DNA of 64,000 bases from positions 1 to 64,000 of the forward strand of contig CANLHK010000002.1 in the NCBI GenBank assembly GCA_947490615.1, in the 5' to 3' direction. Below are positions 1 to 64,000 of the stretch, piece after piece. The position numbers and the translations under genes are program-made. Under the pieces are notes generated by a model. The model did not search any database, was not told the DNA's origin, and was given only the letters and a program-made list of their open reading frames with translations. Position 1 is the stretch's first letter. Each line of letters begins with the position of its first letter. This stretch comes from Planctomycetaceae bacterium (GTDB lineage: Bacteria > Planctomycetota > Phycisphaerae > Phycisphaerales > SM1A02).

Positions 1-82
1 CAGGGCGTTCACTCTGAACCGTTCGGCGTGCCAGTTTCGCGCGCGCATTCGTTGCACGCGGCCTTGCGCCGCTGATGGGAAG

Positions 83-156
83 TAGGGCGGGCTGGATTCG
101 AACCAGCGTCTTATCGATTATGAGTCGACGGCTCTAGACCGCTGAGCTACCGCCCC
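83..156 (-). tRNA. tRNA with CAU anticodon (Met or Ile2-type)
   Basis: Reverse complement GGGGCGGTAGCTCAGCGGTCTAGAGCC GTCGACTCATAATCGAT ... GCTGGTTCGAATCCAGC CCGCCCTA folds as a cloverleaf; 7-nt anticodon loop CTCATAA gives CAU. Confidence 0.93.
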
Positions 157-1417
157 GAGGAAGTTGAGTGTACTCGGCGTCTCGCAGCGCTTTGCCCGCG
201 ATGAAACCTGTCGCCCACGCCCATTGAAAGTTGAAGCCGCCGATGCGACCGTCGACATCGAGGATCTCGCCGACGAACTGAAGCCGCGGACAGAGGCGCG
301 ACTCCATTGTGTCGAGCTTCACCTCCGAAAGCGGCACGCCTCCCATGGTGACTTCTGCGTAGGTGAAGCCGCGATCACCTTCGACATGGAGTGGAAGCGC
401 GCACGCTGCGCTGGTCAGCGACTTTCGTTGGGCGCGGGTGAGTTGGCGCAGGCTGGTCGCAGGATCGATCGCTGCAACTTCGCAGAGCGCGCGCGCCAAT
501 CGTTCGGGCACGACTTCGCGAAGAAACGCGAGCGGGTTTGCCGCGCGGCTCGCGAGGATCTTGGCATCCAGCGTTTCCTCACGCTCGTTGGGAACAAAGT
601 TCGCGAACAAACCAGCCTCGGCATCATCTTGCATCGCCGCTCGCCAATAGCGACTCATGTCCAAGGCACAGGGACCAGACAGTCCAAAGTGCGTGCAGAG
701 AAGCGAGTTGGTGAACTCCTTGAGCACCTTGTCCGATCCGCTCCTGAGTGTGAGCGTCGCGTTGAGCGTGAGCCCAGAGAGTGCGCGCAGCGGATGTGTC
801 CCAGGCAGGATCAGTGGAACGAGCGCAGGAAACACCTGCGATGTCACGCTGTGCCCGAGTGCGCGGGCAAACTCGTAGCCCGCGCCGTCGGATCCACTCT
901 TGGGGAGTGCCTTGCCGCCTGTCGCGAGAATGACGCGGGCTGCGCGCAGCTCGCCCCAATCTCCGCGCACTACAAACTCGCCGTTGGCGTCGCGCTCAAC
1001 CGCGGTGACGCGCTGCGGATGGCGAATCTCAACACCCGCATCCCGCGCGGCATGGAGCAACGCGTTGAGAATCGTGCGCGCATCGTCCGTGGTGGGAAAG
1101 AGCTTGCCAGTCTCTTCGCGCTTGAGGGTGACGCCGTAGGCCTCGAAGAAGTGCACGGTGTCGTCGACACCAAATCGGCGCAGCACATTCTTGATCGCGT
1201 GCGGAGAACTGCCTGCGTACGCGAGCTCATCGACGGCATGGTGTGTGACATTGCACCGCCCACCACCCGCGACGAGAATCTTGGCACCAAGCGTCTTGGC
1301 GCCGTCGAGCGCCACGACGCGCGCACCCGCGCGGCCTGCATGAATCGCCGCGAAGAGTCCCGCAGCGCCAGCGCCGACGACGATCACATCGATCGGCCGC
1401 TGGTCGGGTGCCGTCAC
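134..1417 (-). CDS. NAD(P)/FAD-dependent oxidoreductase, HI0933/BaiN (aminoacetone oxidase) family
   Basis: N-terminal Rossmann VIVVGAGAAGLFAAIHAGRAGARV, KILVAGGGRCNVTH, C-terminal VGEILDVDGRIGGFNFQWAWATGFIAG typical of HI0933. Confidence 0.9.
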   Translation of the reverse strand: MTAPDQRPIDVIVVGAGAAGLFAAIHAGRAGARVVALDGAKTLGAKILVAGGGRCNVTHHAVDELAYAGSSPHAIKNVLRRFGVDDTVHFFEAYGVTLKREETGKLFPTTDDARTILNALLHAARDAGVEIRHPQRVTAVERDANGEFVVRGDWGELRAARVILATGGKALPKSGSDGAGYEFARALGHSVTSQVFPALVPLILPGTHPLRALSGLTLNATLTLRSGSDKVLKEFTNSLLCTHFGLSGPCALDMSRYWRAAMQDDAEAGLFANFVPNEREETLDAKILASRAANPLAFLREVVPERLARALCEVAAIDPATSLRQLTRAQRKSLTSAACALPLHVEGDRGFTYAEVTMGGVPLSEVKLDTMESRLCPRLQFVGEILDVDGRIGGFNFQWAWATGFIAGKALRDAEYTQLPRGGSSAV

Positions 1418-3198
1418 TTCGCCACCGTCTCCGCTGGATCAACTGCCTTGAGCTTCACGCTCGTCGACGCATCGATGGCTTTCTCGGCCGTGAACTCCAC
1501 GCCGATCTCTCCACCTTCAAGCCCGTGCGCGAGGAAGCGCACGAACGCAGAACTTCGGCCAGGCACACCTGACTCGAGTTGAACAACCATCGGCGTCTCA
1601 CGCTCGGGCGTGAACACACGGTCATAGCGACGATCGACCGAGCCTGAGGCGAGGATCGTCACGCCCATCTTTGGCACGAGCTTGATGCGATCGGCGATTC
1701 CGATGCCAGCCTGCGCGGCGCGCGAGGTGCGTGATGGAATGAGCGCATCATTGCGCAGTTCGAGTGTGACTTCCCAGAGGTCCTTACCAAGCGCTCGCAC
1801 CAAAGTTGGGCCGAACGAGACTCGCGGCATCTCCGCTGCGTGAAAGAGCGTGAAGGCCATATTGCGATGGCACTCTTCTTCGAGCATGAAGGCGGGTGGA
1901 ATGCGCGAAGACCACTTGTTGCTGCCGCCGACGAGCACGGTGCCGTGGAACGGGTGATTCACTTCCCGCAGCGGCGTGTTGGTCTGACCAAGCAGCACGG
2001 ATTTGCGCCACAAGTTGAGCATCTCATTGCTTGGATTGGCTCCATTCTGGGAGATGCGCTTGTCGGTCCAAAGTTCGTTGGTGTAGCTCACGATGCCAAG
2101 GCTCTCGGCGAGCCAGTTCACAAACCCGCCATGCACGGGATAGAGATCCGAGTGAATCACCATGAGCGTGTAGCCAGGAAGCATCTGCTCGCCAACTTTG
2201 CCGATCGCTTCGTAGGTGGCGCGATCGCCCGCGTACAACGCGTCGCGTTGCGGCACACCAGGTCCGCGCAGAATCATGCCGCCCGCATTGTGGTAGGCCT
2301 GACCTGCTGCGATGTTCTGCTTGGTCATGATGAAGCGCGCGATGGCGGCAGTCTCGGGATAGGAGAAGGGCCAGTCGCCGGCGCCGCTTTGCACATGATC
2401 AGGGTTCCAACCCGCTGGCCAGTTGCGATTCATGTCGTAACCGCCAGGGCCGTCTTCGTTGATCTGCCCGTCGCCGTCGTTGTCGATGCCTTCCATGCCT
2501 GCCATCGACCAGTCGCCGCGACGGATGGTGCCATCGGCGCGAGGCAGCGGCTCGACGCGTTCCATGTCGTCGGGATTCAGTTCGCTGCGTTTATGCGTGC
2601 CGTTGGGATCGCGCCGCCACATCATGCCGACCGAACCATCGCCGTCGAGATCATCGGGACCATCTTCATCGGCCACGCCGTCGCGGTCGTCGTCGGTCGG
2701 TTGGTGACCAGTGCGTGACGAGTGCGGACTGTTCTGCAGATCAAACCAATTCTGTCGCCCGTCAGGATTCGCGCAGGGCACGAAGTAGAACGCGCTGCGA
2801 TCCACGAGTTGCGTGACCGCTTCAACCTTGCCGTACTGCTCCACGAGATACCACGCGGTGTAGAGCACCGTCTCACTGGCCTGAATCTCGTTGCCGTGGA
2901 TGTTGCCATCGATGTACATCGCCGGCTTTGCGGTGTCGGGACCAGTCTTGGGATTGTTGAGGACGAGCGCGAACACTGGTCGACCCTGTGAGGAGTTGCC
3001 GAGATCGAGGTAGGTCAGCAACGACGGATGCGCCGCTGCGAGCGCTTTCGATTCGGCGACGAGTTCCTTGTGATCGCGGTAGTGGTCGAAGCGAAGCGCC
3101 GACTTGGCATCAACGCGATCTTGTGCCACGGCGATTGCGCCAATGGGAGCGTGCACGAGGAGCGTGCTCACGATGGTTAGGGTGCGAACGAGCGTCAT
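1414..3198 (-). CDS. M14-family zinc carboxypeptidase, secreted
   Basis: YIDGNIHGNEIQASE (HxxE zinc motif), YHNAGG, TNELW; Asp-rich DDDRDGVADEDGPDDLDGDG Ca-binding-like inserts; N-terminal signal-like segment. Confidence 0.85.
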   Translation of the reverse strand: MTLVRTLTIVSTLLVHAPIGAIAVAQDRVDAKSALRFDHYRDHKELVAESKALAAAHPSLLTYLDLGNSSQGRPVFALVLNNPKTGPDTAKPAMYIDGNIHGNEIQASETVLYTAWYLVEQYGKVEAVTQLVDRSAFYFVPCANPDGRQNWFDLQNSPHSSRTGHQPTDDDRDGVADEDGPDDLDGDGSVGMMWRRDPNGTHKRSELNPDDMERVEPLPRADGTIRRGDWSMAGMEGIDNDGDGQINEDGPGGYDMNRNWPAGWNPDHVQSGAGDWPFSYPETAAIARFIMTKQNIAAGQAYHNAGGMILRGPGVPQRDALYAGDRATYEAIGKVGEQMLPGYTLMVIHSDLYPVHGGFVNWLAESLGIVSYTNELWTDKRISQNGANPSNEMLNLWRKSVLLGQTNTPLREVNHPFHGTVLVGGSNKWSSRIPPAFMLEEECHRNMAFTLFHAAEMPRVSFGPTLVRALGKDLWEVTLELRNDALIPSRTSRAAQAGIGIADRIKLVPKMGVTILASGSVDRRYDRVFTPERETPMVVQLESGVPGRSSAFVRFLAHGLEGGEIGVEFTAEKAIDASTSVKLKAVDPAETVAK

Positions 3199-5006
3199 GG
3201 CTTGGTCTCCTTCTCCACGCGGATTTCTCGCGTGAGTGTGTCAAAGAATGGTCCAGAGACCGTGGCGTTCAGCGCGCCACCTGCGGGCAGTCGCACAATC
3301 CAAGTGAATTCCTGCGAGGCGCCAGGAGCGATTCGTTCGAGCTTGTGCACAGGTCGGCCTGAAAGCAACGCGTCAAACGGAACAGGCGTGGTTCCGCCAT
3401 GAAGGAGGAGCCGCACGACCACGGGTGGAACGACATCGGTGGTTCGTCCCATCTCGGTCGTGGTGCCGATGGTGCCCGTGTTGGTTACGCGGAGTTCGAT
3501 GCGCACGAGTCCGTCGGTGAGTGGCGTCACGCGCGGTTGGCTCACTTCGATGGCGGGACGCTTGGCTGCGAGCGCTACGACAAACGGCGCCGTGCGTTTG
3601 GCGAGATCACGCGCTTGCACAATCGTTGGGCATTCTCGATAGAACGGCATGAAGCCGCCGATCTCGCAGCTGCCGTAGATCGGATGCTTGAACAAGTGCC
3701 ACTCGACAAAGCCGGTCTTGTAGACCTTGTCGGCGAGTTCGAGCCACGCAGCTTGCTCGGCGTCGCCTGGTTCGAGCTTGACGGGTGGAGTTTCTTTCGC
3801 TGCGTCAGGCTTCGCGTCTGCAGGCTTCGCGTCTTCAGGTTTCGCGGCGTCAGGCTTTGGTGCTTCTGGCTTGGGAACTTCAGGTCGCGCCCAGCCGTTG
3901 GCTGCGACGGCTGCGACCCCGCGGTGATTCGCCAACCACAAGACGAGTGAGCCGCCAAGATCAGCATTCTGTGAGCGCTCGATCTTGGTCGACTCCTTCC
4001 AGAGCTTGGCGTAGTCGCGATACAGCGCGTGGTCTTCCGAAAGGTAGACCATCGGCGTGCGACCAGTGAAGTCCTTGTCCTTGGTCTCAGGAAAGGCGAC
4101 GAGTGTGTCGTGTCGGCCGAAGACGACCGCGGTCACGATGTCGGAATGGTCGCGCACAAACTTCGCGATCGCCAAGGACTCGGGTTCGCTGAGTTGATAG
4201 GGCCCCGCATCCCGACTGAACTCTGGCCAGCGGTGCGGGAAATTCTTGTCGAGGTCAACGCCACCGTCCGCATCTTCACCCGAGCGTCCATCAAGATCGT
4301 TGTCGACCGCTTCGGGGTGGAGATCGTGGGTGGCGCGCTCGCCCTTCTCTTTGTTGGCGGGTCGAACGATGCGCGGATCGGCGGCATCGAGGAGGTGCGT
4401 CGCGCTCTCGCCTGGAGGAGTGACGCGTCGAAGCGTGAGGATCTGGCCATCGCCGTCATAGTCGCCAGGCGCATCTTCGTCGGTCTGCCCGTCGCGATCG
4501 TCGTCGACGATGCGCGCGTTGGTGGCGCGCATGGCGTTGCGGCTGATGGCGAAGTCGCGCGCGTCGGGATTGCCCGTGGGGATGGCGTAGATCCGCATGG
4601 TGTCGAGGATCTCGGCGTGCTCGCGCAGTAGGACTTCGAGCGCGCCGAAGACCTGTTCGGTTGAGCCGAGGTTGACGCCGTCCATGCCGCCGACAAGCAG
4701 CAACGCGGGACGCTTCTTCGTCATGTCCTGTTCACCAAGCACCAGTGCTTCGAGAGGACGGCCTTCGCGCGACACGCCGAGTTGAACGATTGAACTCTTC
4801 CCAGGCGCCATGTTCGCGCCAGCAATGAGTCGTTCACTCGTGGTCTCTTGTCGGGGATATCCGAAGGGAGCCAGCGGTCCAGGCTCAAGCGGAGCGGGCT
4901 CAACTTGCGGTGCGTCAGGCTTCGGTGGATCGGCGCACACAGGCAGCGCAGGAAACAGCGGCGAGAGGAGCAACGCGAGCGTCGCACGCGTGAGGGCGTG
5001 AATCAT
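3195..5006 (-). CDS. M14-like carboxypeptidase paralogue, probable pseudoenzyme
   Basis: Same Asp-rich inserts and order as 1414..3198, but the HGNE position reads DGVN; contains a KP/DA-rich repeat linker; signal peptide. Confidence 0.7.
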   Translation of the reverse strand: MIHALTRATLALLLSPLFPALPVCADPPKPDAPQVEPAPLEPGPLAPFGYPRQETTSERLIAGANMAPGKSSIVQLGVSREGRPLEALVLGEQDMTKKRPALLLVGGMDGVNLGSTEQVFGALEVLLREHAEILDTMRIYAIPTGNPDARDFAISRNAMRATNARIVDDDRDGQTDEDAPGDYDGDGQILTLRRVTPPGESATHLLDAADPRIVRPANKEKGERATHDLHPEAVDNDLDGRSGEDADGGVDLDKNFPHRWPEFSRDAGPYQLSEPESLAIAKFVRDHSDIVTAVVFGRHDTLVAFPETKDKDFTGRTPMVYLSEDHALYRDYAKLWKESTKIERSQNADLGGSLVLWLANHRGVAAVAANGWARPEVPKPEAPKPDAAKPEDAKPADAKPDAAKETPPVKLEPGDAEQAAWLELADKVYKTGFVEWHLFKHPIYGSCEIGGFMPFYRECPTIVQARDLAKRTAPFVVALAAKRPAIEVSQPRVTPLTDGLVRIELRVTNTGTIGTTTEMGRTTDVVPPVVVRLLLHGGTTPVPFDALLSGRPVHKLERIAPGASQEFTWIVRLPAGGALNATVSGPFFDTLTREIRVEKETKP

Positions 5007-5039
5007 GGCGCAGAGGATATCCGCAGTCGCGCGATCGCT

Positions 5040-5861
5040 TCAAAGCTCGGTATCGAGTTTCGCACCTTCAAACAGGTAGAGACCTACGAGCCAGTTCTCC
5101 ACGAGGTACGGCTCGACCTTGAAGGTGCCTTCGATGGTGCCGAAATTGATGGTGTGTCGCTTCCAGCCCTTGATCTCTGTGGCGAGCTTGACCTCGATCG
5201 CGTCGTAGGGTGTTGGTGGGATGCCGATGCAGCATCCGTCCCATTGGTTGAGCATCAAGAGACACTCGCTCGAGGTCGGAGCCACCAGTGGAAACGCGAG
5301 GTATCCGCTGATTCGCACGCGTTTGCCCGAGAGAAATGCGATGCGGGCTGGAAGCTTCTTCTCACCGAGTCGCGGCATGTAGTCTTCCTGCGCACTCGCG
5401 AGAAACTCCCACGAGACTTCGTAGGGCGCTTCGACCGTGCCTTCTCCGCGAATCGTCCAGGCGTCGTCTGCCGAGATGCTGCCATCGGCGAGCTTCACAA
5501 ACTTACTCGGGAGCAATTCAGCCGAGGGAATGGTGGGGAGCTCAGGTTCGAAGGTGCTCCCTGCTGCAATCGCTGAAGCGGTCGGTGGCTTTGGCTCGGG
5601 ACTCGGTTGTTGCGATGATTCCACCGGTGTTGGTTTCGGCGGCACGACGGGAGGCGTCGTGATCGGAGGAATCGGCGTCGTCGCACTCGGCGGAGTGACG
5701 GGCTGCGGCGGAGTAGGCGTGATCGGTTCAGGCGAGAGGGTTGGTGTCGTCGGCTCGTCGATTGCCGAGAGCGCGTCGTGTGCGTTGTTCGCAGGCGGCT
5801 GGAAGAGCACGATGAGCGCGCCAAGCAAGAGCAGTGTGACGATGGTCCAGATGATCTTCAT
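5040..5861 (-). CDS. DUF3299-like membrane-anchored protein with Pro/Thr-rich linker
   Basis: N-terminal TM, PTPTLSPEPITPTPPQPVTPPS linker, C-terminal FPLVAPTSSECLLMLNQWDGCCIGIPPTPYDAIEV. Confidence 0.6.
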   Translation of the reverse strand: MKIIWTIVTLLLLGALIVLFQPPANNAHDALSAIDEPTTPTLSPEPITPTPPQPVTPPSATTPIPPITTPPVVPPKPTPVESSQQPSPEPKPPTASAIAAGSTFEPELPTIPSAELLPSKFVKLADGSISADDAWTIRGEGTVEAPYEVSWEFLASAQEDYMPRLGEKKLPARIAFLSGKRVRISGYLAFPLVAPTSSECLLMLNQWDGCCIGIPPTPYDAIEVKLATEIKGWKRHTINFGTIEGTFKVEPYLVENWLVGLYLFEGAKLDTEL

Positions 5862-5876
5862 GAGAACAACACTCCA

Positions 5877-7169
5877 TCATCCGATCGGTCGAAGTCCACG
5901 CGCCACTGAAGTGCGATAGGCGAGAACCGCGGGCACCACGCCTGCGAGTGCGGCCAACAGCGTCGTTCCCATGGCGACGAGCACAGCGCTGCGCGCATCA
6001 GGCTCAGGCGCGATCACGATGCCGTGCGCGCCGAGCAACCACTGCGTGGCGACGAACAACACCAAGAGACAAATGGCCACGCCGAAGAGCGCGCCGACCA
6101 GTCCGACGATCGTGCTCTCGGTGAGCACCAGCCAGAAGATGCGGCCTTGACTGGCTCCAAGTACGCGAAGAATCGCCACCTGTCGTCGTCTCTCCGACAT
6201 CGAGTTGATCATCGACAGCAGAATGGCGACGCCTGAAGAGAGCAGCGTTGCACCAGCCATCGCCAGAAAGAGCACATCGATGCTCTTGACGATCCCGAAG
6301 AGTCGCGCCACTTCGTTCGAGGGGATAGCGACTGTGATGGAGCCGTCTCGGCGCAGGCGGTCGTACTGCGAGACCAAGGCTGGCGGCGCACTCGACGCCT
6401 CGCGGGAGGGAAGTCGCAGAAGTGCGCCGGTGACCACGCGGTCGCCATCGGTGAGATCCGCGGGAGTGACGGTACGACTTGCGCCTTCACGCTCAAAGCG
6501 GTCATGCGCGTGAAGAATCCACGAGGACTCGAGTGTGCCAAACAGCGCGCGATCGTGCGGCGAACCGGTGGGAGCGACGATGCCGACGACGGTGAACTCG
6601 TACTCGCGATGCTCATGCGCGTGCTCGGCGCTGCCATCACCGCCATCTTCGCGTGACTTGCCTGAACCGTGCGTCAGCGTGAGCTTGGCGCCGAGCCGCA
6701 GACCTGTTTCACGCGCGACGGCACTGCCGAGGACGAGCTCAAAGTTCTTGTCGAACACGCGACCTTCGGCGATGCGCCACGGCTCGCCGAGTACGGGTTC
6801 GAAGCTGCTGAAGAATCCTGCATCCGTGGCCACCACAGGAAAGCCGCGGTAGCTGTCACCGATAGCAGTGGGGACGAACATCGCCCACGGAAAGGACGCG
6901 CGCAGCTCTGCGAGCTTCGTCGCATCGATCGGAGCCTTCGGTGCGTTGGCGTAGAAGAGTCCGTTGAGCACACTGACCAACGGGCTTCCGTCGCGTGACA
7001 CCAACAGGTGCGCGTTTCCCGTGCCGCGCTCAAACGCCCTTTCACCTGCGCTGCGCAACGAGAGGATTGAGAGCATGAGCCCCGCGCTCACCGCCACGAG
7101 CAGCACCACGACGATCGACGAGAACGCGCGCGTTTGCAAGCTTCGCAACACGATCGTGAGATCGCTCAT
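5877..7169 (-). CDS. ABC transporter permease, FtsX/MacB-like
   Basis: N-terminal TM, large periplasmic domain, C-terminal 3-TM FtsX domain (MINSMSERRRQVAILRVLGASQGRIFWLVLTES). Confidence 0.85.
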   Translation of the reverse strand: MSDLTIVLRSLQTRAFSSIVVVLLVAVSAGLMLSILSLRSAGERAFERGTGNAHLLVSRDGSPLVSVLNGLFYANAPKAPIDATKLAELRASFPWAMFVPTAIGDSYRGFPVVATDAGFFSSFEPVLGEPWRIAEGRVFDKNFELVLGSAVARETGLRLGAKLTLTHGSGKSREDGGDGSAEHAHEHREYEFTVVGIVAPTGSPHDRALFGTLESSWILHAHDRFEREGASRTVTPADLTDGDRVVTGALLRLPSREASSAPPALVSQYDRLRRDGSITVAIPSNEVARLFGIVKSIDVLFLAMAGATLLSSGVAILLSMINSMSERRRQVAILRVLGASQGRIFWLVLTESTIVGLVGALFGVAICLLVLFVATQWLLGAHGIVIAPEPDARSAVLVAMGTTLLAALAGVVPAVLAYRTSVARGLRPIG

Positions 7170-7879
7170 GCGCGCGCTCCTTCACCCACCGAAGCGCCAA
7201 CCGTCAGTGCCTCAAGAATCTGTCGGCGTTCAAAGTGCTGCGCCAGCGAGGGGTCGTGCGAAACAACCAACAACGCAGCGCCTTGCTCGCGACAGGCGTC
7301 GCGCAGGACGCGCACGGCATTGAGCGCGTTCTCAGGATCGAGCGAGGCAGTCGGCTCATCGGCCAAGACAAGAGTCGGTTGGCACGCCAAGGCGCGGGCC
7401 ACGGCGACGCGTTGCTGTTGACCGACCGAGAGTTCTTCGACCCGCGCGTCGAGTCGCTCGATGCCGAGCGAGCGCAGCAAGGTTTCGGCGCGGGCGCAAG
7501 ACTCGGCGCTGACGAGGTCACTCATCAAGAGCGCGGCGAGAACATTTTCCAGTGCGGAGAAGCCTTGGAGCAGGTTGAAGGTCTGGAAGACCATGCCAAT
7601 CGAGCGGCCGCGAAATCGATCGCGCGCCGCGCCCTTCAGCGCATGCATGTCCTGTGCGCCAATCTGCACGGTGCCTGAGGTCGGGTCGATGAGGCCAGCG
7701 ATGAGTTGAAGCAGCGTGCTCTTGCCACAGCCTGAGCGTCCGACAAGAAGTAACTCCTCGCCGCGTCGAAGCGTGAGCGAAGGGAGTTGGAGCTCAAAGC
7801 CTTGCTTGCCTGCGCCGCGATCGGGATAGCGGAAGTGCAGCCGCGCAATCTCCAGCGCGAAGGACGGGTGACTCGACAT
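7166..7879 (-). CDS. ABC transporter ATP-binding protein, LolD/MacB-type
   Basis: Walker A VGRSGCGKST, LSVGQQQRVAVARAL signature, VLADEPTASLD. The longer ORF start at 8212 overlaps the divergent gene; ATG at 7879 preferred. Confidence 0.87.
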   Translation of the reverse strand: MSSHPSFALEIARLHFRYPDRGAGKQGFELQLPSLTLRRGEELLLVGRSGCGKSTLLQLIAGLIDPTSGTVQIGAQDMHALKGAARDRFRGRSIGMVFQTFNLLQGFSALENVLAALLMSDLVSAESCARAETLLRSLGIERLDARVEELSVGQQQRVAVARALACQPTLVLADEPTASLDPENALNAVRVLRDACREQGAALLVVSHDPSLAQHFERRQILEALTVGASVGEGARA

Positions 7880-7903
7880 ACGGTGAAACTGTATCGTGGC
7901 GTG

Positions 7904-8464
7904 ATGCAGCGCGTCGCAGGGATGGCCGCCCCTTTCATCTTCTCTTTGGTGGTTCTGCGGCGCGTCGAAGTGCGCGCCGTCTTGCTGATCGTGGTGGGGG
8001 CATTGCTCGGTTCGTGCGCTGGACAAGAGAGCGCGATGCAGGTGATGCAGCGGCTCTGGCCGAGCCATCGAAGCGCGCTCACACTGGTCACCAACGGGCG
8101 CGTCGAAGCGTTGGCGTTGCGGGATATCAAGACCACGGAGCGAAGCGGGACCACGGACCGTGTGGAGTCGGAGTGCGTCTACGAAGTTTCGCAGCACGCT
8201 CGAGCGCCTCATCTGCGCGTTGTGGAGCAGTCGACGCTCGTTCGGTCAAATGGTCGTTGGAGTTGGGTGCGCACCTTCACCGTCGAAGGGCTTCAGAGCG
8301 GTGGAGAACTCTTCGTCCGTGTTCCACTCCCTGCGCCTCCGACCGCACTCGAGGTGCGCGTGCATGGCGCGCGGGTCGACGGACCACTCGGCGACCGAGA
8401 GGTGCGGATTCCGCTCGCACGAGACGAAAGCACCGAGATCACGCTGCAGGAGACGCGACGCTAA
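7904..8464 (+). CDS. Hypothetical lipoprotein
   Basis: In-frame ATG at 7904; hydrophobic segment then lipobox-like LLGSC. Confidence 0.55.
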   Translation: MQRVAGMAAPFIFSLVVLRRVEVRAVLLIVVGALLGSCAGQESAMQVMQRLWPSHRSALTLVTNGRVEALALRDIKTTERSGTTDRVESECVYEVSQHARAPHLRVVEQSTLVRSNGRWSWVRTFTVEGLQSGGELFVRVPLPAPPTALEVRVHGARVDGPLGDREVRIPLARDESTEITLQETRR

Positions 8465-8487
8465 CGCCGTGATTCAAGGCAAAAACA

Positions 8488-8520
8488 GAAGCAGCCGACC
8501 CCCATTGGTGCGGCTGCTTC
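8488..8520 (-). terminator. Intrinsic terminator for the minus-strand gene 8620..8949
   Basis: Perfect 10-bp inverted repeat gaagcagccg/cggctgcttc; on the minus strand followed by TGTTTTT. Confidence 0.75.
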
Positions 8521-8619
8521 CTGGATCGGCCCAATACACTCGGGGTTCGTCCTCCCCTCGGTGTACACACACGCTGCCAAGTGGTGAGATGGCTGCACCA
8601 GTTGACGGGACCAAAGTCT

Positions 8620-8949
8620 TTACTCCCAACCATTGGCTCCGAAGTCGGGTCGCTCTTCGTCGCGCGGCTCTTCCGGCTTCTGGTTTCGCTCACGGTTGGA
8701 TTGTTCGATCATTCGGCGGAGATACGCATTCTCGCGCCTGGTTGCTTCGAGATCGAAGACCAGGTACTTGACGCTCAGGCGCAAGTAGTCCAAGGCGTCC
8801 TGAAGTTCGGTGATGGAAGTCTGAACTCGTGCGCGACGCGCTTCCGCGCCATCGGCAGCCTCAAGCGCTTGCGGAGCTTGCGTTGTCGGAAGCTCTCGAA
8901 TGCGATCGAGAATTTGGTTCATCTTGTCCTGGAAGCTGGTCTCGTCCAC
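8620..8949 (-). CDS. Hypothetical small coiled-coil protein
   Basis: Open 109-aa frame with heptad-like ITELQDALDYLRLSVKYLVFDLEATRRENAYLRRMIEQ; GTG start; terminator downstream. Confidence 0.6.
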   Translation of the reverse strand: MDETSFQDKMNQILDRIRELPTTQAPQALEAADGAEARRARVQTSITELQDALDYLRLSVKYLVFDLEATRRENAYLRRMIEQSNRERNQKPEEPRDEERPDFGANGWE

Positions 8950-9225
8950 GGCCCTTCTCCTCGTCTTCAGTTGTGCACTGCATCACGGGTGTGACGCGCA
9001 GAGAGACATTGCAAGGGGTGTGCCAAGAGTGGTTGAGATCGATGCGTGCACGCCTGCGAGAGCGCGAAACCCAGCGGCGCCGCACATTTCGGGGCCTGCC
9101 CGCACAACCATCGCGTGCGCGGTGCGCTCTGCGACAGCTGAGGCTGTCGTGATGCATTGGTGACGCAACCGTTGAGGCGATCTTGATGCAGGAGTGCAAC
9201 ACGGCAGCAGGCCGTGCAACACGCG

Positions 9226-9840
9226 TCACTGCGCGCGATCAAGCTTCTGCAACAACGCCAACGCGCCTCGTGGCGCATCGGTGAGCAGCGCCTCATAGGG
9301 CTGGCGCTGGCGGCGGAAGTCCGAGACCAGCCGCTTGAGAGCGACATCGCGCTCTTGCGACCACTCCTTATAGAAGGCTTCGAGCTCGGTGCGGTTGAAG
9401 CGCGAGAGTGGATCGTCGAGTCCGCTCTGCGCCACAGCCCAATCGATAAGTTTGGCCTGGCCGTCGAAGCGGTAGAGGCTCAAGAGCACGCGCAGGCGTC
9501 GTTCTGCGGTGAGGAACGGGTCGGTCGCTTCAGGAAGCAGTTCCGACATCGCCTGTTCGGGGCGACGCTTGGTGATCTGTCCGAGCCAGCCGCCGTCCGA
9601 CGCGCTTTCGCGGGCAGCGAAGGTGTGCTCCGCTGCGCCAGTACCTTCGACGACTTCGAGATCCGCAGCGCTGGCGAGAAGCGTCTTGAGTCCCGCTGCC
9701 CCAAACTTGATCCAGAGTCGCTGATCGCGCAAACCCGCGCGGGTCAGCGGTTCGGTTCGAGAGATGACGCCGACGCCCCATTCAGGCCGCTGGCGGTGTC
9801 GGATCTGCATTCCCTGTGTGTAGGTGACGGGCGTGGGCAT
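9226..9840 (-). CDS. DUF3553-containing protein
   Basis: N-terminal MQIRHRQRPEWGVGVISR...LWIKFGAAGLKTLL resembles DUF3553. Confidence 0.6.
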   Translation of the reverse strand: MPTPVTYTQGMQIRHRQRPEWGVGVISRTEPLTRAGLRDQRLWIKFGAAGLKTLLASAADLEVVEGTGAAEHTFAARESASDGGWLGQITKRRPEQAMSELLPEATDPFLTAERRLRVLLSLYRFDGQAKLIDWAVAQSGLDDPLSRFNRTELEAFYKEWSQERDVALKRLVSDFRRQRQPYEALLTDAPRGALALLQKLDRAQ

Positions 9841-10426
9841 GGCGAGAGAGTCAGCGTTGGTCGGGTTGGCGCCTAGTGTCGCGCCATCGGATCAGCAGGG
9901 GAGTCGAGGTGCTCGACAAAGTGACGACCTGCGCGGCACCTGGGGTTGAGCCACAGTCGTAAAGGAGAGATGGAGAATGCGATGGACGATGGTCTCGCTC
10001 AGAGGCCGCAGATCAGTCAGGCTGGATCGTCGACGGCTTGCCGAGCTGATTGGGGAGGAAGTGCGTTGAGTGCGATCGCATCACGCCTTCCAGTTCAGAT
10101 CATGCAACATCATCACGCATTACTTTGGGCTATTCAGATTCGGTCGTGGCAGTGGGAGTCTCGACTCGGGAGAGGCAGTGCCGTGAACGATCGCGGCAGA
10201 GCAATCCAGAGGCAACATCGAGGCAAAATCGAGGATCTCCGCTGCCAGAACGATGGTTTCAGTGCCGTCGCGACGAGCCGTCGCACGCACCGCACCACCG
10301 TTCGCGCAACTCTTCACCAGTGCTCGAAGAGGTGTGCAGTGAGAGTGTAACAAGAAACCGTGGTTGCAAGCGGTCGCGCGCAAATTCACCGCCAACGGAA
10401 GATTGGTCGGTCGTTACTGTGGCGTG

Positions 10427-11263
10427 ATGGACCCAGCAAAGGGAACCGTGCGCATCGCATTCCTTGGCGACATCAACGGAGCGCCCGGGCGCATGGCGCT
10501 CGAGCAACAGATGCCAACGCTGCGGGAGCGCTTCCGCCCCGATCGGATCATCGCCAACGCGGAGAACGCCCGCAATGGATCAGGATTGACTCCTGAGTTG
10601 TACGACCAGTTCCGTCGTATGGGCGTCGATGCATGCACGCTCGGCGATCATGCGTTTCGCGAGACGAAGATTATTCCGTTGCTCGATGACCCGAGTAAAG
10701 CCGTGTCGCGACCAGCGAATCTCTCGTCGCGAACTCCTGGCAAGCGACTGATCCGTATTCCCGCTGACGAGCGCTGCCCGCGGGAGATCTTCGTCTTCAC
10801 ACTGCTTGGCCGCATCCACATTGGTTCGATTCAAGCCAACGATCCTTTTGAGTGCGCGGATGAACTTCTTGCTGCGATGCCTGAGCGCAATCCGATCGTC
10901 CTTGTCGAAGTGCACATGGAAGTCACGAGTGAGAAAGCGGCGATGGCGCATCATCTTGATGGTCGCGTCGCTGCGGTCCTTGGCACGCACACCCATGTTC
11001 CGACCGCCGATGAGCGCATTCTCAAGAAGGGAACCGCGTTTCAGACGGATCTCGGCATGACGGGCCCGCACGATAGTGTGATTGGCCGCAGGACCGATGC
11101 GGTGCTCAAGCACTTCACGACGGGCGTCCATGTTGCGTTTGACATGGGTTCAGGTGGCGAAGCGGTGCAGGGTGCGTTGGTCGAGATCGATCTCGCGCGC
11201 GGCCTCGCAGTGTCGATTGAGCGAATCAATCTGCCAGCACGCGTGCCGCAACGCACGCTCTAG
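10427..11263 (+). CDS. YmdB/TIGR00282-family metallophosphoesterase
   Basis: GDINGAPGR, IIANAENARNGSG, GTHTHVPTADERIL, TDLGMTGPHDSVIG motifs. Confidence 0.85.
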   Translation: MDPAKGTVRIAFLGDINGAPGRMALEQQMPTLRERFRPDRIIANAENARNGSGLTPELYDQFRRMGVDACTLGDHAFRETKIIPLLDDPSKAVSRPANLSSRTPGKRLIRIPADERCPREIFVFTLLGRIHIGSIQANDPFECADELLAAMPERNPIVLVEVHMEVTSEKAAMAHHLDGRVAAVLGTHTHVPTADERILKKGTAFQTDLGMTGPHDSVIGRRTDAVLKHFTTGVHVAFDMGSGGEAVQGALVEIDLARGLAVSIERINLPARVPQRTL

Positions 11264-11284
11264 ATGAGCGGTGAGCGTGTTCCG

Positions 11285-14200
11285 TCAAGGCGTGCCGCAA
11301 CCACCGCCGCCAGGAGTCTCCACCGTGAAGGTGTCACCTGCGCTGAGTTCGAGCGCATGAACTGGGCCTTCGCACAGGACATCCTGACCGTTGACGCAGG
11401 CATGCTGCGTTCCGCAGGCGCCGTTCAGTCCGCCGTCGATTCCCTGCGGTGCGAAGCGACGGCGCGAACCGAAGAACGAAAGTGAAACTGCGCGACGAAA
11501 CTCGTAGGCTCGCACCATGCCATCGCCGCCATGGTGGGCGCCGTCGCCGCCGCTGCCTTTGCGCATTTCAAAGCGTCGCACGATCACGGGCGCGCGACGC
11601 TCAAGGACATCGATGTCCGTGAGTCTCGTGTTGGACATGTGCACATGGACCGCGCTGGCTCCATCGGCAGAGCTTCCGGCTCCCGCTCCACCACCGAGCG
11701 TTTCGTAGACGCCAAACGAGGCATCGCCAAAGAGCACATTGTTCATGGTGCTCTGACTCTCCGCTGCGATGCCGAGCGCGTCGATCAACGCAGCAACGAC
11801 CGATTGGCTGGTCTCGACATTGCCAGCGACGACGGGAGGACAATTGGTTGGGTCGGCGGTGAAGTTTGGATGGAGCAGTCCCTCAGGGATCTCAAGCCGC
11901 ACGGCGCGAAGCAACCCCTCGTTCATAGGGACGGGAGCATCGATGAAGAGGCGCAGCGCATAGAGGACTGCAGCCTGCGTGACTGCGCGCGGTGCGTTGA
12001 AGTTGCCACGATGGGTTGGTGCGGAGCCAGTGAAGTTGATCGTCAGCGGCGCGTCGGATCCAGGGTCATTCGTGACGCGAACGCAGATCGCTGCGCCATC
12101 ATCGAGTTGGCGGCGAGAGCTGACTTCGCATGGTCCCCAATGGGCGAGCGCCTTGCGCAACGCAGCGTCAGCGCGCGTGAGTTCGCCTTCGCAGCGCCGA
12201 CGAAAGACTTCGACACCAAGTTCACCCGCCAAGGCGTGTACTTGATGAACGCCGTGACGCGTCGCTGCGATCTGCGCAGTGAGGTCGGCGAGGTTCTCTT
12301 CGGGATTGCGCGAAGGAAAGGGCGCGTCGACGAGCCGAGCGCGGCAGGCATCGAGATCGAAAGTGCCCGCCCGCACGGCGTAGAACGGTGGCAGGACGAC
12401 ACCTTCTTCAGCAAGCGACTTCGCGTCGGGCGGAAACGACCCAGGACGCGTGCCGCCAATCTCTGCGTGGTGCGCGCGCACGGCGACAAACCCGACGCGC
12501 TGTCCGTCGGCAAAGACGGGCGCAATAGTTGTGACATCCGGAAGGTGCGATCCGCCGAACGCGGGATGGTTGGTGACCGCGATGTCTCCTTCGTTCAACT
12601 CCAGCACTTGGAGCACGCTGCGCACGCAGATGCCTAACGCGCCGAGATGCACAGGAAGGTGTGGTGCGTTCTGCACCAGCGTCCCGTCGGCGTCGAGCAC
12701 CGCGCAGGAGAAATCGAGTCGATCGCGAATGTTGGCACTGAGCGCAGTTCGCTCGAGCACATGACCCATCGCCAACGCGATGGACTCGAGGCGGGCAGCG
12801 AAGAGTTCCTGCTCTGCCTCGCTGCTGCGTTGCGCAGTGGTGTGAGAGTTGGTGCGAACGGCAACGAGGTCGCCGCCGCTTCCGACTGTCGCCTGCCAAC
12901 CCGCCTCGAGCACGACGGTCTCACCGACATCGACGATGAGCGTGGGGCCGACGATTTCGTCCTGCGCCGTGAGATCAGCGCGGCGCACGACGCTTGACGG
13001 CGCCACTCTTTTTCGCGAGCTCGCGGCATCGGTGGAGCACTGTGGACTTGCCGTTTCGGTAAGCGCCACGCGTGCGCGCAGTGAGACGAGCTCGACGGCG
13101 CGCGCGGGCGGCGGGTAGCCAAAGAGCGCGATGAATCGTTCGCGAAACTGCGCGGCCAGCGTGGGCTCGTCGGCATACAGCACTTCGATCGTGGACTCTT
13201 GGCCGAGGAGTCGTAGCGCCACGGTGCACTCTTCGACGAAACGAGTGTTGGCAGCATCAGCCGTGAATCCGTCAGCGTCGAGCGCGGCACGGGCGCGGGT
13301 CAGCGTCTCATCGCGAACGCGGGCGAGCGTCGCGGAGGATCCCACGAGCGGAAGGAGAATCGGCGTCGTCTCAAAGCGCGCTGGTTCTGCGTCGAACACT
13401 CCCTGTGCGCAGAGAAATCCAGCGAAGCGCGGAAAGACGATCTCAGTAAGCCCGAGTCGTAGCGCGATCGCGCAGGCGTGCTGCCCACCAGCGCCACCGA
13501 AGGCCACGAGGACATGTCCGCGCGGATCGACGGCGTCTCGCACACAGAGCGTTTCGATGGCGAGTGCCATGCGCGCGTTGGCGATGTCGAGAAACGCCGC
13601 GATGGCGGTCTCGCGCGAGCAACCGCGCTGGGCGATGACCGCATCAAGCGCGCGCAACGACGCCGTGCGGTCAAGGCTGAGTGACTCGAAGTCGGACGCG
13701 AATCGACCCGCGAGGAGATTGATGTCGGAGATGGTGAGCGGTCCACCGCGGCCGTAACAGGCTGGTCCTGGATGAGAACCCGCACTCTCAGGTCCGACCT
13801 CAAACACTCCATCGCGCACTCGGCAGATTGAGCCGCCACCAGCTGCGACACTATCGATGGCGACACTCGGCGCAGCGACCGTCGCGCGACCAATACGAGA
13901 TTCGCTTCGCAACGCGATCGCGCCATGCACGCAGCGTGTGACATCGGAACTCGTTCCACCCATGTCGAATCCCACAGCGCGAGCAATCCCGTGGCGCTGC
14001 GCGATCGACGCGACCGCACGCGCGCCACCAGCGGGACCTGAGAAGAGCGTGTCGCGCGCTACGAACCTTTCGGAACTCTGAAGCACACCCGCACTCGTAA
14101 AGAGGTAGGCCCGCGCGTTCTGCGCGCTCCGCACGGCGTCGGCGACGAACGCATCGAGGATCGGTGCAATCTGCGCGTGGATGCAGGCGGTTTCGGTGCG

Positions 14201-15037
14201 GGTGAGCAGTCGTCCGTGCGGAGCGAGAGTCGCGGCGCTGAGCGCGGGAACTCCGCGGGTTGCAGCCAGGCGAGCGATCTCCGTTTCGCGGTTGTTGGTG
14301 AGTGCGTGGGCAAGTGACACCACAAGCGTCTCGCAACCTTCGCGGATGAGCGCGTCAACCGCGTGTTCGATCTCGCACGCAGACGCACGCGCATCAAGTG
14401 TGCCATCAGAAAGTGTTCGTTCGGCGATCGCGCGCACGCCATACGCGAGCGCGTGGCTGCGCGTCGGCACTCGTGCGAAGAGGTCTTCACGGGTTTGGTC
14501 ACCGATTTCGACCAGTCCCGACAGCCCATCAGAAACGAGCACGCCAACCTTGGCACCGCGACGCTGCAGTAGGGCGTTGGTGCCGCGCGTGGTCGAGAGT
14601 CGAAGCTCCATCGGTGGAAGGGTGCGGTCGAGCGCCGTTCCTGTGACGAGATGAAGCGCGAGCCGCGGCGCGTCGATGGGTTGCTCAAGCGGCTGTTCAA
14701 AGCGAATGGGTTGTCCGACTTCCAACAGCGCTGCGTCGGCGAGTTCCACAAGAGTGCCGCGTTGACTGCGCACCGTGACACCAGCAGGCAGAAGCGTCCA
14801 ACCGTTCAGCGTGCCGTCAGGGAGCGTGAGGCCAGCCGCAGGATGGATGCGCACCGTCGCAGTATCGATTGCTTCAACGCGCGCAGAGAGCGAGCCATCG
14901 GACGGCACTTTCACGCGGTGCATCGTGCCGTTACTCGCGCGCGCGACGAGGTCCGTAAAGGTTCCGCCAGTGTCGAGTGCTGCGATCCATCGGTCGCGTC
15001 GATCGGGGGGAGCCTTGATGGAGTGCGGGTTGGTCAC
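11285..15037 (-). CDS. Hydantoinase/5-oxoprolinase, HyuA-HyuB fusion
   Basis: WIAALDTGGTFTDLVA (HyuA N-term), GFDMGGTSSDVT, VAFGGAGGQHACAIA, then HyuB DRLDFSCAVLDADGTLVQNAPHLPVHLG and C-terminal TPGGGGCGTP. GTG start at 15037 avoids overlap with the divergent gene. Confidence 0.88.
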   Translation of the reverse strand: MTNPHSIKAPPDRRDRWIAALDTGGTFTDLVARASNGTMHRVKVPSDGSLSARVEAIDTATVRIHPAAGLTLPDGTLNGWTLLPAGVTVRSQRGTLVELADAALLEVGQPIRFEQPLEQPIDAPRLALHLVTGTALDRTLPPMELRLSTTRGTNALLQRRGAKVGVLVSDGLSGLVEIGDQTREDLFARVPTRSHALAYGVRAIAERTLSDGTLDARASACEIEHAVDALIREGCETLVVSLAHALTNNRETEIARLAATRGVPALSAATLAPHGRLLTRTETACIHAQIAPILDAFVADAVRSAQNARAYLFTSAGVLQSSERFVARDTLFSGPAGGARAVASIAQRHGIARAVGFDMGGTSSDVTRCVHGAIALRSESRIGRATVAAPSVAIDSVAAGGGSICRVRDGVFEVGPESAGSHPGPACYGRGGPLTISDINLLAGRFASDFESLSLDRTASLRALDAVIAQRGCSRETAIAAFLDIANARMALAIETLCVRDAVDPRGHVLVAFGGAGGQHACAIALRLGLTEIVFPRFAGFLCAQGVFDAEPARFETTPILLPLVGSSATLARVRDETLTRARAALDADGFTADAANTRFVEECTVALRLLGQESTIEVLYADEPTLAAQFRERFIALFGYPPPARAVELVSLRARVALTETASPQCSTDAASSRKRVAPSSVVRRADLTAQDEIVGPTLIVDVGETVVLEAGWQATVGSGGDLVAVRTNSHTTAQRSSEAEQELFAARLESIALAMGHVLERTALSANIRDRLDFSCAVLDADGTLVQNAPHLPVHLGALGICVRSVLQVLELNEGDIAVTNHPAFGGSHLPDVTTIAPVFADGQRVGFVAVRAHHAEIGGTRPGSFPPDAKSLAEEGVVLPPFYAVRAGTFDLDACRARLVDAPFPSRNPEENLADLTAQIAATRHGVHQVHALAGELGVEVFRRRCEGELTRADAALRKALAHWGPCEVSSRRQLDDGAAICVRVTNDPGSDAPLTINFTGSAPTHRGNFNAPRAVTQAAVLYALRLFIDAPVPMNEGLLRAVRLEIPEGLLHPNFTADPTNCPPVVAGNVETSQSVVAALIDALGIAAESQSTMNNVLFGDASFGVYETLGGGAGAGSSADGASAVHVHMSNTRLTDIDVLERRAPVIVRRFEMRKGSGGDGAHHGGDGMVRAYEFRRAVSLSFFGSRRRFAPQGIDGGLNGACGTQHACVNGQDVLCEGPVHALELSAGDTFTVETPGGGGCGTP

Positions 15038-15056
15038 GGTCGGGTATTCTGCCGTG

Positions 15057-15659
15057 ATGATGCGTGCGTGTGTCAAACTTCTTTCTGCGGTTCTGTGTGG
15101 TGGCCTTCTCGCTGGCGGACTCTTGGCCACGGGCGGCTGCGACGCGCCGACACCTCCACAGGCGGCCGCGCCGGTGGCGACTTCAACTGGGGCGCCCGAC
15201 TCGACCACGCCTCTGCCCGCGCCTCTGATCACGACCCCGGTCACGCTTGGTCCAGTGCACGCACTCGTGGTCACCGACCTTGACGGCAACCGCGTGCCGC
15301 TCTCGCAGTTTGCTGGTCGGCCGATGATCATCGAGATCTGGGCAACCTGGTGCGGACCGTGTCTTGCCAATCGCAGGACCGTCCACGCACTTCGCTCGAC
15401 GCTGCCTGAGCGCGTCCGAGTCGTGGGACTGAGTGTCGACACCAGCGCAGAGCTCGTGAAGAGCCATCTGCGATCGAATCCAGCCAACGACTTCGAAGGG
15501 ATGGCAACGCTCGAGTTCCTCGAGTTCGTGCGGAAGATCAACGCGTCGCCGTCGATCCCCAAGACGATGTATGTCGACAGCAAGGGGCGCGTTGCGGATC
15601 TCTCGGAAGGCACACAATCGTCCAAGTGGCTTGCCGCGATGGCGAAGAACCTCAAGTGA
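15057..15659 (+). CDS. TlpA-like thioredoxin-fold lipoprotein
   Basis: Lipobox LLATGGCD; IEIWATWCGPCLANRR. Confidence 0.87.
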   Translation: MMRACVKLLSAVLCGGLLAGGLLATGGCDAPTPPQAAAPVATSTGAPDSTTPLPAPLITTPVTLGPVHALVVTDLDGNRVPLSQFAGRPMIIEIWATWCGPCLANRRTVHALRSTLPERVRVVGLSVDTSAELVKSHLRSNPANDFEGMATLEFLEFVRKINASPSIPKTMYVDSKGRVADLSEGTQSSKWLAAMAKNLK

Positions 15660-16945
15660 ACGCATCAGCGCGCGCCCACTCTCGACGATCGATTCCGCTG
15701 CGCGCGCTGCTGCACGATGTCTGCTGCGCTCTTGGTGTCGTGCTTCTGCTTCCTCTTTGGTTGCCGCGGATGATTCTCCGTGGCAAGGTCCGAACCGATT
15801 GGCCCGCGCGTCTCGGTCGCGGCGAGATGCTTGCCCGAAATGAGAGGCCGCGCGTCTTGATCCACGCTGTCTCAGTCGGTGAGGTCAACGCGATTCGCGG
15901 GCTCGTCGATCGACTGCTCAACGATCGCATGAAACCCGAGGTCGTCGTCAGTGTCACGACGGATACAGGTCTCGCCCGCGCGCAATCGCTCTATGGAAAT
16001 CGCTGCAGCGTCGTGCGCACGCCGTTTGACTTCTCGTTTGCGGTTCGTCGCTGGCTTGATCGCGTGGAGCCAGACTTGCTGGTGCTCGTGGAATTGGAAC
16101 TCTGGCCGACGATGACGCTGCTGGCAACATCGCGCGGACTTCCTGTGGTCGTCGTGAACGGTCGGCTTAGTGATCGCAGCGTGAAGCGCTATCGACGCGT
16201 GCGGTCCTTGGTACGCGGCATGTTTGCGCGCGCGGAATTGGTGCTCGCGCAGAATCGCGTCTATGCGGACCGCTTTGTCGAACTTGGTGCGGGTGAGGTC
16301 CTCGTCACAGGCAACATGAAGTGGGACTCGATTGCGATGCGCGACACCGTCATGGGCGTCGATCAACTCGCTGAGGAACTCGGCATTCCTGCCGACGCAC
16401 CCGTGATTGTCGCGGGGAGCACGGAGCCAGGCGAGGAGGTCCTCTTGCGTGACGCGCTTCCTGATGGCGTGCGCCTCTTGATTGCGCCGCGCAAGCCCGA
16501 GTGGTTTGCTGGTGTGGCTGCGAATCTCCCACATTGCGTGCGACGGACGAGTCGAGTCCAGGGAACTGCAGACACGCGGTTCTATCTGCTTGACACCATC
16601 GGCGAACTTGGGATGGCCTACGCGCGCGCCGATGTCGTGGTGATGGGGCGCAGTTTCGGGCGTCTCTATGGGAGTGATCCCATTGAACCCGCCAGCCTCG
16701 GCAAGCCTGTGGTCATCGGCCCTCGCGTCGCAGACTTCCGCGATGTGGTTGAAGCGTTTGTTGCGGGCGGCGGCATCGTGCAGATTGAGGCGGCCGACTT
16801 GAAGGTGACGCTCGCCCAACTCATGGCAGACCGTTCGCGGCGCAGCGACATCGCCGAACGAGCGCGCGCGGTGATCCGCGCCGAGCAGGGCGGTACAGGT
16901 CGCACCGCTGAGGTTCTCCTCGCGATGCTCTCCTCAAGGGCGTGA
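15656..16945 (+). CDS. waaA: 3-deoxy-D-manno-octulosonic acid (Kdo) transferase
   Basis: LIHAVSVGEVNAIRGLV, VSVTTDTGLARAQ, VLVELELWPTMT, VTGNMKWD, VVVMGRSF, EPASLGKPVVIGP. Confidence 0.87.
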   Translation: MNASARAHSRRSIPLRALLHDVCCALGVVLLLPLWLPRMILRGKVRTDWPARLGRGEMLARNERPRVLIHAVSVGEVNAIRGLVDRLLNDRMKPEVVVSVTTDTGLARAQSLYGNRCSVVRTPFDFSFAVRRWLDRVEPDLLVLVELELWPTMTLLATSRGLPVVVVNGRLSDRSVKRYRRVRSLVRGMFARAELVLAQNRVYADRFVELGAGEVLVTGNMKWDSIAMRDTVMGVDQLAEELGIPADAPVIVAGSTEPGEEVLLRDALPDGVRLLIAPRKPEWFAGVAANLPHCVRRTSRVQGTADTRFYLLDTIGELGMAYARADVVVMGRSFGRLYGSDPIEPASLGKPVVIGPRVADFRDVVEAFVAGGGIVQIEAADLKVTLAQLMADRSRRSDIAERARAVIRAEQGGTGRTAEVLLAMLSSRA

Positions 16946-16957
16946 TACCCTCGGCGC

Positions 16958-18703
16958 ATGGCCACCAACGGAGAAGTCGCAGCGGCGTTTGAGGAACTTG
17001 CGGTCCTCAGTGAGTTGCTTGGCGCGAATGTGTTCAAGGTGAACGCCTTTCGTCGCGCCGCGCGCGCCGTGGAGTCGCTCTCGCAACAGGCTGTTGAACT
17101 CGATGTGGCGGCGCTGAAAGCCATCGATGGGATTGGTGCGTCGACCGCGGCGAAGGTCGTGGAGTTTGGCGCGACGGGCACGATGGCGGAACTCGGCGAA
17201 TTGCGCGCGCAGATCCCTGCGGGTCTCAAAGAGGTGCTCGCGGTGCAGGGCATCGGACCCAAGACAGCGCGCGCGCTGTGGACGGAACTCGGTGTGGTCG
17301 ATCTCGCGTCGTTCAAGGCCGTGGTGGAGTCAGGCAGGATCGCCTCGCTGCCACGGATGGGACCCAAGACAATTCAGAACATCAAGGAGTCGATCGCATT
17401 TGCGGAGAGCGCGCGCGGACGCATCTTGATCGGCGAGGCGATGCCGTTGGCGGAATCGATCGTCAAGGAACTCGGTGCGCTCCCGATGGTGCAGCGTGTC
17501 GCCTACGCAGGGAGTTTGCGACGAGGACGCGAGACCATCGGCGACCTTGACATCCTTGCGGCGACGACTGAGGTCGTGGCGCTCATGGAAGCATTCTGCA
17601 CGCGGGCGGAAGTGGCGCGCGTGCTCGCACGAGGCGATACCAAATCGAGCGTGCTGACCAAGAGTGGTGTGCAAGTCGATCTTCGCGTCGTGCCACTCGA
17701 TCGCTTTGGTGCGGCTCTCATGTACTTCACGGGGAGTAAGGACCACAACATCCGCCTGCGTGAACGCGCGATCGCTCAAGGGATGCGACTCAACGAGTAT
17801 GGGCTCTTTCATGAGGGTCCTGACGGCGAGATCGGCGATCGTGCCTCACCGATCGTGGCGCAGACGGAAGAAGAGGTTTACGCCAAGTTAGGGTTGGAAT
17901 GGATCCCGCCGACGATGCGCGAGGATCGCGGCGAGCTCTTGGCGTTTCTCAAGGGCGGCGCCCGTCCTGAGTGTCTGCTCCTCACCGACATCAAAGCGGA
18001 ATTGCACTCGCACACGACCGCCTCGGATGGCGCGATGTCCATCGACGAGCTGGTCACACGCGCGCGCGCTCGCGGATTCCACACCATCGCGATCACCGAC
18101 CACTCTAAGAGCCAGTTCCAAGCCAACGGTCTCGATGAGGTGCGCCTGCGCACTCACATGCTGGAGATCCACGCAGCACGAGCGCGCTTCCCCGACATGC
18201 AGATCTGGGCGGGCAGCGAGGTCGACATCCTTTCCGATGGGTCACTCGATTACAGCGACGAGCTGCTCGCGCAACTCGACTGGGTCGTCGCGAGTCCGCA
18301 CGCAGCGCTCAAGCAGGAACCGAGTGTTGCGACCGCGCGTTTGCTGCGCGCGATTCGACATCCGCTGGTTCATGTCGTGGGACATCCCACAGGTCGCATC
18401 GTGAACGGCCGCCCTGGACTCGAGCCAGCGATGAACGAGCTCTACGCCGCGGCCAAGGAACACGGCACCGCGCTCGAGATCAACAGTCATCACCTGCGAC
18501 TCGATCTGCGCGACATCCACATCCGCGGCGCCGTTGAGGCTGGGTGTCTCTTGGCGATCGATTGCGATGTGCACGGCGCCGAAGACTTCGACGAACTCCG
18601 CTACGGCGTGCTCACGGCGCAACGCGGATGGTTGCCGAAGTCACAGTGTCTGAACTGCCTTGATGCCAAGGCGCTCGACGCGTGGCGGAAGATGAAGCGA
18701 TAG
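16958..18703 (+). CDS. polX: Family X DNA polymerase with PHP domain
   Basis: N-term HhH LSELLGANVFKVNAFRRAARAVE, polX AGSLRRGRETIGDLDILAAT, PHP ELHSHTTASDGAMSIDEL. Confidence 0.92.
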   Translation: MATNGEVAAAFEELAVLSELLGANVFKVNAFRRAARAVESLSQQAVELDVAALKAIDGIGASTAAKVVEFGATGTMAELGELRAQIPAGLKEVLAVQGIGPKTARALWTELGVVDLASFKAVVESGRIASLPRMGPKTIQNIKESIAFAESARGRILIGEAMPLAESIVKELGALPMVQRVAYAGSLRRGRETIGDLDILAATTEVVALMEAFCTRAEVARVLARGDTKSSVLTKSGVQVDLRVVPLDRFGAALMYFTGSKDHNIRLRERAIAQGMRLNEYGLFHEGPDGEIGDRASPIVAQTEEEVYAKLGLEWIPPTMREDRGELLAFLKGGARPECLLLTDIKAELHSHTTASDGAMSIDELVTRARARGFHTIAITDHSKSQFQANGLDEVRLRTHMLEIHAARARFPDMQIWAGSEVDILSDGSLDYSDELLAQLDWVVASPHAALKQEPSVATARLLRAIRHPLVHVVGHPTGRIVNGRPGLEPAMNELYAAAKEHGTALEINSHHLRLDLRDIHIRGAVEAGCLLAIDCDVHGAEDFDELRYGVLTAQRGWLPKSQCLNCLDAKALDAWRKMKR

Positions 18704-20848
18704 GGCGCGACGAGGCAGGTTTGGTATCGTCGCCCTGATCATGGAGACGGTCTCGAGGGAGTCAGTCGTTGGAACTGTTGCGCCGCCGCGATACCAGCGT
18801 CATGTGGACGGACTCCGCGCGATCGCGGTGCTCATCGTGCTGCTGTTTCATCTCGGAGTTCGCGGTTTTGGCGGTGGCTTCGTCGGCGTCGATGTCTTTC
18901 TCGTCATCAGCGGTTTTCTCATCACGCGCCTGATCAAGGACGAACTCGATGAGACGGGTTCCTTTCGATTTGGGCGTTTCTATCTTCGACGCGCGCGGCG
19001 ACTCGCGCCGGCTCTGCTGTGCACGCTGGTCTGCTCGATGATCGCGGCCGCTCTGCTCTTTTCCTCGGAGTCGCTGCGTCGCTTCGGGGCAGAATTCATC
19101 GTGTCGATTTTCAGCGTCTCGAACCTGTACTTCTGGATGCAGGCAGACTACTTCGATGTGGCGGCGTCGATGCGGGCGCTCCTCCATATGTGGAGTCTGA
19201 GCGTGGAGGAACAGTTCTACTTGTTCTGGCCCGCGACGATGGTGCTGGTGTTTCGCGGCTCGTGGCGAGCGAGGATGCCACTCCTTCTGATGGCGTTGAT
19301 CGCGGTGAGCCTGTTCCTGAATTTCCCCTTCGGGAGCGGGATTGCCGCGGGGTCGACGATCCTTCCCGACGCCTTCGCCGATGGGAAGCAGACGATCTTC
19401 TATCTGCTTCCCTTTCGTGTGTTCGAGTTCGGCCTCGGCGCGCTCATGGTGTGGATGCAGCCATCCCCATGTCTTGCTGCATCGCCTGAGACCCGCCTTG
19501 GACGCTGGATGGCGGCGCACTCGGTTGGTGTTGCTGACCTCGAGTGCCTGACTGCGCTCGCCTTGATCGGAACGGCCACCTATGCCTTCGACAGTGCGCT
19601 GCTCTTTCCATCGTTCTACGCATTGATGCCGTGCGTTGGTGCGGCGCTGGCGATCCATGCGGGCGATCGCTCGCGACTGTCGTGCGTGCTCACCAATCGG
19701 GTTTGTGTGGGCCTTGGACTGATCAGCTATTCGCTCTACCTCGTGCACTGGCCGCTCATCGTGTTCTGGGAGTACACGCTCGGTCCTCTGAGTTGGCGTG
19801 AGCGAGTCCTGATTGGCGGGCTTTCCATCGTGTTGGCGACATTGAGCCATCGCTTCATCGAGCAACCGTTTCGATCGGGCCGCGTTCGGCTGCGTTGGCT
19901 GGTGCCGGTTGTTCTCGTGATGCTCGCCCTTAGCGTGAGCATGTGGAAGACCAGCGCTTGGGCTTGGCGTTCGGTCGCCCATGGGCCAATCGAGGTGAGG
20001 GGAGGCGCGGAAGAATTCCATCGCAGGAACTACGGCGGCGCGGACTATCCCCGTCGGGGTGCTGTCGAGACGGCGTTCCCTCCTGATCTTCTTCTTGTCG
20101 GCGACAGTCACGGGATGCAGTACGCCGAAGGGGTCTACAGCGAACTTGCTGGACCGCGGGGATTGGCGTTGCACATCATCGCGGGAACGAGCTGCTTCAA
20201 TCTTCCAGGCTTTACCCGCACAACCGAGGGTCAGGATTGGGACGCCATCTGTCCAGGCGTCGTCGACTCCATCATTGCACTGTCGCAGTCATGCGAGCGC
20301 AAGCCAGTGCTGGTGCTCTCGCATTCGTGGTACTCGCAACTCAGGAATGCGGCGCTGCTCGACAGCGATGGCGTGCGGTCGGCGGCGCGGATTGGTGTGC
20401 CCGAACTGATCGAAGGCATTGCGCGCCTCAAGACGGCGGCGGGTGTCGAACACGTCTTGGTCCTTGGTCAGGTTCCTACATCTGGCGGAATCAACCTGTA
20501 CGACGAGCTCACCCGTCCACCGCTCTTCCAACGCAAGACGCTTGAAGAGATCCTCGCGCCGAAGCCATTGCATGCAGCCTTCGCTGAGTTCAATCGTCTC
20601 ATGCGGAAAGCCGCGGACGACGCAGCGGGGACAGCAGGGTCCTTCGTCTTTCTTGATCCCTGTGACGCGCTCTGTCGTGATGGACTCTGCGACAGCGCCG
20701 AGGCGGACGGAGAGTTGCTGTACTCGGACGGCGGCCACCTGTCGAAGGCTGGCTCGAGGCGGGTCATCCGTGCATTCCTTCCAGAGTTCCTTCAGGCAGT
20801 GGGGGATCGGCTTGGTGCGGACGGTCAGGCGATCCGCACTGCGCCTCT

Positions 20849-23008
<2,160 letters not shown>

Positions 23009-23077
23009 GCACGAGTCCGTCGCCTCGCGGCTCAATCGGCCCGCGGCGCTGGCGAGCGAACCGTACCATGCGGCCTC

Positions 23078-24568
23078 GTGGCCAAGCTCCCCTTCGATCC
23101 ATCACGCGCGCGAGGCGATCAGTTCGCTGGTGGCTTGTTCGATACCAAGGCGCAGGAACGGGCGGGCTCAGCGGACGATGCGAGCGCGATCGAGTCGGTC
23201 GCTGAAGGCGCGACGCCAACTCCCAAGCCTCCGCGCGAACTCACTGTCACCGAGTTCAGCGATCTCATCACCCGCACACTCGATGATGGGATGCGCGGAT
23301 CTTTTCGGGTGCAAGGCGAGATCTCCAACCTCTCGAAGCGCGGACACTGGTATTTCTCGATCAAGGACGCAGGTTCGGTGCTCGGCTGCGTCATGTGGCA
23401 GTCGGATGCCGCGCGCAGCGTCTACGACCCGCGTGAAGGTGACGCCGTCGTTGTCACAGGTAAGGTCAAGTATTACGGCGCGCAAGGCAGAACCCAACTT
23501 TACGCCTCACGCATTGAGAAGCAGGGTGTCGGCGCGCTTGAACTGCGTTTCCAGCAACTCGTGGCGGAACTGCGCGCGCTTGGATACTTTGACGAATCGC
23601 GCAAGCAGCCGCTCCCTGAGTTTCCGCGCCGCGTGGCGGTGATCACGAGTCGCACGGGTGCTGCACTTCAGGATGTGCTCAAGACAGCGCAAGAGCGTTG
23701 TCCTGCTGTGGAGTTTGTCGTCATTGATGTTCGAGTGCAGGGTCCTGGTGCTGCGGAAGAAGTGGCGCGCGCGCTGCGGGCGATTGAGAAGCTGCACACG
23801 CGGCTCTCGATTGATGCAGTGATTCTCACGCGCGGCGGTGGATCACGCGAGGATCTCTGGGCCTTCAACGAACGCGTCATGGCGGATGCAGCGATGGCGC
23901 TCTCGATCCCGTTGGTCGCAGCGATCGGCCATGAAGTGGACACGAGCATCATCGAACTCGTCGCCGACCAGCGTGCGAGTACTCCAACGCAAGCGGTGAT
24001 GCGCCTTTTGCCTGATCTTGCGGCACTCGACGAACGACGCGCGCGACTCGGGAGAGATCTTCGCAACGCGATGCGTTGGGCGCTGTCCATGAAGCGCGAG
24101 CGCCTGCTGGCACTCGCGTCGAGTTCGGCGCTGGCTTCGCCTGCTCTTCGTCTCGCGCAGGCGCGCGCAGGAGTGCACCAGCTCGAAGTGCGCAGAGAGA
24201 CTGCGCTCACGGCGTCCTTGGCGCGAGAACGGCGCGTGCTCGATCAGCTCGCCACACGATTGGCAACGCATTCGCCCGTGACCCGCGCGGCTGCGGCGCG
24301 CGCCGCGTTGGCGATGTTTGGACCCCGACTCACACGCGCCATCGCTGTCTCGGTTGGACAATCACGGCGCGCGTTGGTCAACCTCGAACGACGCTTGCGC
24401 AGCGCTGGTCCTGAAGAAACGCTCAGCCGCGGCTACGCGATTGTGACTGCCGCCGATGGGACGCTGGTTCGTTCGATTGCCCAAGCCCGCACGGGCGAGC
24501 GGCTCGATGTACAACTGACCGATGGGCTCGTACCAGTTCGTGTTGAGCCCACGCCACCGAAGGAGTGA
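23078..24568 (+). CDS. xseA: Exodeoxyribonuclease VII large subunit
   Basis: LTVTEFSDLITRTL...GSFRVQGEISNL, AVITSRTGAALQDVL, ILTRGGGSREDLWAFNE, IGHEVDTSIIELVADQRASTPTQA. GTG start chosen; the longer ORF overlaps recG. Confidence 0.92.
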   Translation: MAKLPFDPSRARGDQFAGGLFDTKAQERAGSADDASAIESVAEGATPTPKPPRELTVTEFSDLITRTLDDGMRGSFRVQGEISNLSKRGHWYFSIKDAGSVLGCVMWQSDAARSVYDPREGDAVVVTGKVKYYGAQGRTQLYASRIEKQGVGALELRFQQLVAELRALGYFDESRKQPLPEFPRRVAVITSRTGAALQDVLKTAQERCPAVEFVVIDVRVQGPGAAEEVARALRAIEKLHTRLSIDAVILTRGGGSREDLWAFNERVMADAAMALSIPLVAAIGHEVDTSIIELVADQRASTPTQAVMRLLPDLAALDERRARLGRDLRNAMRWALSMKRERLLALASSSALASPALRLAQARAGVHQLEVRRETALTASLARERRVLDQLATRLATHSPVTRAAAARAALAMFGPRLTRAIAVSVGQSRRALVNLERRLRSAGPEETLSRGYAIVTAADGTLVRSIAQARTGERLDVQLTDGLVPVRVEPTPPKE

Positions 24569-24573
24569 TTGCT

Positions 24574-24855
24574 ATGGCGAAGAAAAATTCATCGACCGAC
24601 ATGACAAGGGCAGCGAGCGCAGGCACTGCTCCCGAGGTTGATCCCGCGATTGCGGCGCTCGGCTACGAGGAAGCGGTGCGCGCGCTTGAGCAACTCATCG
24701 AAGGAATCGAGCGAGGCGATGTGGGGCTCGAAGCGAGTCTGGCGTCCTATCGCCGTGGCGAACAATTGCTGCGCCATTGCAAGGGTCTGCTCGATCGTGC
24801 AGAGCTCTCGGTGCGCGAGATGTCACTCGCCGAGGCGGAACAGAGCGCATCGTGA
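24574..24855 (+). CDS. xseB: Exodeoxyribonuclease VII small subunit
   Basis: GYEEAVRALEQLIEGIERGDVGLEASLASYRRGEQLLRHCKGLLDRAE; directly after xseA. Confidence 0.88.
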   Translation: MAKKNSSTDMTRAASAGTAPEVDPAIAALGYEEAVRALEQLIEGIERGDVGLEASLASYRRGEQLLRHCKGLLDRAELSVREMSLAEAEQSAS

Positions 24856-24896
24856 TGCGCGAAGAGTGAAAACGCCGAAGCACGCCCCGCACTCGC

Positions 24897-26237
24897 ATGT
24901 CCAACACGACTGACTTCCTCTTTCTGCAATGGGCGCCGACACTCATCGGTGGACTCTTCGTCTTTCTCTTTGGCGCGTGTGTCGGGAGCTTTCTCAATGT
25001 GCTTGCGTGGCGGCTCCCCACAGGGCAGTCGGTGGTCACGCCACCGTCGCGATGCCCGATCTGCGGCCATCGACTTGGTTGGCGCGAGAATCTCCCCATC
25101 CTCGGTTGGTTTCTCCTGCGCGGACGGTGTAAGGCCTGCAAGCAATCGATTAGTTGCCAGTATCCGATCGTTGAACTTCTCGTCGCGCTCCTTTTCCTCG
25201 CGGCGTTCATCGCGCTCTACGCGCCGTTGGATCGTTCGAGCGGATTGTTCTTTGACGACGCAGCAAGCCCGTGGTGGCGTGCGCAAGGTTTTGGCGCCTC
25301 GTGGCCCGCGTTCGTGCTCGTGGTGCTGACGATCTCTGGCCTTGTGGCCATGACCATCGTGGACGCCAAGACCATGCTGATTCCTGTGGAGATTCCCACA
25401 GGTGTCACGCTCATTGCTTTCGTGGGTTGGTTCGTGCAGGGATTCCTGCCCGAGGCGAAAAACCTTCGCGACTTCATGCCGATTCCTGTGGCGAGCACCG
25501 CCTTGGTTTGTGCGGCGGTGGGGCTCTTCCTCGGACTTGGAGTCTCGCGCTTCCTCCTTCGAACAGGGCGACTCCGTCACGGTTTCTCCGACTGGTCGGA
25601 GTTCGTGAAGGAAGGCGACGACCCGGGCATCTATCCCCACGCGCGACGCGAGATGTTTGTGGAACTCGCATTCCTGCTTCCTGGAATCGTTGGCGCCGTG
25701 GCGGGGTGGATGATCGCGGGGTGGCTGGTCACCGCGCCGCAGACTGCGTCAGATACTGCGTTTTGCGCGCCGTGGACGCTCCTCGGTGGCTCGCTCGTTG
25801 GTTGGGTTGTCGGTGGCGCCTTGGTCTGGGGAGTGCGGATTCTTGGAAGCCTGGCCTTTGGTCGCGAGGCGATGGGACTTGGTGATGTCCATCTGCAAGC
25901 AGCTGTTGGCGCAGCGTTTGGATGGAAGGTCGCGCTCTTGGCGTTCTTCGTGGCGGTCTTCGTGGCGATCGCGTGGGCGCTGCTCTCCTTGCTGCTGCGA
26001 CGCTTCTCCACCTTCTTTCGCCGTGAGATTCCCTTCGGACCACATCTCGCTGCAGGCGCGATTCTGTTCATCGTGGCGCGAGGACCTGTGGTGCGGACCA
26101 TGGATGCGTTCGCGCGAGGGCTCGAACAGGCCGTGGAACTCGTCGCGGGTCCGCTCCCTGAGCGCCTCGAGGAGCCCGATGGAAAAACGCGAAGGATGCC
26201 GCCTGCGGAACTTGCACGCCCGACCGATCGGCGGTGA
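24897..26237 (+). CDS. A24-family prepilin peptidase
   Basis: GACVGSFLNVLAWRLP, RCPICGHRLGWRENLPILGWFLLRGRCKACKQSI (CxxC pairs), VDAKTMLIP, GLGDVHLQAAVGA. Confidence 0.88.
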   Translation: MSNTTDFLFLQWAPTLIGGLFVFLFGACVGSFLNVLAWRLPTGQSVVTPPSRCPICGHRLGWRENLPILGWFLLRGRCKACKQSISCQYPIVELLVALLFLAAFIALYAPLDRSSGLFFDDAASPWWRAQGFGASWPAFVLVVLTISGLVAMTIVDAKTMLIPVEIPTGVTLIAFVGWFVQGFLPEAKNLRDFMPIPVASTALVCAAVGLFLGLGVSRFLLRTGRLRHGFSDWSEFVKEGDDPGIYPHARREMFVELAFLLPGIVGAVAGWMIAGWLVTAPQTASDTAFCAPWTLLGGSLVGWVVGGALVWGVRILGSLAFGREAMGLGDVHLQAAVGAAFGWKVALLAFFVAVFVAIAWALLSLLLRRFSTFFRREIPFGPHLAAGAILFIVARGPVVRTMDAFARGLEQAVELVAGPLPERLEEPDGKTRRMPPAELARPTDRR

Positions 26238-26313
26238 AATGCGGCCGCGCTGGTCGCACACTTAGAGATGGATCTCTAAGAGACCGCGTCACAGTCTGGA
26301 AGGGACGCCACCC

Positions 26314-26994
26314 ATGATCACATCCATGTTTCGCACGATGAACGCTTCTGCTTTTTCTACGGTCGCGCTGGTCGCGGGCGGTCTCTTTCTGACTGGTTGC
26401 GATGGCGCCAAGAAGGAAGTCGCACTCCTGAAAGAGGAGAACTCACAACTCTCCATGCAACTCGACGAGACGCGCACCGCGCTCGATGGCGAGATGCAAG
26501 AGCGCCGCCGTCTCGAGCAGGAACTCACCAACTTGAAGAAGGCACCAGCGCCAGAAGCAGAAGTGGTCGTCATCGAGACGGCACCAGCTGCCGAACCAAT
26601 GGTGATGCCCGACCTCGGCAAGGATGTGACTGTCGAGCAGCGTGATGGCGCCATTGTGCTCACCATCGCCAGCGATGTGCTCTTTGACTCGGGTGAGGCG
26701 ACGCTCAAGAGCAGTGCGAAGAAGACGCTCGACAAGGTTGTCGCCGAAATCAAGAAGAGCTTCCCAGAGAAGCAACTGCGCGTGGCGGGCTTCACCGATC
26801 AGGATCCGATCAAGAGCAGCTCGTATCGCACGAATTACCACCTCGGCTTTGACCGCGCCTACAACGTGTCGAAGTATCTCGAAGAGAAGGGCATCACCAA
26901 GGATCGCCTTGAGCGCCTCTCCTACGGCTCTGAACAGTTGAAGCAGACCAAGAAGGCATCGCGCCGCGTCGAGATCGCCATCGTCGACGGCTGA
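26314..26994 (+). CDS. OmpA-family lipoprotein (Pal-like)
   Basis: Lipobox LFLTGCD, coiled coil, C-terminal OmpA LFDSGEATLKSSAKKTLDKV...RLSYGSEQLKQTKKASRRVEIAI. Confidence 0.85.
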   Translation: MITSMFRTMNASAFSTVALVAGGLFLTGCDGAKKEVALLKEENSQLSMQLDETRTALDGEMQERRRLEQELTNLKKAPAPEAEVVVIETAPAAEPMVMPDLGKDVTVEQRDGAIVLTIASDVLFDSGEATLKSSAKKTLDKVVAEIKKSFPEKQLRVAGFTDQDPIKSSSYRTNYHLGFDRAYNVSKYLEEKGITKDRLERLSYGSEQLKQTKKASRRVEIAIVDG

Positions 26995-27033
26995 GCGCGC
27001 TTGTCGCGTTCGAACTCCAGCATCAATCAACGA

Positions 27034-27068
27034 CGAGACCCCGCTTTGCGCGGGGTCTCGTTTGTTTG
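27034..27068 (+). terminator. Intrinsic terminator after the OmpA-like gene
   Basis: cgagaccccgc/gcggggtctcg type 10-11 bp stem followed by tttgttt. Confidence 0.88.
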
Positions 27069-27092
27069 AACGGCGCGGTTGACGCGCGGAGG

Positions 27093-28100
27093 TCAGTTCG
27101 AAAGCAGATCCATGCCGAGTCCTTCGGCGCGGATCTTGTCGAGGAGCAAGTTGAACTTCGTGAGCGCCTCTTCGAGCCGCTTGGCCGAATCAGAAAGCCC
27201 TTCATAGAGCGCGGGATCTTGCGCGAGTCGTCCAAGCGTTCCCTTGCCTGTTCGCGCCACGATCATGAGCTGCTCGAGTTCTTGCATGGTCGCCGCTGCA
27301 CGATCGAGCACAGGAATCGCGCTCACGCGCAGGCTTGCTGCGTCGGCCGACAGGGAGTCCGCCAACGCGCCGATGCGGTTGGCCGAGACGGTGGCGTCGC
27401 GCATGAACTCGCTTGCGCCATGGGCGGCATCGCGAATGTCGGTGCGCAGCTGCTCATCGTTCATCCAGGCTTGCGCGCTCTTCAAGGCTACGTCGGCGGA
27501 GGCCAGCATGTCGTTGAGCCGCCGCATCGCCGTCCGCACGCTGTCAGGATTTGGTTCCTGTCCATCGATGGTGGGTTCGACGAGCGTGTTGAGGTTTTTG
27601 GCGAGCTTGGAGAGTTCGCCAAATGTCGCGAGGACCGGACCAAACCGCTCATCGAGTTGGGTCATGACGCTGTCTTCGATGCTCTGCACGCGACCGCGCA
27701 GGAGCGTGTCCCTGTCGTGCGGATAGGTGCGTGGCGGAACCGCCAGCGGAAGCGCCGCGGTCAGCTCGAGACGCGCGCCGCTTCCGAGCAGCGAGGATTG
27801 GACGCTCGCGGTGCACGGTTCTGGAATGCGCACCTTTTCGTTGATCGCGGCCACGACGAGGACGGGCTGCGTCGGATCGTTCCAGAACTCCACCGACTCG
27901 ATCGCGCCGACGGGCACGCCGTTCAGCGTGACCAAACTTCCAGGTCGGAGTCCGCCCGCTTCGTTGAAGGCGACTTTGAGCGGCCAGCGTTGCGCGAGCA
28001 TCGGCTCGATCTCACCAAAGAGAAACAGCAACGATCCGAGCGCGCCGAAGCCGCCGATGGTGCAGACGCCGACCATGATGTTGCGCACACGCTCTCTCAT
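27093..28100 (-). CDS. MCE/MlaD-like lipid transport substrate-binding protein
   Basis: N-term TM then VAFNEAGGLRPGSLVTLNGVPVGAIESVEF (MCE domain); coiled-coil C-terminus. ATG at 28100 has GGAG upstream. Confidence 0.85.
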   Translation of the reverse strand: MRERVRNIMVGVCTIGGFGALGSLLFLFGEIEPMLAQRWPLKVAFNEAGGLRPGSLVTLNGVPVGAIESVEFWNDPTQPVLVVAAINEKVRIPEPCTASVQSSLLGSGARLELTAALPLAVPPRTYPHDRDTLLRGRVQSIEDSVMTQLDERFGPVLATFGELSKLAKNLNTLVEPTIDGQEPNPDSVRTAMRRLNDMLASADVALKSAQAWMNDEQLRTDIRDAAHGASEFMRDATVSANRIGALADSLSADAASLRVSAIPVLDRAAATMQELEQLMIVARTGKGTLGRLAQDPALYEGLSDSAKRLEEALTKFNLLLDKIRAEGLGMDLLSN

Positions 28101-28140
28101 CACAATGCTCCTGCAGACTCGTCGCACACTCGTGGCAAAG

Positions 28141-29031
28141 TCACGGTATCGAACGAGTGCTGCTCAACTCACAACTCTGGTCACCGACTCCGCGAATGGC
28201 GCGGAGCTCTTCTTCACTGGCTTCGCCGCGAAGGAAGCGCTGCACCACTGGGTTGGTGGACTGGCGCATCTCTTCGGGGGTTCCCTCAAGCACGACTTGA
28301 CCTTCGTGCAACATCACCATGTGGTCGGCAACCTTGAAGGCGCTGGCCAGATCGTGGGTCACCACGATACTCGTCACATCGAGCTGCTGCTTGAACTTGA
28401 GAATCAGCTCGTTGATCACATCGGCGCGAATCGGATCGAGACCCGTCGTCGGTTCGTCGTAGAGCACGACCTTGGGACGCAGCACGACCGCGCGGGCAAG
28501 GGCAACACGCTTTTGTTGCCCACCTGAAAGTTCGCTTGGCGACGCGTCGTACATTTGCTCGAGCCCGACGAGTCGCAGCACATAGCGCACGCGCATCTCT
28601 TCGTCGTAGGCAATGCCGCCCTCTTGCTCACGCAAAGGAAAGGCGATGTTCTCTGCGACCGACATCGAGTCGAACAAGGCGCCGTGCTGAAAGAGCACGC
28701 CAAACTGCCGGCGAATCGGAGCAAGCTTGCGTTCCGAGAGATTGTCGATCCGCGCGCCTTCGAAGTAGACGCGGCCTTTGTCGGGTCGGAGGAGGCCGAT
28801 GAGGTGCTTGAGCATGACGCTCTTGCCGCAACCCGACGGGCCGAGGACGACGGTGGTCTTGCCGCGCGGAAAGGCCAGCGTGATGTTGCGCAGGACCCGC
28901 TGTCTGCCGAAACTCTTGACCAGTTCCTCGATGCGAACAGGAGCGTCCACGCGTGCGACAGAAGTCGAAGTCGGATGTGCGCTCTCTCGGTGTTCCTCGG
29001 CGTCGGCCATCCTCGTATGATCGGCACTCAT
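28141..29031 (-). CDS. MlaF-like ABC transporter ATP-binding protein
   Basis: VLGPSGCGKSVMLKHLIGLLRPDKG, LSGGQQKRVALARA, LYDEPTTGLDPIRADVINELI. ATG at 29031 or 29010. Confidence 0.88.
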   Translation of the reverse strand: MSADHTRMADAEEHRESAHPTSTSVARVDAPVRIEELVKSFGRQRVLRNITLAFPRGKTTVVLGPSGCGKSVMLKHLIGLLRPDKGRVYFEGARIDNLSERKLAPIRRQFGVLFQHGALFDSMSVAENIAFPLREQEGGIAYDEEMRVRYVLRLVGLEQMYDASPSELSGGQQKRVALARAVVLRPKVVLYDEPTTGLDPIRADVINELILKFKQQLDVTSIVVTHDLASAFKVADHMVMLHEGQVVLEGTPEEMRQSTNPVVQRFLRGEASEEELRAIRGVGDQSCELSSTRSIP

Positions 29032-29608
29032 GGAGATTCCGCAAGTGGACAATCCGCGCGTGCACACGACCCATGTCGGGCCGGTGTTTTGTGTCGAGCG
29101 GTTGGAGTTTGCCGCGGAGGGCTTGCACGCCGCGCGCGTGAAGGATGTCGTGCGTCATCCTGGTGCCGTGACCGTCATCGCGGTGCGGGACGATGGCATG
29201 CTGGTGCTGGTGAAGAACCGCCGCGTCGCCGTCGGCCAATGGTTGATCGAGTTCTGCGCGGGCAAACTGGAGCGTGGAGAGGATCCCGCTGCCGCTGCCG
29301 CGCGTGAGCTCGAAGAAGAAACCGGATTTCGCGCGGGCAACCTGGTGAAACTAGGCAACTTCTTCACCTCGCCAGGGTTCGCTGACGAGATCATGCATGT
29401 CTTTCTCGCCACCAAGTTGGTCGAGGTCGGTCAACGGCTTGAGCAGGGCGAAGAACTCGAGGTTGTGGTGCTCGAAGAGTCCGAACTGTGCGCACAGATG
29501 GCCGCAGGGGAGATTCTCGACGGAAAGACCTTGGGGGCCTATCTGCTCTGGTCGATGAAGCGTTCGCGTGCAGCGCAGTGTGCAGAAAGCCGAGAGGTTG
29601 CGCGATGA
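29030..29608 (+). CDS. NUDIX hydrolase (ADP-ribose pyrophosphatase-like)
   Basis: Nudix box GKLERGEDPAAAAARELEEETGF. Confidence 0.88.
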   Translation: MEIPQVDNPRVHTTHVGPVFCVERLEFAAEGLHAARVKDVVRHPGAVTVIAVRDDGMLVLVKNRRVAVGQWLIEFCAGKLERGEDPAAAAARELEEETGFRAGNLVKLGNFFTSPGFADEIMHVFLATKLVEVGQRLEQGEELEVVVLEESELCAQMAAGEILDGKTLGAYLLWSMKRSRAAQCAESREVAR

Positions 29609-30732
29609 GCAGTTGGGACGACGCAGACGAACGAGAGCGACCCTCAGGCTTTGGAGGCGACTGGCGCGGTGCGCGTCCGACCTTCGATGACCCGATGTCT
29701 TGGTCGCTTCCAGTGTTTCGCGTGGCGCGGATCACCGTGCGCGTCCATGTGTTCTTCCTCGTCTTTGTCCTCGTGGTGTTGGCCCATGCAGCAAGCGTGA
29801 CGAGCGAGGGCGCGATTGGCGTGCTGCCGACACTCCTTGGACTCGTGGCGCTCTTCTCCGTCATCCTGCTTCACGAGTTCGGCCACTGCATCGCCTGTCG
29901 AGCCAAGGGCGGAACTGCGGACGAGATTTTGCTCTGGCCGCTTGGTGGATTGGCGACCTGCACGCCACCTGATCGTCCGAGCGCGCACTTGTGGACCGCG
30001 ATCGGCGGACCGCTGGTCAATGTCGCGTTCATTTTGGTGCTGACCCCGTACATCGGCCTTGAAACTGGTGTCTGGTGGGGGCGGGCAATTCCCAATCCAC
30101 TCGATCTCGGCGGGATGATCCAGCGCTCTGACTTTGGCGAGGACATTCTCGGTTGGGCCAAGATGTTCGTCTTCTTGACGAACTACATCGCCTGGGTGCT
30201 CTTGCTCTTCAACCTCATTCCAATGTTCCCGCTCGACGGTGGGCGAATTCTCCAGGCGATTCTTTGGAAGCGCATGGGGAAGGCGCGTTCGATGCGCGTG
30301 GCGTGTCGCGCTGGAATCATGGGTGCGGTGGCGATCGGAATTGGCGCACTGATCTCCGAGAGCACGATGCTCTTGGGTATCGCCATCTTTGGCGGATTCG
30401 TCTGCGTCCTGACCGCGCGGCAGGTCGACTTCGAGCGCGACTTCCTCGGATTTGATCCTGACCCTTCCGAATTGGCTGCGATGGAAGAGGACGAACACGA
30501 GGATGTTTCTCCGCCGCACCGCTCGTCGCGTAACGCGCCAACCGCCGCTGCGTCCAAGAGCCATCCAAAGTCATCGAGCAACGCTCAATCCGCCGGCGAA
30601 GCGGAGATCGATCGCATCCTTGCCAAGATCGCGCGCTCAGGCATCGAGAGTTTGAGCGCCTCGGAACGCGGTGCGTTGCAGCGCGCCACCGATGAGAAGC
30701 GCGATCGCGATGGCAAGAGCGGTCGAGCCTGA
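29605..30732 (+). CDS. Site-2 protease family (M50) intramembrane metalloprotease
   Basis: LLHEFGHCIACRA (HExxH), AIGGPLVNVAF, NLIPMFPLDGGRIL. Start ATG overlaps the upstream stop. Confidence 0.88.
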   Translation: MSSWDDADERERPSGFGGDWRGARPTFDDPMSWSLPVFRVARITVRVHVFFLVFVLVVLAHAASVTSEGAIGVLPTLLGLVALFSVILLHEFGHCIACRAKGGTADEILLWPLGGLATCTPPDRPSAHLWTAIGGPLVNVAFILVLTPYIGLETGVWWGRAIPNPLDLGGMIQRSDFGEDILGWAKMFVFLTNYIAWVLLLFNLIPMFPLDGGRILQAILWKRMGKARSMRVACRAGIMGAVAIGIGALISESTMLLGIAIFGGFVCVLTARQVDFERDFLGFDPDPSELAAMEEDEHEDVSPPHRSSRNAPTAAASKSHPKSSSNAQSAGEAEIDRILAKIARSGIESLSASERGALQRATDEKRDRDGKSGRA

Positions 30733-30799
30733 GACGCGGTGCATGCACGGACCGCGCGGTTGAGTTGTCGGCGTGCCAAAGGGCTACACTCCGCGCCCC

Positions 30800-32113
30800 A
30801 TGGGTCTTGCTGATCGCGATTACAACCGAGTACAGAGCGCTGGCGGTGGCCGAGTGAGCACGGGGCGCTTCTTGCTCGGACGCATTCGTTCCGCGTCACC
30901 ACGCGGCGGCTACTCCGCGACCTTCCTCATTGTCGTCGCCTGTTGCTTGGTCTACTTCCTCGACCTCTTGCTGCCCTCGCGTTTTGTGCAGTCAAGCCCG
31001 TGGATCGCGGCTCCTGCGCAGCGTGCCGCCGCCGATGCGATCGCGGCAAAGATCAAGCAGATTGATCAGCTCGCAGCTTCGGCCAAATCGCGCGGCGATA
31101 CGGCCGCCGTTGCGTCGTTGCTCGAGGGGCGCTCGTCACTTGAAGTGCTCTTCGAAGAGCGACAGCAACTGATCGTCGTGGCGGAAGAAGCATGGGAAGC
31201 GCGTCGCAATCGCGGTGAGTTTGTCGCCGTCATCGAGAAGGAACCTGGCGGCGGAGCGATGGCTGTGGCGCGGGAACCTGGAGTGTCGCGTCTTGTCGAT
31301 CCGTTGGCCGTTGCACGTGCAGACTCGGTCGGCCCCATCCGCGCGTGGATGCAATTCACCACGGCGCAGGCGATGTGGGTTCCGCAGAAGTGGGGGGCCG
31401 AACAGGGCTTTCAGTTCTGGCGCTTCCTCGGCTACGGCATCCTCCACATCAACCTCACGCATCTCTTGTTCAACATGCTTGGCTTGTGGGTCTTCGGCCC
31501 GATCGTGGAGCAAGCCTTTGGCCGACTGCGCTTCTTCGCGCTGTTCATGCTGAGCGTCGTCGTCGGCGCACTGCTCTACTTCTTACTCAATGTTGGCGGA
31601 CTGGCGGCCTTGGGCGTGACCGACGGCGAGTTCATCGTGCCTGGACTGCTGTTCAACAACCCGTACTTGCCGCTCATCGGCGCCAGCGCGGGCGTGTACG
31701 GCGTCATTCTCGCTGCAGCGTGGTTGCGTCCCAACGAGGACATCCTCCTTCTCTTCGTCTTTCCCATTCCGCTGCGGTACTTCGCGTTAGCGATCATCGG
31801 CATCAGCGTGTTCACGCTCTTACGCAATGGCAACAACGCTGGTGGTGAGGCCGCGCATCTTGGCGGTGCTCTCGCGGGTTGGTGGATCGCGCAGAGGCCG
31901 CATTTGCTCGATGATTTCTTTCCATTCTTCCATCGCTTTGACGGTCGAAGAGCCGCGCGGCCGACACCGCGGCGCGCGCCCGCTCCGTCGGATTCGGAGA
32001 TCGATCGCATTCTCGACAAGGTCCGCGCGGAAGGGCTCGCGAGTTTGAGCGAGCGCGAGCGCACCGCCCTGCGCAACGCCACCGATGAACACAGGAAGCG
32101 CGATGGCCGGTAG
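30800..32113 (+). CDS. Rhomboid-family intramembrane serine protease
   Basis: FLGYGILHINLTHLLFNMLGLWVFGPIVE, LIGASAGVYGVI (Ser), EAAHLGGALAGW (His). Confidence 0.88.
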   Translation: MGLADRDYNRVQSAGGGRVSTGRFLLGRIRSASPRGGYSATFLIVVACCLVYFLDLLLPSRFVQSSPWIAAPAQRAAADAIAAKIKQIDQLAASAKSRGDTAAVASLLEGRSSLEVLFEERQQLIVVAEEAWEARRNRGEFVAVIEKEPGGGAMAVAREPGVSRLVDPLAVARADSVGPIRAWMQFTTAQAMWVPQKWGAEQGFQFWRFLGYGILHINLTHLLFNMLGLWVFGPIVEQAFGRLRFFALFMLSVVVGALLYFLLNVGGLAALGVTDGEFIVPGLLFNNPYLPLIGASAGVYGVILAAAWLRPNEDILLLFVFPIPLRYFALAIIGISVFTLLRNGNNAGGEAAHLGGALAGWWIAQRPHLLDDFFPFFHRFDGRRAARPTPRRAPAPSDSEIDRILDKVRAEGLASLSERERTALRNATDEHRKRDGR

Positions 32114-33320
32114 CACGGGCCGCCACGCGGTGCGCTTTGAATTGCGCCAACAGTCGAAGTCCACGGCCGCGCGACTTGGACGCGTGACCACCAAGCACGG
32201 ATCGTTCGACACGCCCGCGTTTATGCCCGTGGCGACGGCCGCGACCATGAAAGGTCTGACGCCCGACCAGATCACTTCGACGGGCGCACAGATCATTCTC
32301 AACAACGCGTATCACCTGATGCTGCGACCAGGCGCTGAGCGCATCGCGCACTTTGGCGGCAGTCACGCCTTCATGCGTTGGGACAAGCCGATCCTCACCG
32401 ACAGCGGCGGCTTTCAAGCGTGGTCGATGTCGGAGGGAACCAAGATCAGCGAAGAAGGCGTGGAGTTTCGCTCCTTCGTGGATGGGTCGAAGGTGCTGCT
32501 CTCACCAGAGCGTTCGATCGCGGTGCAGAACGCCATCGGCTCCGACATCATGATGGCGTTTGATGATTGCCCGCCAGCGCTCAAGCCGACCACGCCTGTC
32601 GAGGATCCGCAACTCTCGCGCAAGCGTCGAAGCGATCCAGCGGAACACCAGAAGCGACTTGAAGCGGCCATCGATCGGACCGCGCGTTGGTTGGAGCGGT
32701 GTGTTGCTGCGCATGCTCGAGGTGATGAACAGGGGCTCTTCGGCATCGTGCAAGGCGGCACGGATCTCACGCTGCGTCAGAGGTCGGTCGAACAGATTTG
32801 CGCCTTTGACCTCCCCGGATTTGCCATCGGCGGGGTCGCCGTCGGCGAGTCGCCCGATGAGATCCACCGCACTGTGGCCGCAGTCGCCCCCATGCTTCCG
32901 TCGGACCGCCCGCGCTACCTCATGGGTGTCGGCTATGAGCGCGACATCGTGGCGGCGGTGAAAGCGGGGGTGGACATGTTTGACTGTGTCCTGCCTACGC
33001 GAAACGGCCGAAAAGGCTACGCCTTTACGCCAACGGGCGCGGTGCGCATCCGCAACGCCTGCCACACCCTCGACCCCACGCCCGTTGATCCAACCTGCGA
33101 TTGCCTGGCCTGCGCGGGCGGCTTTTCCCGCGGATACATCCGCCACCTCTTCATGGCCGACGAGATGCTCGGACCGACCCTTCTGAGCATCCATAACCTC
33201 CGCCACTTCCAGAGGCTGATGGTGGACATTCGGGCCGTGATCGGTGATGATCGGTGGTTCGACCTTGAGTCCCGCTGGCCCGTGCTTGGCACACCCGCGA
33301 CGGCTGAGGTTGATCCGTGA
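32103..33320 (+). CDS. tgt: Queuine tRNA-ribosyltransferase
   Basis: GSFDTPAFMPVATAATMKGLTPDQI, TDSGGFQAWSM, DDCPP, FGIVQGG, GVDMFDCVLPTRNGRKG, CDCLAC. Confidence 0.95.
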   Translation: MAGSTGRHAVRFELRQQSKSTAARLGRVTTKHGSFDTPAFMPVATAATMKGLTPDQITSTGAQIILNNAYHLMLRPGAERIAHFGGSHAFMRWDKPILTDSGGFQAWSMSEGTKISEEGVEFRSFVDGSKVLLSPERSIAVQNAIGSDIMMAFDDCPPALKPTTPVEDPQLSRKRRSDPAEHQKRLEAAIDRTARWLERCVAAHARGDEQGLFGIVQGGTDLTLRQRSVEQICAFDLPGFAIGGVAVGESPDEIHRTVAAVAPMLPSDRPRYLMGVGYERDIVAAVKAGVDMFDCVLPTRNGRKGYAFTPTGAVRIRNACHTLDPTPVDPTCDCLACAGGFSRGYIRHLFMADEMLGPTLLSIHNLRHFQRLMVDIRAVIGDDRWFDLESRWPVLGTPATAEVDP

Positions 33321-33432
33321 GCGGGCGTACCTCGCGCGGATTTTTTTGCCCCCCGTTCGGCCCAACCATTGGCCGAACCAGTTGCTATGCCACCGACGCG
33401 AGCTGTTCGCGTCGCCGAAAGGACCTCTCGCT

Positions 33433-33852
33433 GTGCTTGAACTCCTGATCGCGCAAACCGACGGCCCCGCCCTTGCTGGGCAGCCCGTCGTCACCGCTTC
33501 TCCTACCGCCACGGGAACCTCCGAGGCGGCAGGCACTCCAGTCACGCCAGCGGCTCCAGCGCGGGCAGGCGGCTTCGACTTCGTGACCCTCGCTCTCTTT
33601 GGCGTCGTGATCGCGCTGATCATCTCGAGCGTGCTCGGTGGTCGACGCGAGAAGAAGAAGTTCGCGGAGATGATGTCCTCGATGAAGCGCAACGACCAGG
33701 TTCGCACTGTGGGCGGCATCATCGGGAGCGTCGTTGAGGTCAAGCCTGATGTGGTGGTCCTGAAGATCGACGAAAACTCGAACACCAAGATCACCGTCGT
33801 CCGCAGCAAGATCGAAGCGGTCATCAAAGAATCAACGACAGGCACCGCCTGA
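33433..33852 (+). CDS. yajC: Preprotein translocase subunit YajC
   Basis: Single TM then RREKKKFAEMMSSMKRNDQVRTVGGIIGSVVEVKPDVVVLKIDENSNTKITVVRSKIEAV; immediately upstream of secDF. GTG start. Confidence 0.9.
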   Translation: MLELLIAQTDGPALAGQPVVTASPTATGTSEAAGTPVTPAAPARAGGFDFVTLALFGVVIALIISSVLGGRREKKKFAEMMSSMKRNDQVRTVGGIIGSVVEVKPDVVVLKIDENSNTKITVVRSKIEAVIKESTTGTA

Positions 33853-33981
33853 GTCCTCGTCCGAGGCGCCACGGCTGACGATGGCGCGGACATCAAGGAG
33901 CGCCGCTGCGTGTGCAGTGGGCGCTCATCGTGACGGAGCGCCGTCACGGATGACAGCTCGTGAGAGAAATTGGAACAGAAC

Positions 33982-36900
33982 ATGAAGAACGCCTGGATGA
34001 AGCTCGCTCTCGTCGCCGCACTCTGCGCCATCTGCGCTTGGGAACTCGGCGTGAAGGGCATCCGACTCGGTAAGGACCTCCAGGGCGGCGTGAGCCTGGT
34101 CTACTCGGTGAAGATCCCCGCGGGCCAGCAGTCCGAGACGGTGCTCGGGCAGGTCATTGATGTGCTCAAGCAGCGCGTCAATCCGCAGGGCGTGCTCGAC
34201 ATCGGCATGCAGCCGCAGGGCGCGGACCGCATCGAAGTCGTCATGCCGCTTCCATCGGCCGAAGTGCGTGCGCTGCAACTTGAGGCCAAGGCGCGCATCG
34301 AAGAGTTCCTCGCCAAGACGCAGATCGCTGCGAGTGAGCTCGATGCGGCTCTCGCCACAGGCACCGCGGCTTCGCGGTTTGCCAAGCAAAATCCAGCTGT
34401 TGCCGAACTCGAAGGCGCGTGGCAGAACATGCAGCAAGTGCGAGCAGACCTTGCTGCGCTTCAGTCCAGCGGTGCTGCGAGCGATCAGCTCGGACCTGCT
34501 GAGGACAAGGTTGTCGCAGGCGAACTGCGCTACGAGAATCTCCGCGGTCAAGTCCTCGCGCGCACGCTTGCGCCAGCTCGTTTGACGAAGGCTCTTGAGC
34601 TCTCCCTCAAGCCACAACCGCTGCGCGATGCCGACGGCAAGATCGTGATGAACGCCAGCGGCGATGCGGAGATGGGACCGAGTCCGCGCGAGAAGGAGAT
34701 GGCTGCGATCAAGAGCGAGTTCGCCACGCTGTCGGCCGAACTCGATGAGCTCGCTGCGACCAATGACCGCTACATCGCTCGGCGCACGGGTCTCGATGAT
34801 CCGCAAGATCTCATTCGCCTCATGCGTGGCGCGGGTGTCCTTGACTTCCGAATCGCTGTCGATCCCAACAAGCCGCAAGGCGTGAATCCTGTCGAGATCC
34901 GCAAGGACCTCGTCGCCAAGGGACCCCGCGCTGGTGAGCCAGGCATCGCTCGCTGGTTCCCACTGAACGATCTCAAGCAGTGGTACGACAAGCCCGCCGA
35001 ACTCGAAGCGCTCAAGGCCGCGCCCGTCGAGTATTTCGCAGCGCGCAATCTCACGGTGGGTGAGTTTGCTGGCGAGCTCTACCTCCTCCTGTACGACTCC
35101 GATGCCAAGAGTCTCACGCACCGTGGTGGCGCGAGTTGGGGACTCACCAATGCCTACCGCACCACCGATCAGCGCCTCGGCGCTGCAGCGGTTGGATTTC
35201 AGCTTGATCAGAACGGCGGGCAGCGCATGGCGCAGCTCACGGGCACCCATGTCGGCGAGCCGATGGCGATCGTGCTCGATGACGAGGTCTACAGCGCACC
35301 GCGCCTGAACAGCACCATCTCGGATTCCGGTGTGATCACGGGCCAGTTCGGTGAGGAAGAACTCTCCTACCTCATCCGCGTGCTCACCGCAGGCAGCCTC
35401 GAAGCGAAGATCTCGAGCGATCCGATCTCGGTGAACATCCTCGGCCCCTCGATCGGCGCCGACAACCTTGAGAAGGGTCTGCAAGCCACGATCATCTCGG
35501 TCTCGATCACCTGCGTGGTGATGCTCCTCTACTACTTCCTCGCTGGACTCATCGTCGACATCGCTCTGGCGATCAACACGCTGATGATCTTCGGCATCAT
35601 GGCGCTCATCGACGGGACCTTCACCCTGCCTGGTCTGGCGGGCGTGGCGCTGTCAGTCGCGATGGCCGTCGACGCCAATGTGCTCATTTACGAGCGCATT
35701 CGCGAAGAACTCGAACTCGGCAATCCGCTGAAGGCCTCGATTGACATCGCCTACAAGCGTGCACTCAGCGCCATCATCGACGGCAACGTCACCAACTTGA
35801 TCGCCTGCGTGGTGCTCTACAAGGTCGGCGCGACGGAAGTGAAGGGCTTTGCGCTCACCATGTCCATCGGCGTCATCACCACGCTCTTCACGGGACTTTG
35901 GGTCTCGCGCGCGATGTTTGATGTCGCACTCGCTGGCGGCATGAAGCGGCTGCCCATGTTGCCGACGGTCGTTCCATCGATCTCGCGCTTCCTGCTACCC
36001 AATGTCGATTGGATCAAGTTGCGTCCAGCGCTCTTTGGGTTCAGCATCGCCTTGGCCGTGCTCTCAACGGGCGCCTTCGTGATGCGCGGCAACGACATGT
36101 ACGAGACCGAGTTCCGCGGCGGAAACTCGATGACGCTGTCGACGCGCATGGCTCGTGGTGGCGAACCCCTAGCCCAAGACGGTCGCCTGGGAATCACCCG
36201 CGCAGAGATGGAGACGATGGTCCGTGCGATCGGCGCGGCTGCGGGCGACGACATCGTGGTCGCGCAGTTGCGCAGTGCGAATGTCCTGACCGTTGGTGAG
36301 AGCACCAGCGACGGACTCGCGTCGAAGTTCCAAGTGCGCGTCGGCAATCCCTCGGAGATCCCTGAGGGCTTCGATGAGACTCGTATCTCCCGCGACATCG
36401 TGAGCGCCGTCTCGACTGGGCTCGCGGGACAGTTGGATGTCCGTCTGCCCCTCGTGTTTGCGAACTCGACTTCCGAAGATCACACCGCAGTCACCAAGCC
36501 ACTCGAGAAGGCTCTGATCGGAAGTTCGATCGGTCGTCCGCAGACCTCGTCGGATGCCGTAGCGGAGTTCCGCGGCGGCGTGGCGGTGCTGGTCGATGGG
36601 TTGGAAACCCCTGTCACAGCGACGGATGTGGCCGCGCGCATCACCCGCATGCGTTCGCAGCCCGACTGGTCGTCGACCGCTGGGCGCAAGACCCGGGTGG
36701 TTGGCATTGACCCCGTTGATCCAAGCAATCCAGGCGGTCTCCATCGGGGCTTTGCCGTCCTGGTTTCGGACGCCGACATCAACAGCTTTGATGTTGAACT
36801 CGAAGTGTGGGATCGCGACCTGGCCAGAATCGAGTGGAGCTTGGTGCGCGACGCGCTGACTCAGCAGGCGAGCCTCGACCAAGTGTCGAGCTTCTCTCCC

Positions 36901-37503
36901 GTGGTCGCAGAGAATCTCGCCGCGACCGCGGTGGTCGCCGTCATCCTCAGCCTCATCGGCATGCTCGCCTACATCTGGGTGCGGTTCGGAAGTTTCCGCT
37001 TCTCAACGGCGACGGTGTTGGGCGTCACCTTCAATGTGATCGTCTGCCTTGGCTTCCTCGCGATCTCGATTCCGCTCGCTTCGTCAGGCATCGGACCTGC
37101 GCTCTACCTCGAGGAATACCGCATCGACCTCAATGTCGTGGCGGGTCTTCTTACCATCATCGGTTACTCGCTCAACGACACCGTGGTCATCCTCGACCGC
37201 ATCCGCGAGAACCGCGGCAAGCGAACATGGATCAGCCGCGAGACGGTGAACCTCTCGATCAACCAAACCTTCAGCCGAACCATCCTCACTGGTGGAAGCA
37301 CCTTCGCGACAGCGATCGTGTTGATCGTGCTCGGTGGTACGGGCATTCGACCGTTCGCCTACACCTTCCTCATCGGACTCATCGCAGGCACTTTTAGTTC
37401 GGTGGCAATCGCAGCGCCGCTCGTGTATAGTCGCCGCGAAGAAGAGGAAGAACGAGCGAAGGCCGCCATCGTGCCTGTCAGTGCATCGCTTCAACCTGCT
37501 TGA
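33982..37503 (+). CDS. secDF: Fused SecDF protein translocase subunit
   Basis: SecD half (GKDLQGGVSLVYSV, VAMAVDANVLIYERIREE) and SecF half (FRGGNSM, SLNDTVVILDRIRENRGK) in one ORF. Confidence 0.95.
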   Translation: MKNAWMKLALVAALCAICAWELGVKGIRLGKDLQGGVSLVYSVKIPAGQQSETVLGQVIDVLKQRVNPQGVLDIGMQPQGADRIEVVMPLPSAEVRALQLEAKARIEEFLAKTQIAASELDAALATGTAASRFAKQNPAVAELEGAWQNMQQVRADLAALQSSGAASDQLGPAEDKVVAGELRYENLRGQVLARTLAPARLTKALELSLKPQPLRDADGKIVMNASGDAEMGPSPREKEMAAIKSEFATLSAELDELAATNDRYIARRTGLDDPQDLIRLMRGAGVLDFRIAVDPNKPQGVNPVEIRKDLVAKGPRAGEPGIARWFPLNDLKQWYDKPAELEALKAAPVEYFAARNLTVGEFAGELYLLLYDSDAKSLTHRGGASWGLTNAYRTTDQRLGAAAVGFQLDQNGGQRMAQLTGTHVGEPMAIVLDDEVYSAPRLNSTISDSGVITGQFGEEELSYLIRVLTAGSLEAKISSDPISVNILGPSIGADNLEKGLQATIISVSITCVVMLLYYFLAGLIVDIALAINTLMIFGIMALIDGTFTLPGLAGVALSVAMAVDANVLIYERIREELELGNPLKASIDIAYKRALSAIIDGNVTNLIACVVLYKVGATEVKGFALTMSIGVITTLFTGLWVSRAMFDVALAGGMKRLPMLPTVVPSISRFLLPNVDWIKLRPALFGFSIALAVLSTGAFVMRGNDMYETEFRGGNSMTLSTRMARGGEPLAQDGRLGITRAEMETMVRAIGAAAGDDIVVAQLRSANVLTVGESTSDGLASKFQVRVGNPSEIPEGFDETRISRDIVSAVSTGLAGQLDVRLPLVFANSTSEDHTAVTKPLEKALIGSSIGRPQTSSDAVAEFRGGVAVLVDGLETPVTATDVAARITRMRSQPDWSSTAGRKTRVVGIDPVDPSNPGGLHRGFAVLVSDADINSFDVELEVWDRDLARIEWSLVRDALTQQASLDQVSSFSPVVAENLAATAVVAVILSLIGMLAYIWVRFGSFRFSTATVLGVTFNVIVCLGFLAISIPLASSGIGPALYLEEYRIDLNVVAGLLTIIGYSLNDTVVILDRIRENRGKRTWISRETVNLSINQTFSRTILTGGSTFATAIVLIVLGGTGIRPFAYTFLIGLIAGTFSSVAIAAPLVYSRREEEEERAKAAIVPVSASLQPA

Positions 37504-37622
37504 ATACGCTGGTTTTCCAGTATTTTCCACGAGTCCTCGCCGGAACGGATGCCGGAGCCCGAGACTCGTTCGCACTTGCGATACCGTCGACTTTCTAGTC
37601 GCGTCTTCAAATCGAGCACCCC

Positions 37623-38714
37623 ATGCCGACCGGTACCAAGATCGCCGCAATCGTTCTCGTTGTTCTCCTCGGTGCAGCTGGCCTCTACTACGCCTTCGTG
37701 CCCGCCCCTCAACCCTCGCGCTTCGGCTCGTCCACCAACGGTGGCACGGGTACGCAGCGACCCGCGACGCTTCCGCCCGGCGGAGTTGGTGCGACAGGCA
37801 CGGTCGCAGGTACCGCTCCTGCGAATGGAACCGCGGGAGTCGGGACAGGCCTCGATGCGATGGCTGAGCGCGCGCGCCAGCTCGCAGCGGGTGGCAACAA
37901 CGCAGGCACTCCAACCAACACCGTGACTACAGGCACGCCAGGTACGACGACCCCGATCGTCACCGGCACTGGCACTCCAGGCACGACGCCAGGCACGACG
38001 CCAGGCACGACGCCAGGAACGACGCCAGGTACTCCGACCACCAGCACCGTCGGAACGCCAGCGGGCACGGTTCCAGCGGGCGCAGTCGGACTCACGACTC
38101 CGGGTGGAAGCACTGGTGGCAGCAATCGCCCCGGCTCGTTCAGGAATGGCACGGGCGCATCGATCACCCCAACGGGAACGACGACTCTGCCTGAAGCCCC
38201 AGGAATGAAGGCTGGCACTCCAGTGAACAGCGAGACGACCCATGTTGTCCGTAAGGGCGAGACGATGGGTGAGATCGCCAAGAACCTCCTTGGCGACGCG
38301 AGCAAGTGGAACCTCATCGCCAAGGCCAATCCGACCGTCGACCCAGGTCGCATGAAGATCGGCACCAAGCTGCGCATTCCGAGTGCGTCGCCAAGCGCCG
38401 AAGGCACGGCGGCCACGGGAACCCTCGCCACGGGAACCAGCAATGGAACTCGCGGCACTCCGAGCAGCGCGACGACACCGACCTCGGGCAGCAAGAGCGC
38501 GACTGGCGCGCTGGCTTCAGGCGCGACCATGCACACGGTCGCCAAGAGCGAGACGCTCTCTTCGATTGCGCAGAAGTACTACGGCAACTCGAAGCTCTGG
38601 AAGGCGATCGCCAAGGCCAACCCCAAGGTCGACGCCAACAAGCTCTCGATTGGAACCAAGCTTTCCATCCCCTCCAAGGCGATGGCGACGGGCGCCGAGC
38701 GCGAGATGAACTGA
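37623..38714 (+). CDS. LysM-repeat protein with Gly/Thr/Pro-rich linker
   Basis: N-term TM; two LysM units (VVRKGETMGEIAKNLLGDASKWNLIAKANP; TVAKSETLSSIAQKYYGNSKLWKAIAKANP). Confidence 0.85.
   Translation: MPTGTKIAAIVLVVLLGAAGLYYAFVPAPQPSRFGSSTNGGTGTQRPATLPPGGVGATGTVAGTAPANGTAGVGTGLDAMAERARQLAAGGNNAGTPTNTVTTGTPGTTTPIVTGTGTPGTTPGTTPGTTPGTTPGTPTTSTVGTPAGTVPAGAVGLTTPGGSTGGSNRPGSFRNGTGASITPTGTTTLPEAPGMKAGTPVNSETTHVVRKGETMGEIAKNLLGDASKWNLIAKANPTVDPGRMKIGTKLRIPSASPSAEGTAATGTLATGTSNGTRGTPSSATTPTSGSKSATGALASGATMHTVAKSETLSSIAQKYYGNSKLWKAIAKANPKVDANKLSIGTKLSIPSKAMATGAEREMN
37979..38026 (+). repeat. 12-bp tandem repeat (about 4 copies) encoding PGTT
   Basis: aggcacgacgcc x3 then aggaacgacgcc. Confidence 0.85.
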
Positions 38715-38759
38715 ACCTGATCCGCTGCGTCTAACGAGCAGCATCTTCCGCAAGACCTC

Positions 38760-38802
38760 GTGGCGCTCTTGGTACACCCAAGGGCGCCACGCTTCTTTTT
38801 CT
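38760..38802 (+). terminator. Intrinsic terminator after the LysM gene
   Basis: gtggcgctcttgg tacac ccaagggcgccac stem followed by gcttctttttc. Confidence 0.88.
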
Positions 38803-38906
38803 CGCTATCCTCTGCAACTCAATTCTGTGGCGCGCTGGCGCAGTTTGCCTGCGTGAGCACACGGCCTTTCTCTCTCCTCTGGCATCGACCCCACTCGGCT
38901 TCACGC

Positions 38907-39929
38907 ATGTCTACGAATGTCGTCCTCATCCCTGGTGATGGAATTGGTCCTGAAGTGGCCGTGGCAACCCAGCGCGTCCTTGACGCAGCAGGTGCCGATC
39001 TGAAATGGACGATTCGTCACGCGGGAGAGGCTGCGCTTCTCGCGGGAGAGAAGTCGTTGCTTCCGCAATCGACGATCGACCTCATCTCCGAGTACGGCGT
39101 GGCCCTGAAGGGTCCGTGCACGACCCCGATTGGAACTGGGTTTCGCTCGGTGAATGTCTCGCTGCGCAAGTGCCTCGATCTCTTTGCGGCGATTCGTCCG
39201 ATCCGCAGCATGGCAGGAGTGAAGAGCCGCTACTCGGAAGTGGACCTTGTGATCGTGCGCGAGAACACCGAAGGCCTCTACGGCGGCATCGAGAGCGAGA
39301 TTGCCAAAGGTGTCTGCACCAGCACCAAGGTCGCCACCGAAGCTGCGTCGCGCCGTATCGCTGATTACGCCTTCCGCTACTGCCGCGAGCGCAGTCGTCG
39401 CAAGCTGAGCGTCTTTCACAAGGCCAACATCCTGAAGCTCACCGACGGGCTCTTCATCCGTTGCGCGCGAGAGATTCACGACGCCCACTACCCGGACATC
39501 GAGTACGAAGAGGTCATCATCGATGCGGGCTGCATGAAGATGGTTCAGGACCCCAAGCGCTTCGATGTGATCCTCGCGGAGAATCTCTACGGCGACATCA
39601 TGAGTGATCTTTGCGCGGGGCTTGTCGGCGGTCTTGGTGTGACTCCAGGATCGAACATCGGCGAGAAGGGGGCTGTGTTTGAAGCGGTGCACGGTTCCGC
39701 GCCCGACATTGCAGGGAAGGGCATCGCCAACCCGCTCGCGCTCATCATGTCGGGCGTGATGATGCTGAACTGGCTCTCGACGCAGCGCGGCGAACCGAAG
39801 TTTGGCGCGTGCGCCACGCGCATTCGGCGCGCCTACGACCGTGCGCTGACCGACGGCGCCACGACGCGCGATCTCGGCGGCTCGCTGAACACGCTTGAGT
39901 TTGCCGACGCGATCATCGCGCGACTTTGA
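38907..39929 (+). CDS. Isocitrate/isopropylmalate dehydrogenase family protein (NAD-IDH-like)
   Basis: VLIPGDGIGPEV, VIVRENTEGLYGGIE, EAVHGSAPDIAGKGIANP. Confidence 0.9.
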   Translation: MSTNVVLIPGDGIGPEVAVATQRVLDAAGADLKWTIRHAGEAALLAGEKSLLPQSTIDLISEYGVALKGPCTTPIGTGFRSVNVSLRKCLDLFAAIRPIRSMAGVKSRYSEVDLVIVRENTEGLYGGIESEIAKGVCTSTKVATEAASRRIADYAFRYCRERSRRKLSVFHKANILKLTDGLFIRCAREIHDAHYPDIEYEEVIIDAGCMKMVQDPKRFDVILAENLYGDIMSDLCAGLVGGLGVTPGSNIGEKGAVFEAVHGSAPDIAGKGIANPLALIMSGVMMLNWLSTQRGEPKFGACATRIRRAYDRALTDGATTRDLGGSLNTLEFADAIIARL

Positions 39930-39941
39930 TCCACGAGCTCG

Positions 39942-40199
39942 TTAGCCAGCGGTTCGTCGCACGAGACGAAGCACATCGTGCTCCATCTTTGCCAGCGTCG
40001 CTGCTTCCTCAGGAGTGAGATCGAGGCTGTCACTCGTCTTCAAGCGCAATCGATCCGCTGCAGCCGCGGCGAGCAACTGCGGGTCCGACGCCAACCACGG
40101 GCAGTCGGACTCGCGCTTGAGTTCGCTGGCCTCTCGGATGAGTTCCGAGTGCGATGGCGCTTCGCCGCTGCCATCGGGTTCGGGGGTCGAAGAGTTCAT
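39942..40199 (-). CDS. Hypothetical small protein
   Basis: 85-aa acidic ORF (from internal ATG at 40199) between flanking genes; no recognised domain. Confidence 0.4.
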   Translation of the reverse strand: MNSSTPEPDGSGEAPSHSELIREASELKRESDCPWLASDPQLLAAAAADRLRLKTSDSLDLTPEEAATLAKMEHDVLRLVRRTAG

Positions 40200-40364
40200 G
40201 CCAAGGATGGTCGATTCTGCTCGCGGCGATGCAAGGGAGCTTGGTGCGATCGAGAGAGAAACCACGACGGCCCACGCCGCGCCAATGCGAAAGGCGATAC
40301 GGACCGCATGTCGAAGGCACGCGTATGCCGCAAAAAACGCAGGGAAACTGCCTGCGCGCCGCGA

Positions 40365-41621
40365 TTACGGCGCTTCGTCACTCACGGGCGCGGGCATTTG
40401 CGGCGTGGTCCCGTTGCCGCGACTCGAATCCTCGAAGCCGATGCGCGTGACGGCGCGGTCCGCTTCGACGATGACGCTGCCGTTCCAACCCCAGAGCGCG
40501 TAGCGATCAGCCTGCGCGTAGCCCTCAGGCAGCGTGCGGTAGGCCAACGGGATCGCATCTTGTAGATCGGGAACTTGTGCAAACCCCTTCACGGCATCAG
40601 TGGTCGGGTTGCTCGCGAGGTTCTCGCGGATGATCATTGGATCAAACGGAATCCAACCGATGTCGGGGAGGAAGAACTCGCAGACGAAGCGGAACTCGAC
40701 CGAAGTTCCCTTGTCGTTGGACTTCCTGCGCGAGCGCTCGGTGAGGCAGTAGACGACGCGCGAAGGAATCCCCAAGGCGCGAACTCCCGCCACGCAAGTG
40801 GCTGCGAGTTCAACTGGAGTTCCGCCGCCCGCTTCCAAGCCCCATGCGGTGCCATCGGCGGTGAAGTTGATCCCGCGCAGCGCGCCCTTCTGTCCGTAGA
40901 TGCTCGTGGCGGTGTTGCCAGATCGCCACGCCTTGGTGATCGCGAGGACTGCGTTCTTTGCGGCGAGGTAGGGGCTGACCGAGCGGAATCCACCACGCGT
41001 CGCGCCTTCGGCCATCGTCTTGATCGCCGGAAGTGCGGGATTGATTCCTGGTTCCGCTTTCACAAACCGTTCGGTCCCGCTCGGCCAAGCGCGCGGCCAG
41101 GTGGAGGTTCCTGCGGCGCGCTCATCGACTTGCACTTCCCATCGTTGCGTCTGGTAGGTGGTTCGAATGAGGACATTGTTGGCCACGCCACGACTGAAGG
41201 GAACTTCGTACTTGAGGAGTGCTTCCGCGCTTCCTGCACTGCGCACGAAGATCTTCGAGAGGTCGGGGTTGGTGTCGACGCCATCGACGAGTGCGCGTGC
41301 GGTGGCCTTGGTGAAATCGGTGTCACACCAACTGGTTCGAACGAGCACAGGAATGCCCAAGGTCACGCCCGAGGCTGTGTAGACAGGCGTCGTCGAGACA
41401 TCGACGCGTTGCGAGGTCGTCCCATTGACCGTCACAGTGGGGTTGCGGCCGAGCGTCGAGGCTTGCTGGAACAGCTCCACCTCGAGTCGAACATCCGAGA
41501 TGCGCGGATTGGTGCGCAGCACGACGGCGCGCGGAGTCGCGGCACTTTGCGAACCAGATCCCGCTGCAGTCCACGAGAGTGCGAGTGTGAGAGTCGTCGC
41601 CAAAAACGATGATGCACGCAT
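40365..41621 (-). CDS. Secreted transglutaminase-like domain protein
   Basis: Signal peptide; ELAATCVAGVRALGIPSRVVYC and FFLPDIGWIPFDPM resemble the transglutaminase-like core. Confidence 0.7.
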   Translation of the reverse strand: MRASSFLATTLTLALSWTAAGSGSQSAATPRAVVLRTNPRISDVRLEVELFQQASTLGRNPTVTVNGTTSQRVDVSTTPVYTASGVTLGIPVLVRTSWCDTDFTKATARALVDGVDTNPDLSKIFVRSAGSAEALLKYEVPFSRGVANNVLIRTTYQTQRWEVQVDERAAGTSTWPRAWPSGTERFVKAEPGINPALPAIKTMAEGATRGGFRSVSPYLAAKNAVLAITKAWRSGNTATSIYGQKGALRGINFTADGTAWGLEAGGGTPVELAATCVAGVRALGIPSRVVYCLTERSRRKSNDKGTSVEFRFVCEFFLPDIGWIPFDPMIIRENLASNPTTDAVKGFAQVPDLQDAIPLAYRTLPEGYAQADRYALWGWNGSVIVEADRAVTRIGFEDSSRGNGTTPQMPAPVSDEAP

Positions 41622-41634
41622 GGGGCCTCGCAAG

Positions 41635-42471
41635 CTAGGAGAGCAGCGTCTTCATGCTCGACGGATCAAGCAGATGCTGGAGCGATCCAATGAACTGCGC
41701 AAGGACGAGGTTGATCATGATGATGACCAGGAAGCTCGCCACGAAACTCTCGGTGGCGGCGCGACCAACGCCTGATGCGCCGCCCGAGCAGTGAAATCCC
41801 TTGTAACAACTGATCAAACCAATCGCCAGACCGAAGGCCACGCTCTTGCCGACGCCCGTCATCGGGTCCCACGCGCTGACAAACTGCGCGGTGTAGTGCC
41901 AGTAGTCGGTGTTGGTGACGCCGTGGTATCCCGTGACCACGAGCCAGGCGCCGAGTGAGCCCACGATGTCGGAGTAGACGGTGAGGATCGGCGTCATCAA
42001 GACGCACGCCACGACGCGCGGCACGACCAAGGTGCGCACTGGATCAGCGGCCATGGCGCGCATGGCGTCGAGTTGCTCGGTGACCCGCATTGAGCCAAGT
42101 TCGGCCGCGAGTGAGCCGCCGACGCGTCCAGCGAGCATGACCGCTGCGAGCACGGGACCGATCTGCTTGGTGACGGCAGCATTGATGATGCCGCCGATCT
42201 GCTGCTCTTGACCGAGGGCTGCAAATTGGTCGTAGCCTTCAAGTGCAAGGATCATTCCGATGAAGGCGCCCGTGATGGCGACCACGAGCACGCTGGCGGC
42301 GCCGACGGAGTAGAGCTGTGGACCGAGCTGGCGCCAACGAATCCACGACTGTGGCTCGAAGATGGCAATGCGCGTCGCATACAAGCAGAACGACGAGAAG
42401 CGTCCGAGGCCGTCAAGCGTGAGAATCGTGGACTGGCCGATCTGGGAGAGTGCTCGCACCGAACTCTGCAT
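41635..42471 (-). CDS. MlaE-like lipid ABC transporter permease
   Basis: TGAFIGMILALEGYDQFAALGQEQQIGGIINAAVTKQIGPVLAAVMLAGRVGGSLAAELGSMRVTEQLDAMRAMA is the MlaE core. Confidence 0.9.
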   Translation of the reverse strand: MQSSVRALSQIGQSTILTLDGLGRFSSFCLYATRIAIFEPQSWIRWRQLGPQLYSVGAASVLVVAITGAFIGMILALEGYDQFAALGQEQQIGGIINAAVTKQIGPVLAAVMLAGRVGGSLAAELGSMRVTEQLDAMRAMAADPVRTLVVPRVVACVLMTPILTVYSDIVGSLGAWLVVTGYHGVTNTDYWHYTAQFVSAWDPMTGVGKSVAFGLAIGLISCYKGFHCSGGASGVGRAATESFVASFLVIIMINLVLAQFIGSLQHLLDPSSMKTLLS

Positions 42472-42523
42472 CGCGGTGTTATACGCGGAGGCTCTTGGCA
42501 GAACGCACGATTCGGAAAAACAA

Positions 42524-42549
42524 CGCCGGCGGGCCGAAGCCCGCCGGCG
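42524..42549 (-). terminator. Intrinsic terminator for the minus-strand gene 42574..45537
   Basis: cgccggcgggc cgaa gcccgccggcg 11-bp perfect stem; minus-strand continuation TTGTTTTT. Confidence 0.88.
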
Positions 42550-42573
42550 TGGATGAATCACACTTCAAGTTGC

Positions 42574-45537
42574 TTACGGGCAAGCGCCCCAAGCGTTCAG
42601 CAGTGCTGCGAGGTCAGCCGAACCCACGGTGCCGCTTCCGTCGAGATCAACGGTCGGATCCGAACTGCCCCATGCGTTGAGCATGGTCGCGAGGTCGGGG
42701 CTTCCGACCGCGCCGCTGCCATCAAAGTCGGCAGGGCATGGGTTGGTGTAGTCGCAGCCAGGATTCGCAGCGCCTGGGCTATCGAAACCTGGAGTGAGCA
42801 CTGGATCGAACGGTCCGATCGTCCAGATCCCCGCGGAGGGGCAGTACGCCAATTGACTTGGAACGAATCCGCCGACATCTGGACCGACGCGGACATCCCC
42901 GTAGACATACTCCGTGCCCACGGGTGGGATCACAGCGCTTTCCACGAACGCGACCGTCTGCAGGACGCTGCTCCACGGCGTGGTGTCAAGGACACCATCG
43001 TCGTTGGTATCAAGGTCATCACCGATCGCGCCCGTGAAGCCAAACACAAGCATGTGCGTCACGTTGTCGGAGTTCTCAAAGATGATCTGCGTGGTGAAGA
43101 GGTCAGCCGCGCCGCCATTCATGATGAAGCCCGTCTTGGCAGCGACGAAGAACCCGTCAGCTGGAATGCGGTTGCCTTGGAGGTTCAACGCGCACTCGAC
43201 GACACCCGAACCAAGCGCCGTGGCGCCGTCACCGATGACAACGTAGGTGAGACCATTGAGAAGGGTGCCTGGTGCACCCGAGATCTCGATGTACTCGTTC
43301 GGGTCAGCAAGCAGGCTGTTCTCATCGATACGAACTTCGCTGATGCCAGCCGCTGGTGGCGTGGTTGGCACAAAGCAAGAGAGGAACGACTGCTCAGCGC
43401 AGCTCGCGTCCCAAGTCACTTCGCAGCAGGTCACATCGACAAGGCAGACTGCGTTGCAGCAAGCACTGTCGCCGCAGCCTGGATTGGCGTGCGGGAGATA
43501 GCAGTCGCCGCCCTTGGGGTTTCCGCAGGCGTAGGCAGGTGGGCAGACCGTGTTGGCGCTGCCTGGCGTGTCGAAGCCTGTTGGATCAGCGACATCGTTG
43601 TGACCAAAGCGCCACGATCCATCGGTGCACTTCACGACATGGAATGGAGCGCCGTCGTAACCCGGTCCAACCGTGGTCGCGGAGTATCCGCACAGCGCGT
43701 CGCCCGAGAGGATCGCCACGCTGTCGATGAGCGAATCCCATGCTGCCGAGTCGAGCGTGCAGTTGTCATCACCGTCGATGTCGGTGTTGGCCAGGCCCGT
43801 GAAGTTGAAGACGAGCAGGTAGGTGACCGTGTCGTTCTCCTCGAGGTTCATCGAGCGGGTCGCGTCAGGAATGCCGAGGTTGAAGGTCGACTCTGCGACG
43901 AGCAGGATGCCGTCCTTGGGGATGATGACGCCATTGAGATTCACGGCGGCTTCGATCACGCCGCTCGGGCTTGCAGCATCACCGATCACGAGGATCGACA
44001 CGCCGTTGAGCACGGTGCCTGGCGCGCCAGCGAGTTCGATGTACTCGTTGGGGAAGTTGGCGCCGACGCTGTTGAGTCGGATCTCGTTGAAGCTGACCAC
44101 TGGAGCTGCACCCGCCGTGAGGCAAGAGGCGCGCGCCTGATCGACGCAAGCCTGATCCCACTCCACAGAGCAGCAGGTTGGATCGATGGCGCAGACGGAG
44201 TTGCAGCAGATCGTGTCCACGCAACCAGGGGAGACATGCACAGCGTGGCAGTTCGCAGCGCCGTTACCGCAGGTGGTGCAGACGGCGTTGGGGAGACCCG
44301 CGCTGTCGAGACCACCGATTGGAGCGAACGGTCCGATGCTCCAAGTCTGAGCAGGATCGCAGCGATACACATGGCCAGGAACGAACGCTCCATCAGGACC
44401 GACGCGGTTGGGTGAGTACCACCATTCCGTGCCCACGGGCGGTGTCGCTGCGGCGGTGAGCACGAGCGAGACCGAGTCAACGATTTCCGTCCATGGCGTC
44501 GTATCAAAGATGCCGTCGTTGTCCGCGTCGAGGTCGGTGTTCACGAGTCCCGTGAAGCCGCGCACGAGCATGTGCGTGACGTTGTCGCCGTTCTCGAAGT
44601 TGAGACCGTTGCCTGCAAGGAGCAGGTTCGCGGTTCCAAGCACAAAGGTCGACTCCGCGCAGACGAAGTAGCCAGAGCCAGGCATCACTTGGCCAGTCAG
44701 TGGCACCACGCCCTCGACAAAGCCCGATGCCTGCACCGCCGAGCCGTCGCCGATGATGATGTAGGTGAGATCGCTGAGGTCGGTGCCTGGTGCACCTGCG
44801 AGCTCGAAGTATTCGCTGTTGTCGGTGCCCGTCTCATCGATGCGCACTTCGTTGATGCGCGTTCCCGTGAGCGCACACGATTGATTCGCAGCGCCAGGAG
44901 AATCCACCGCGCCCGCGCCGAAAGGATCCGAGGCGCCAGCAACCCATTGCGCGATATTCGCGCAGAGCCATGCCGCACTTGGGGCAAGGCCGCCATCGGG
45001 TCCGACGGTGGTCGAGGAGTAGAAGTAGTCGCTCTTGGTGCCGTTGGCGGGAGTCGTCCCAACCACAGCGAGGCTCGAAACCACGCTCGTCCACGGGGTC
45101 ACATCGAGGATGCCGTCATCGTTGGTGTCGAGCTTCTGGCCATCAGCGCCAGAGAAACCGCGCACCACGAAGATCGTGACGTTGTCGTTGCCCTCAAGAT
45201 TGAGCGAGACAGCGAGGTTTGGAATGGCCAGCGACATTGCGGGTTCACCCACAACGAAGAAGCCGCTCGCGGGGACGAAGAGACCATCGAGGTTCACAAC
45301 CTGCTCGATGAATCCGTTCTGTGTTCCAGGAAGCGCAAAGTCATCGTCGCCGACAACCACGATCGAGACGCCCGCAAGCGACTCGCCAGGCGCGCCAGCG
45401 ATTTCGATGAACTCGTCATTGTCCGCGCCAGGTTGCTCCAATCGGAGTTCGTTCAGGCGAAGGGGTGCGTCAGCCATCGCGATCGCCACAAACAGTGACG
45501 GAAGGCAGACAACGCTGGTGAGGGCCAGTCGGCTCAT
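42574..45537 (-). CDS. Large secreted repeat protein: four LTD-like units, Cys-rich modules, C-terminal dockerin-like repeats
   Basis: Repeats starting LNELRLEQPGADNDEFIEIAGAPG / INEVRIDETGTDNSEYFELAGAPG / FNEIRLNSVGANFPNEYIELAGAPG / ISEVRIDENSLLADPNEYIEISGAPG; C-term CPADFDGSGAVGSPDLATMLNAWG...DLDGSGTVGSADLAALLNAWGACP; signal peptide. Confidence 0.85.
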   Translation of the reverse strand: MSRLALTSVVCLPSLFVAIAMADAPLRLNELRLEQPGADNDEFIEIAGAPGESLAGVSIVVVGDDDFALPGTQNGFIEQVVNLDGLFVPASGFFVVGEPAMSLAIPNLAVSLNLEGNDNVTIFVVRGFSGADGQKLDTNDDGILDVTPWTSVVSSLAVVGTTPANGTKSDYFYSSTTVGPDGGLAPSAAWLCANIAQWVAGASDPFGAGAVDSPGAANQSCALTGTRINEVRIDETGTDNSEYFELAGAPGTDLSDLTYIIIGDGSAVQASGFVEGVVPLTGQVMPGSGYFVCAESTFVLGTANLLLAGNGLNFENGDNVTHMLVRGFTGLVNTDLDADNDGIFDTTPWTEIVDSVSLVLTAAATPPVGTEWWYSPNRVGPDGAFVPGHVYRCDPAQTWSIGPFAPIGGLDSAGLPNAVCTTCGNGAANCHAVHVSPGCVDTICCNSVCAIDPTCCSVEWDQACVDQARASCLTAGAAPVVSFNEIRLNSVGANFPNEYIELAGAPGTVLNGVSILVIGDAASPSGVIEAAVNLNGVIIPKDGILLVAESTFNLGIPDATRSMNLEENDTVTYLLVFNFTGLANTDIDGDDNCTLDSAAWDSLIDSVAILSGDALCGYSATTVGPGYDGAPFHVVKCTDGSWRFGHNDVADPTGFDTPGSANTVCPPAYACGNPKGGDCYLPHANPGCGDSACCNAVCLVDVTCCEVTWDASCAEQSFLSCFVPTTPPAAGISEVRIDENSLLADPNEYIEISGAPGTLLNGLTYVVIGDGATALGSGVVECALNLQGNRIPADGFFVAAKTGFIMNGGAADLFTTQIIFENSDNVTHMLVFGFTGAIGDDLDTNDDGVLDTTPWSSVLQTVAFVESAVIPPVGTEYVYGDVRVGPDVGGFVPSQLAYCPSAGIWTIGPFDPVLTPGFDSPGAANPGCDYTNPCPADFDGSGAVGSPDLATMLNAWGSSDPTVDLDGSGTVGSADLAALLNAWGACP

Positions 45538-45835
45538 CGGGTTCTTGCTCCTGCTCTCAAGTTGTTGGGGCTTGCGGCACCATCGCGCGCCGAGGTGGAT
45601 TCGGGTGATGCATTGCGACCCGCGTCGCACTGCACATTCGCGTGATGGAACATTCGGCCAGACACACACACCTGCCAAGAAGGCTCGAATGTACCCAACG
45701 GCGTTTGCGCCCCGAAGTGCCTCATGGAGTGGGCGTCCACAATTGGCCTATTCCTCACGCGAAGCCAACAAACTCTCTCGGCGACGCGTCCGAGAATTGC
45801 AGGGATCTCGCACTTGTGTGAGGGAGAAAAGACAC

Positions 45836-45863
45836 GCGGCGGGACCCAAGTGGATCCCGCCGC
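45836..45863 (-). terminator. Intrinsic terminator for the OmpA-like gene
   Basis: gcggcgggaccc aagt ggatcccgccgc stem (one mismatch); minus-strand continuation GTGTCTTTTCT. Confidence 0.7.
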
Positions 45864-45903
45864 GCGGTGTGTGACTGAGGATGTTGCCGAGCGTGCGCGC
45901 GGC

Positions 45904-46746
45904 TTACTTCAGATTCTCTTCGCTGCCATCGGGAGTCGCAGTCGACTTGATGATGGTTGGATCAGCAACGGTCGTCTCGTTCTCCGTAGCGCGCAGCGAG
46001 TTGGCTGGCATCGAGACGAGGAAGACTTCGACGCGGCGATTCTCTTCGTTGCCCTTGCGGTTGTTGAGCGCGATGGGGCGGTACTCGCCGTAACCAGCGA
46101 CCATGAAGCGGTTCGAGCCGACGCCATCCTTCACGAGCGTGTCCCGAACCGCGATGGCGCGGTGCGCAGAAAGGTGCACATTGGTCGGGTGCTGCGCGAG
46201 AGTGGCGGGCTTGCTGATGCGCACATTGTCGGTGTGTCCGACGACGCGCACTTCGAGGTCAGCCGCAGCATCGCTGTTGAGGATCTCTGCGAACTTCGCC
46301 ATGACCGCTGAAGCCTTCGAGCTGAGCTTGGCGCTTCCTGAATCGAAGGTCACATCGCTCTTGAAGCGGATGACGCCGGTCTTCTCGTCGAACTCGAGCA
46401 CATCGGGGAAGCTGTCGACGAGCGCGACGATGCTCTTCTGCACATCGGCAGGAAGCGTCGACGCACCGATCTGCGCGATGAGTTCATCGATGTTCTTCTG
46501 CATCGCAGCGATCTCGCTGGCGTTGCCGCCATCTTTGATCGAACTCAGACGAGCCATGGCTTCGCCGAGTTGCTTGCGCAACATGTCTTCGTTGGCGCGC
46601 GCGGTGTCGAACTCGTTCTGCATTTGCAGGAGTTGCTGTTCCTTCGCGCGGTAGGCGCTCATGAGATCGTCGTATTGCGTCTGAGGGACGCAGCCAGCGA
46701 GAGAAACAGCGGCGAGAACAGTGATCGGGATGAGAGAGAGGCGCAT
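45904..46746 (-). CDS. OmpA-family lipoprotein
   Basis: Lipobox VSLAGC, coiled coil, OmpA domain VTFDSGSAKLSSKASAVMAKF...VVGHTDNVRI...VAGYGEYRPIALNNRKGNEENRRVEVFL. Confidence 0.88.
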   Translation of the reverse strand: MRLSLIPITVLAAVSLAGCVPQTQYDDLMSAYRAKEQQLLQMQNEFDTARANEDMLRKQLGEAMARLSSIKDGGNASEIAAMQKNIDELIAQIGASTLPADVQKSIVALVDSFPDVLEFDEKTGVIRFKSDVTFDSGSAKLSSKASAVMAKFAEILNSDAAADLEVRVVGHTDNVRISKPATLAQHPTNVHLSAHRAIAVRDTLVKDGVGSNRFMVAGYGEYRPIALNNRKGNEENRRVEVFLVSMPANSLRATENETTVADPTIIKSTATPDGSEENLK

Positions 46747-46936
46747 GGCTTTCCTTGCGTTGGAACAAACTGGTGCATCGGGAAACCGACGCGCGCGTCC
46801 GTTGCGGCGTCGAACTTTCTCGGGGCAAACCATCGTGGCGAGCGTTGAAGCAGACCATCGCGCAAGTTTCCCTGCGCGCGCGGGAGTGTAGTGATTTTCA
46901 GCGGCGCGGGGACCGTTCGCGATCGGATCGCGCTCG

Positions 46937-47353
46937 TCAGTGGACGGCGATGCGCGTGGCCATCGCTGACCGACTGAACGCCTCGTCGAACTCAAACACC
47001 GAGCGGAAGTCGTCGATGGAGTCGTCGGAGCTTCGGTCGAGTCGCCCAGCTGCGATCAACGCGTAGACGATCCGCCCGAAGTCCTCGGTGCGCACGATGT
47101 TCCAATGGCTGAGCACGCACGGAGCCAACATTCCGAAGCGGTCGATGGCGTACTCGTGGAGTCCCATGCAGAGCTGCTGCCCCGTGATGTGGCGCAAGTC
47201 AGGCTCTGGAAGGCCCGCCGCGACGGAGAGTTCGCGCGCTCGGTCCGTCGAGAAGGCCAGCCCCTCGAGGACGAACTGAAAGGCCGCCGACGGATAGCAG
47301 GTGTCCCGCATCGCGGGGTGCGAGAGCTCAAGGATGTTCACCGATGCGGCCAC
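46937..47353 (-). CDS. Minf_1886-family protein
   Basis: AFQFVLEGLAF...RHITGQQLCMGLHEYAIDRFGMLAPCVLSHWNIVRTEDFGRIVYALI. Confidence 0.75.
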   Translation of the reverse strand: MAASVNILELSHPAMRDTCYPSAAFQFVLEGLAFSTDRARELSVAAGLPEPDLRHITGQQLCMGLHEYAIDRFGMLAPCVLSHWNIVRTEDFGRIVYALIAAGRLDRSSDDSIDDFRSVFEFDEAFSRSAMATRIAVH

Positions 47354-47464
47354 TGCGGAGGAGTGTATCGGCTCACCGCGCGAAATCGCTCAAACATCGG
47401 GCTTTGCCCGCGGGCCGAGAGGGTTCCTCACCCACACGGGGAGAGGTTCCGCTACCTTCCGCCC

Positions 47465-48814
47465 ATGCCAAAGGACGGCAGCATGGACGACCCGTCTTCA
47501 CCCCAACGCACCCCGCAGCCCGATCTTCGGACGCTGCACCTTTGGCACATGCAGCCCGTGCGCGACCTTATGGTCATCGCGGCCGTCGCGGGGACGATCT
47601 ACGCGGGCTACGCGATGCGAACGGTCACGGTGCCGCTCCTCGTGGCACTCACGCTGGCGTATCTCTTTGAGCCTGTCGTTTCGCGGATGGCGGCGTGGCG
47701 CGGCATGAACCGACCGCTCGCAGTCTCGGTCATTCTCGGCGGTTTGGCCATGCTGTTGGTGGCGGCAGCAGGAGTTCTCGTCCCACTGGCGGTGGGACAA
47801 ACCCTGTCGTTTGGCGAAAGTCTGCGCAGCGGACGCTACGACGCGGCGATCGAGCGCGCGGTCGAGATCGTTCCTGAGCAGTACCGCGCGGAAGTGCGGG
47901 AATGGACCGAAAGAGTGGTTCACCCGTCGAAGACGACGGGGAGTTCAGGCGCGACGACCTCGGCACCTGCTTCGCAAGGCACGGAAGCGCTTCCGCATGC
48001 AACCGTCGAGGGCGCAGCACCGGCGAAGCCCGCGTCTGGAGCGGACGCTGCGTCCACGAGTGAGCCCGCCAAAGCAAGCGTTGGGTTTTCCATCGATGAG
48101 TCCGTCGTGGCACTGATGGGCGCTGGTTCGCAGCGCGTCTACGCGCTCACGCTCGCGGTCCTGCAGCTCGGACTCGTCGCATTCCTGATCCCGTTCTATT
48201 TCTATTACTTCAGCGTGCACTGGCCATCGATCGTCGGCTACTTCGCGATGTTTGTTCCTGACGCCAAGCGTGAGGGCGTGTTTGAACTCGTGCGCGAGAT
48301 GGATCGCGCCGTTGCAGGGTTCGTCCGCGGCCGCATCGCCATCTGCGTGATCATGGGTGTGCTCTTCGCAGTCGGTTGGCAACTCTGCGGAGTTCCGTAT
48401 GGACTCGCCTTGGGTTTGCTCACGGGCGCGTTCTCCATCGTGCCCTACCTCGGAGGCATCGGGCTTCCCCTCGCAGTTGGACTTCTTGTCGCCGATCAGT
48501 TTGGCGTCGACGAAGCATCGCGCATGAGTTTGTGGGCGATGCTGCTCTGGCCAACGGCGGTGTTCATCATCGTTCAGTCGTTTGAGGGCTATGTGCTCAC
48601 GCCGATCATCGCGGGCAAGGCAACGAATCTCGATCCAGTCACCATCGTCGTCGCGATTCTCGCGGGCGGTTCGGTGGCTGGTGTGTACGGCATGCTGCTA
48701 GCGATTCCTATCGCAGCGTGCGGAAAGATCGCTGCCAAACGCTGGCTCTTGCCGCGGATCATCGATTGGGCACGCGGTCGCGCGACGGATCCGCTTCCGC
48801 TTGATCGACGCTGA
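47465..48814 (+). CDS. AI-2E (PerM-like) family transporter
   Basis: Multiple TMs; PFYFYYFSVHWPSIVGYF, VPYLGGIGLPLAVGLL, FEGYVLTPIIAGKATNLDPVTIVVAILAGGSVAGVYGMLLAIPIAA. Confidence 0.85.
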   Translation: MPKDGSMDDPSSPQRTPQPDLRTLHLWHMQPVRDLMVIAAVAGTIYAGYAMRTVTVPLLVALTLAYLFEPVVSRMAAWRGMNRPLAVSVILGGLAMLLVAAAGVLVPLAVGQTLSFGESLRSGRYDAAIERAVEIVPEQYRAEVREWTERVVHPSKTTGSSGATTSAPASQGTEALPHATVEGAAPAKPASGADAASTSEPAKASVGFSIDESVVALMGAGSQRVYALTLAVLQLGLVAFLIPFYFYYFSVHWPSIVGYFAMFVPDAKREGVFELVREMDRAVAGFVRGRIAICVIMGVLFAVGWQLCGVPYGLALGLLTGAFSIVPYLGGIGLPLAVGLLVADQFGVDEASRMSLWAMLLWPTAVFIIVQSFEGYVLTPIIAGKATNLDPVTIVVAILAGGSVAGVYGMLLAIPIAACGKIAAKRWLLPRIIDWARGRATDPLPLDRR

Positions 48815-48840
48815 AACACCACGACTGTTGGACACGCCTC

Positions 48841-50388
48841 ATGAAGCTCTCGACCTTGCTTTCCGGTCTTCCCGCTCCTTGCGACGCTCGATTTGGTTGT
48901 GAGGGTGATCCCGACATTTGGAGCCTCGCGGAGGATTCGCGACGGGTTCGCCCTGGCGCGCTGTTCTTTGCGCGTGCGGGCACAAAGAACGATGGGCGCG
49001 CGTTCATTCTTGAGGCAGTGGAGCGTGGTGCCGTTGCTGTCTTGGCACCTGCAGGAAGCGAGCGACCCGAGGCGTTTGCCGATTCGATTGCCTGGTGTGA
49101 AGCGACTGATCCCGCACAGAGCGCCGCCACGATTGCCGAGAGGTTTCACGGAAATCCAACCCAAGCACTCACGCTTGTCGGTGTGACAGGCACCAACGGC
49201 AAGACGACGATCGCCTATCTCATCCAGCAGATTCTTGCGTTTGCGTCGGTGCGCTGCGGATTGGTTGGAACCGTCGAGATCGACGATGGACTCGTGCGCA
49301 AGCCGAGCGAACTCACCACGCCGCCCGCGCTCGAGCTGAGCGAGCTCTTCGCGCGCATGCTGGAAAACGGTTGTCGCGCCGCCGCGATGGAAGTCTCGAG
49401 TCACTCGCTCGACCAGTCTCGCGTGGCGGGCCTCACCTTTCGTACAGCCATCTTTACGAATCTCACGGGCGACCATCTCGACTATCACCAGTCCATGGAG
49501 CGCTACGCCGCTGCGAAGGCGCGTCTGTTTGGCATGCTCACGCCGGACGGAACTGCCATCGTGAACATGGATGATCCATGGCACGGAACGATGGTGACGG
49601 CCGCGCGCCTGCGTGGTGCGAAGGTGCTGCGGACGAGCTTGGTGGACCCAACAGCAGAGTGCCTCGCGACGGTGCACCGCATGGGACTCGAGTCGATGGA
49701 TGTTTCGATGCGCGGGCCGTGGGGACTCTTGGAACTCAAGCTTCCACTCGTCGGGCGGCACAACGCGATGAACGCGCTGCAGGCCGCCGCAGCGGGTTGG
49801 TCGCGCGGTATCGATGGAGAACGATTGGCGCGCGCGCTGGCCAACTGCCACGCACCACCAGGACGCTTGCAGCCTGTGGCCGTCGCAGGCGCAGGCTTCA
49901 ATGTGCTCGTCGACTATGCGCACTCCGACGATGCGTTGGCCAATGTGCTGCGCGCGCTTCGGCCCAATGTTCCCGCAGGCGGGCGATTGCGCGTGGTCTT
50001 TGGTTGTGGCGGAGATCGTGACGCGACCAAGCGGCCGCGCATGGCCAAGGTCGCCTGCGAAGGCGCCGATGAAGTCATCGTCACGAGCGACAATCCGCGC
50101 ACCGAGGATCCAGAGGCCATCATCGCTGCGGTGATGACGGGTGTTCCAGCCGAGGCACGAAACAAAGTCACGGTGGAAGCGGATCGCGCGCTCGCCATCG
50201 CGCTCGCCGTTTCGAGTGCGCGCGATGGAGACATCATTCTCATCGCGGGCAAGGGTCACGAGGACTACCAGATCATCGGCACTGAGAAGAAGAGCTTCGA
50301 TGATCGACGCGAGGCAGAAGCCGCGATACGCCTCCGCGTGCAATCGGAGCAGGCGACGAGATTCGGATCGGAGCGAGGTTCCTCATGA
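48841..50388 (+). CDS. murE: UDP-N-acetylmuramoyl-tripeptide synthetase
   Basis: VTGTNGKTTIAYLIQQIL, EVSSHSLDQSRVAGL, TNLTGDHLDYHQSMERYAAAKARLF, TSDNPRTEDP. Confidence 0.95.
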   Translation: MKLSTLLSGLPAPCDARFGCEGDPDIWSLAEDSRRVRPGALFFARAGTKNDGRAFILEAVERGAVAVLAPAGSERPEAFADSIAWCEATDPAQSAATIAERFHGNPTQALTLVGVTGTNGKTTIAYLIQQILAFASVRCGLVGTVEIDDGLVRKPSELTTPPALELSELFARMLENGCRAAAMEVSSHSLDQSRVAGLTFRTAIFTNLTGDHLDYHQSMERYAAAKARLFGMLTPDGTAIVNMDDPWHGTMVTAARLRGAKVLRTSLVDPTAECLATVHRMGLESMDVSMRGPWGLLELKLPLVGRHNAMNALQAAAAGWSRGIDGERLARALANCHAPPGRLQPVAVAGAGFNVLVDYAHSDDALANVLRALRPNVPAGGRLRVVFGCGGDRDATKRPRMAKVACEGADEVIVTSDNPRTEDPEAIIAAVMTGVPAEARNKVTVEADRALAIALAVSSARDGDIILIAGKGHEDYQIIGTEKKSFDDRREAEAAIRLRVQSEQATRFGSERGSS

Positions 50389-51878
50389 GCGCTGGTTCGA
50401 GTGACGCCTATCAAGTCCACTGTCCTTCGGTGCAGTCCATCGTGCTCGCGACGCGCGCCACAGTCGTCGCGCGCGCGGTGCGTGAACCAAGCTCGCTCAC
50501 GACGGACACGCGAGCGAGTTTGGAGGGCGCGTGTTTCGTCGCGCTGCATGGTGAGCGTTTCGACGGCCACGCCTTCGTTCACGAAGCCGCCTCGCGTGGT
50601 GCTGCACTGGCGATCGTGGAACGCGCATTGACAGCGAGTGAGTTGCCTCAGGGACTTCCCGCAGGATTCGGCCTCTTGCGCGTGCATTCGACGCGCACCG
50701 CGCTCGGTTCGATCGCGCACGCGTGGCGTGTGAGCAATCGGCACCTGCGCGTCGTCGCGATCACAGGAAGCGCTGGCAAGACCACAACCCGCCGACTCCT
50801 TGAAGGGATTCTTGCAGTGGTGGGCAACACACAGGCCAGTGCCAAGAGTTTCAACAACGACATCGGTGTGCCGCTCACGCTGCTCGCGACTCCTGACGAG
50901 GCGCGATTTCTCGTGGCGGAAATCGGGATGAATCACCCAGGCGAAATCCTGCCTCTCGCGGAAATGGTCCAGCCCGAAGGCGCGATCATCACGCTGGCAG
51001 GGCGCGCGCACCTCGAGGGACTCGGCTCGATTGCGGCGGTCGCTACAGAGAAGGCTTCGATTCTTCAGGCGGTTCCTGTCCACGGATTCGCGGTCATCAA
51101 CGGCGACAATGCTCCGCTCTGTGAGGCCGTTGAGCGATTGACGCAGACGGGACTCGCGCCATCGCGCGTCGTCACCTTTGGATTGAGCAGTGGCTGCGAC
51201 TATCGACTTCTTGCGCGGACCGTCGTGGATGGCGGCCAGAAGATTGAGGTGTCGCTTCCCCCATCAGCGCTGATGCTGGAAGAAGAGTCGACGCGCCGCC
51301 TGGAGATCTCGTTGCGAGTGCCTGGCGAACACAATGCCCGCAACGCGCTCGCGGCCATCGCTGCTGCGGTCGAAATGAAGATCCCCGCGGCGGCGATCCT
51401 CACGGGACTTGCAGGTGTCGAACCAGCAGACATGCGTCTCGAGCGGTCGGTCGTGGCGGGGCGCGCGATCTACAACGACGCGTACAACGCGAATCCCGAC
51501 GCGATGATCGCGTCGCTCGGTGCGTTCGCGGAGCTTTCCGCGGGAGTCTCGCGACGCGTGGCGATCCTTGGCGAGATGCGGGAACTCGGCCTCAACGCCA
51601 AGGCGCTTCATGAAGAAGTCGGCGCGCACGCTGCGGGACAACTGCACGAGCGGGATGCGATCGTGGCGGTGGGGCCGTGGGCGGGGGCCCTCGTCGCGGC
51701 AGCGCGGGAAGCGGGCTTCCGTGGCGACACGCTCCATGCCGACGTCTTCAGCGACGCCGTCGCGCTCGATGCCGCGGCGCTGGCGCCAAGCGGCTGTGCG
51801 ATCCTTCTCAAGGGCAGTCGGGGGGCGCGGATGGAACGGTTCCTCGAGCCGCTCGGGAGCGCATTTGCAGCCCGATGA
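50385..51878 (+). CDS. murF: UDP-N-acetylmuramoyl-tripeptide-D-Ala-D-Ala ligase
   Basis: AITGSAGKTTTRRLLEGIL, SFNNDIGVPLTLL, AEIGMNHPGEI, YNDAYNANPDAM. Confidence 0.94.
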   Translation: MSAGSSDAYQVHCPSVQSIVLATRATVVARAVREPSSLTTDTRASLEGACFVALHGERFDGHAFVHEAASRGAALAIVERALTASELPQGLPAGFGLLRVHSTRTALGSIAHAWRVSNRHLRVVAITGSAGKTTTRRLLEGILAVVGNTQASAKSFNNDIGVPLTLLATPDEARFLVAEIGMNHPGEILPLAEMVQPEGAIITLAGRAHLEGLGSIAAVATEKASILQAVPVHGFAVINGDNAPLCEAVERLTQTGLAPSRVVTFGLSSGCDYRLLARTVVDGGQKIEVSLPPSALMLEEESTRRLEISLRVPGEHNARNALAAIAAAVEMKIPAAAILTGLAGVEPADMRLERSVVAGRAIYNDAYNANPDAMIASLGAFAELSAGVSRRVAILGEMRELGLNAKALHEEVGAHAAGQLHERDAIVAVGPWAGALVAAAREAGFRGDTLHADVFSDAVALDAAALAPSGCAILLKGSRGARMERFLEPLGSAFAAR

Positions 51879-51923
51879 GATTGCAGGTCACTGGGGCTTC
51901 TTTCCGATAGTGGCCAACCGCGA

Positions 51924-53120
51924 ATGCTCTACTACCTGACGACCGCCTTCGAAGGCTGGCTTGGCGACAGCGTGTACTGGGTGATCCAAATATTCACCCA
52001 GGTGCATTTCCGCGCGTTCGCTGCCCTGATCTTCTCCTTCCTCATGGTGATGGCGTTCGCGCCACGCACCATCGCTCGATTGCGAGCACTCAAGGTTGGC
52101 GATCATCCTGAGTTCTACAACGCCGATCTCAACACGCTCAACCAAGGGAAGAAGGACACGCCCACGATGGGCGGGATCATGATCTGCGCGGCGATCATCG
52201 CCTCAGTCGTGCTCTTTGCCGACATCGTGAGCTCGCGCTATGTCCATCTGTCGCTCCTCATTCTGCTCTGGCTTGCGGGGGTCGGGCTCTTCGACGATTG
52301 GCTGAAGCTTACCGCGAGTCGTCGCGCTGCAGGAACGCGCGAAGGGCTCTTTGCCTGGGAGAAACTGCTCTTTCAGTTTGGTGGAGCCGTTCTGGTGGCG
52401 TTCTCGCTCTACGGCGTTTCGTCGGCGGCGTCCGACCCTTCAGCGATCAGCCTGAACTGGCCCTTCCAACGGACCTACGAGCCACAGAAGTTTGAGGAGA
52501 TCAAGACCGCCGCGAATGTGGTGCTCAATCCGAATCTCCTCATCCTCCCGCTCTGGGGCTTTCTGATTCTCGGCACGCTCTTCATGATGCTCACGACCAA
52601 CGCCGTGAACATCGCGGACGGGATGGATGGACTCGCGGCTGGAACCATGGCCATCGCCAGCATCGTGATCATGGTCCTGTGCTTCATCGCGAGCAGCCGC
52701 GATCTCTCGCTGTTGCTGCTGGTTCCCTATGTGCCTGGCTCAACCGAGCTCATCGTCGTCAGCGGCGCGATGGCGGGTTCCTGTCTTGGCTTCCTCTGGT
52801 TCAACTGCAATCCCGCGCGGGTCTTCATGGGTGACACGGGTTCCTTGGCCCTCGGCGGATTGCTGGCGTTCATCGCTGTCGCGATTCGGCAGGAAGCACT
52901 CTTGCTCCTCATCGCGGGGATCTTCTACGCCGAAGCGGGAAGCTCGGTCCTGCAGATGGGCTACTTCAAGTGGAGTAAGGGCAAGCGGATCTTCCGCTGC
53001 GCGCCTGTGCATCACCATCTGCACCTTGGTGGTTGGAGCGAGAGCCAAGTGGTCGTGCGGTTTTGGATCATCACCGCAATCCTTGGCGCCATCGCGCTGG
53101 CCTCGATCAAGGTGCGTTGA
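51924..53120 (+). CDS. mraY: Phospho-N-acetylmuramoyl-pentapeptide transferase
   Basis: KKDTPTMGGIMI, TTNAVNIADGMDGLAAG, FMGDTGSLALGG, RCAPVHHHLHLGGWSESQVVVRFWI. Confidence 0.96.
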   Translation: MLYYLTTAFEGWLGDSVYWVIQIFTQVHFRAFAALIFSFLMVMAFAPRTIARLRALKVGDHPEFYNADLNTLNQGKKDTPTMGGIMICAAIIASVVLFADIVSSRYVHLSLLILLWLAGVGLFDDWLKLTASRRAAGTREGLFAWEKLLFQFGGAVLVAFSLYGVSSAASDPSAISLNWPFQRTYEPQKFEEIKTAANVVLNPNLLILPLWGFLILGTLFMMLTTNAVNIADGMDGLAAGTMAIASIVIMVLCFIASSRDLSLLLLVPYVPGSTELIVVSGAMAGSCLGFLWFNCNPARVFMGDTGSLALGGLLAFIAVAIRQEALLLLIAGIFYAEAGSSVLQMGYFKWSKGKRIFRCAPVHHHLHLGGWSESQVVVRFWIITAILGAIALASIKVR

Positions 53121-53147
53121 GAGACTCAAGCGCATACCCTGCCAAGC

Positions 53148-55520
53148 ATGGTCGTGAACGCAGCAGGATCAAGAACATCAGCCCCGCGCGGTGGCGGAAG
53201 TTCGCTGTCCCGATCGAACAAACGCACGGCGTGGCTGGGCGTGCTCGTCTGCCTCGGACTCACGATGTTGTTTCTCCAAGTCGTGCGGCTCTCGGTCGCC
53301 GAGCATGAAGTACATCGACGGAGCGTCGAACAATATCTCAGCGTGAGTGCGTGGCTGCCTGCGTCGCGCGGGTCAATCCGCGATCGCAACGGTGTGGTCC
53401 TCGCCTCCGATCGAACCGCGTGGAATGTGCTGTTGCAGTACGACGCCATCGACGGAAGTTGGGTGCGCAGGAAGGCGCGTCGCGCGGCGCTCGAGCAAGT
53501 CGGACGCGAAGCGTGGACGGAGCTTTCTCCTGACGAGCGCGACGCCGAGATCGACCGAAGCGAAGCCGCGTTTGAACTGGTCCTCGACGAACGCGTGCTG
53601 CAACCGATCATGAAGGCGGGTCAGCTCACACGCGACGAACTCATCGCGCGTCTGAGCGCCATCATGACGCGGGTCGAACGACAGGCGACCGACTACCGTG
53701 AGTTGCGCCGCGGCGCGCTGCGGCGAAAGTACGGCGGCGACGCGCCGATTGCCGTGATCGAGAAAGAGCGCGCGCCCTCGCAACTCGATGCGCATGTGAT
53801 CCTTGAGGGAATCGAGCCCGAGGTCGCGTTTGCGTTTCAGCAGCTCGCTGTGGAGTTCCCTGGCGCTGTGGCGGTCGAGCCATCGACGCGCCGCATTCGA
53901 CCCTTCGACACGGTACAGACCACCATCTCTCGCTCGCAGTTTCCTTCACCCGCGCGTTCGAGCCGAGGCGTGGAACTCACGCTCGATGGTGTGGCCGATC
54001 ACATCGTGGGCTATCTGCGCGAGGTCTACGCCGAAGATGTGGCGGCGCGTCCGTTTCTTCGCGGCGCAGGACAGACCGAGGACCTCAAGGGATACCGCGA
54101 TGGACATGATCACATCGGATCGCGCGGAGCGGAGCGCACCGCTGAAGAGATTCTGCGTGGCACGCGAGGCAGGGTCACGAGCGATCTCAAGAGTCTCGAA
54201 GAACAGCGCATCGAAGCGATCGCGGGACTCGACATTGATCTCACCATCGACATTGAGTTGCAGACACGCCTGCATGGGTTGCTCATGCCCGAAGTCGGTC
54301 TCGCGCGCGTCGAGCAGTATCAGATTGGTTGGGACAAAGAAGGCAATCCGAAGCACGGACCGCTGCCAGTCGGAACCGAACTCAAAGGCGCGATTGTCGT
54401 GCTCGATGTGGCCACGGGAGAGATTCTCGCAGCAGTGAGCTCACCCACACTCGCGGATGGTCGGGCGATGACCAAGGATGATCGCGCGCGCGAACTGCCC
54501 TCGATGTTTCGTCCGTTTGAGGGCACCTATCCGCCAGGATCGATCTTGAAACCATTGGTGTTGTGCGCCGCGGCGGCAGAAGGCGTTCTGCAGCCAGGAG
54601 AGCTCATCGAATGCAAAGGGCACTTCTTTCCTGAGCGCGATGACATGTTGCGCTGCCATGTCTTTCGTCCCACGGAAGGACGCACCGCCACGCACGGACC
54701 GCTCGAAGCGTCGGGTGCGCTGGCGCGCAGTTGCAACATCTTTTTCTACACGCTGGCTGATCGGATCGGTGTCGATCGATTGGTTCCGTGGCTGCGAAAA
54801 TTTGGGCTGGGCGCGTATCCCGATGCGGGCCTTGCCTATGAGCGCCACGAAGTGACGACGGTTGATGGTGTGGCGCAACAGAGCACCAAGGTCTTTGGTG
54901 AGGCGCGCGGATCGGTGCCCGACACGACTGCGACAGGAGCGCGTGCAGCCAAGCGCGATCGCGTGTCCGAAGCGCTTCTTGGAATCGGACAGGGCACGCT
55001 GACTTGGACTCCACTGCAAGCTGCGCAGTCCTACGCGACCTTGGCGCGCGGCGGCGTGGTGATTCCGCCGACGATCTTCAAGCTCATGGTTCAAGAGCGG
55101 GCTGCAGTCGATCTGCACATTCCCGCGTGGGCGCTCGCGGAATGCCGCGCAGGATTGCGGGACTCAGTCGGCGCGGGATTTGGCAGCAGTCATCACATCA
55201 CGCTGCAGGACGGCACGCGTGAGCGGCTGTTTGATATCCCTGGTGCGCAGATCTGGGGAAAGACGGGCACCGCGACAGCACCTCCGTTGAAGGTCGATCC
55301 TGATGGCGATGGAGTCTTCGAGCGCGTGCAGACCGATCATGCCTGGTGGGTTGGCTTTGTCGGAGGCGAGGATGGGGTGCCGCGTTGCTCGATTGCGGTC
55401 ATTCTTGAGAACGGTGGTTCGGGTGGCAAAGTCGCTGGACCGATCGCGGAAGAGGTCATCCGCGCGTTGGTGGATCGCGGCACGCTGAGGCCGAGTTCTG
55501 CACGAGATCGGCCTCGTTGA
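53148..55520 (+). CDS. Penicillin-binding protein 2-type transpeptidase
   Basis: PPGSILKPLVLCAAA (SxxK), ARSCNIFFYTLADRIG (SxN), WGKTGTATAPP (KTG). Confidence 0.92.
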   Translation: MVVNAAGSRTSAPRGGGSSLSRSNKRTAWLGVLVCLGLTMLFLQVVRLSVAEHEVHRRSVEQYLSVSAWLPASRGSIRDRNGVVLASDRTAWNVLLQYDAIDGSWVRRKARRAALEQVGREAWTELSPDERDAEIDRSEAAFELVLDERVLQPIMKAGQLTRDELIARLSAIMTRVERQATDYRELRRGALRRKYGGDAPIAVIEKERAPSQLDAHVILEGIEPEVAFAFQQLAVEFPGAVAVEPSTRRIRPFDTVQTTISRSQFPSPARSSRGVELTLDGVADHIVGYLREVYAEDVAARPFLRGAGQTEDLKGYRDGHDHIGSRGAERTAEEILRGTRGRVTSDLKSLEEQRIEAIAGLDIDLTIDIELQTRLHGLLMPEVGLARVEQYQIGWDKEGNPKHGPLPVGTELKGAIVVLDVATGEILAAVSSPTLADGRAMTKDDRARELPSMFRPFEGTYPPGSILKPLVLCAAAAEGVLQPGELIECKGHFFPERDDMLRCHVFRPTEGRTATHGPLEASGALARSCNIFFYTLADRIGVDRLVPWLRKFGLGAYPDAGLAYERHEVTTVDGVAQQSTKVFGEARGSVPDTTATGARAAKRDRVSEALLGIGQGTLTWTPLQAAQSYATLARGGVVIPPTIFKLMVQERAAVDLHIPAWALAECRAGLRDSVGAGFGSSHHITLQDGTRERLFDIPGAQIWGKTGTATAPPLKVDPDGDGVFERVQTDHAWWVGFVGGEDGVPRCSIAVILENGGSGGKVAGPIAEEVIRALVDRGTLRPSSARDRPR

Positions 55521-56701
55521 TGCGCTCGGGGTACACGGCGTCACGGCTCTACAGCGGCACCGATGCCACGATGCGACTCGGGCTGCGCCTCGCAACACCT
55601 GCGTGGTTGTGCGTCGCTGCAGCACTGCTGCTCTCGTTGATGGGCATCGTGGCCATCGGCACGACACGCCCTGAACTCGCTGCGCGCCAAGGGATTTTTC
55701 TCATGGTGGGACTGGCCGCGGCGTTCATCGCCTGCGTCGTTCCGCCGCGGGCACAGCGCGTTCTGTGTTGGTCGGTGTTGGCGGTCGCCCTCGCGCTCTT
55801 AGTGTTTGTCCTTCTTCCCTTCGTGCCGCGCTCACTGGTCACGCCGCGCAACGGCGCTCGCGCGTGGATCAACATGGGAGCGGCCGACTTTCAGCCGTCA
55901 GAGTTGGCGAAGATCGCCTTCATTCTCTGCCTGTCGCAGTGGTATTCGTTGCAAGGAAGCCCACGCACCATCGCCGCACTCGTTGTTCCGAGTTGCATCG
56001 CTGCGGTGCTGGTGGGCTTGATCGTGAAGGAGCCCGATCTCGGAAGTGCGCTTCTGTTCGCCCCGACATTTCTGGGGATCACCATTGTGGCGGGGGTCCG
56101 CATGCGCGCCGTGTGGCTTGCGATCGTTGCGGCGGCCATCGTCGCGCCACTCGGGTACTTCCTAGTCTTGAAGCCTTACCAACAGGCGCGGATCGATGCG
56201 ATCGTTGCCCAGGTCCAGGGTGATGATCGATTTGAGAGCGGCATCGGATTCCAGGGCTGGCGCGCCATGCGCCTCGTCGGTGCTGGCGGGGTGTTCGGGA
56301 ACGACCGCGAGCGCGCCAAGGCGCTCATCGAGTTCAATCGCCTGCCCGAGGAACACAACGACATGGTCTTTGCCGTGGTTGCCTGTCGGTTTGGGCTCGT
56401 CGGAGCGGGCACGGCACTCTTGGCCTACGGAGCCTTTGCCTTTGGAGCTTTCTCGATGGCGATGTTGGCGCGCGATGGATTCACGAAACTCGTCGCGGTC
56501 GGGATTGGTTCGCTCCTCATGGCGCAGATGACGGTGAACATCGGCATGACGATTGGACTGCTTCCCATCACAGGCGTTACGCTGCCCTTTGTGAGTTACG
56601 GAGGCAGTTCATTGCTCTCATGCTGGGTTCTAACGGGGCTTCTCGTTGGGATCGGTATTCGCCCACCAACCGGTGGCGAGAAGGATCCTTTCGATGGGTG
56701 A
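55517..56701 (+). CDS. rodA: SEDS-family glycosyltransferase RodA/FtsW
   Basis: GARAWINMGAADFQPSELAKIAFILCL, FGNDRERAKALIEFNRLPEEHNDMVFAVV, LPITGVTLPFVSYGGSS. Confidence 0.9.
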   Translation: MMRSGYTASRLYSGTDATMRLGLRLATPAWLCVAAALLLSLMGIVAIGTTRPELAARQGIFLMVGLAAAFIACVVPPRAQRVLCWSVLAVALALLVFVLLPFVPRSLVTPRNGARAWINMGAADFQPSELAKIAFILCLSQWYSLQGSPRTIAALVVPSCIAAVLVGLIVKEPDLGSALLFAPTFLGITIVAGVRMRAVWLAIVAAAIVAPLGYFLVLKPYQQARIDAIVAQVQGDDRFESGIGFQGWRAMRLVGAGGVFGNDRERAKALIEFNRLPEEHNDMVFAVVACRFGLVGAGTALLAYGAFAFGAFSMAMLARDGFTKLVAVGIGSLLMAQMTVNIGMTIGLLPITGVTLPFVSYGGSSLLSCWVLTGLLVGIGIRPPTGGEKDPFDG

Positions 56702-57455
56702 TGCCAAACGATCAGGCGGCGAGAAGCCTGACGCCTCCGCGCGCGAAGCCGAGTTGTCCCGTTGGCTCGCCTTTGATCCTGAGCCAGAGCCGATTCCATG
56801 CGATCCCGCGGCGCGCGCCATGCTGACGGAGCTCGGGATTGAACTCGAGCCACGCGAAGAAGCGTTGCTGGCGCGCTACCTCGGCATGCTCTTCTTCGCC
56901 AACGAGCGATTCAATCTCACGCGGATCGACCCTGAGAGCGCGTGGACGCGGCATGTCGTGGATTGCATGACGCTGTTGGCACCGATGGCCTCGATCGAGC
57001 AGCTCACGCGCGCCATCGATGTGGGGTCGGGCGGAGGACTTCCTGGAATTCCTCTGGCGATTGCGCGCGGTGAGATTCGTTGGACGCTTCTCGAAGCCAC
57101 GGGGAAGAAGGCGAAGTTCCTCGAAGCAGTCGTGCGTCGACTCGGGCTGACCAATGTCACCGTCTTGAACGCGCGCGCGGAAGATGTGGCGCGAACGCCG
57201 TTGCGCGAGTCGTTTGATTTGACGACCTCACGCGCCGTCGGCGGGTTGGCTGATCTTGCGATGTATTCCATTCCGCTCCTGCGTATCGGCGGGATCATGC
57301 TCGCCATCAAGGGCGATCGCGCGGGAGAAGAGATTGCTTCCGCCAAGCAGCCGCTCTATGAGTTGCACGCCAATGTTGTCGGCGAGCTCAAGGGCCCGAC
57401 CAACACGGTCGTGGCGATTGAGAAGACGCGGAAGACTCCAGCGAAGTTTCCGTGA
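56694..57455 (+). CDS. rsmG: 16S rRNA (guanine527-N7)-methyltransferase
   Basis: FNLTRIDPESAWTRHVVDCMTLL, AIDVGSGGGLPGIPLAI, LLEATGKKAKFLEAVVRRLGL, SRAVGGLADLAMYSIPLL. Confidence 0.93.
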   Translation: MGDAKRSGGEKPDASAREAELSRWLAFDPEPEPIPCDPAARAMLTELGIELEPREEALLARYLGMLFFANERFNLTRIDPESAWTRHVVDCMTLLAPMASIEQLTRAIDVGSGGGLPGIPLAIARGEIRWTLLEATGKKAKFLEAVVRRLGLTNVTVLNARAEDVARTPLRESFDLTTSRAVGGLADLAMYSIPLLRIGGIMLAIKGDRAGEEIASAKQPLYELHANVVGELKGPTNTVVAIEKTRKTPAKFP

Positions 57456-57473
57456 GGCGCTGACTGCAAGGCG

Positions 57474-59369
57474 TTAGCGCGCGTCCCACTCCTGCAACAG
57501 TCGCGCGAGATCTTCGCAACTGATGACACCATCGTCATCGAGGTCGGCCGCGTGCGGAGTCACCTTGGGAATGCCCCACGCGTCGAGGAGCAGCACGAGA
57601 TCGCGCGCGTTGACCAACGCGTCGTTGTCCAGATCCGCTCGCGCGTGCGCAAGGGCCGCTTCGAAGAGGGGCGCGTCGTGCGCATCAAGCAGGAGATCAC
57701 CATTGAAGTCGTGTCGCGCGCACGGTGAACCAGGCCGCGGCGCTGCACCGATCAGGATGCACTCGTCAAGTGACGCGCGATCAAGCGCGTCTAAGTGGCC
57801 GTCGCGGTTTCCATCGCCGAGAAGTGACGGATGCACCACGAGGTAGGCGCCAGGATTCAGCGCATCAAGCTCGCGCACCGCGCCATCGGGAAAGTACACC
57901 GTCGCCATCGTGGCTCCACCCGAAGCACCGCCGAGACCAAAGTGCGCTTCGAGCGAACTCTGCCCGAGGTAACCGACACCGCCAGCTTGGACTTCACGCA
58001 GGAGAGTTCGCGTGCCGACGACCAACTCGATGCGAGCGCCGATGGCATCGCGATTTTGAGCGGCTCCTTCGAGTCGCACGCGCACGCTCTGACCTGCGTC
58101 GCCCGCGTGGTTCAGGTAGAGCAGGAGCTTGCTTCCAAGCCCAAGGCTCACAAGATCGAGGTCGCCGTCCCGATCAAGATCGGCGGCCGCGGTGGAGTAG
58201 TTCCACTGCGAGGGGACTCCGCTCGCGCCGCCAGCGTTTAGGACGAGGAGCGCAGGAGGCGTTCCATCATTCAGCCACAGCGCATTGGGACTGCCTTGGT
58301 GGTTCACGAAGAGATCGAGGTATCCGTTGTGGTCGAGATCCGCGAAGAGCGCGCCCCAGCCCGTGTTGAGATCTTCAACTCCCCAGAGCGTCTCGGCGCG
58401 CGTGAACCCAGACGCGCCGTTCCCGAGCAGGAGCGGGTTCACTCCGTAGACCGGCGCGTTGGGAGCGGGGATGTTGGTGACGAGAAAATCCGCCGTGCCG
58501 TTGCCGTCAAAGTCCCCACAAGCGACACCCATGGAGAAACATGCGACGGCAGCCGCGTTTCCTGCGCTGACATCGGTGAAGTGACCGCTTCCATCGTTGA
58601 GCCAGAGTTGGTTCGCGGCGAAGAAGGGCGCAAGGTGGCCGCGATCATTGGAGACATAGAGATCTTGATCGCCGTCCTTGTCGAGGTCGCTAAAGATCCC
58701 AAGAAAGGTGCGCGCAGGACGATTCATCGTGAGCGCGGGCGCGAGATCCACGAGCACGCCGCCATCATTTCGAAGCAGCCGATTGCGCTCGAGCAACGAC
58801 GGCGCGTTTGGAATCGTGTAGGTCGCGAGATAGAAATCGAGGTCGCCATCGCGATCGATGTCGGCGAGTGAGACGGCCTTGGAGGTCGTCGGCGAACCAA
58901 ATGCGCCATCAAGCGCGTGCGGGACGAAGTGCAATGCACCTGTGTTCTGGAAGACCCGAACTGCATGGTGCACTTGGGTCACGATGAGTTCGGGGAGACC
59001 GTCACCCGTGAGATCCGCGACCGCCAATGCCGACGCAGCGCTCAAGATCGGAAGCCCGCTTGTCAGGCCAACATCGCTGAAGAAGCCGCTCCCGTTGTTG
59101 GTGAAGAGTCCAATGCGGCCGTCGAGTGCGCCGAGCGCGATTACATCGTCATCGCCGTCGGCGTCGAGATCCGCGCAGGCAACGCCAAACCCGTAAAGGC
59201 CGCTGCTCTGCGGGGAGCTTTGCACGACATAGTTGATCCCCCTCGTATTCGACTCTTCGGTGAACGGCGGGAACCCGCCAGCTTCTGCGGAAGCGAGGCT
59301 CCCAAGCCAAAGCGCGAGGCAGCGAGGGCAGGGGCCGACCTGGCTGTGGAAGACCCCGTGTCTCGGCAT
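57474..59369 (-). CDS. FG-GAP/VCBS repeat protein with ASPIC/UnbV-like domain and C-terminal dockerin-like repeats
   Basis: ACADLDADGDDDVIALG, DIDRDGDLDFYLATY, DFDGNGTADFLVTN; VRVRLEGAAQNRDAIGARIELVVGTRTLLREVQAGGVGYLGQSSLEAHFGLG; GDGNRDGHLDALDRASLDECI...LDDDGVISCEDLARLLQEWDAR. Confidence 0.85.
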   Translation of the reverse strand: MPRHGVFHSQVGPCPRCLALWLGSLASAEAGGFPPFTEESNTRGINYVVQSSPQSSGLYGFGVACADLDADGDDDVIALGALDGRIGLFTNNGSGFFSDVGLTSGLPILSAASALAVADLTGDGLPELIVTQVHHAVRVFQNTGALHFVPHALDGAFGSPTTSKAVSLADIDRDGDLDFYLATYTIPNAPSLLERNRLLRNDGGVLVDLAPALTMNRPARTFLGIFSDLDKDGDQDLYVSNDRGHLAPFFAANQLWLNDGSGHFTDVSAGNAAAVACFSMGVACGDFDGNGTADFLVTNIPAPNAPVYGVNPLLLGNGASGFTRAETLWGVEDLNTGWGALFADLDHNGYLDLFVNHQGSPNALWLNDGTPPALLVLNAGGASGVPSQWNYSTAAADLDRDGDLDLVSLGLGSKLLLYLNHAGDAGQSVRVRLEGAAQNRDAIGARIELVVGTRTLLREVQAGGVGYLGQSSLEAHFGLGGASGGATMATVYFPDGAVRELDALNPGAYLVVHPSLLGDGNRDGHLDALDRASLDECILIGAAPRPGSPCARHDFNGDLLLDAHDAPLFEAALAHARADLDNDALVNARDLVLLLDAWGIPKVTPHAADLDDDGVISCEDLARLLQEWDAR

Positions 59370-59405
59370 CCAGTCAACCTACACCTCGTCGAGGTGAACG
59401 CAATC

Positions 59406-59843
59406 CTAAAGCGACTTGAATTCGTCGACGGTGCGTCGAACGCGCTCACTTGCTTCCAGCGCATAGATGCCACCGAGAAGACCAAGCTGCTGCGGAAGAT
59501 CGGTGAGGAGGAGGGCTTGGCCTGCGTCGAGGTCGACGAGTGCGATCGAAAACCGCAGCGTGCTGCCAACCCCACTGAGCTCTGCGGTTTTTTCCTGAGC
59601 CGTGGTCGTCAGAGCGCCGCGGACGGTCATCCGCTGCGAGATTTGCTCAGGCGTGTCGAGCGTTGAGATCACTTCGCCAGCAATGGAATCACCGCGGGTC
59701 TGCCAGAGCCGCAGCGCGAGCGCACCGCGGGCACCGACGCGCCAACGCGCCAAGAGGAGCGTTGAGAGGAGCGTTGACTCGGGTTGGTCGAAGGGCTCGA
59801 TGGCGTCCACAGCGCCGAGCTCTCGTGGGGCGAGCTTGGTCAT
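59406..59843 (-). CDS. Hypothetical protein, translationally coupled to the GbsR/MarR gene
   Basis: 145-aa ORF overlapping the upstream stop (ATGA-type). Confidence 0.6.
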   Translation of the reverse strand: MTKLAPRELGAVDAIEPFDQPESTLLSTLLLARWRVGARGALALRLWQTRGDSIAGEVISTLDTPEQISQRMTVRGALTTTAQEKTAELSGVGSTLRFSIALVDLDAGQALLLTDLPQQLGLLGGIYALEASERVRRTVDEFKSL

Positions 59844-60445
59844 GAGACGCTCCCAAGAACGCGGGAGAGCAGCTTCGACGCACGCTCGATGCCTTTGCCT
59901 GACTTCGAAATGGTGTTGGCGAGCCCGTCGAAGAACTTGCAGAGCTCAAGGAGCTCGTCGATCTTCACATCGTGCTGCTTGGAGCGCTCGGACTTTCGCG
60001 TTCCCTTCTGCGCGACGCGACAGCCGCCGAGTTCTTCGATGAGCGGGTCAAACTCGCGACGCTTGCGCGCGCGCAGAATCGTGTAGAACAACTTCCAGAC
60101 ATCCTGCTCGGCTTGGTGGTATTCCCGCCGATCCGAGCGGTCCTTTAGGCGCACGCGCTGCACGAGTCCCCACTCCGCGAGTTGCTTGAGCGTGGTCGAA
60201 ACACTGCCGCGCGAGATCGAGAGTCGCTCCATGATCTCTTCGGCGGCGAGTGGCTCGCCTGCGATGAAGAGAAGCGCGTGGACTTCCGCCACGCTGCGTT
60301 GCACACCCCAGCGCGTTCCCATCTCTCCCCAAAACTCGATGAAGCGATCCTGCGCCGTGCGGATCTCGTCGATCGCGGGCAGCGCGTCATTCGTGCTGTT
60401 GCGTGCGGTAGTCGGTGTCGGGAGTGCGGCGGGGCGCGAGGCCAT
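59840..60445 (-). CDS. GbsR/MarR-family transcriptional regulator
   Basis: FIEFWGEMGTRWGVQRSVAEVHALLFIAGEPLAAEEIMERLSISRGSVSTTLKQLAEWGLVQRV. Confidence 0.87.
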   Translation of the reverse strand: MASRPAALPTPTTARNSTNDALPAIDEIRTAQDRFIEFWGEMGTRWGVQRSVAEVHALLFIAGEPLAAEEIMERLSISRGSVSTTLKQLAEWGLVQRVRLKDRSDRREYHQAEQDVWKLFYTILRARKRREFDPLIEELGGCRVAQKGTRKSERSKQHDVKIDELLELCKFFDGLANTISKSGKGIERASKLLSRVLGSVS

Positions 60446-60554
60446 GGTCGGAGCCTACCCAACGCTGCGATGCACGGGTGTTGCTCGAGCGCGAACTTTC
60501 AGAATCTTCTGAAAGCGATTGAACGCCAACGACTGTGTGTGCGCGGGAAAAGCA

Positions 60555-60585
60555 AAGCGGCCCCGACGCGAGGTCGGGGCCGCTT
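60555..60585 (-). terminator. Intrinsic terminator for the S8 peptidase gene
   Basis: aagcggccccgac gcgag gtcggggccgctt 13-bp stem; minus-strand continuation TGCTTTTCCC. Confidence 0.85.
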
Positions 60586-60607
60586 GGAAAGAACTGATGT
60601 TCTTGAC

Positions 60608-63562
60608 TCAGAGCGGTTGGAACGGATCGTTCACACCGAGCTGGATGAAGTCATGCGAGATGACATGTCCTTGGGTCGCGCCGAGGCCAACCGTCCAGAT
60701 ACGAACTTCGATCTTGCCCGAGGATGGGTTGAGGTACTTGGTGTAGCCGCCGCCGCTTGGGATCGAGAATCCATCTGGAACTGCTGGGTAGAGCAGCGTC
60801 AGGAACCGTGCGCCAAAGTACTCCCAGCGATTGGTTTCAAAGTTGTGGATGAACGCATTGAGCATCACGAAGTTGCGCGACGAGCGCGACACATAGCGCA
60901 GGCTGATGTCGCTGATCTGCGTGTTTGGATCCTGGACTGGTGGCGTCAAGGTCGCCAACAGATCGGTGATCGCGCCGGTACCGAGGTAGGTCAGACCTTC
61001 GACGGTAGTGCCAGCGCGTCCACGGACCGTGTCGATGCGCAGAGCCGCCAAATCGACGGCGCGGATGAGGAACGAGTTCCACGGATCACCCGAGGGCTGC
61101 GTGCCACGAATGACGCGGATCTCAGTGCCGTTGCCATCCCAGCCCGTGCTGGTGAAGACGCCGACGCCTGCGTCACGCAAGCGGGGGAAGCCACCGATGG
61201 GCTTGAAGATGCCGTCGCAGTCGGGGTCGCCCAGCGGGCAGCAGTCCGCGAGCGAGACGCCGCAGAGCTCTTGTGAGAGGCCGAGATCGCACTGCGCTTC
61301 CGACTGTCCGCTCATCACTCCGCGGATTCCCGCAGGTGGGAGCGGGGTGCCGAACACTTGCTTGGCGAATGCTTGAAGGTTGGCTGTGGCGCCAGCGATG
61401 ATCGGCGACGCCGAGCTCGTTCCGCTGAACGAGCCCGAGTAGGTGCGAAGCTGGTTCAGCTGCGACGGATCGCTGTCGTTGCCAGGGATGCCGTTCTCGC
61501 CGAGGAAGAGATCGCCGTAGCCTGTGGTGGCGACATTTTCGCCCCACGCCTGAATGTGAACCTGCGCGAGGACTGGATCTTCACCCGAGTAGCAGGAGAA
61601 GGGCGCGCGAATGTAGCGGCCACCGCAGGCGTTGTAACCCGGGCATAAGATCTGACCACCATTGGCGACCGTCATCTTCTTACCCGAGTGGCCTGCGCCA
61701 ACGATGATCACACCCGAGTCTGCTTCGCCTGCCTGTGGCTGAATCGGGCAATCCGAGTTTCCAGCGGAGCAGCAGGTGGTGATGCCGATGTCGGATCCGA
61801 GCGCAATGAGCGTGTAGTACTGAGGAATCGCCGGCAGCGGACGGTCTGGCGGCGAGCCCCACGAGTGGTTCACCACATCGCCTGCGCGGAACGCTTGGAG
61901 GCAGCTCACGATCGCGTTCTGCGCGCGGCTTCCCTCTTCGATCGAGACGATCGGGAAGAAGTAACCCTGCGCGTTGTAGGCGATGCCCGTGACGCCGAAG
62001 CCGTTGTTACCCGAGACGATTTCGCCAAGGGTTGCGGTGCCGTGTTGCGGAGCGTTGTTGGCGCCTTCGATCAGCAGGATCGTCTGGCCTGGCTCCTGAA
62101 TGACCTTGGGCTGCAAGAGCAGATTGCCCGCGGCATCCTTGGTGAACTCTTCGTGGTTCACGAACGCGGAGAACTCGATGACGGCCACGCGGATGGTGTC
62201 GCCGCGGAAGAGCGGTGCAACACCGTTTTGATAGGCGACCGAGACTTCGGTCTGAAGCGCCTCGAAGCCAGCGAGGTCAAGACCTTCGCCGCCAAAGAAG
62301 GGGCTGCCGCCGAAGCCACCTGGATTGAGAGGGTTCACGCGGTTCCGCTGCAGATAGAGCTGCTGTCCAGCCACCGCAAAGGGATTTGGAGTGATGCCGT
62401 TGCCTGGAAGCACAGGCTCCGAGAAGGGCAGGTAGTCTGGGGTCGGACCGGGGTCGGGGTTCGCGGCGCAGCTGGTCGCGAGGTTGGGGCTGAACGCGAG
62501 GTTCACGCACTCCTGATCCCACTCTTCATTGCAGCAGAAGGGATCGAAGGTGCAGACCGCGAAGCAGCAGGCGGGCTTGTTGCAGCCACGGCCAGAATGC
62601 GGATCGAGGCAGCCAGCTTGGATGCCCGACACAAAGTCCTCAAAGATCGGGTTGACCGCGGGTGGATTGTTCGGATCGGTGAAGCAGGGGTCGTAGCGCG
62701 CTTGCAGCGGCGGATTCACATCGTCATAGATCGTGCCGTCGCAGAGGATGTTCGCGTAGGCAGCGCAGATGACATCCCAACCGTTTGGAAGTTCACCATC
62801 GTTGCAGTAAGGAATGCGCGTGGCGACAAGGTCGCAGCAGGTGGCGTCCTTGCAGCCGAACTCCGCTGCATCTCCACCTGGATCGGGATTGCAGGCGAAG
62901 CCCGCGGGGTCGGCGCAATTGGGCGAGGGCGCGTTGCAGAAAGCAGGCGCATCGGGTCCGCAACCTTGGTGAAGGATTGCAACGCGCTCGATGTCAGCGA
63001 ACTCGATTTCGGGAAGCGCGTTGATTGCCAGCGCGACGCTCGAGAGGCGAGCCGTCTCGACGCCTTCAATGATCATCATGCCCGCGAGGTCAGGTTGCGC
63101 ATGGCCTGAGTGCACGCGAGCGCGCTCCTCAAGAGTCGCGAGCTCGCCTGGCGTCTTGTTGATCCACTGTCGAACCGTGAGCTTCTGATCCGCGAGGATC
63201 TGGTTGAAGCCCGCGATGCTCGCGCCCGTCATGCTGTAGGGAGCAGGCGAGTCGGTCATCGCTGCGCGCGCACCAACAGCATCGTTGAACTTCAGGATGA
63301 TGTTGCCAGTGAACCAAGGCTCACCAGTCGTGGGGTCGTAGGGAAGAATGAAGGCTTCGTCGGCGGGCTTGCGCACCAAGCGGCGCGACAGGAGCGCGCC
63401 TTGATTGGACGAGCTGCCGCTCCCGACTCCCACCGATGGGGCAGTCGACAAAGTGGCCACAGGAAGGGCCGCATCAGCGAACGCGTTCTCCTTGCTCTCG
63501 AGGACAAATCCGATGCAGGTGATGGCGCTGAGAACTGCTGCGACGAGGGCACGCGACTTCAT
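60608..63562 (-). CDS. Secreted S8 (subtilisin-like) peptidase with Cys-rich modules
   Basis: Signal peptide; NAPQHGTATLGEIVSGN (His), CCSAGNSDC (Asn), GSFSGTSSASPIIAGATANLQAF (Ser); two Cys-rich inserts. Confidence 0.85.
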   Translation of the reverse strand: MKSRALVAAVLSAITCIGFVLESKENAFADAALPVATLSTAPSVGVGSGSSSNQGALLSRRLVRKPADEAFILPYDPTTGEPWFTGNIILKFNDAVGARAAMTDSPAPYSMTGASIAGFNQILADQKLTVRQWINKTPGELATLEERARVHSGHAQPDLAGMMIIEGVETARLSSVALAINALPEIEFADIERVAILHQGCGPDAPAFCNAPSPNCADPAGFACNPDPGGDAAEFGCKDATCCDLVATRIPYCNDGELPNGWDVICAAYANILCDGTIYDDVNPPLQARYDPCFTDPNNPPAVNPIFEDFVSGIQAGCLDPHSGRGCNKPACCFAVCTFDPFCCNEEWDQECVNLAFSPNLATSCAANPDPGPTPDYLPFSEPVLPGNGITPNPFAVAGQQLYLQRNRVNPLNPGGFGGSPFFGGEGLDLAGFEALQTEVSVAYQNGVAPLFRGDTIRVAVIEFSAFVNHEEFTKDAAGNLLLQPKVIQEPGQTILLIEGANNAPQHGTATLGEIVSGNNGFGVTGIAYNAQGYFFPIVSIEEGSRAQNAIVSCLQAFRAGDVVNHSWGSPPDRPLPAIPQYYTLIALGSDIGITTCCSAGNSDCPIQPQAGEADSGVIIVGAGHSGKKMTVANGGQILCPGYNACGGRYIRAPFSCYSGEDPVLAQVHIQAWGENVATTGYGDLFLGENGIPGNDSDPSQLNQLRTYSGSFSGTSSASPIIAGATANLQAFAKQVFGTPLPPAGIRGVMSGQSEAQCDLGLSQELCGVSLADCCPLGDPDCDGIFKPIGGFPRLRDAGVGVFTSTGWDGNGTEIRVIRGTQPSGDPWNSFLIRAVDLAALRIDTVRGRAGTTVEGLTYLGTGAITDLLATLTPPVQDPNTQISDISLRYVSRSSRNFVMLNAFIHNFETNRWEYFGARFLTLLYPAVPDGFSIPSGGGYTKYLNPSSGKIEVRIWTVGLGATQGHVISHDFIQLGVNDPFQPL

Positions 63563-64000
63563 GTGTCAGGACTCCAAGATTGCTGACTCAGCACTTGCTG
63601 AGCGGCGTTGCAGGCGAGGGACGCGGCCCGAGATAGGGCTTCGTCCCGCAGGTCGTGTTCAGGATTTCGATGAGCTGAAAAGTACTGCTGTCATGTTCTG
63701 AGATGCATCACGCGATCTTTCGCGCGATGCCTCATGCGATGCCCCACATTCGGGCTCGGCATGCCGAGTCCGAGTATGAGTGCCGCTGTCCGAGCGAAGC
63801 ACAATCCACGACGCGGCCGCATCGCAGGTGGATCCGTTGGAATATACGCGAACTCTTGCGAGGGATGCGGTCACGGGTCGAGGTTGGAAGAAAAACTCGG
63901 ACCTCAGCGGCAGCCTTGCACGGCGAGCCAACAGGTGTCCAAACCGAGCCCTGTGCCTCCGCGTTCGGGCAGCGCGAGTGGAGGGATCAGGCGAGTTGGC

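Follow-up and report, generated by a model that had tools for sequence, protein, structure and literature searches.

What could put one and the same short tail on two proteases whose membrane domains are unrelated? In a Planctomycetaceae bacterium, which by its relatives belongs with the Phycisphaerae group of Planctomycetota, an M50 site-2 protease (S2P) and a rhomboid serine protease are encoded side by side in the gene order NUDIX, S2P, rhomboid, tgt, yajC, secDF (Table 1; the window is the whole stretch of 64,000 nucleotides that was analysed). Both C-termini are exactly as quoted in an earlier reading made from the letters of the DNA (the sequence-only reading), to which the shared ending looked like an exchanged adaptor or regulatory module and which likened it to DUF6576. 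Both tails do match Pfam PF20216 (DUF6576), scoring 33.1 and 29.7 bits against a curated cut-off of 27.3 bits, and they are the only DUF6576 matches genome-wide (1.6e-8 and 2.3e-7), the same genome's other rhomboid and other M50 proteins having none. The explanation favoured here, with a probability of about 0.55, is that the termini of these proteases act in the cytosol as a handle by which they dock on one common partner, and that the catalytic core is exchangeable.

Table 1. Features of the NUDIX-S2P-rhomboid locus and the genes that follow it, in window coordinates
Feature	Position	Strand	Evidence
NUDIX hydrolase gene	29030..29608	+	Pfam NUDIX 7e-19
M50 site-2 protease (S2P), 375 aa	29605..30732	+	Pfam Peptidase_M50 1.8e-18
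S2P zinc-site motif HEFGH	29872..29886	+	H90, E91 and H94 invariant, 19 orthologues
S2P linker, low confidence	30466..30573	+	Residues 281-330 mostly at pLDDT about 41-59
S2P DUF6576 tail	30574..30720	+	PF20216 6.2e-8; tail-profile match at 30598-30708
Rhomboid serine protease, 437 aa	30800..32113	+	Pfam Rhomboid 3.7e-24
Rhomboid N-terminal motif MGLADRDY	30800..30823	+	Sole own-genome match to ATG-N9-GAYCGNGAYTAY
Rhomboid catalytic Ser (GASAG, S296)	31685..31687	+	Invariant, 14 orthologues
Rhomboid partner His 353	31856-31858	+	Invariant, 14 orthologues
Rhomboid DUF6576 tail	31991..32104	+	PF20216 7.4e-7; tail-profile match at 31994-32101
tgt, queuine tRNA-ribosyltransferase	32103..33320	+	Pfam TGT 4.4e-140; conserved next gene
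yajC	33244..33852	+	Pfam YajC 1.2e-14; conserved synteny
secD-secF fusion frame	33970..37503	+	ORF; order conserved in relatives

The S2P is likely to start at the ATG at 29605, which overlaps the NUDIX stop (ATGA), and so begins upstream of the interval 30600-32113 that the sequence-only reading had considered. It has the HExxH of M50 S2Ps and their N, P and D residues in a later transmembrane segment: among the 19 orthologues N203, P206, P209 and D211 are invariant or nearly so, N203 and D211 being invariant. The closest solved folds of its core are MjS2P (3b4r, TM 0.81 by target) and SpoIVFB (8vjm). For the rhomboid the ATG at 30800 is the likely start, backed by a conserved N-terminal motif, and its end is likely to be overlapped by the ATG of tgt. 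Here G294, A295 and G298 are as invariant among the 14 orthologues as the Ser-His dyad (S296, H353) and H221 and N225, the HxxxN of the second transmembrane helix, by which rhomboids are recognized; the closest solved fold of the core is GlpG. Because active-site residues are invariant among orthologues, both window proteases are presumably active. A large insertion (window 31013-31330, residues 72-177) separates the first transmembrane helix of the rhomboid from its core; it is modelled as two long helices with some strands and is absent in most shorter orthologues.

In AlphaFold models made from 19 S2P and 14 rhomboid sequences the tail of both proteins is a helical hairpin that follows a low-confidence linker (pLDDT about 40-60). 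Its two helices span residues 324-345 and 352-372 of the S2P (pLDDT about 85-92) and residues 398-411 and 418-435 of the rhomboid (mostly about 81-89). The linker of the S2P is unalignable between orthologues and, going by the model, presumably disordered. Within the tail D5, L8, K10, G15, S18, L19, E23 and L27 are common to the two types of protease. The C-termini of GlpG-type rhomboids and of S2Ps are cytosolic by family topology, and by that analogy both tails should face the cytosol. There is no solved structure of the tail, the best PDB match (E = 0.36) being to a brief segment of an unrelated chain and taken as chance, and phages gave no significant tail match. The further suggestion of the sequence-only reading, that the tail is SHOCT-like, has to be dropped as regards kinship: neither window protein has a Pfam SHOCT match (PF09851) at E <= 0.1, and an hhalign probability of 3.6% amounts to no detectable homology. 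DUF6576 has no described function, and a literature search found no paper on the family.

DUF6576 is present in 118 of 120 Phycisphaerae genomes and in 188 of 195 from Planctomycetota. Among relatives gathered by S2P sequence, whose core identity goes as low as 31%, nearly all S2Ps and neighbouring rhomboids have it. Its absence from S2P orthologues in related genomes, which would have told against the sequence-only reading, is thus not what is seen. The other adverse possibility raised by that reading was local gene conversion. Tails of S2Ps and rhomboids are 47% identical within genomes and 44% between them, against 49% within either type; permutation within clades gives 46% (p = 0.04), and the covariation within genomes is weak. 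Because identity within genomes barely exceeds that between them, recent gene conversion is excluded as the general cause, and the tails are conserved phylum-wide. Outside Planctomycetota the rhomboid carriers came from plasmid records of Bacteroidota and Gemmatimonadota: one from Bacteroides matches Pfam DUF6576, and one from Gemmatirosa has the motif. In Bacteroides finegoldii (L204:1536-3096) two rhomboid genes overlap, with the tail on the second only. Three records (L003, L006, L007) that bear the names Candidatus Kuenenia stuttgartiensis and Limnohabitans hold the Phycisphaerae locus with S2P identity of 62-75%, and probably either their titles are wrong or the bins are contaminated.

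A first count came from comparing the DUF6576 positions in the 120 Phycisphaerae genomes with the hits of a search for the S2P core. It gave 55 genomes with the tail on an S2P and 88 with it on another protein (rhomboid), 25 with both, 30 with S2P only, 63 with rhomboid only and two with neither. A more sensitive tail profile added a rhomboid tail in one genome (G039) and an S2P tail in another (G111), and the count refined by hand is about 27 both, 29 S2P only, 62 rhomboid only and two neither. The two kinds of tail are strongly negatively associated (Fisher p 3e-10, for 120 genomes that are non-independent and with no phylogenetic correction), and tailed S2Ps and tailed rhomboids occur unlinked as well. 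The tail thus does not need both proteases, which lie side by side in some orders only.

These counts bear on the possibility that the hairpins pair with one another, the S2P and rhomboid of the operon forming a single complex whose members cut a substrate one after the other. The genes are adjacent, NUDIX and S2P overlap translationally, a tailed S2P next to a tailed rhomboid is met repeatedly within the order and in both gene orders, and a lone 30-residue hairpin would presumably need a packing surface. Since most genomes tail only one protease type, such a hetero-complex is not the general purpose of the tail, and the analogous short hairpin of SHOCT did not oligomerise (PMC3581485); on balance tail-to-tail pairing is unlikely. 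The sequence-only reading proposed a common partner or coordinated regulation for the neighbours. A common partner is part of the explanation favoured here; coordination of adjacent proteases is not required by the data, as about 91 of the 120 genomes tail one type only and unlinked copies exist.

Many tailed S2Ps and tailed rhomboids also have an N-terminal motif in common, M[GS]WxDRxY. Searched for as a DNA pattern in the 120 genomes, it has 31 matches, and 29 of them start a tailed intramembrane protease (15 S2Ps, 13 rhomboids and one rhomboid-like protein, a pseudo-rhomboid). Of the other two, one starts a small, acidic membrane protein with a zinc ribbon and one a 41-residue frame. The looser MxxxDRDY has 22 matches in 61 genomes, among them 14 tailed proteases and two untailed rhomboids. 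The motif is not obligatory, for it is degenerate in many S2Ps, that of the window included (MSSWDDADER). The zinc-ribbon protein (L190:1500, reverse strand, 132 aa) starts MGWQDRDYHRKR, continues with a CPNC...CPKC ribbon and has one C-terminal transmembrane helix. It is the sole clear non-protease with the strict motif and is possibly a partner or a co-recruited protein. Another small membrane protein (L189, 143 aa) starts MFWKDRDY, which resembles the start of the tailed proteases.

Well over 100 carrier loci were sorted by profiles of both protease cores, and all fetched Planctomycetota carriers are M50 S2Ps, rhomboids or rhomboid-like proteins, besides fragments at contig or locus ends. 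Some 40 further M50 proteins in the 120 genomes are untailed, as are the other rhomboids there. Four of the rhomboid-like proteins (L060, L066, L098, L106) have no G-x-S-[GA] serine motif, yet match both Pfam Rhomboid and DUF6576; a fifth without the serine motif (L103) is 0.7 bits below the DUF6576 cut-off. In these five and in L105 the serine motif is gone and the tail kept, with the N-terminal motif in most, and from their sequences they are possible bacterial rhomboid pseudoproteases. An intramolecular role, in which the tail folds back onto the protease that bears it and controls access, as CBS domains may do in other S2Ps, would suit the flexible linker and the position of the tail, which sits where MjS2P and SpoIVFB carry C-terminal CBS domains. 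It is improbable in view of the tail's retention on proteins without the catalytic serine motif and of the same conserved residues (the eight listed above) on two unrelated cores. A hairpin that is on a floppy linker, on unrelated cores and putative pseudoproteases, and absent from sister proteases looks like a docking handle.

A core has also been exchanged in place. Two congeneric single-contig genomes, G033 and G002, which make up the sample of their genus and have one DUF6576 each, align over 15-kb neighbourhoods at 82-88% DNA identity, and behind the same NUDIX gene there is an S2P in G033 and a rhomboid in G002. As far as the end of ATGAGCTGGGAGCATCGGGA (MSWEHR plus two further bases, to codon 7) the identity is about 90-100%, inside the core it drops to 20-50%, and it is 83-93% again from GGCATCGCTTCA, right before the tail; the tails themselves, QEEVDRILEKVHQNGIQSLTEREKKTLADATHKQQAAGRR and QVEVDRILEKVHQNGIQSLTEREKKTLADATHKQQATGRR, are identical at 38 of 40 residues. 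A search of G033 for relatives of the G002 rhomboid came back empty at E <= 1e-5. The idea of a tail exchanged as a module is borne out by this one genome pair, a clean and recent case, and a core swapped with both end-pieces kept suggests that the two ends serve as a shared handle for docking, with an exchangeable protease between them. In the same family the locus of NUDIX and tailed protease is present in all seven sampled genomes, with an S2P in three and a rhomboid in four. Of 98 NUDIX genes that adjoin tailed proteases, 38 have a rhomboid as neighbour, 31 an S2P and 29 two proteases. On the NUDIX tree, which is poorly resolved (142 columns) and assumes NUDIX orthology, switches between S2P and rhomboid would number at least 11.

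The simplest route for the exchange would be recombination in a tandem pair by way of the repeated N-terminal motif or tail, a route compatible with functional equivalence of the two proteases and no proof of it. The same route could have a plainer meaning: an ancestral tandem pair recombined and one gene was deleted, the shared ends being recombination sites only and the two proteases, with no functional equivalence, differing in their job. Tandem pairs adjacent to NUDIX exist in both orders and the breakpoints are exactly in the N-terminal motif and at the tail, so this may well be how the exchange took place. As the whole explanation it is very improbable, since it leaves unexplained the phylum-wide conservation of both motifs on unlinked copies, the presence of at least one tailed protease in 118 of 120 genomes and the negative association of the two types.

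Relatives keep the order NUDIX-S2P-rhomboid-TGT-YajC-SecDF. Upstream of NUDIX, divergent genes for an MlaF-like ABC ATPase and an MlaD-like protein (27093-29067, minus strand) are conserved in many relatives. At one NUDIX-tgt locus (L085:3126-5009) two adjacent rhomboids are both tailed where relatives have S2P and rhomboid, and in another record (L094:1513-2385) an untailed rhomboid adjoins the tailed S2P at the same locus. That tail and N-terminal motif are signals for assembly, insertion or stability of membrane proteases with no regulatory partner, as the nearby yajC-secDF in Phycisphaerales and the N-terminal motif of the small zinc-ribbon membrane protein might hint, deserves little credence, given that other membrane proteins manage without the tail, among them M50s and rhomboids encoded in the same genomes, and that many other loci have no yajC-secDF linkage. 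NUDIX is the conserved upstream neighbour of tailed intramembrane proteases in Phycisphaerae, beside a tailed S2P or rhomboid in many loci. Fetched loci from outside the class and several rhomboid-only lineages have no NUDIX beside the tailed proteases, and as a general partner of the tail it was rejected; it is a candidate only in Phycisphaerae.

The docking handle may be pictured as follows. DUF6576 would be a small helical-hairpin docking module that a flexible linker ties to the protease at its cytosolic end. Together with M[GS]WxDRxY it would bring every protease so equipped, of whatever type, to one and the same cytosolic partner or task. The core between the two pieces would be interchangeable, be it an M50 metalloprotease, a rhomboid serine protease or a rhomboid pseudoprotease. 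By analogy with the rhomboid YqgP, tailed proteases may hand membrane substrates to the common partner, or be positioned by it, and the best guess from that analogy is a degradation or quality-control factor. More tentatively, and on somewhat less than even odds, the handle sets the cellular role and evolution repeatedly refills the core at the same locus, with metallo-, serine or pseudoprotease, because the role depends more on handle and partner than on chemistry. We know of no identified cytosolic partners or substrates for most bacterial rhomboids and small S2Ps, and a shared handle offers one bait for two enzyme families. The pair G033 and G002 is a natural experiment, with a different protease at the same locus. 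If the cores are interchangeable, role is set by recruitment and not by catalytic type, which bears on the origin of rhomboid pseudoproteases.

Among known systems, the small M50 S2Ps MjS2P and SpoIVFB resemble the window S2P in core fold and catalytic motifs; where they have CBS domains it has the DUF6576 hairpin. Rhombosortase and GlyGly-CTERM likewise pair a rhomboid with a short terminal motif, which there is on the substrates and here on the proteases. SHOCT, too, is a helical hairpin that is short and C-terminal, turns at a glycine and has [ST]xxE as a helix cap; it occurs in 63 architectures (PMC3581485), whereas DUF6576 was seen here on no proteins other than intramembrane proteases and relatives of these. 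A functional likeness is offered by the rhomboid YqgP of B. subtilis, which through a cytosolic N-terminal domain presents substrate to FtsH, a task for which its own catalysis is not needed (PMC7231995); it works for a partner protease in a partly catalysis-independent way. YqgP differs in that its domain is large, N-terminal and metal-binding, with no such tail and no S2P counterpart described; the window rhomboid lacks a domain of that kind, having only about 40 residues, mostly of low confidence, before the first helix of its model. As to PF20216 itself, to which the window tails and the Bacteroides rhomboid belong by Pfam match and the Gemmatirosa rhomboid by motif, three things are new relative to the family as catalogued and, as far as was searched, undescribed: its presence on S2Ps, its pairing with an N-terminal motif, and the exchange of the core in place.
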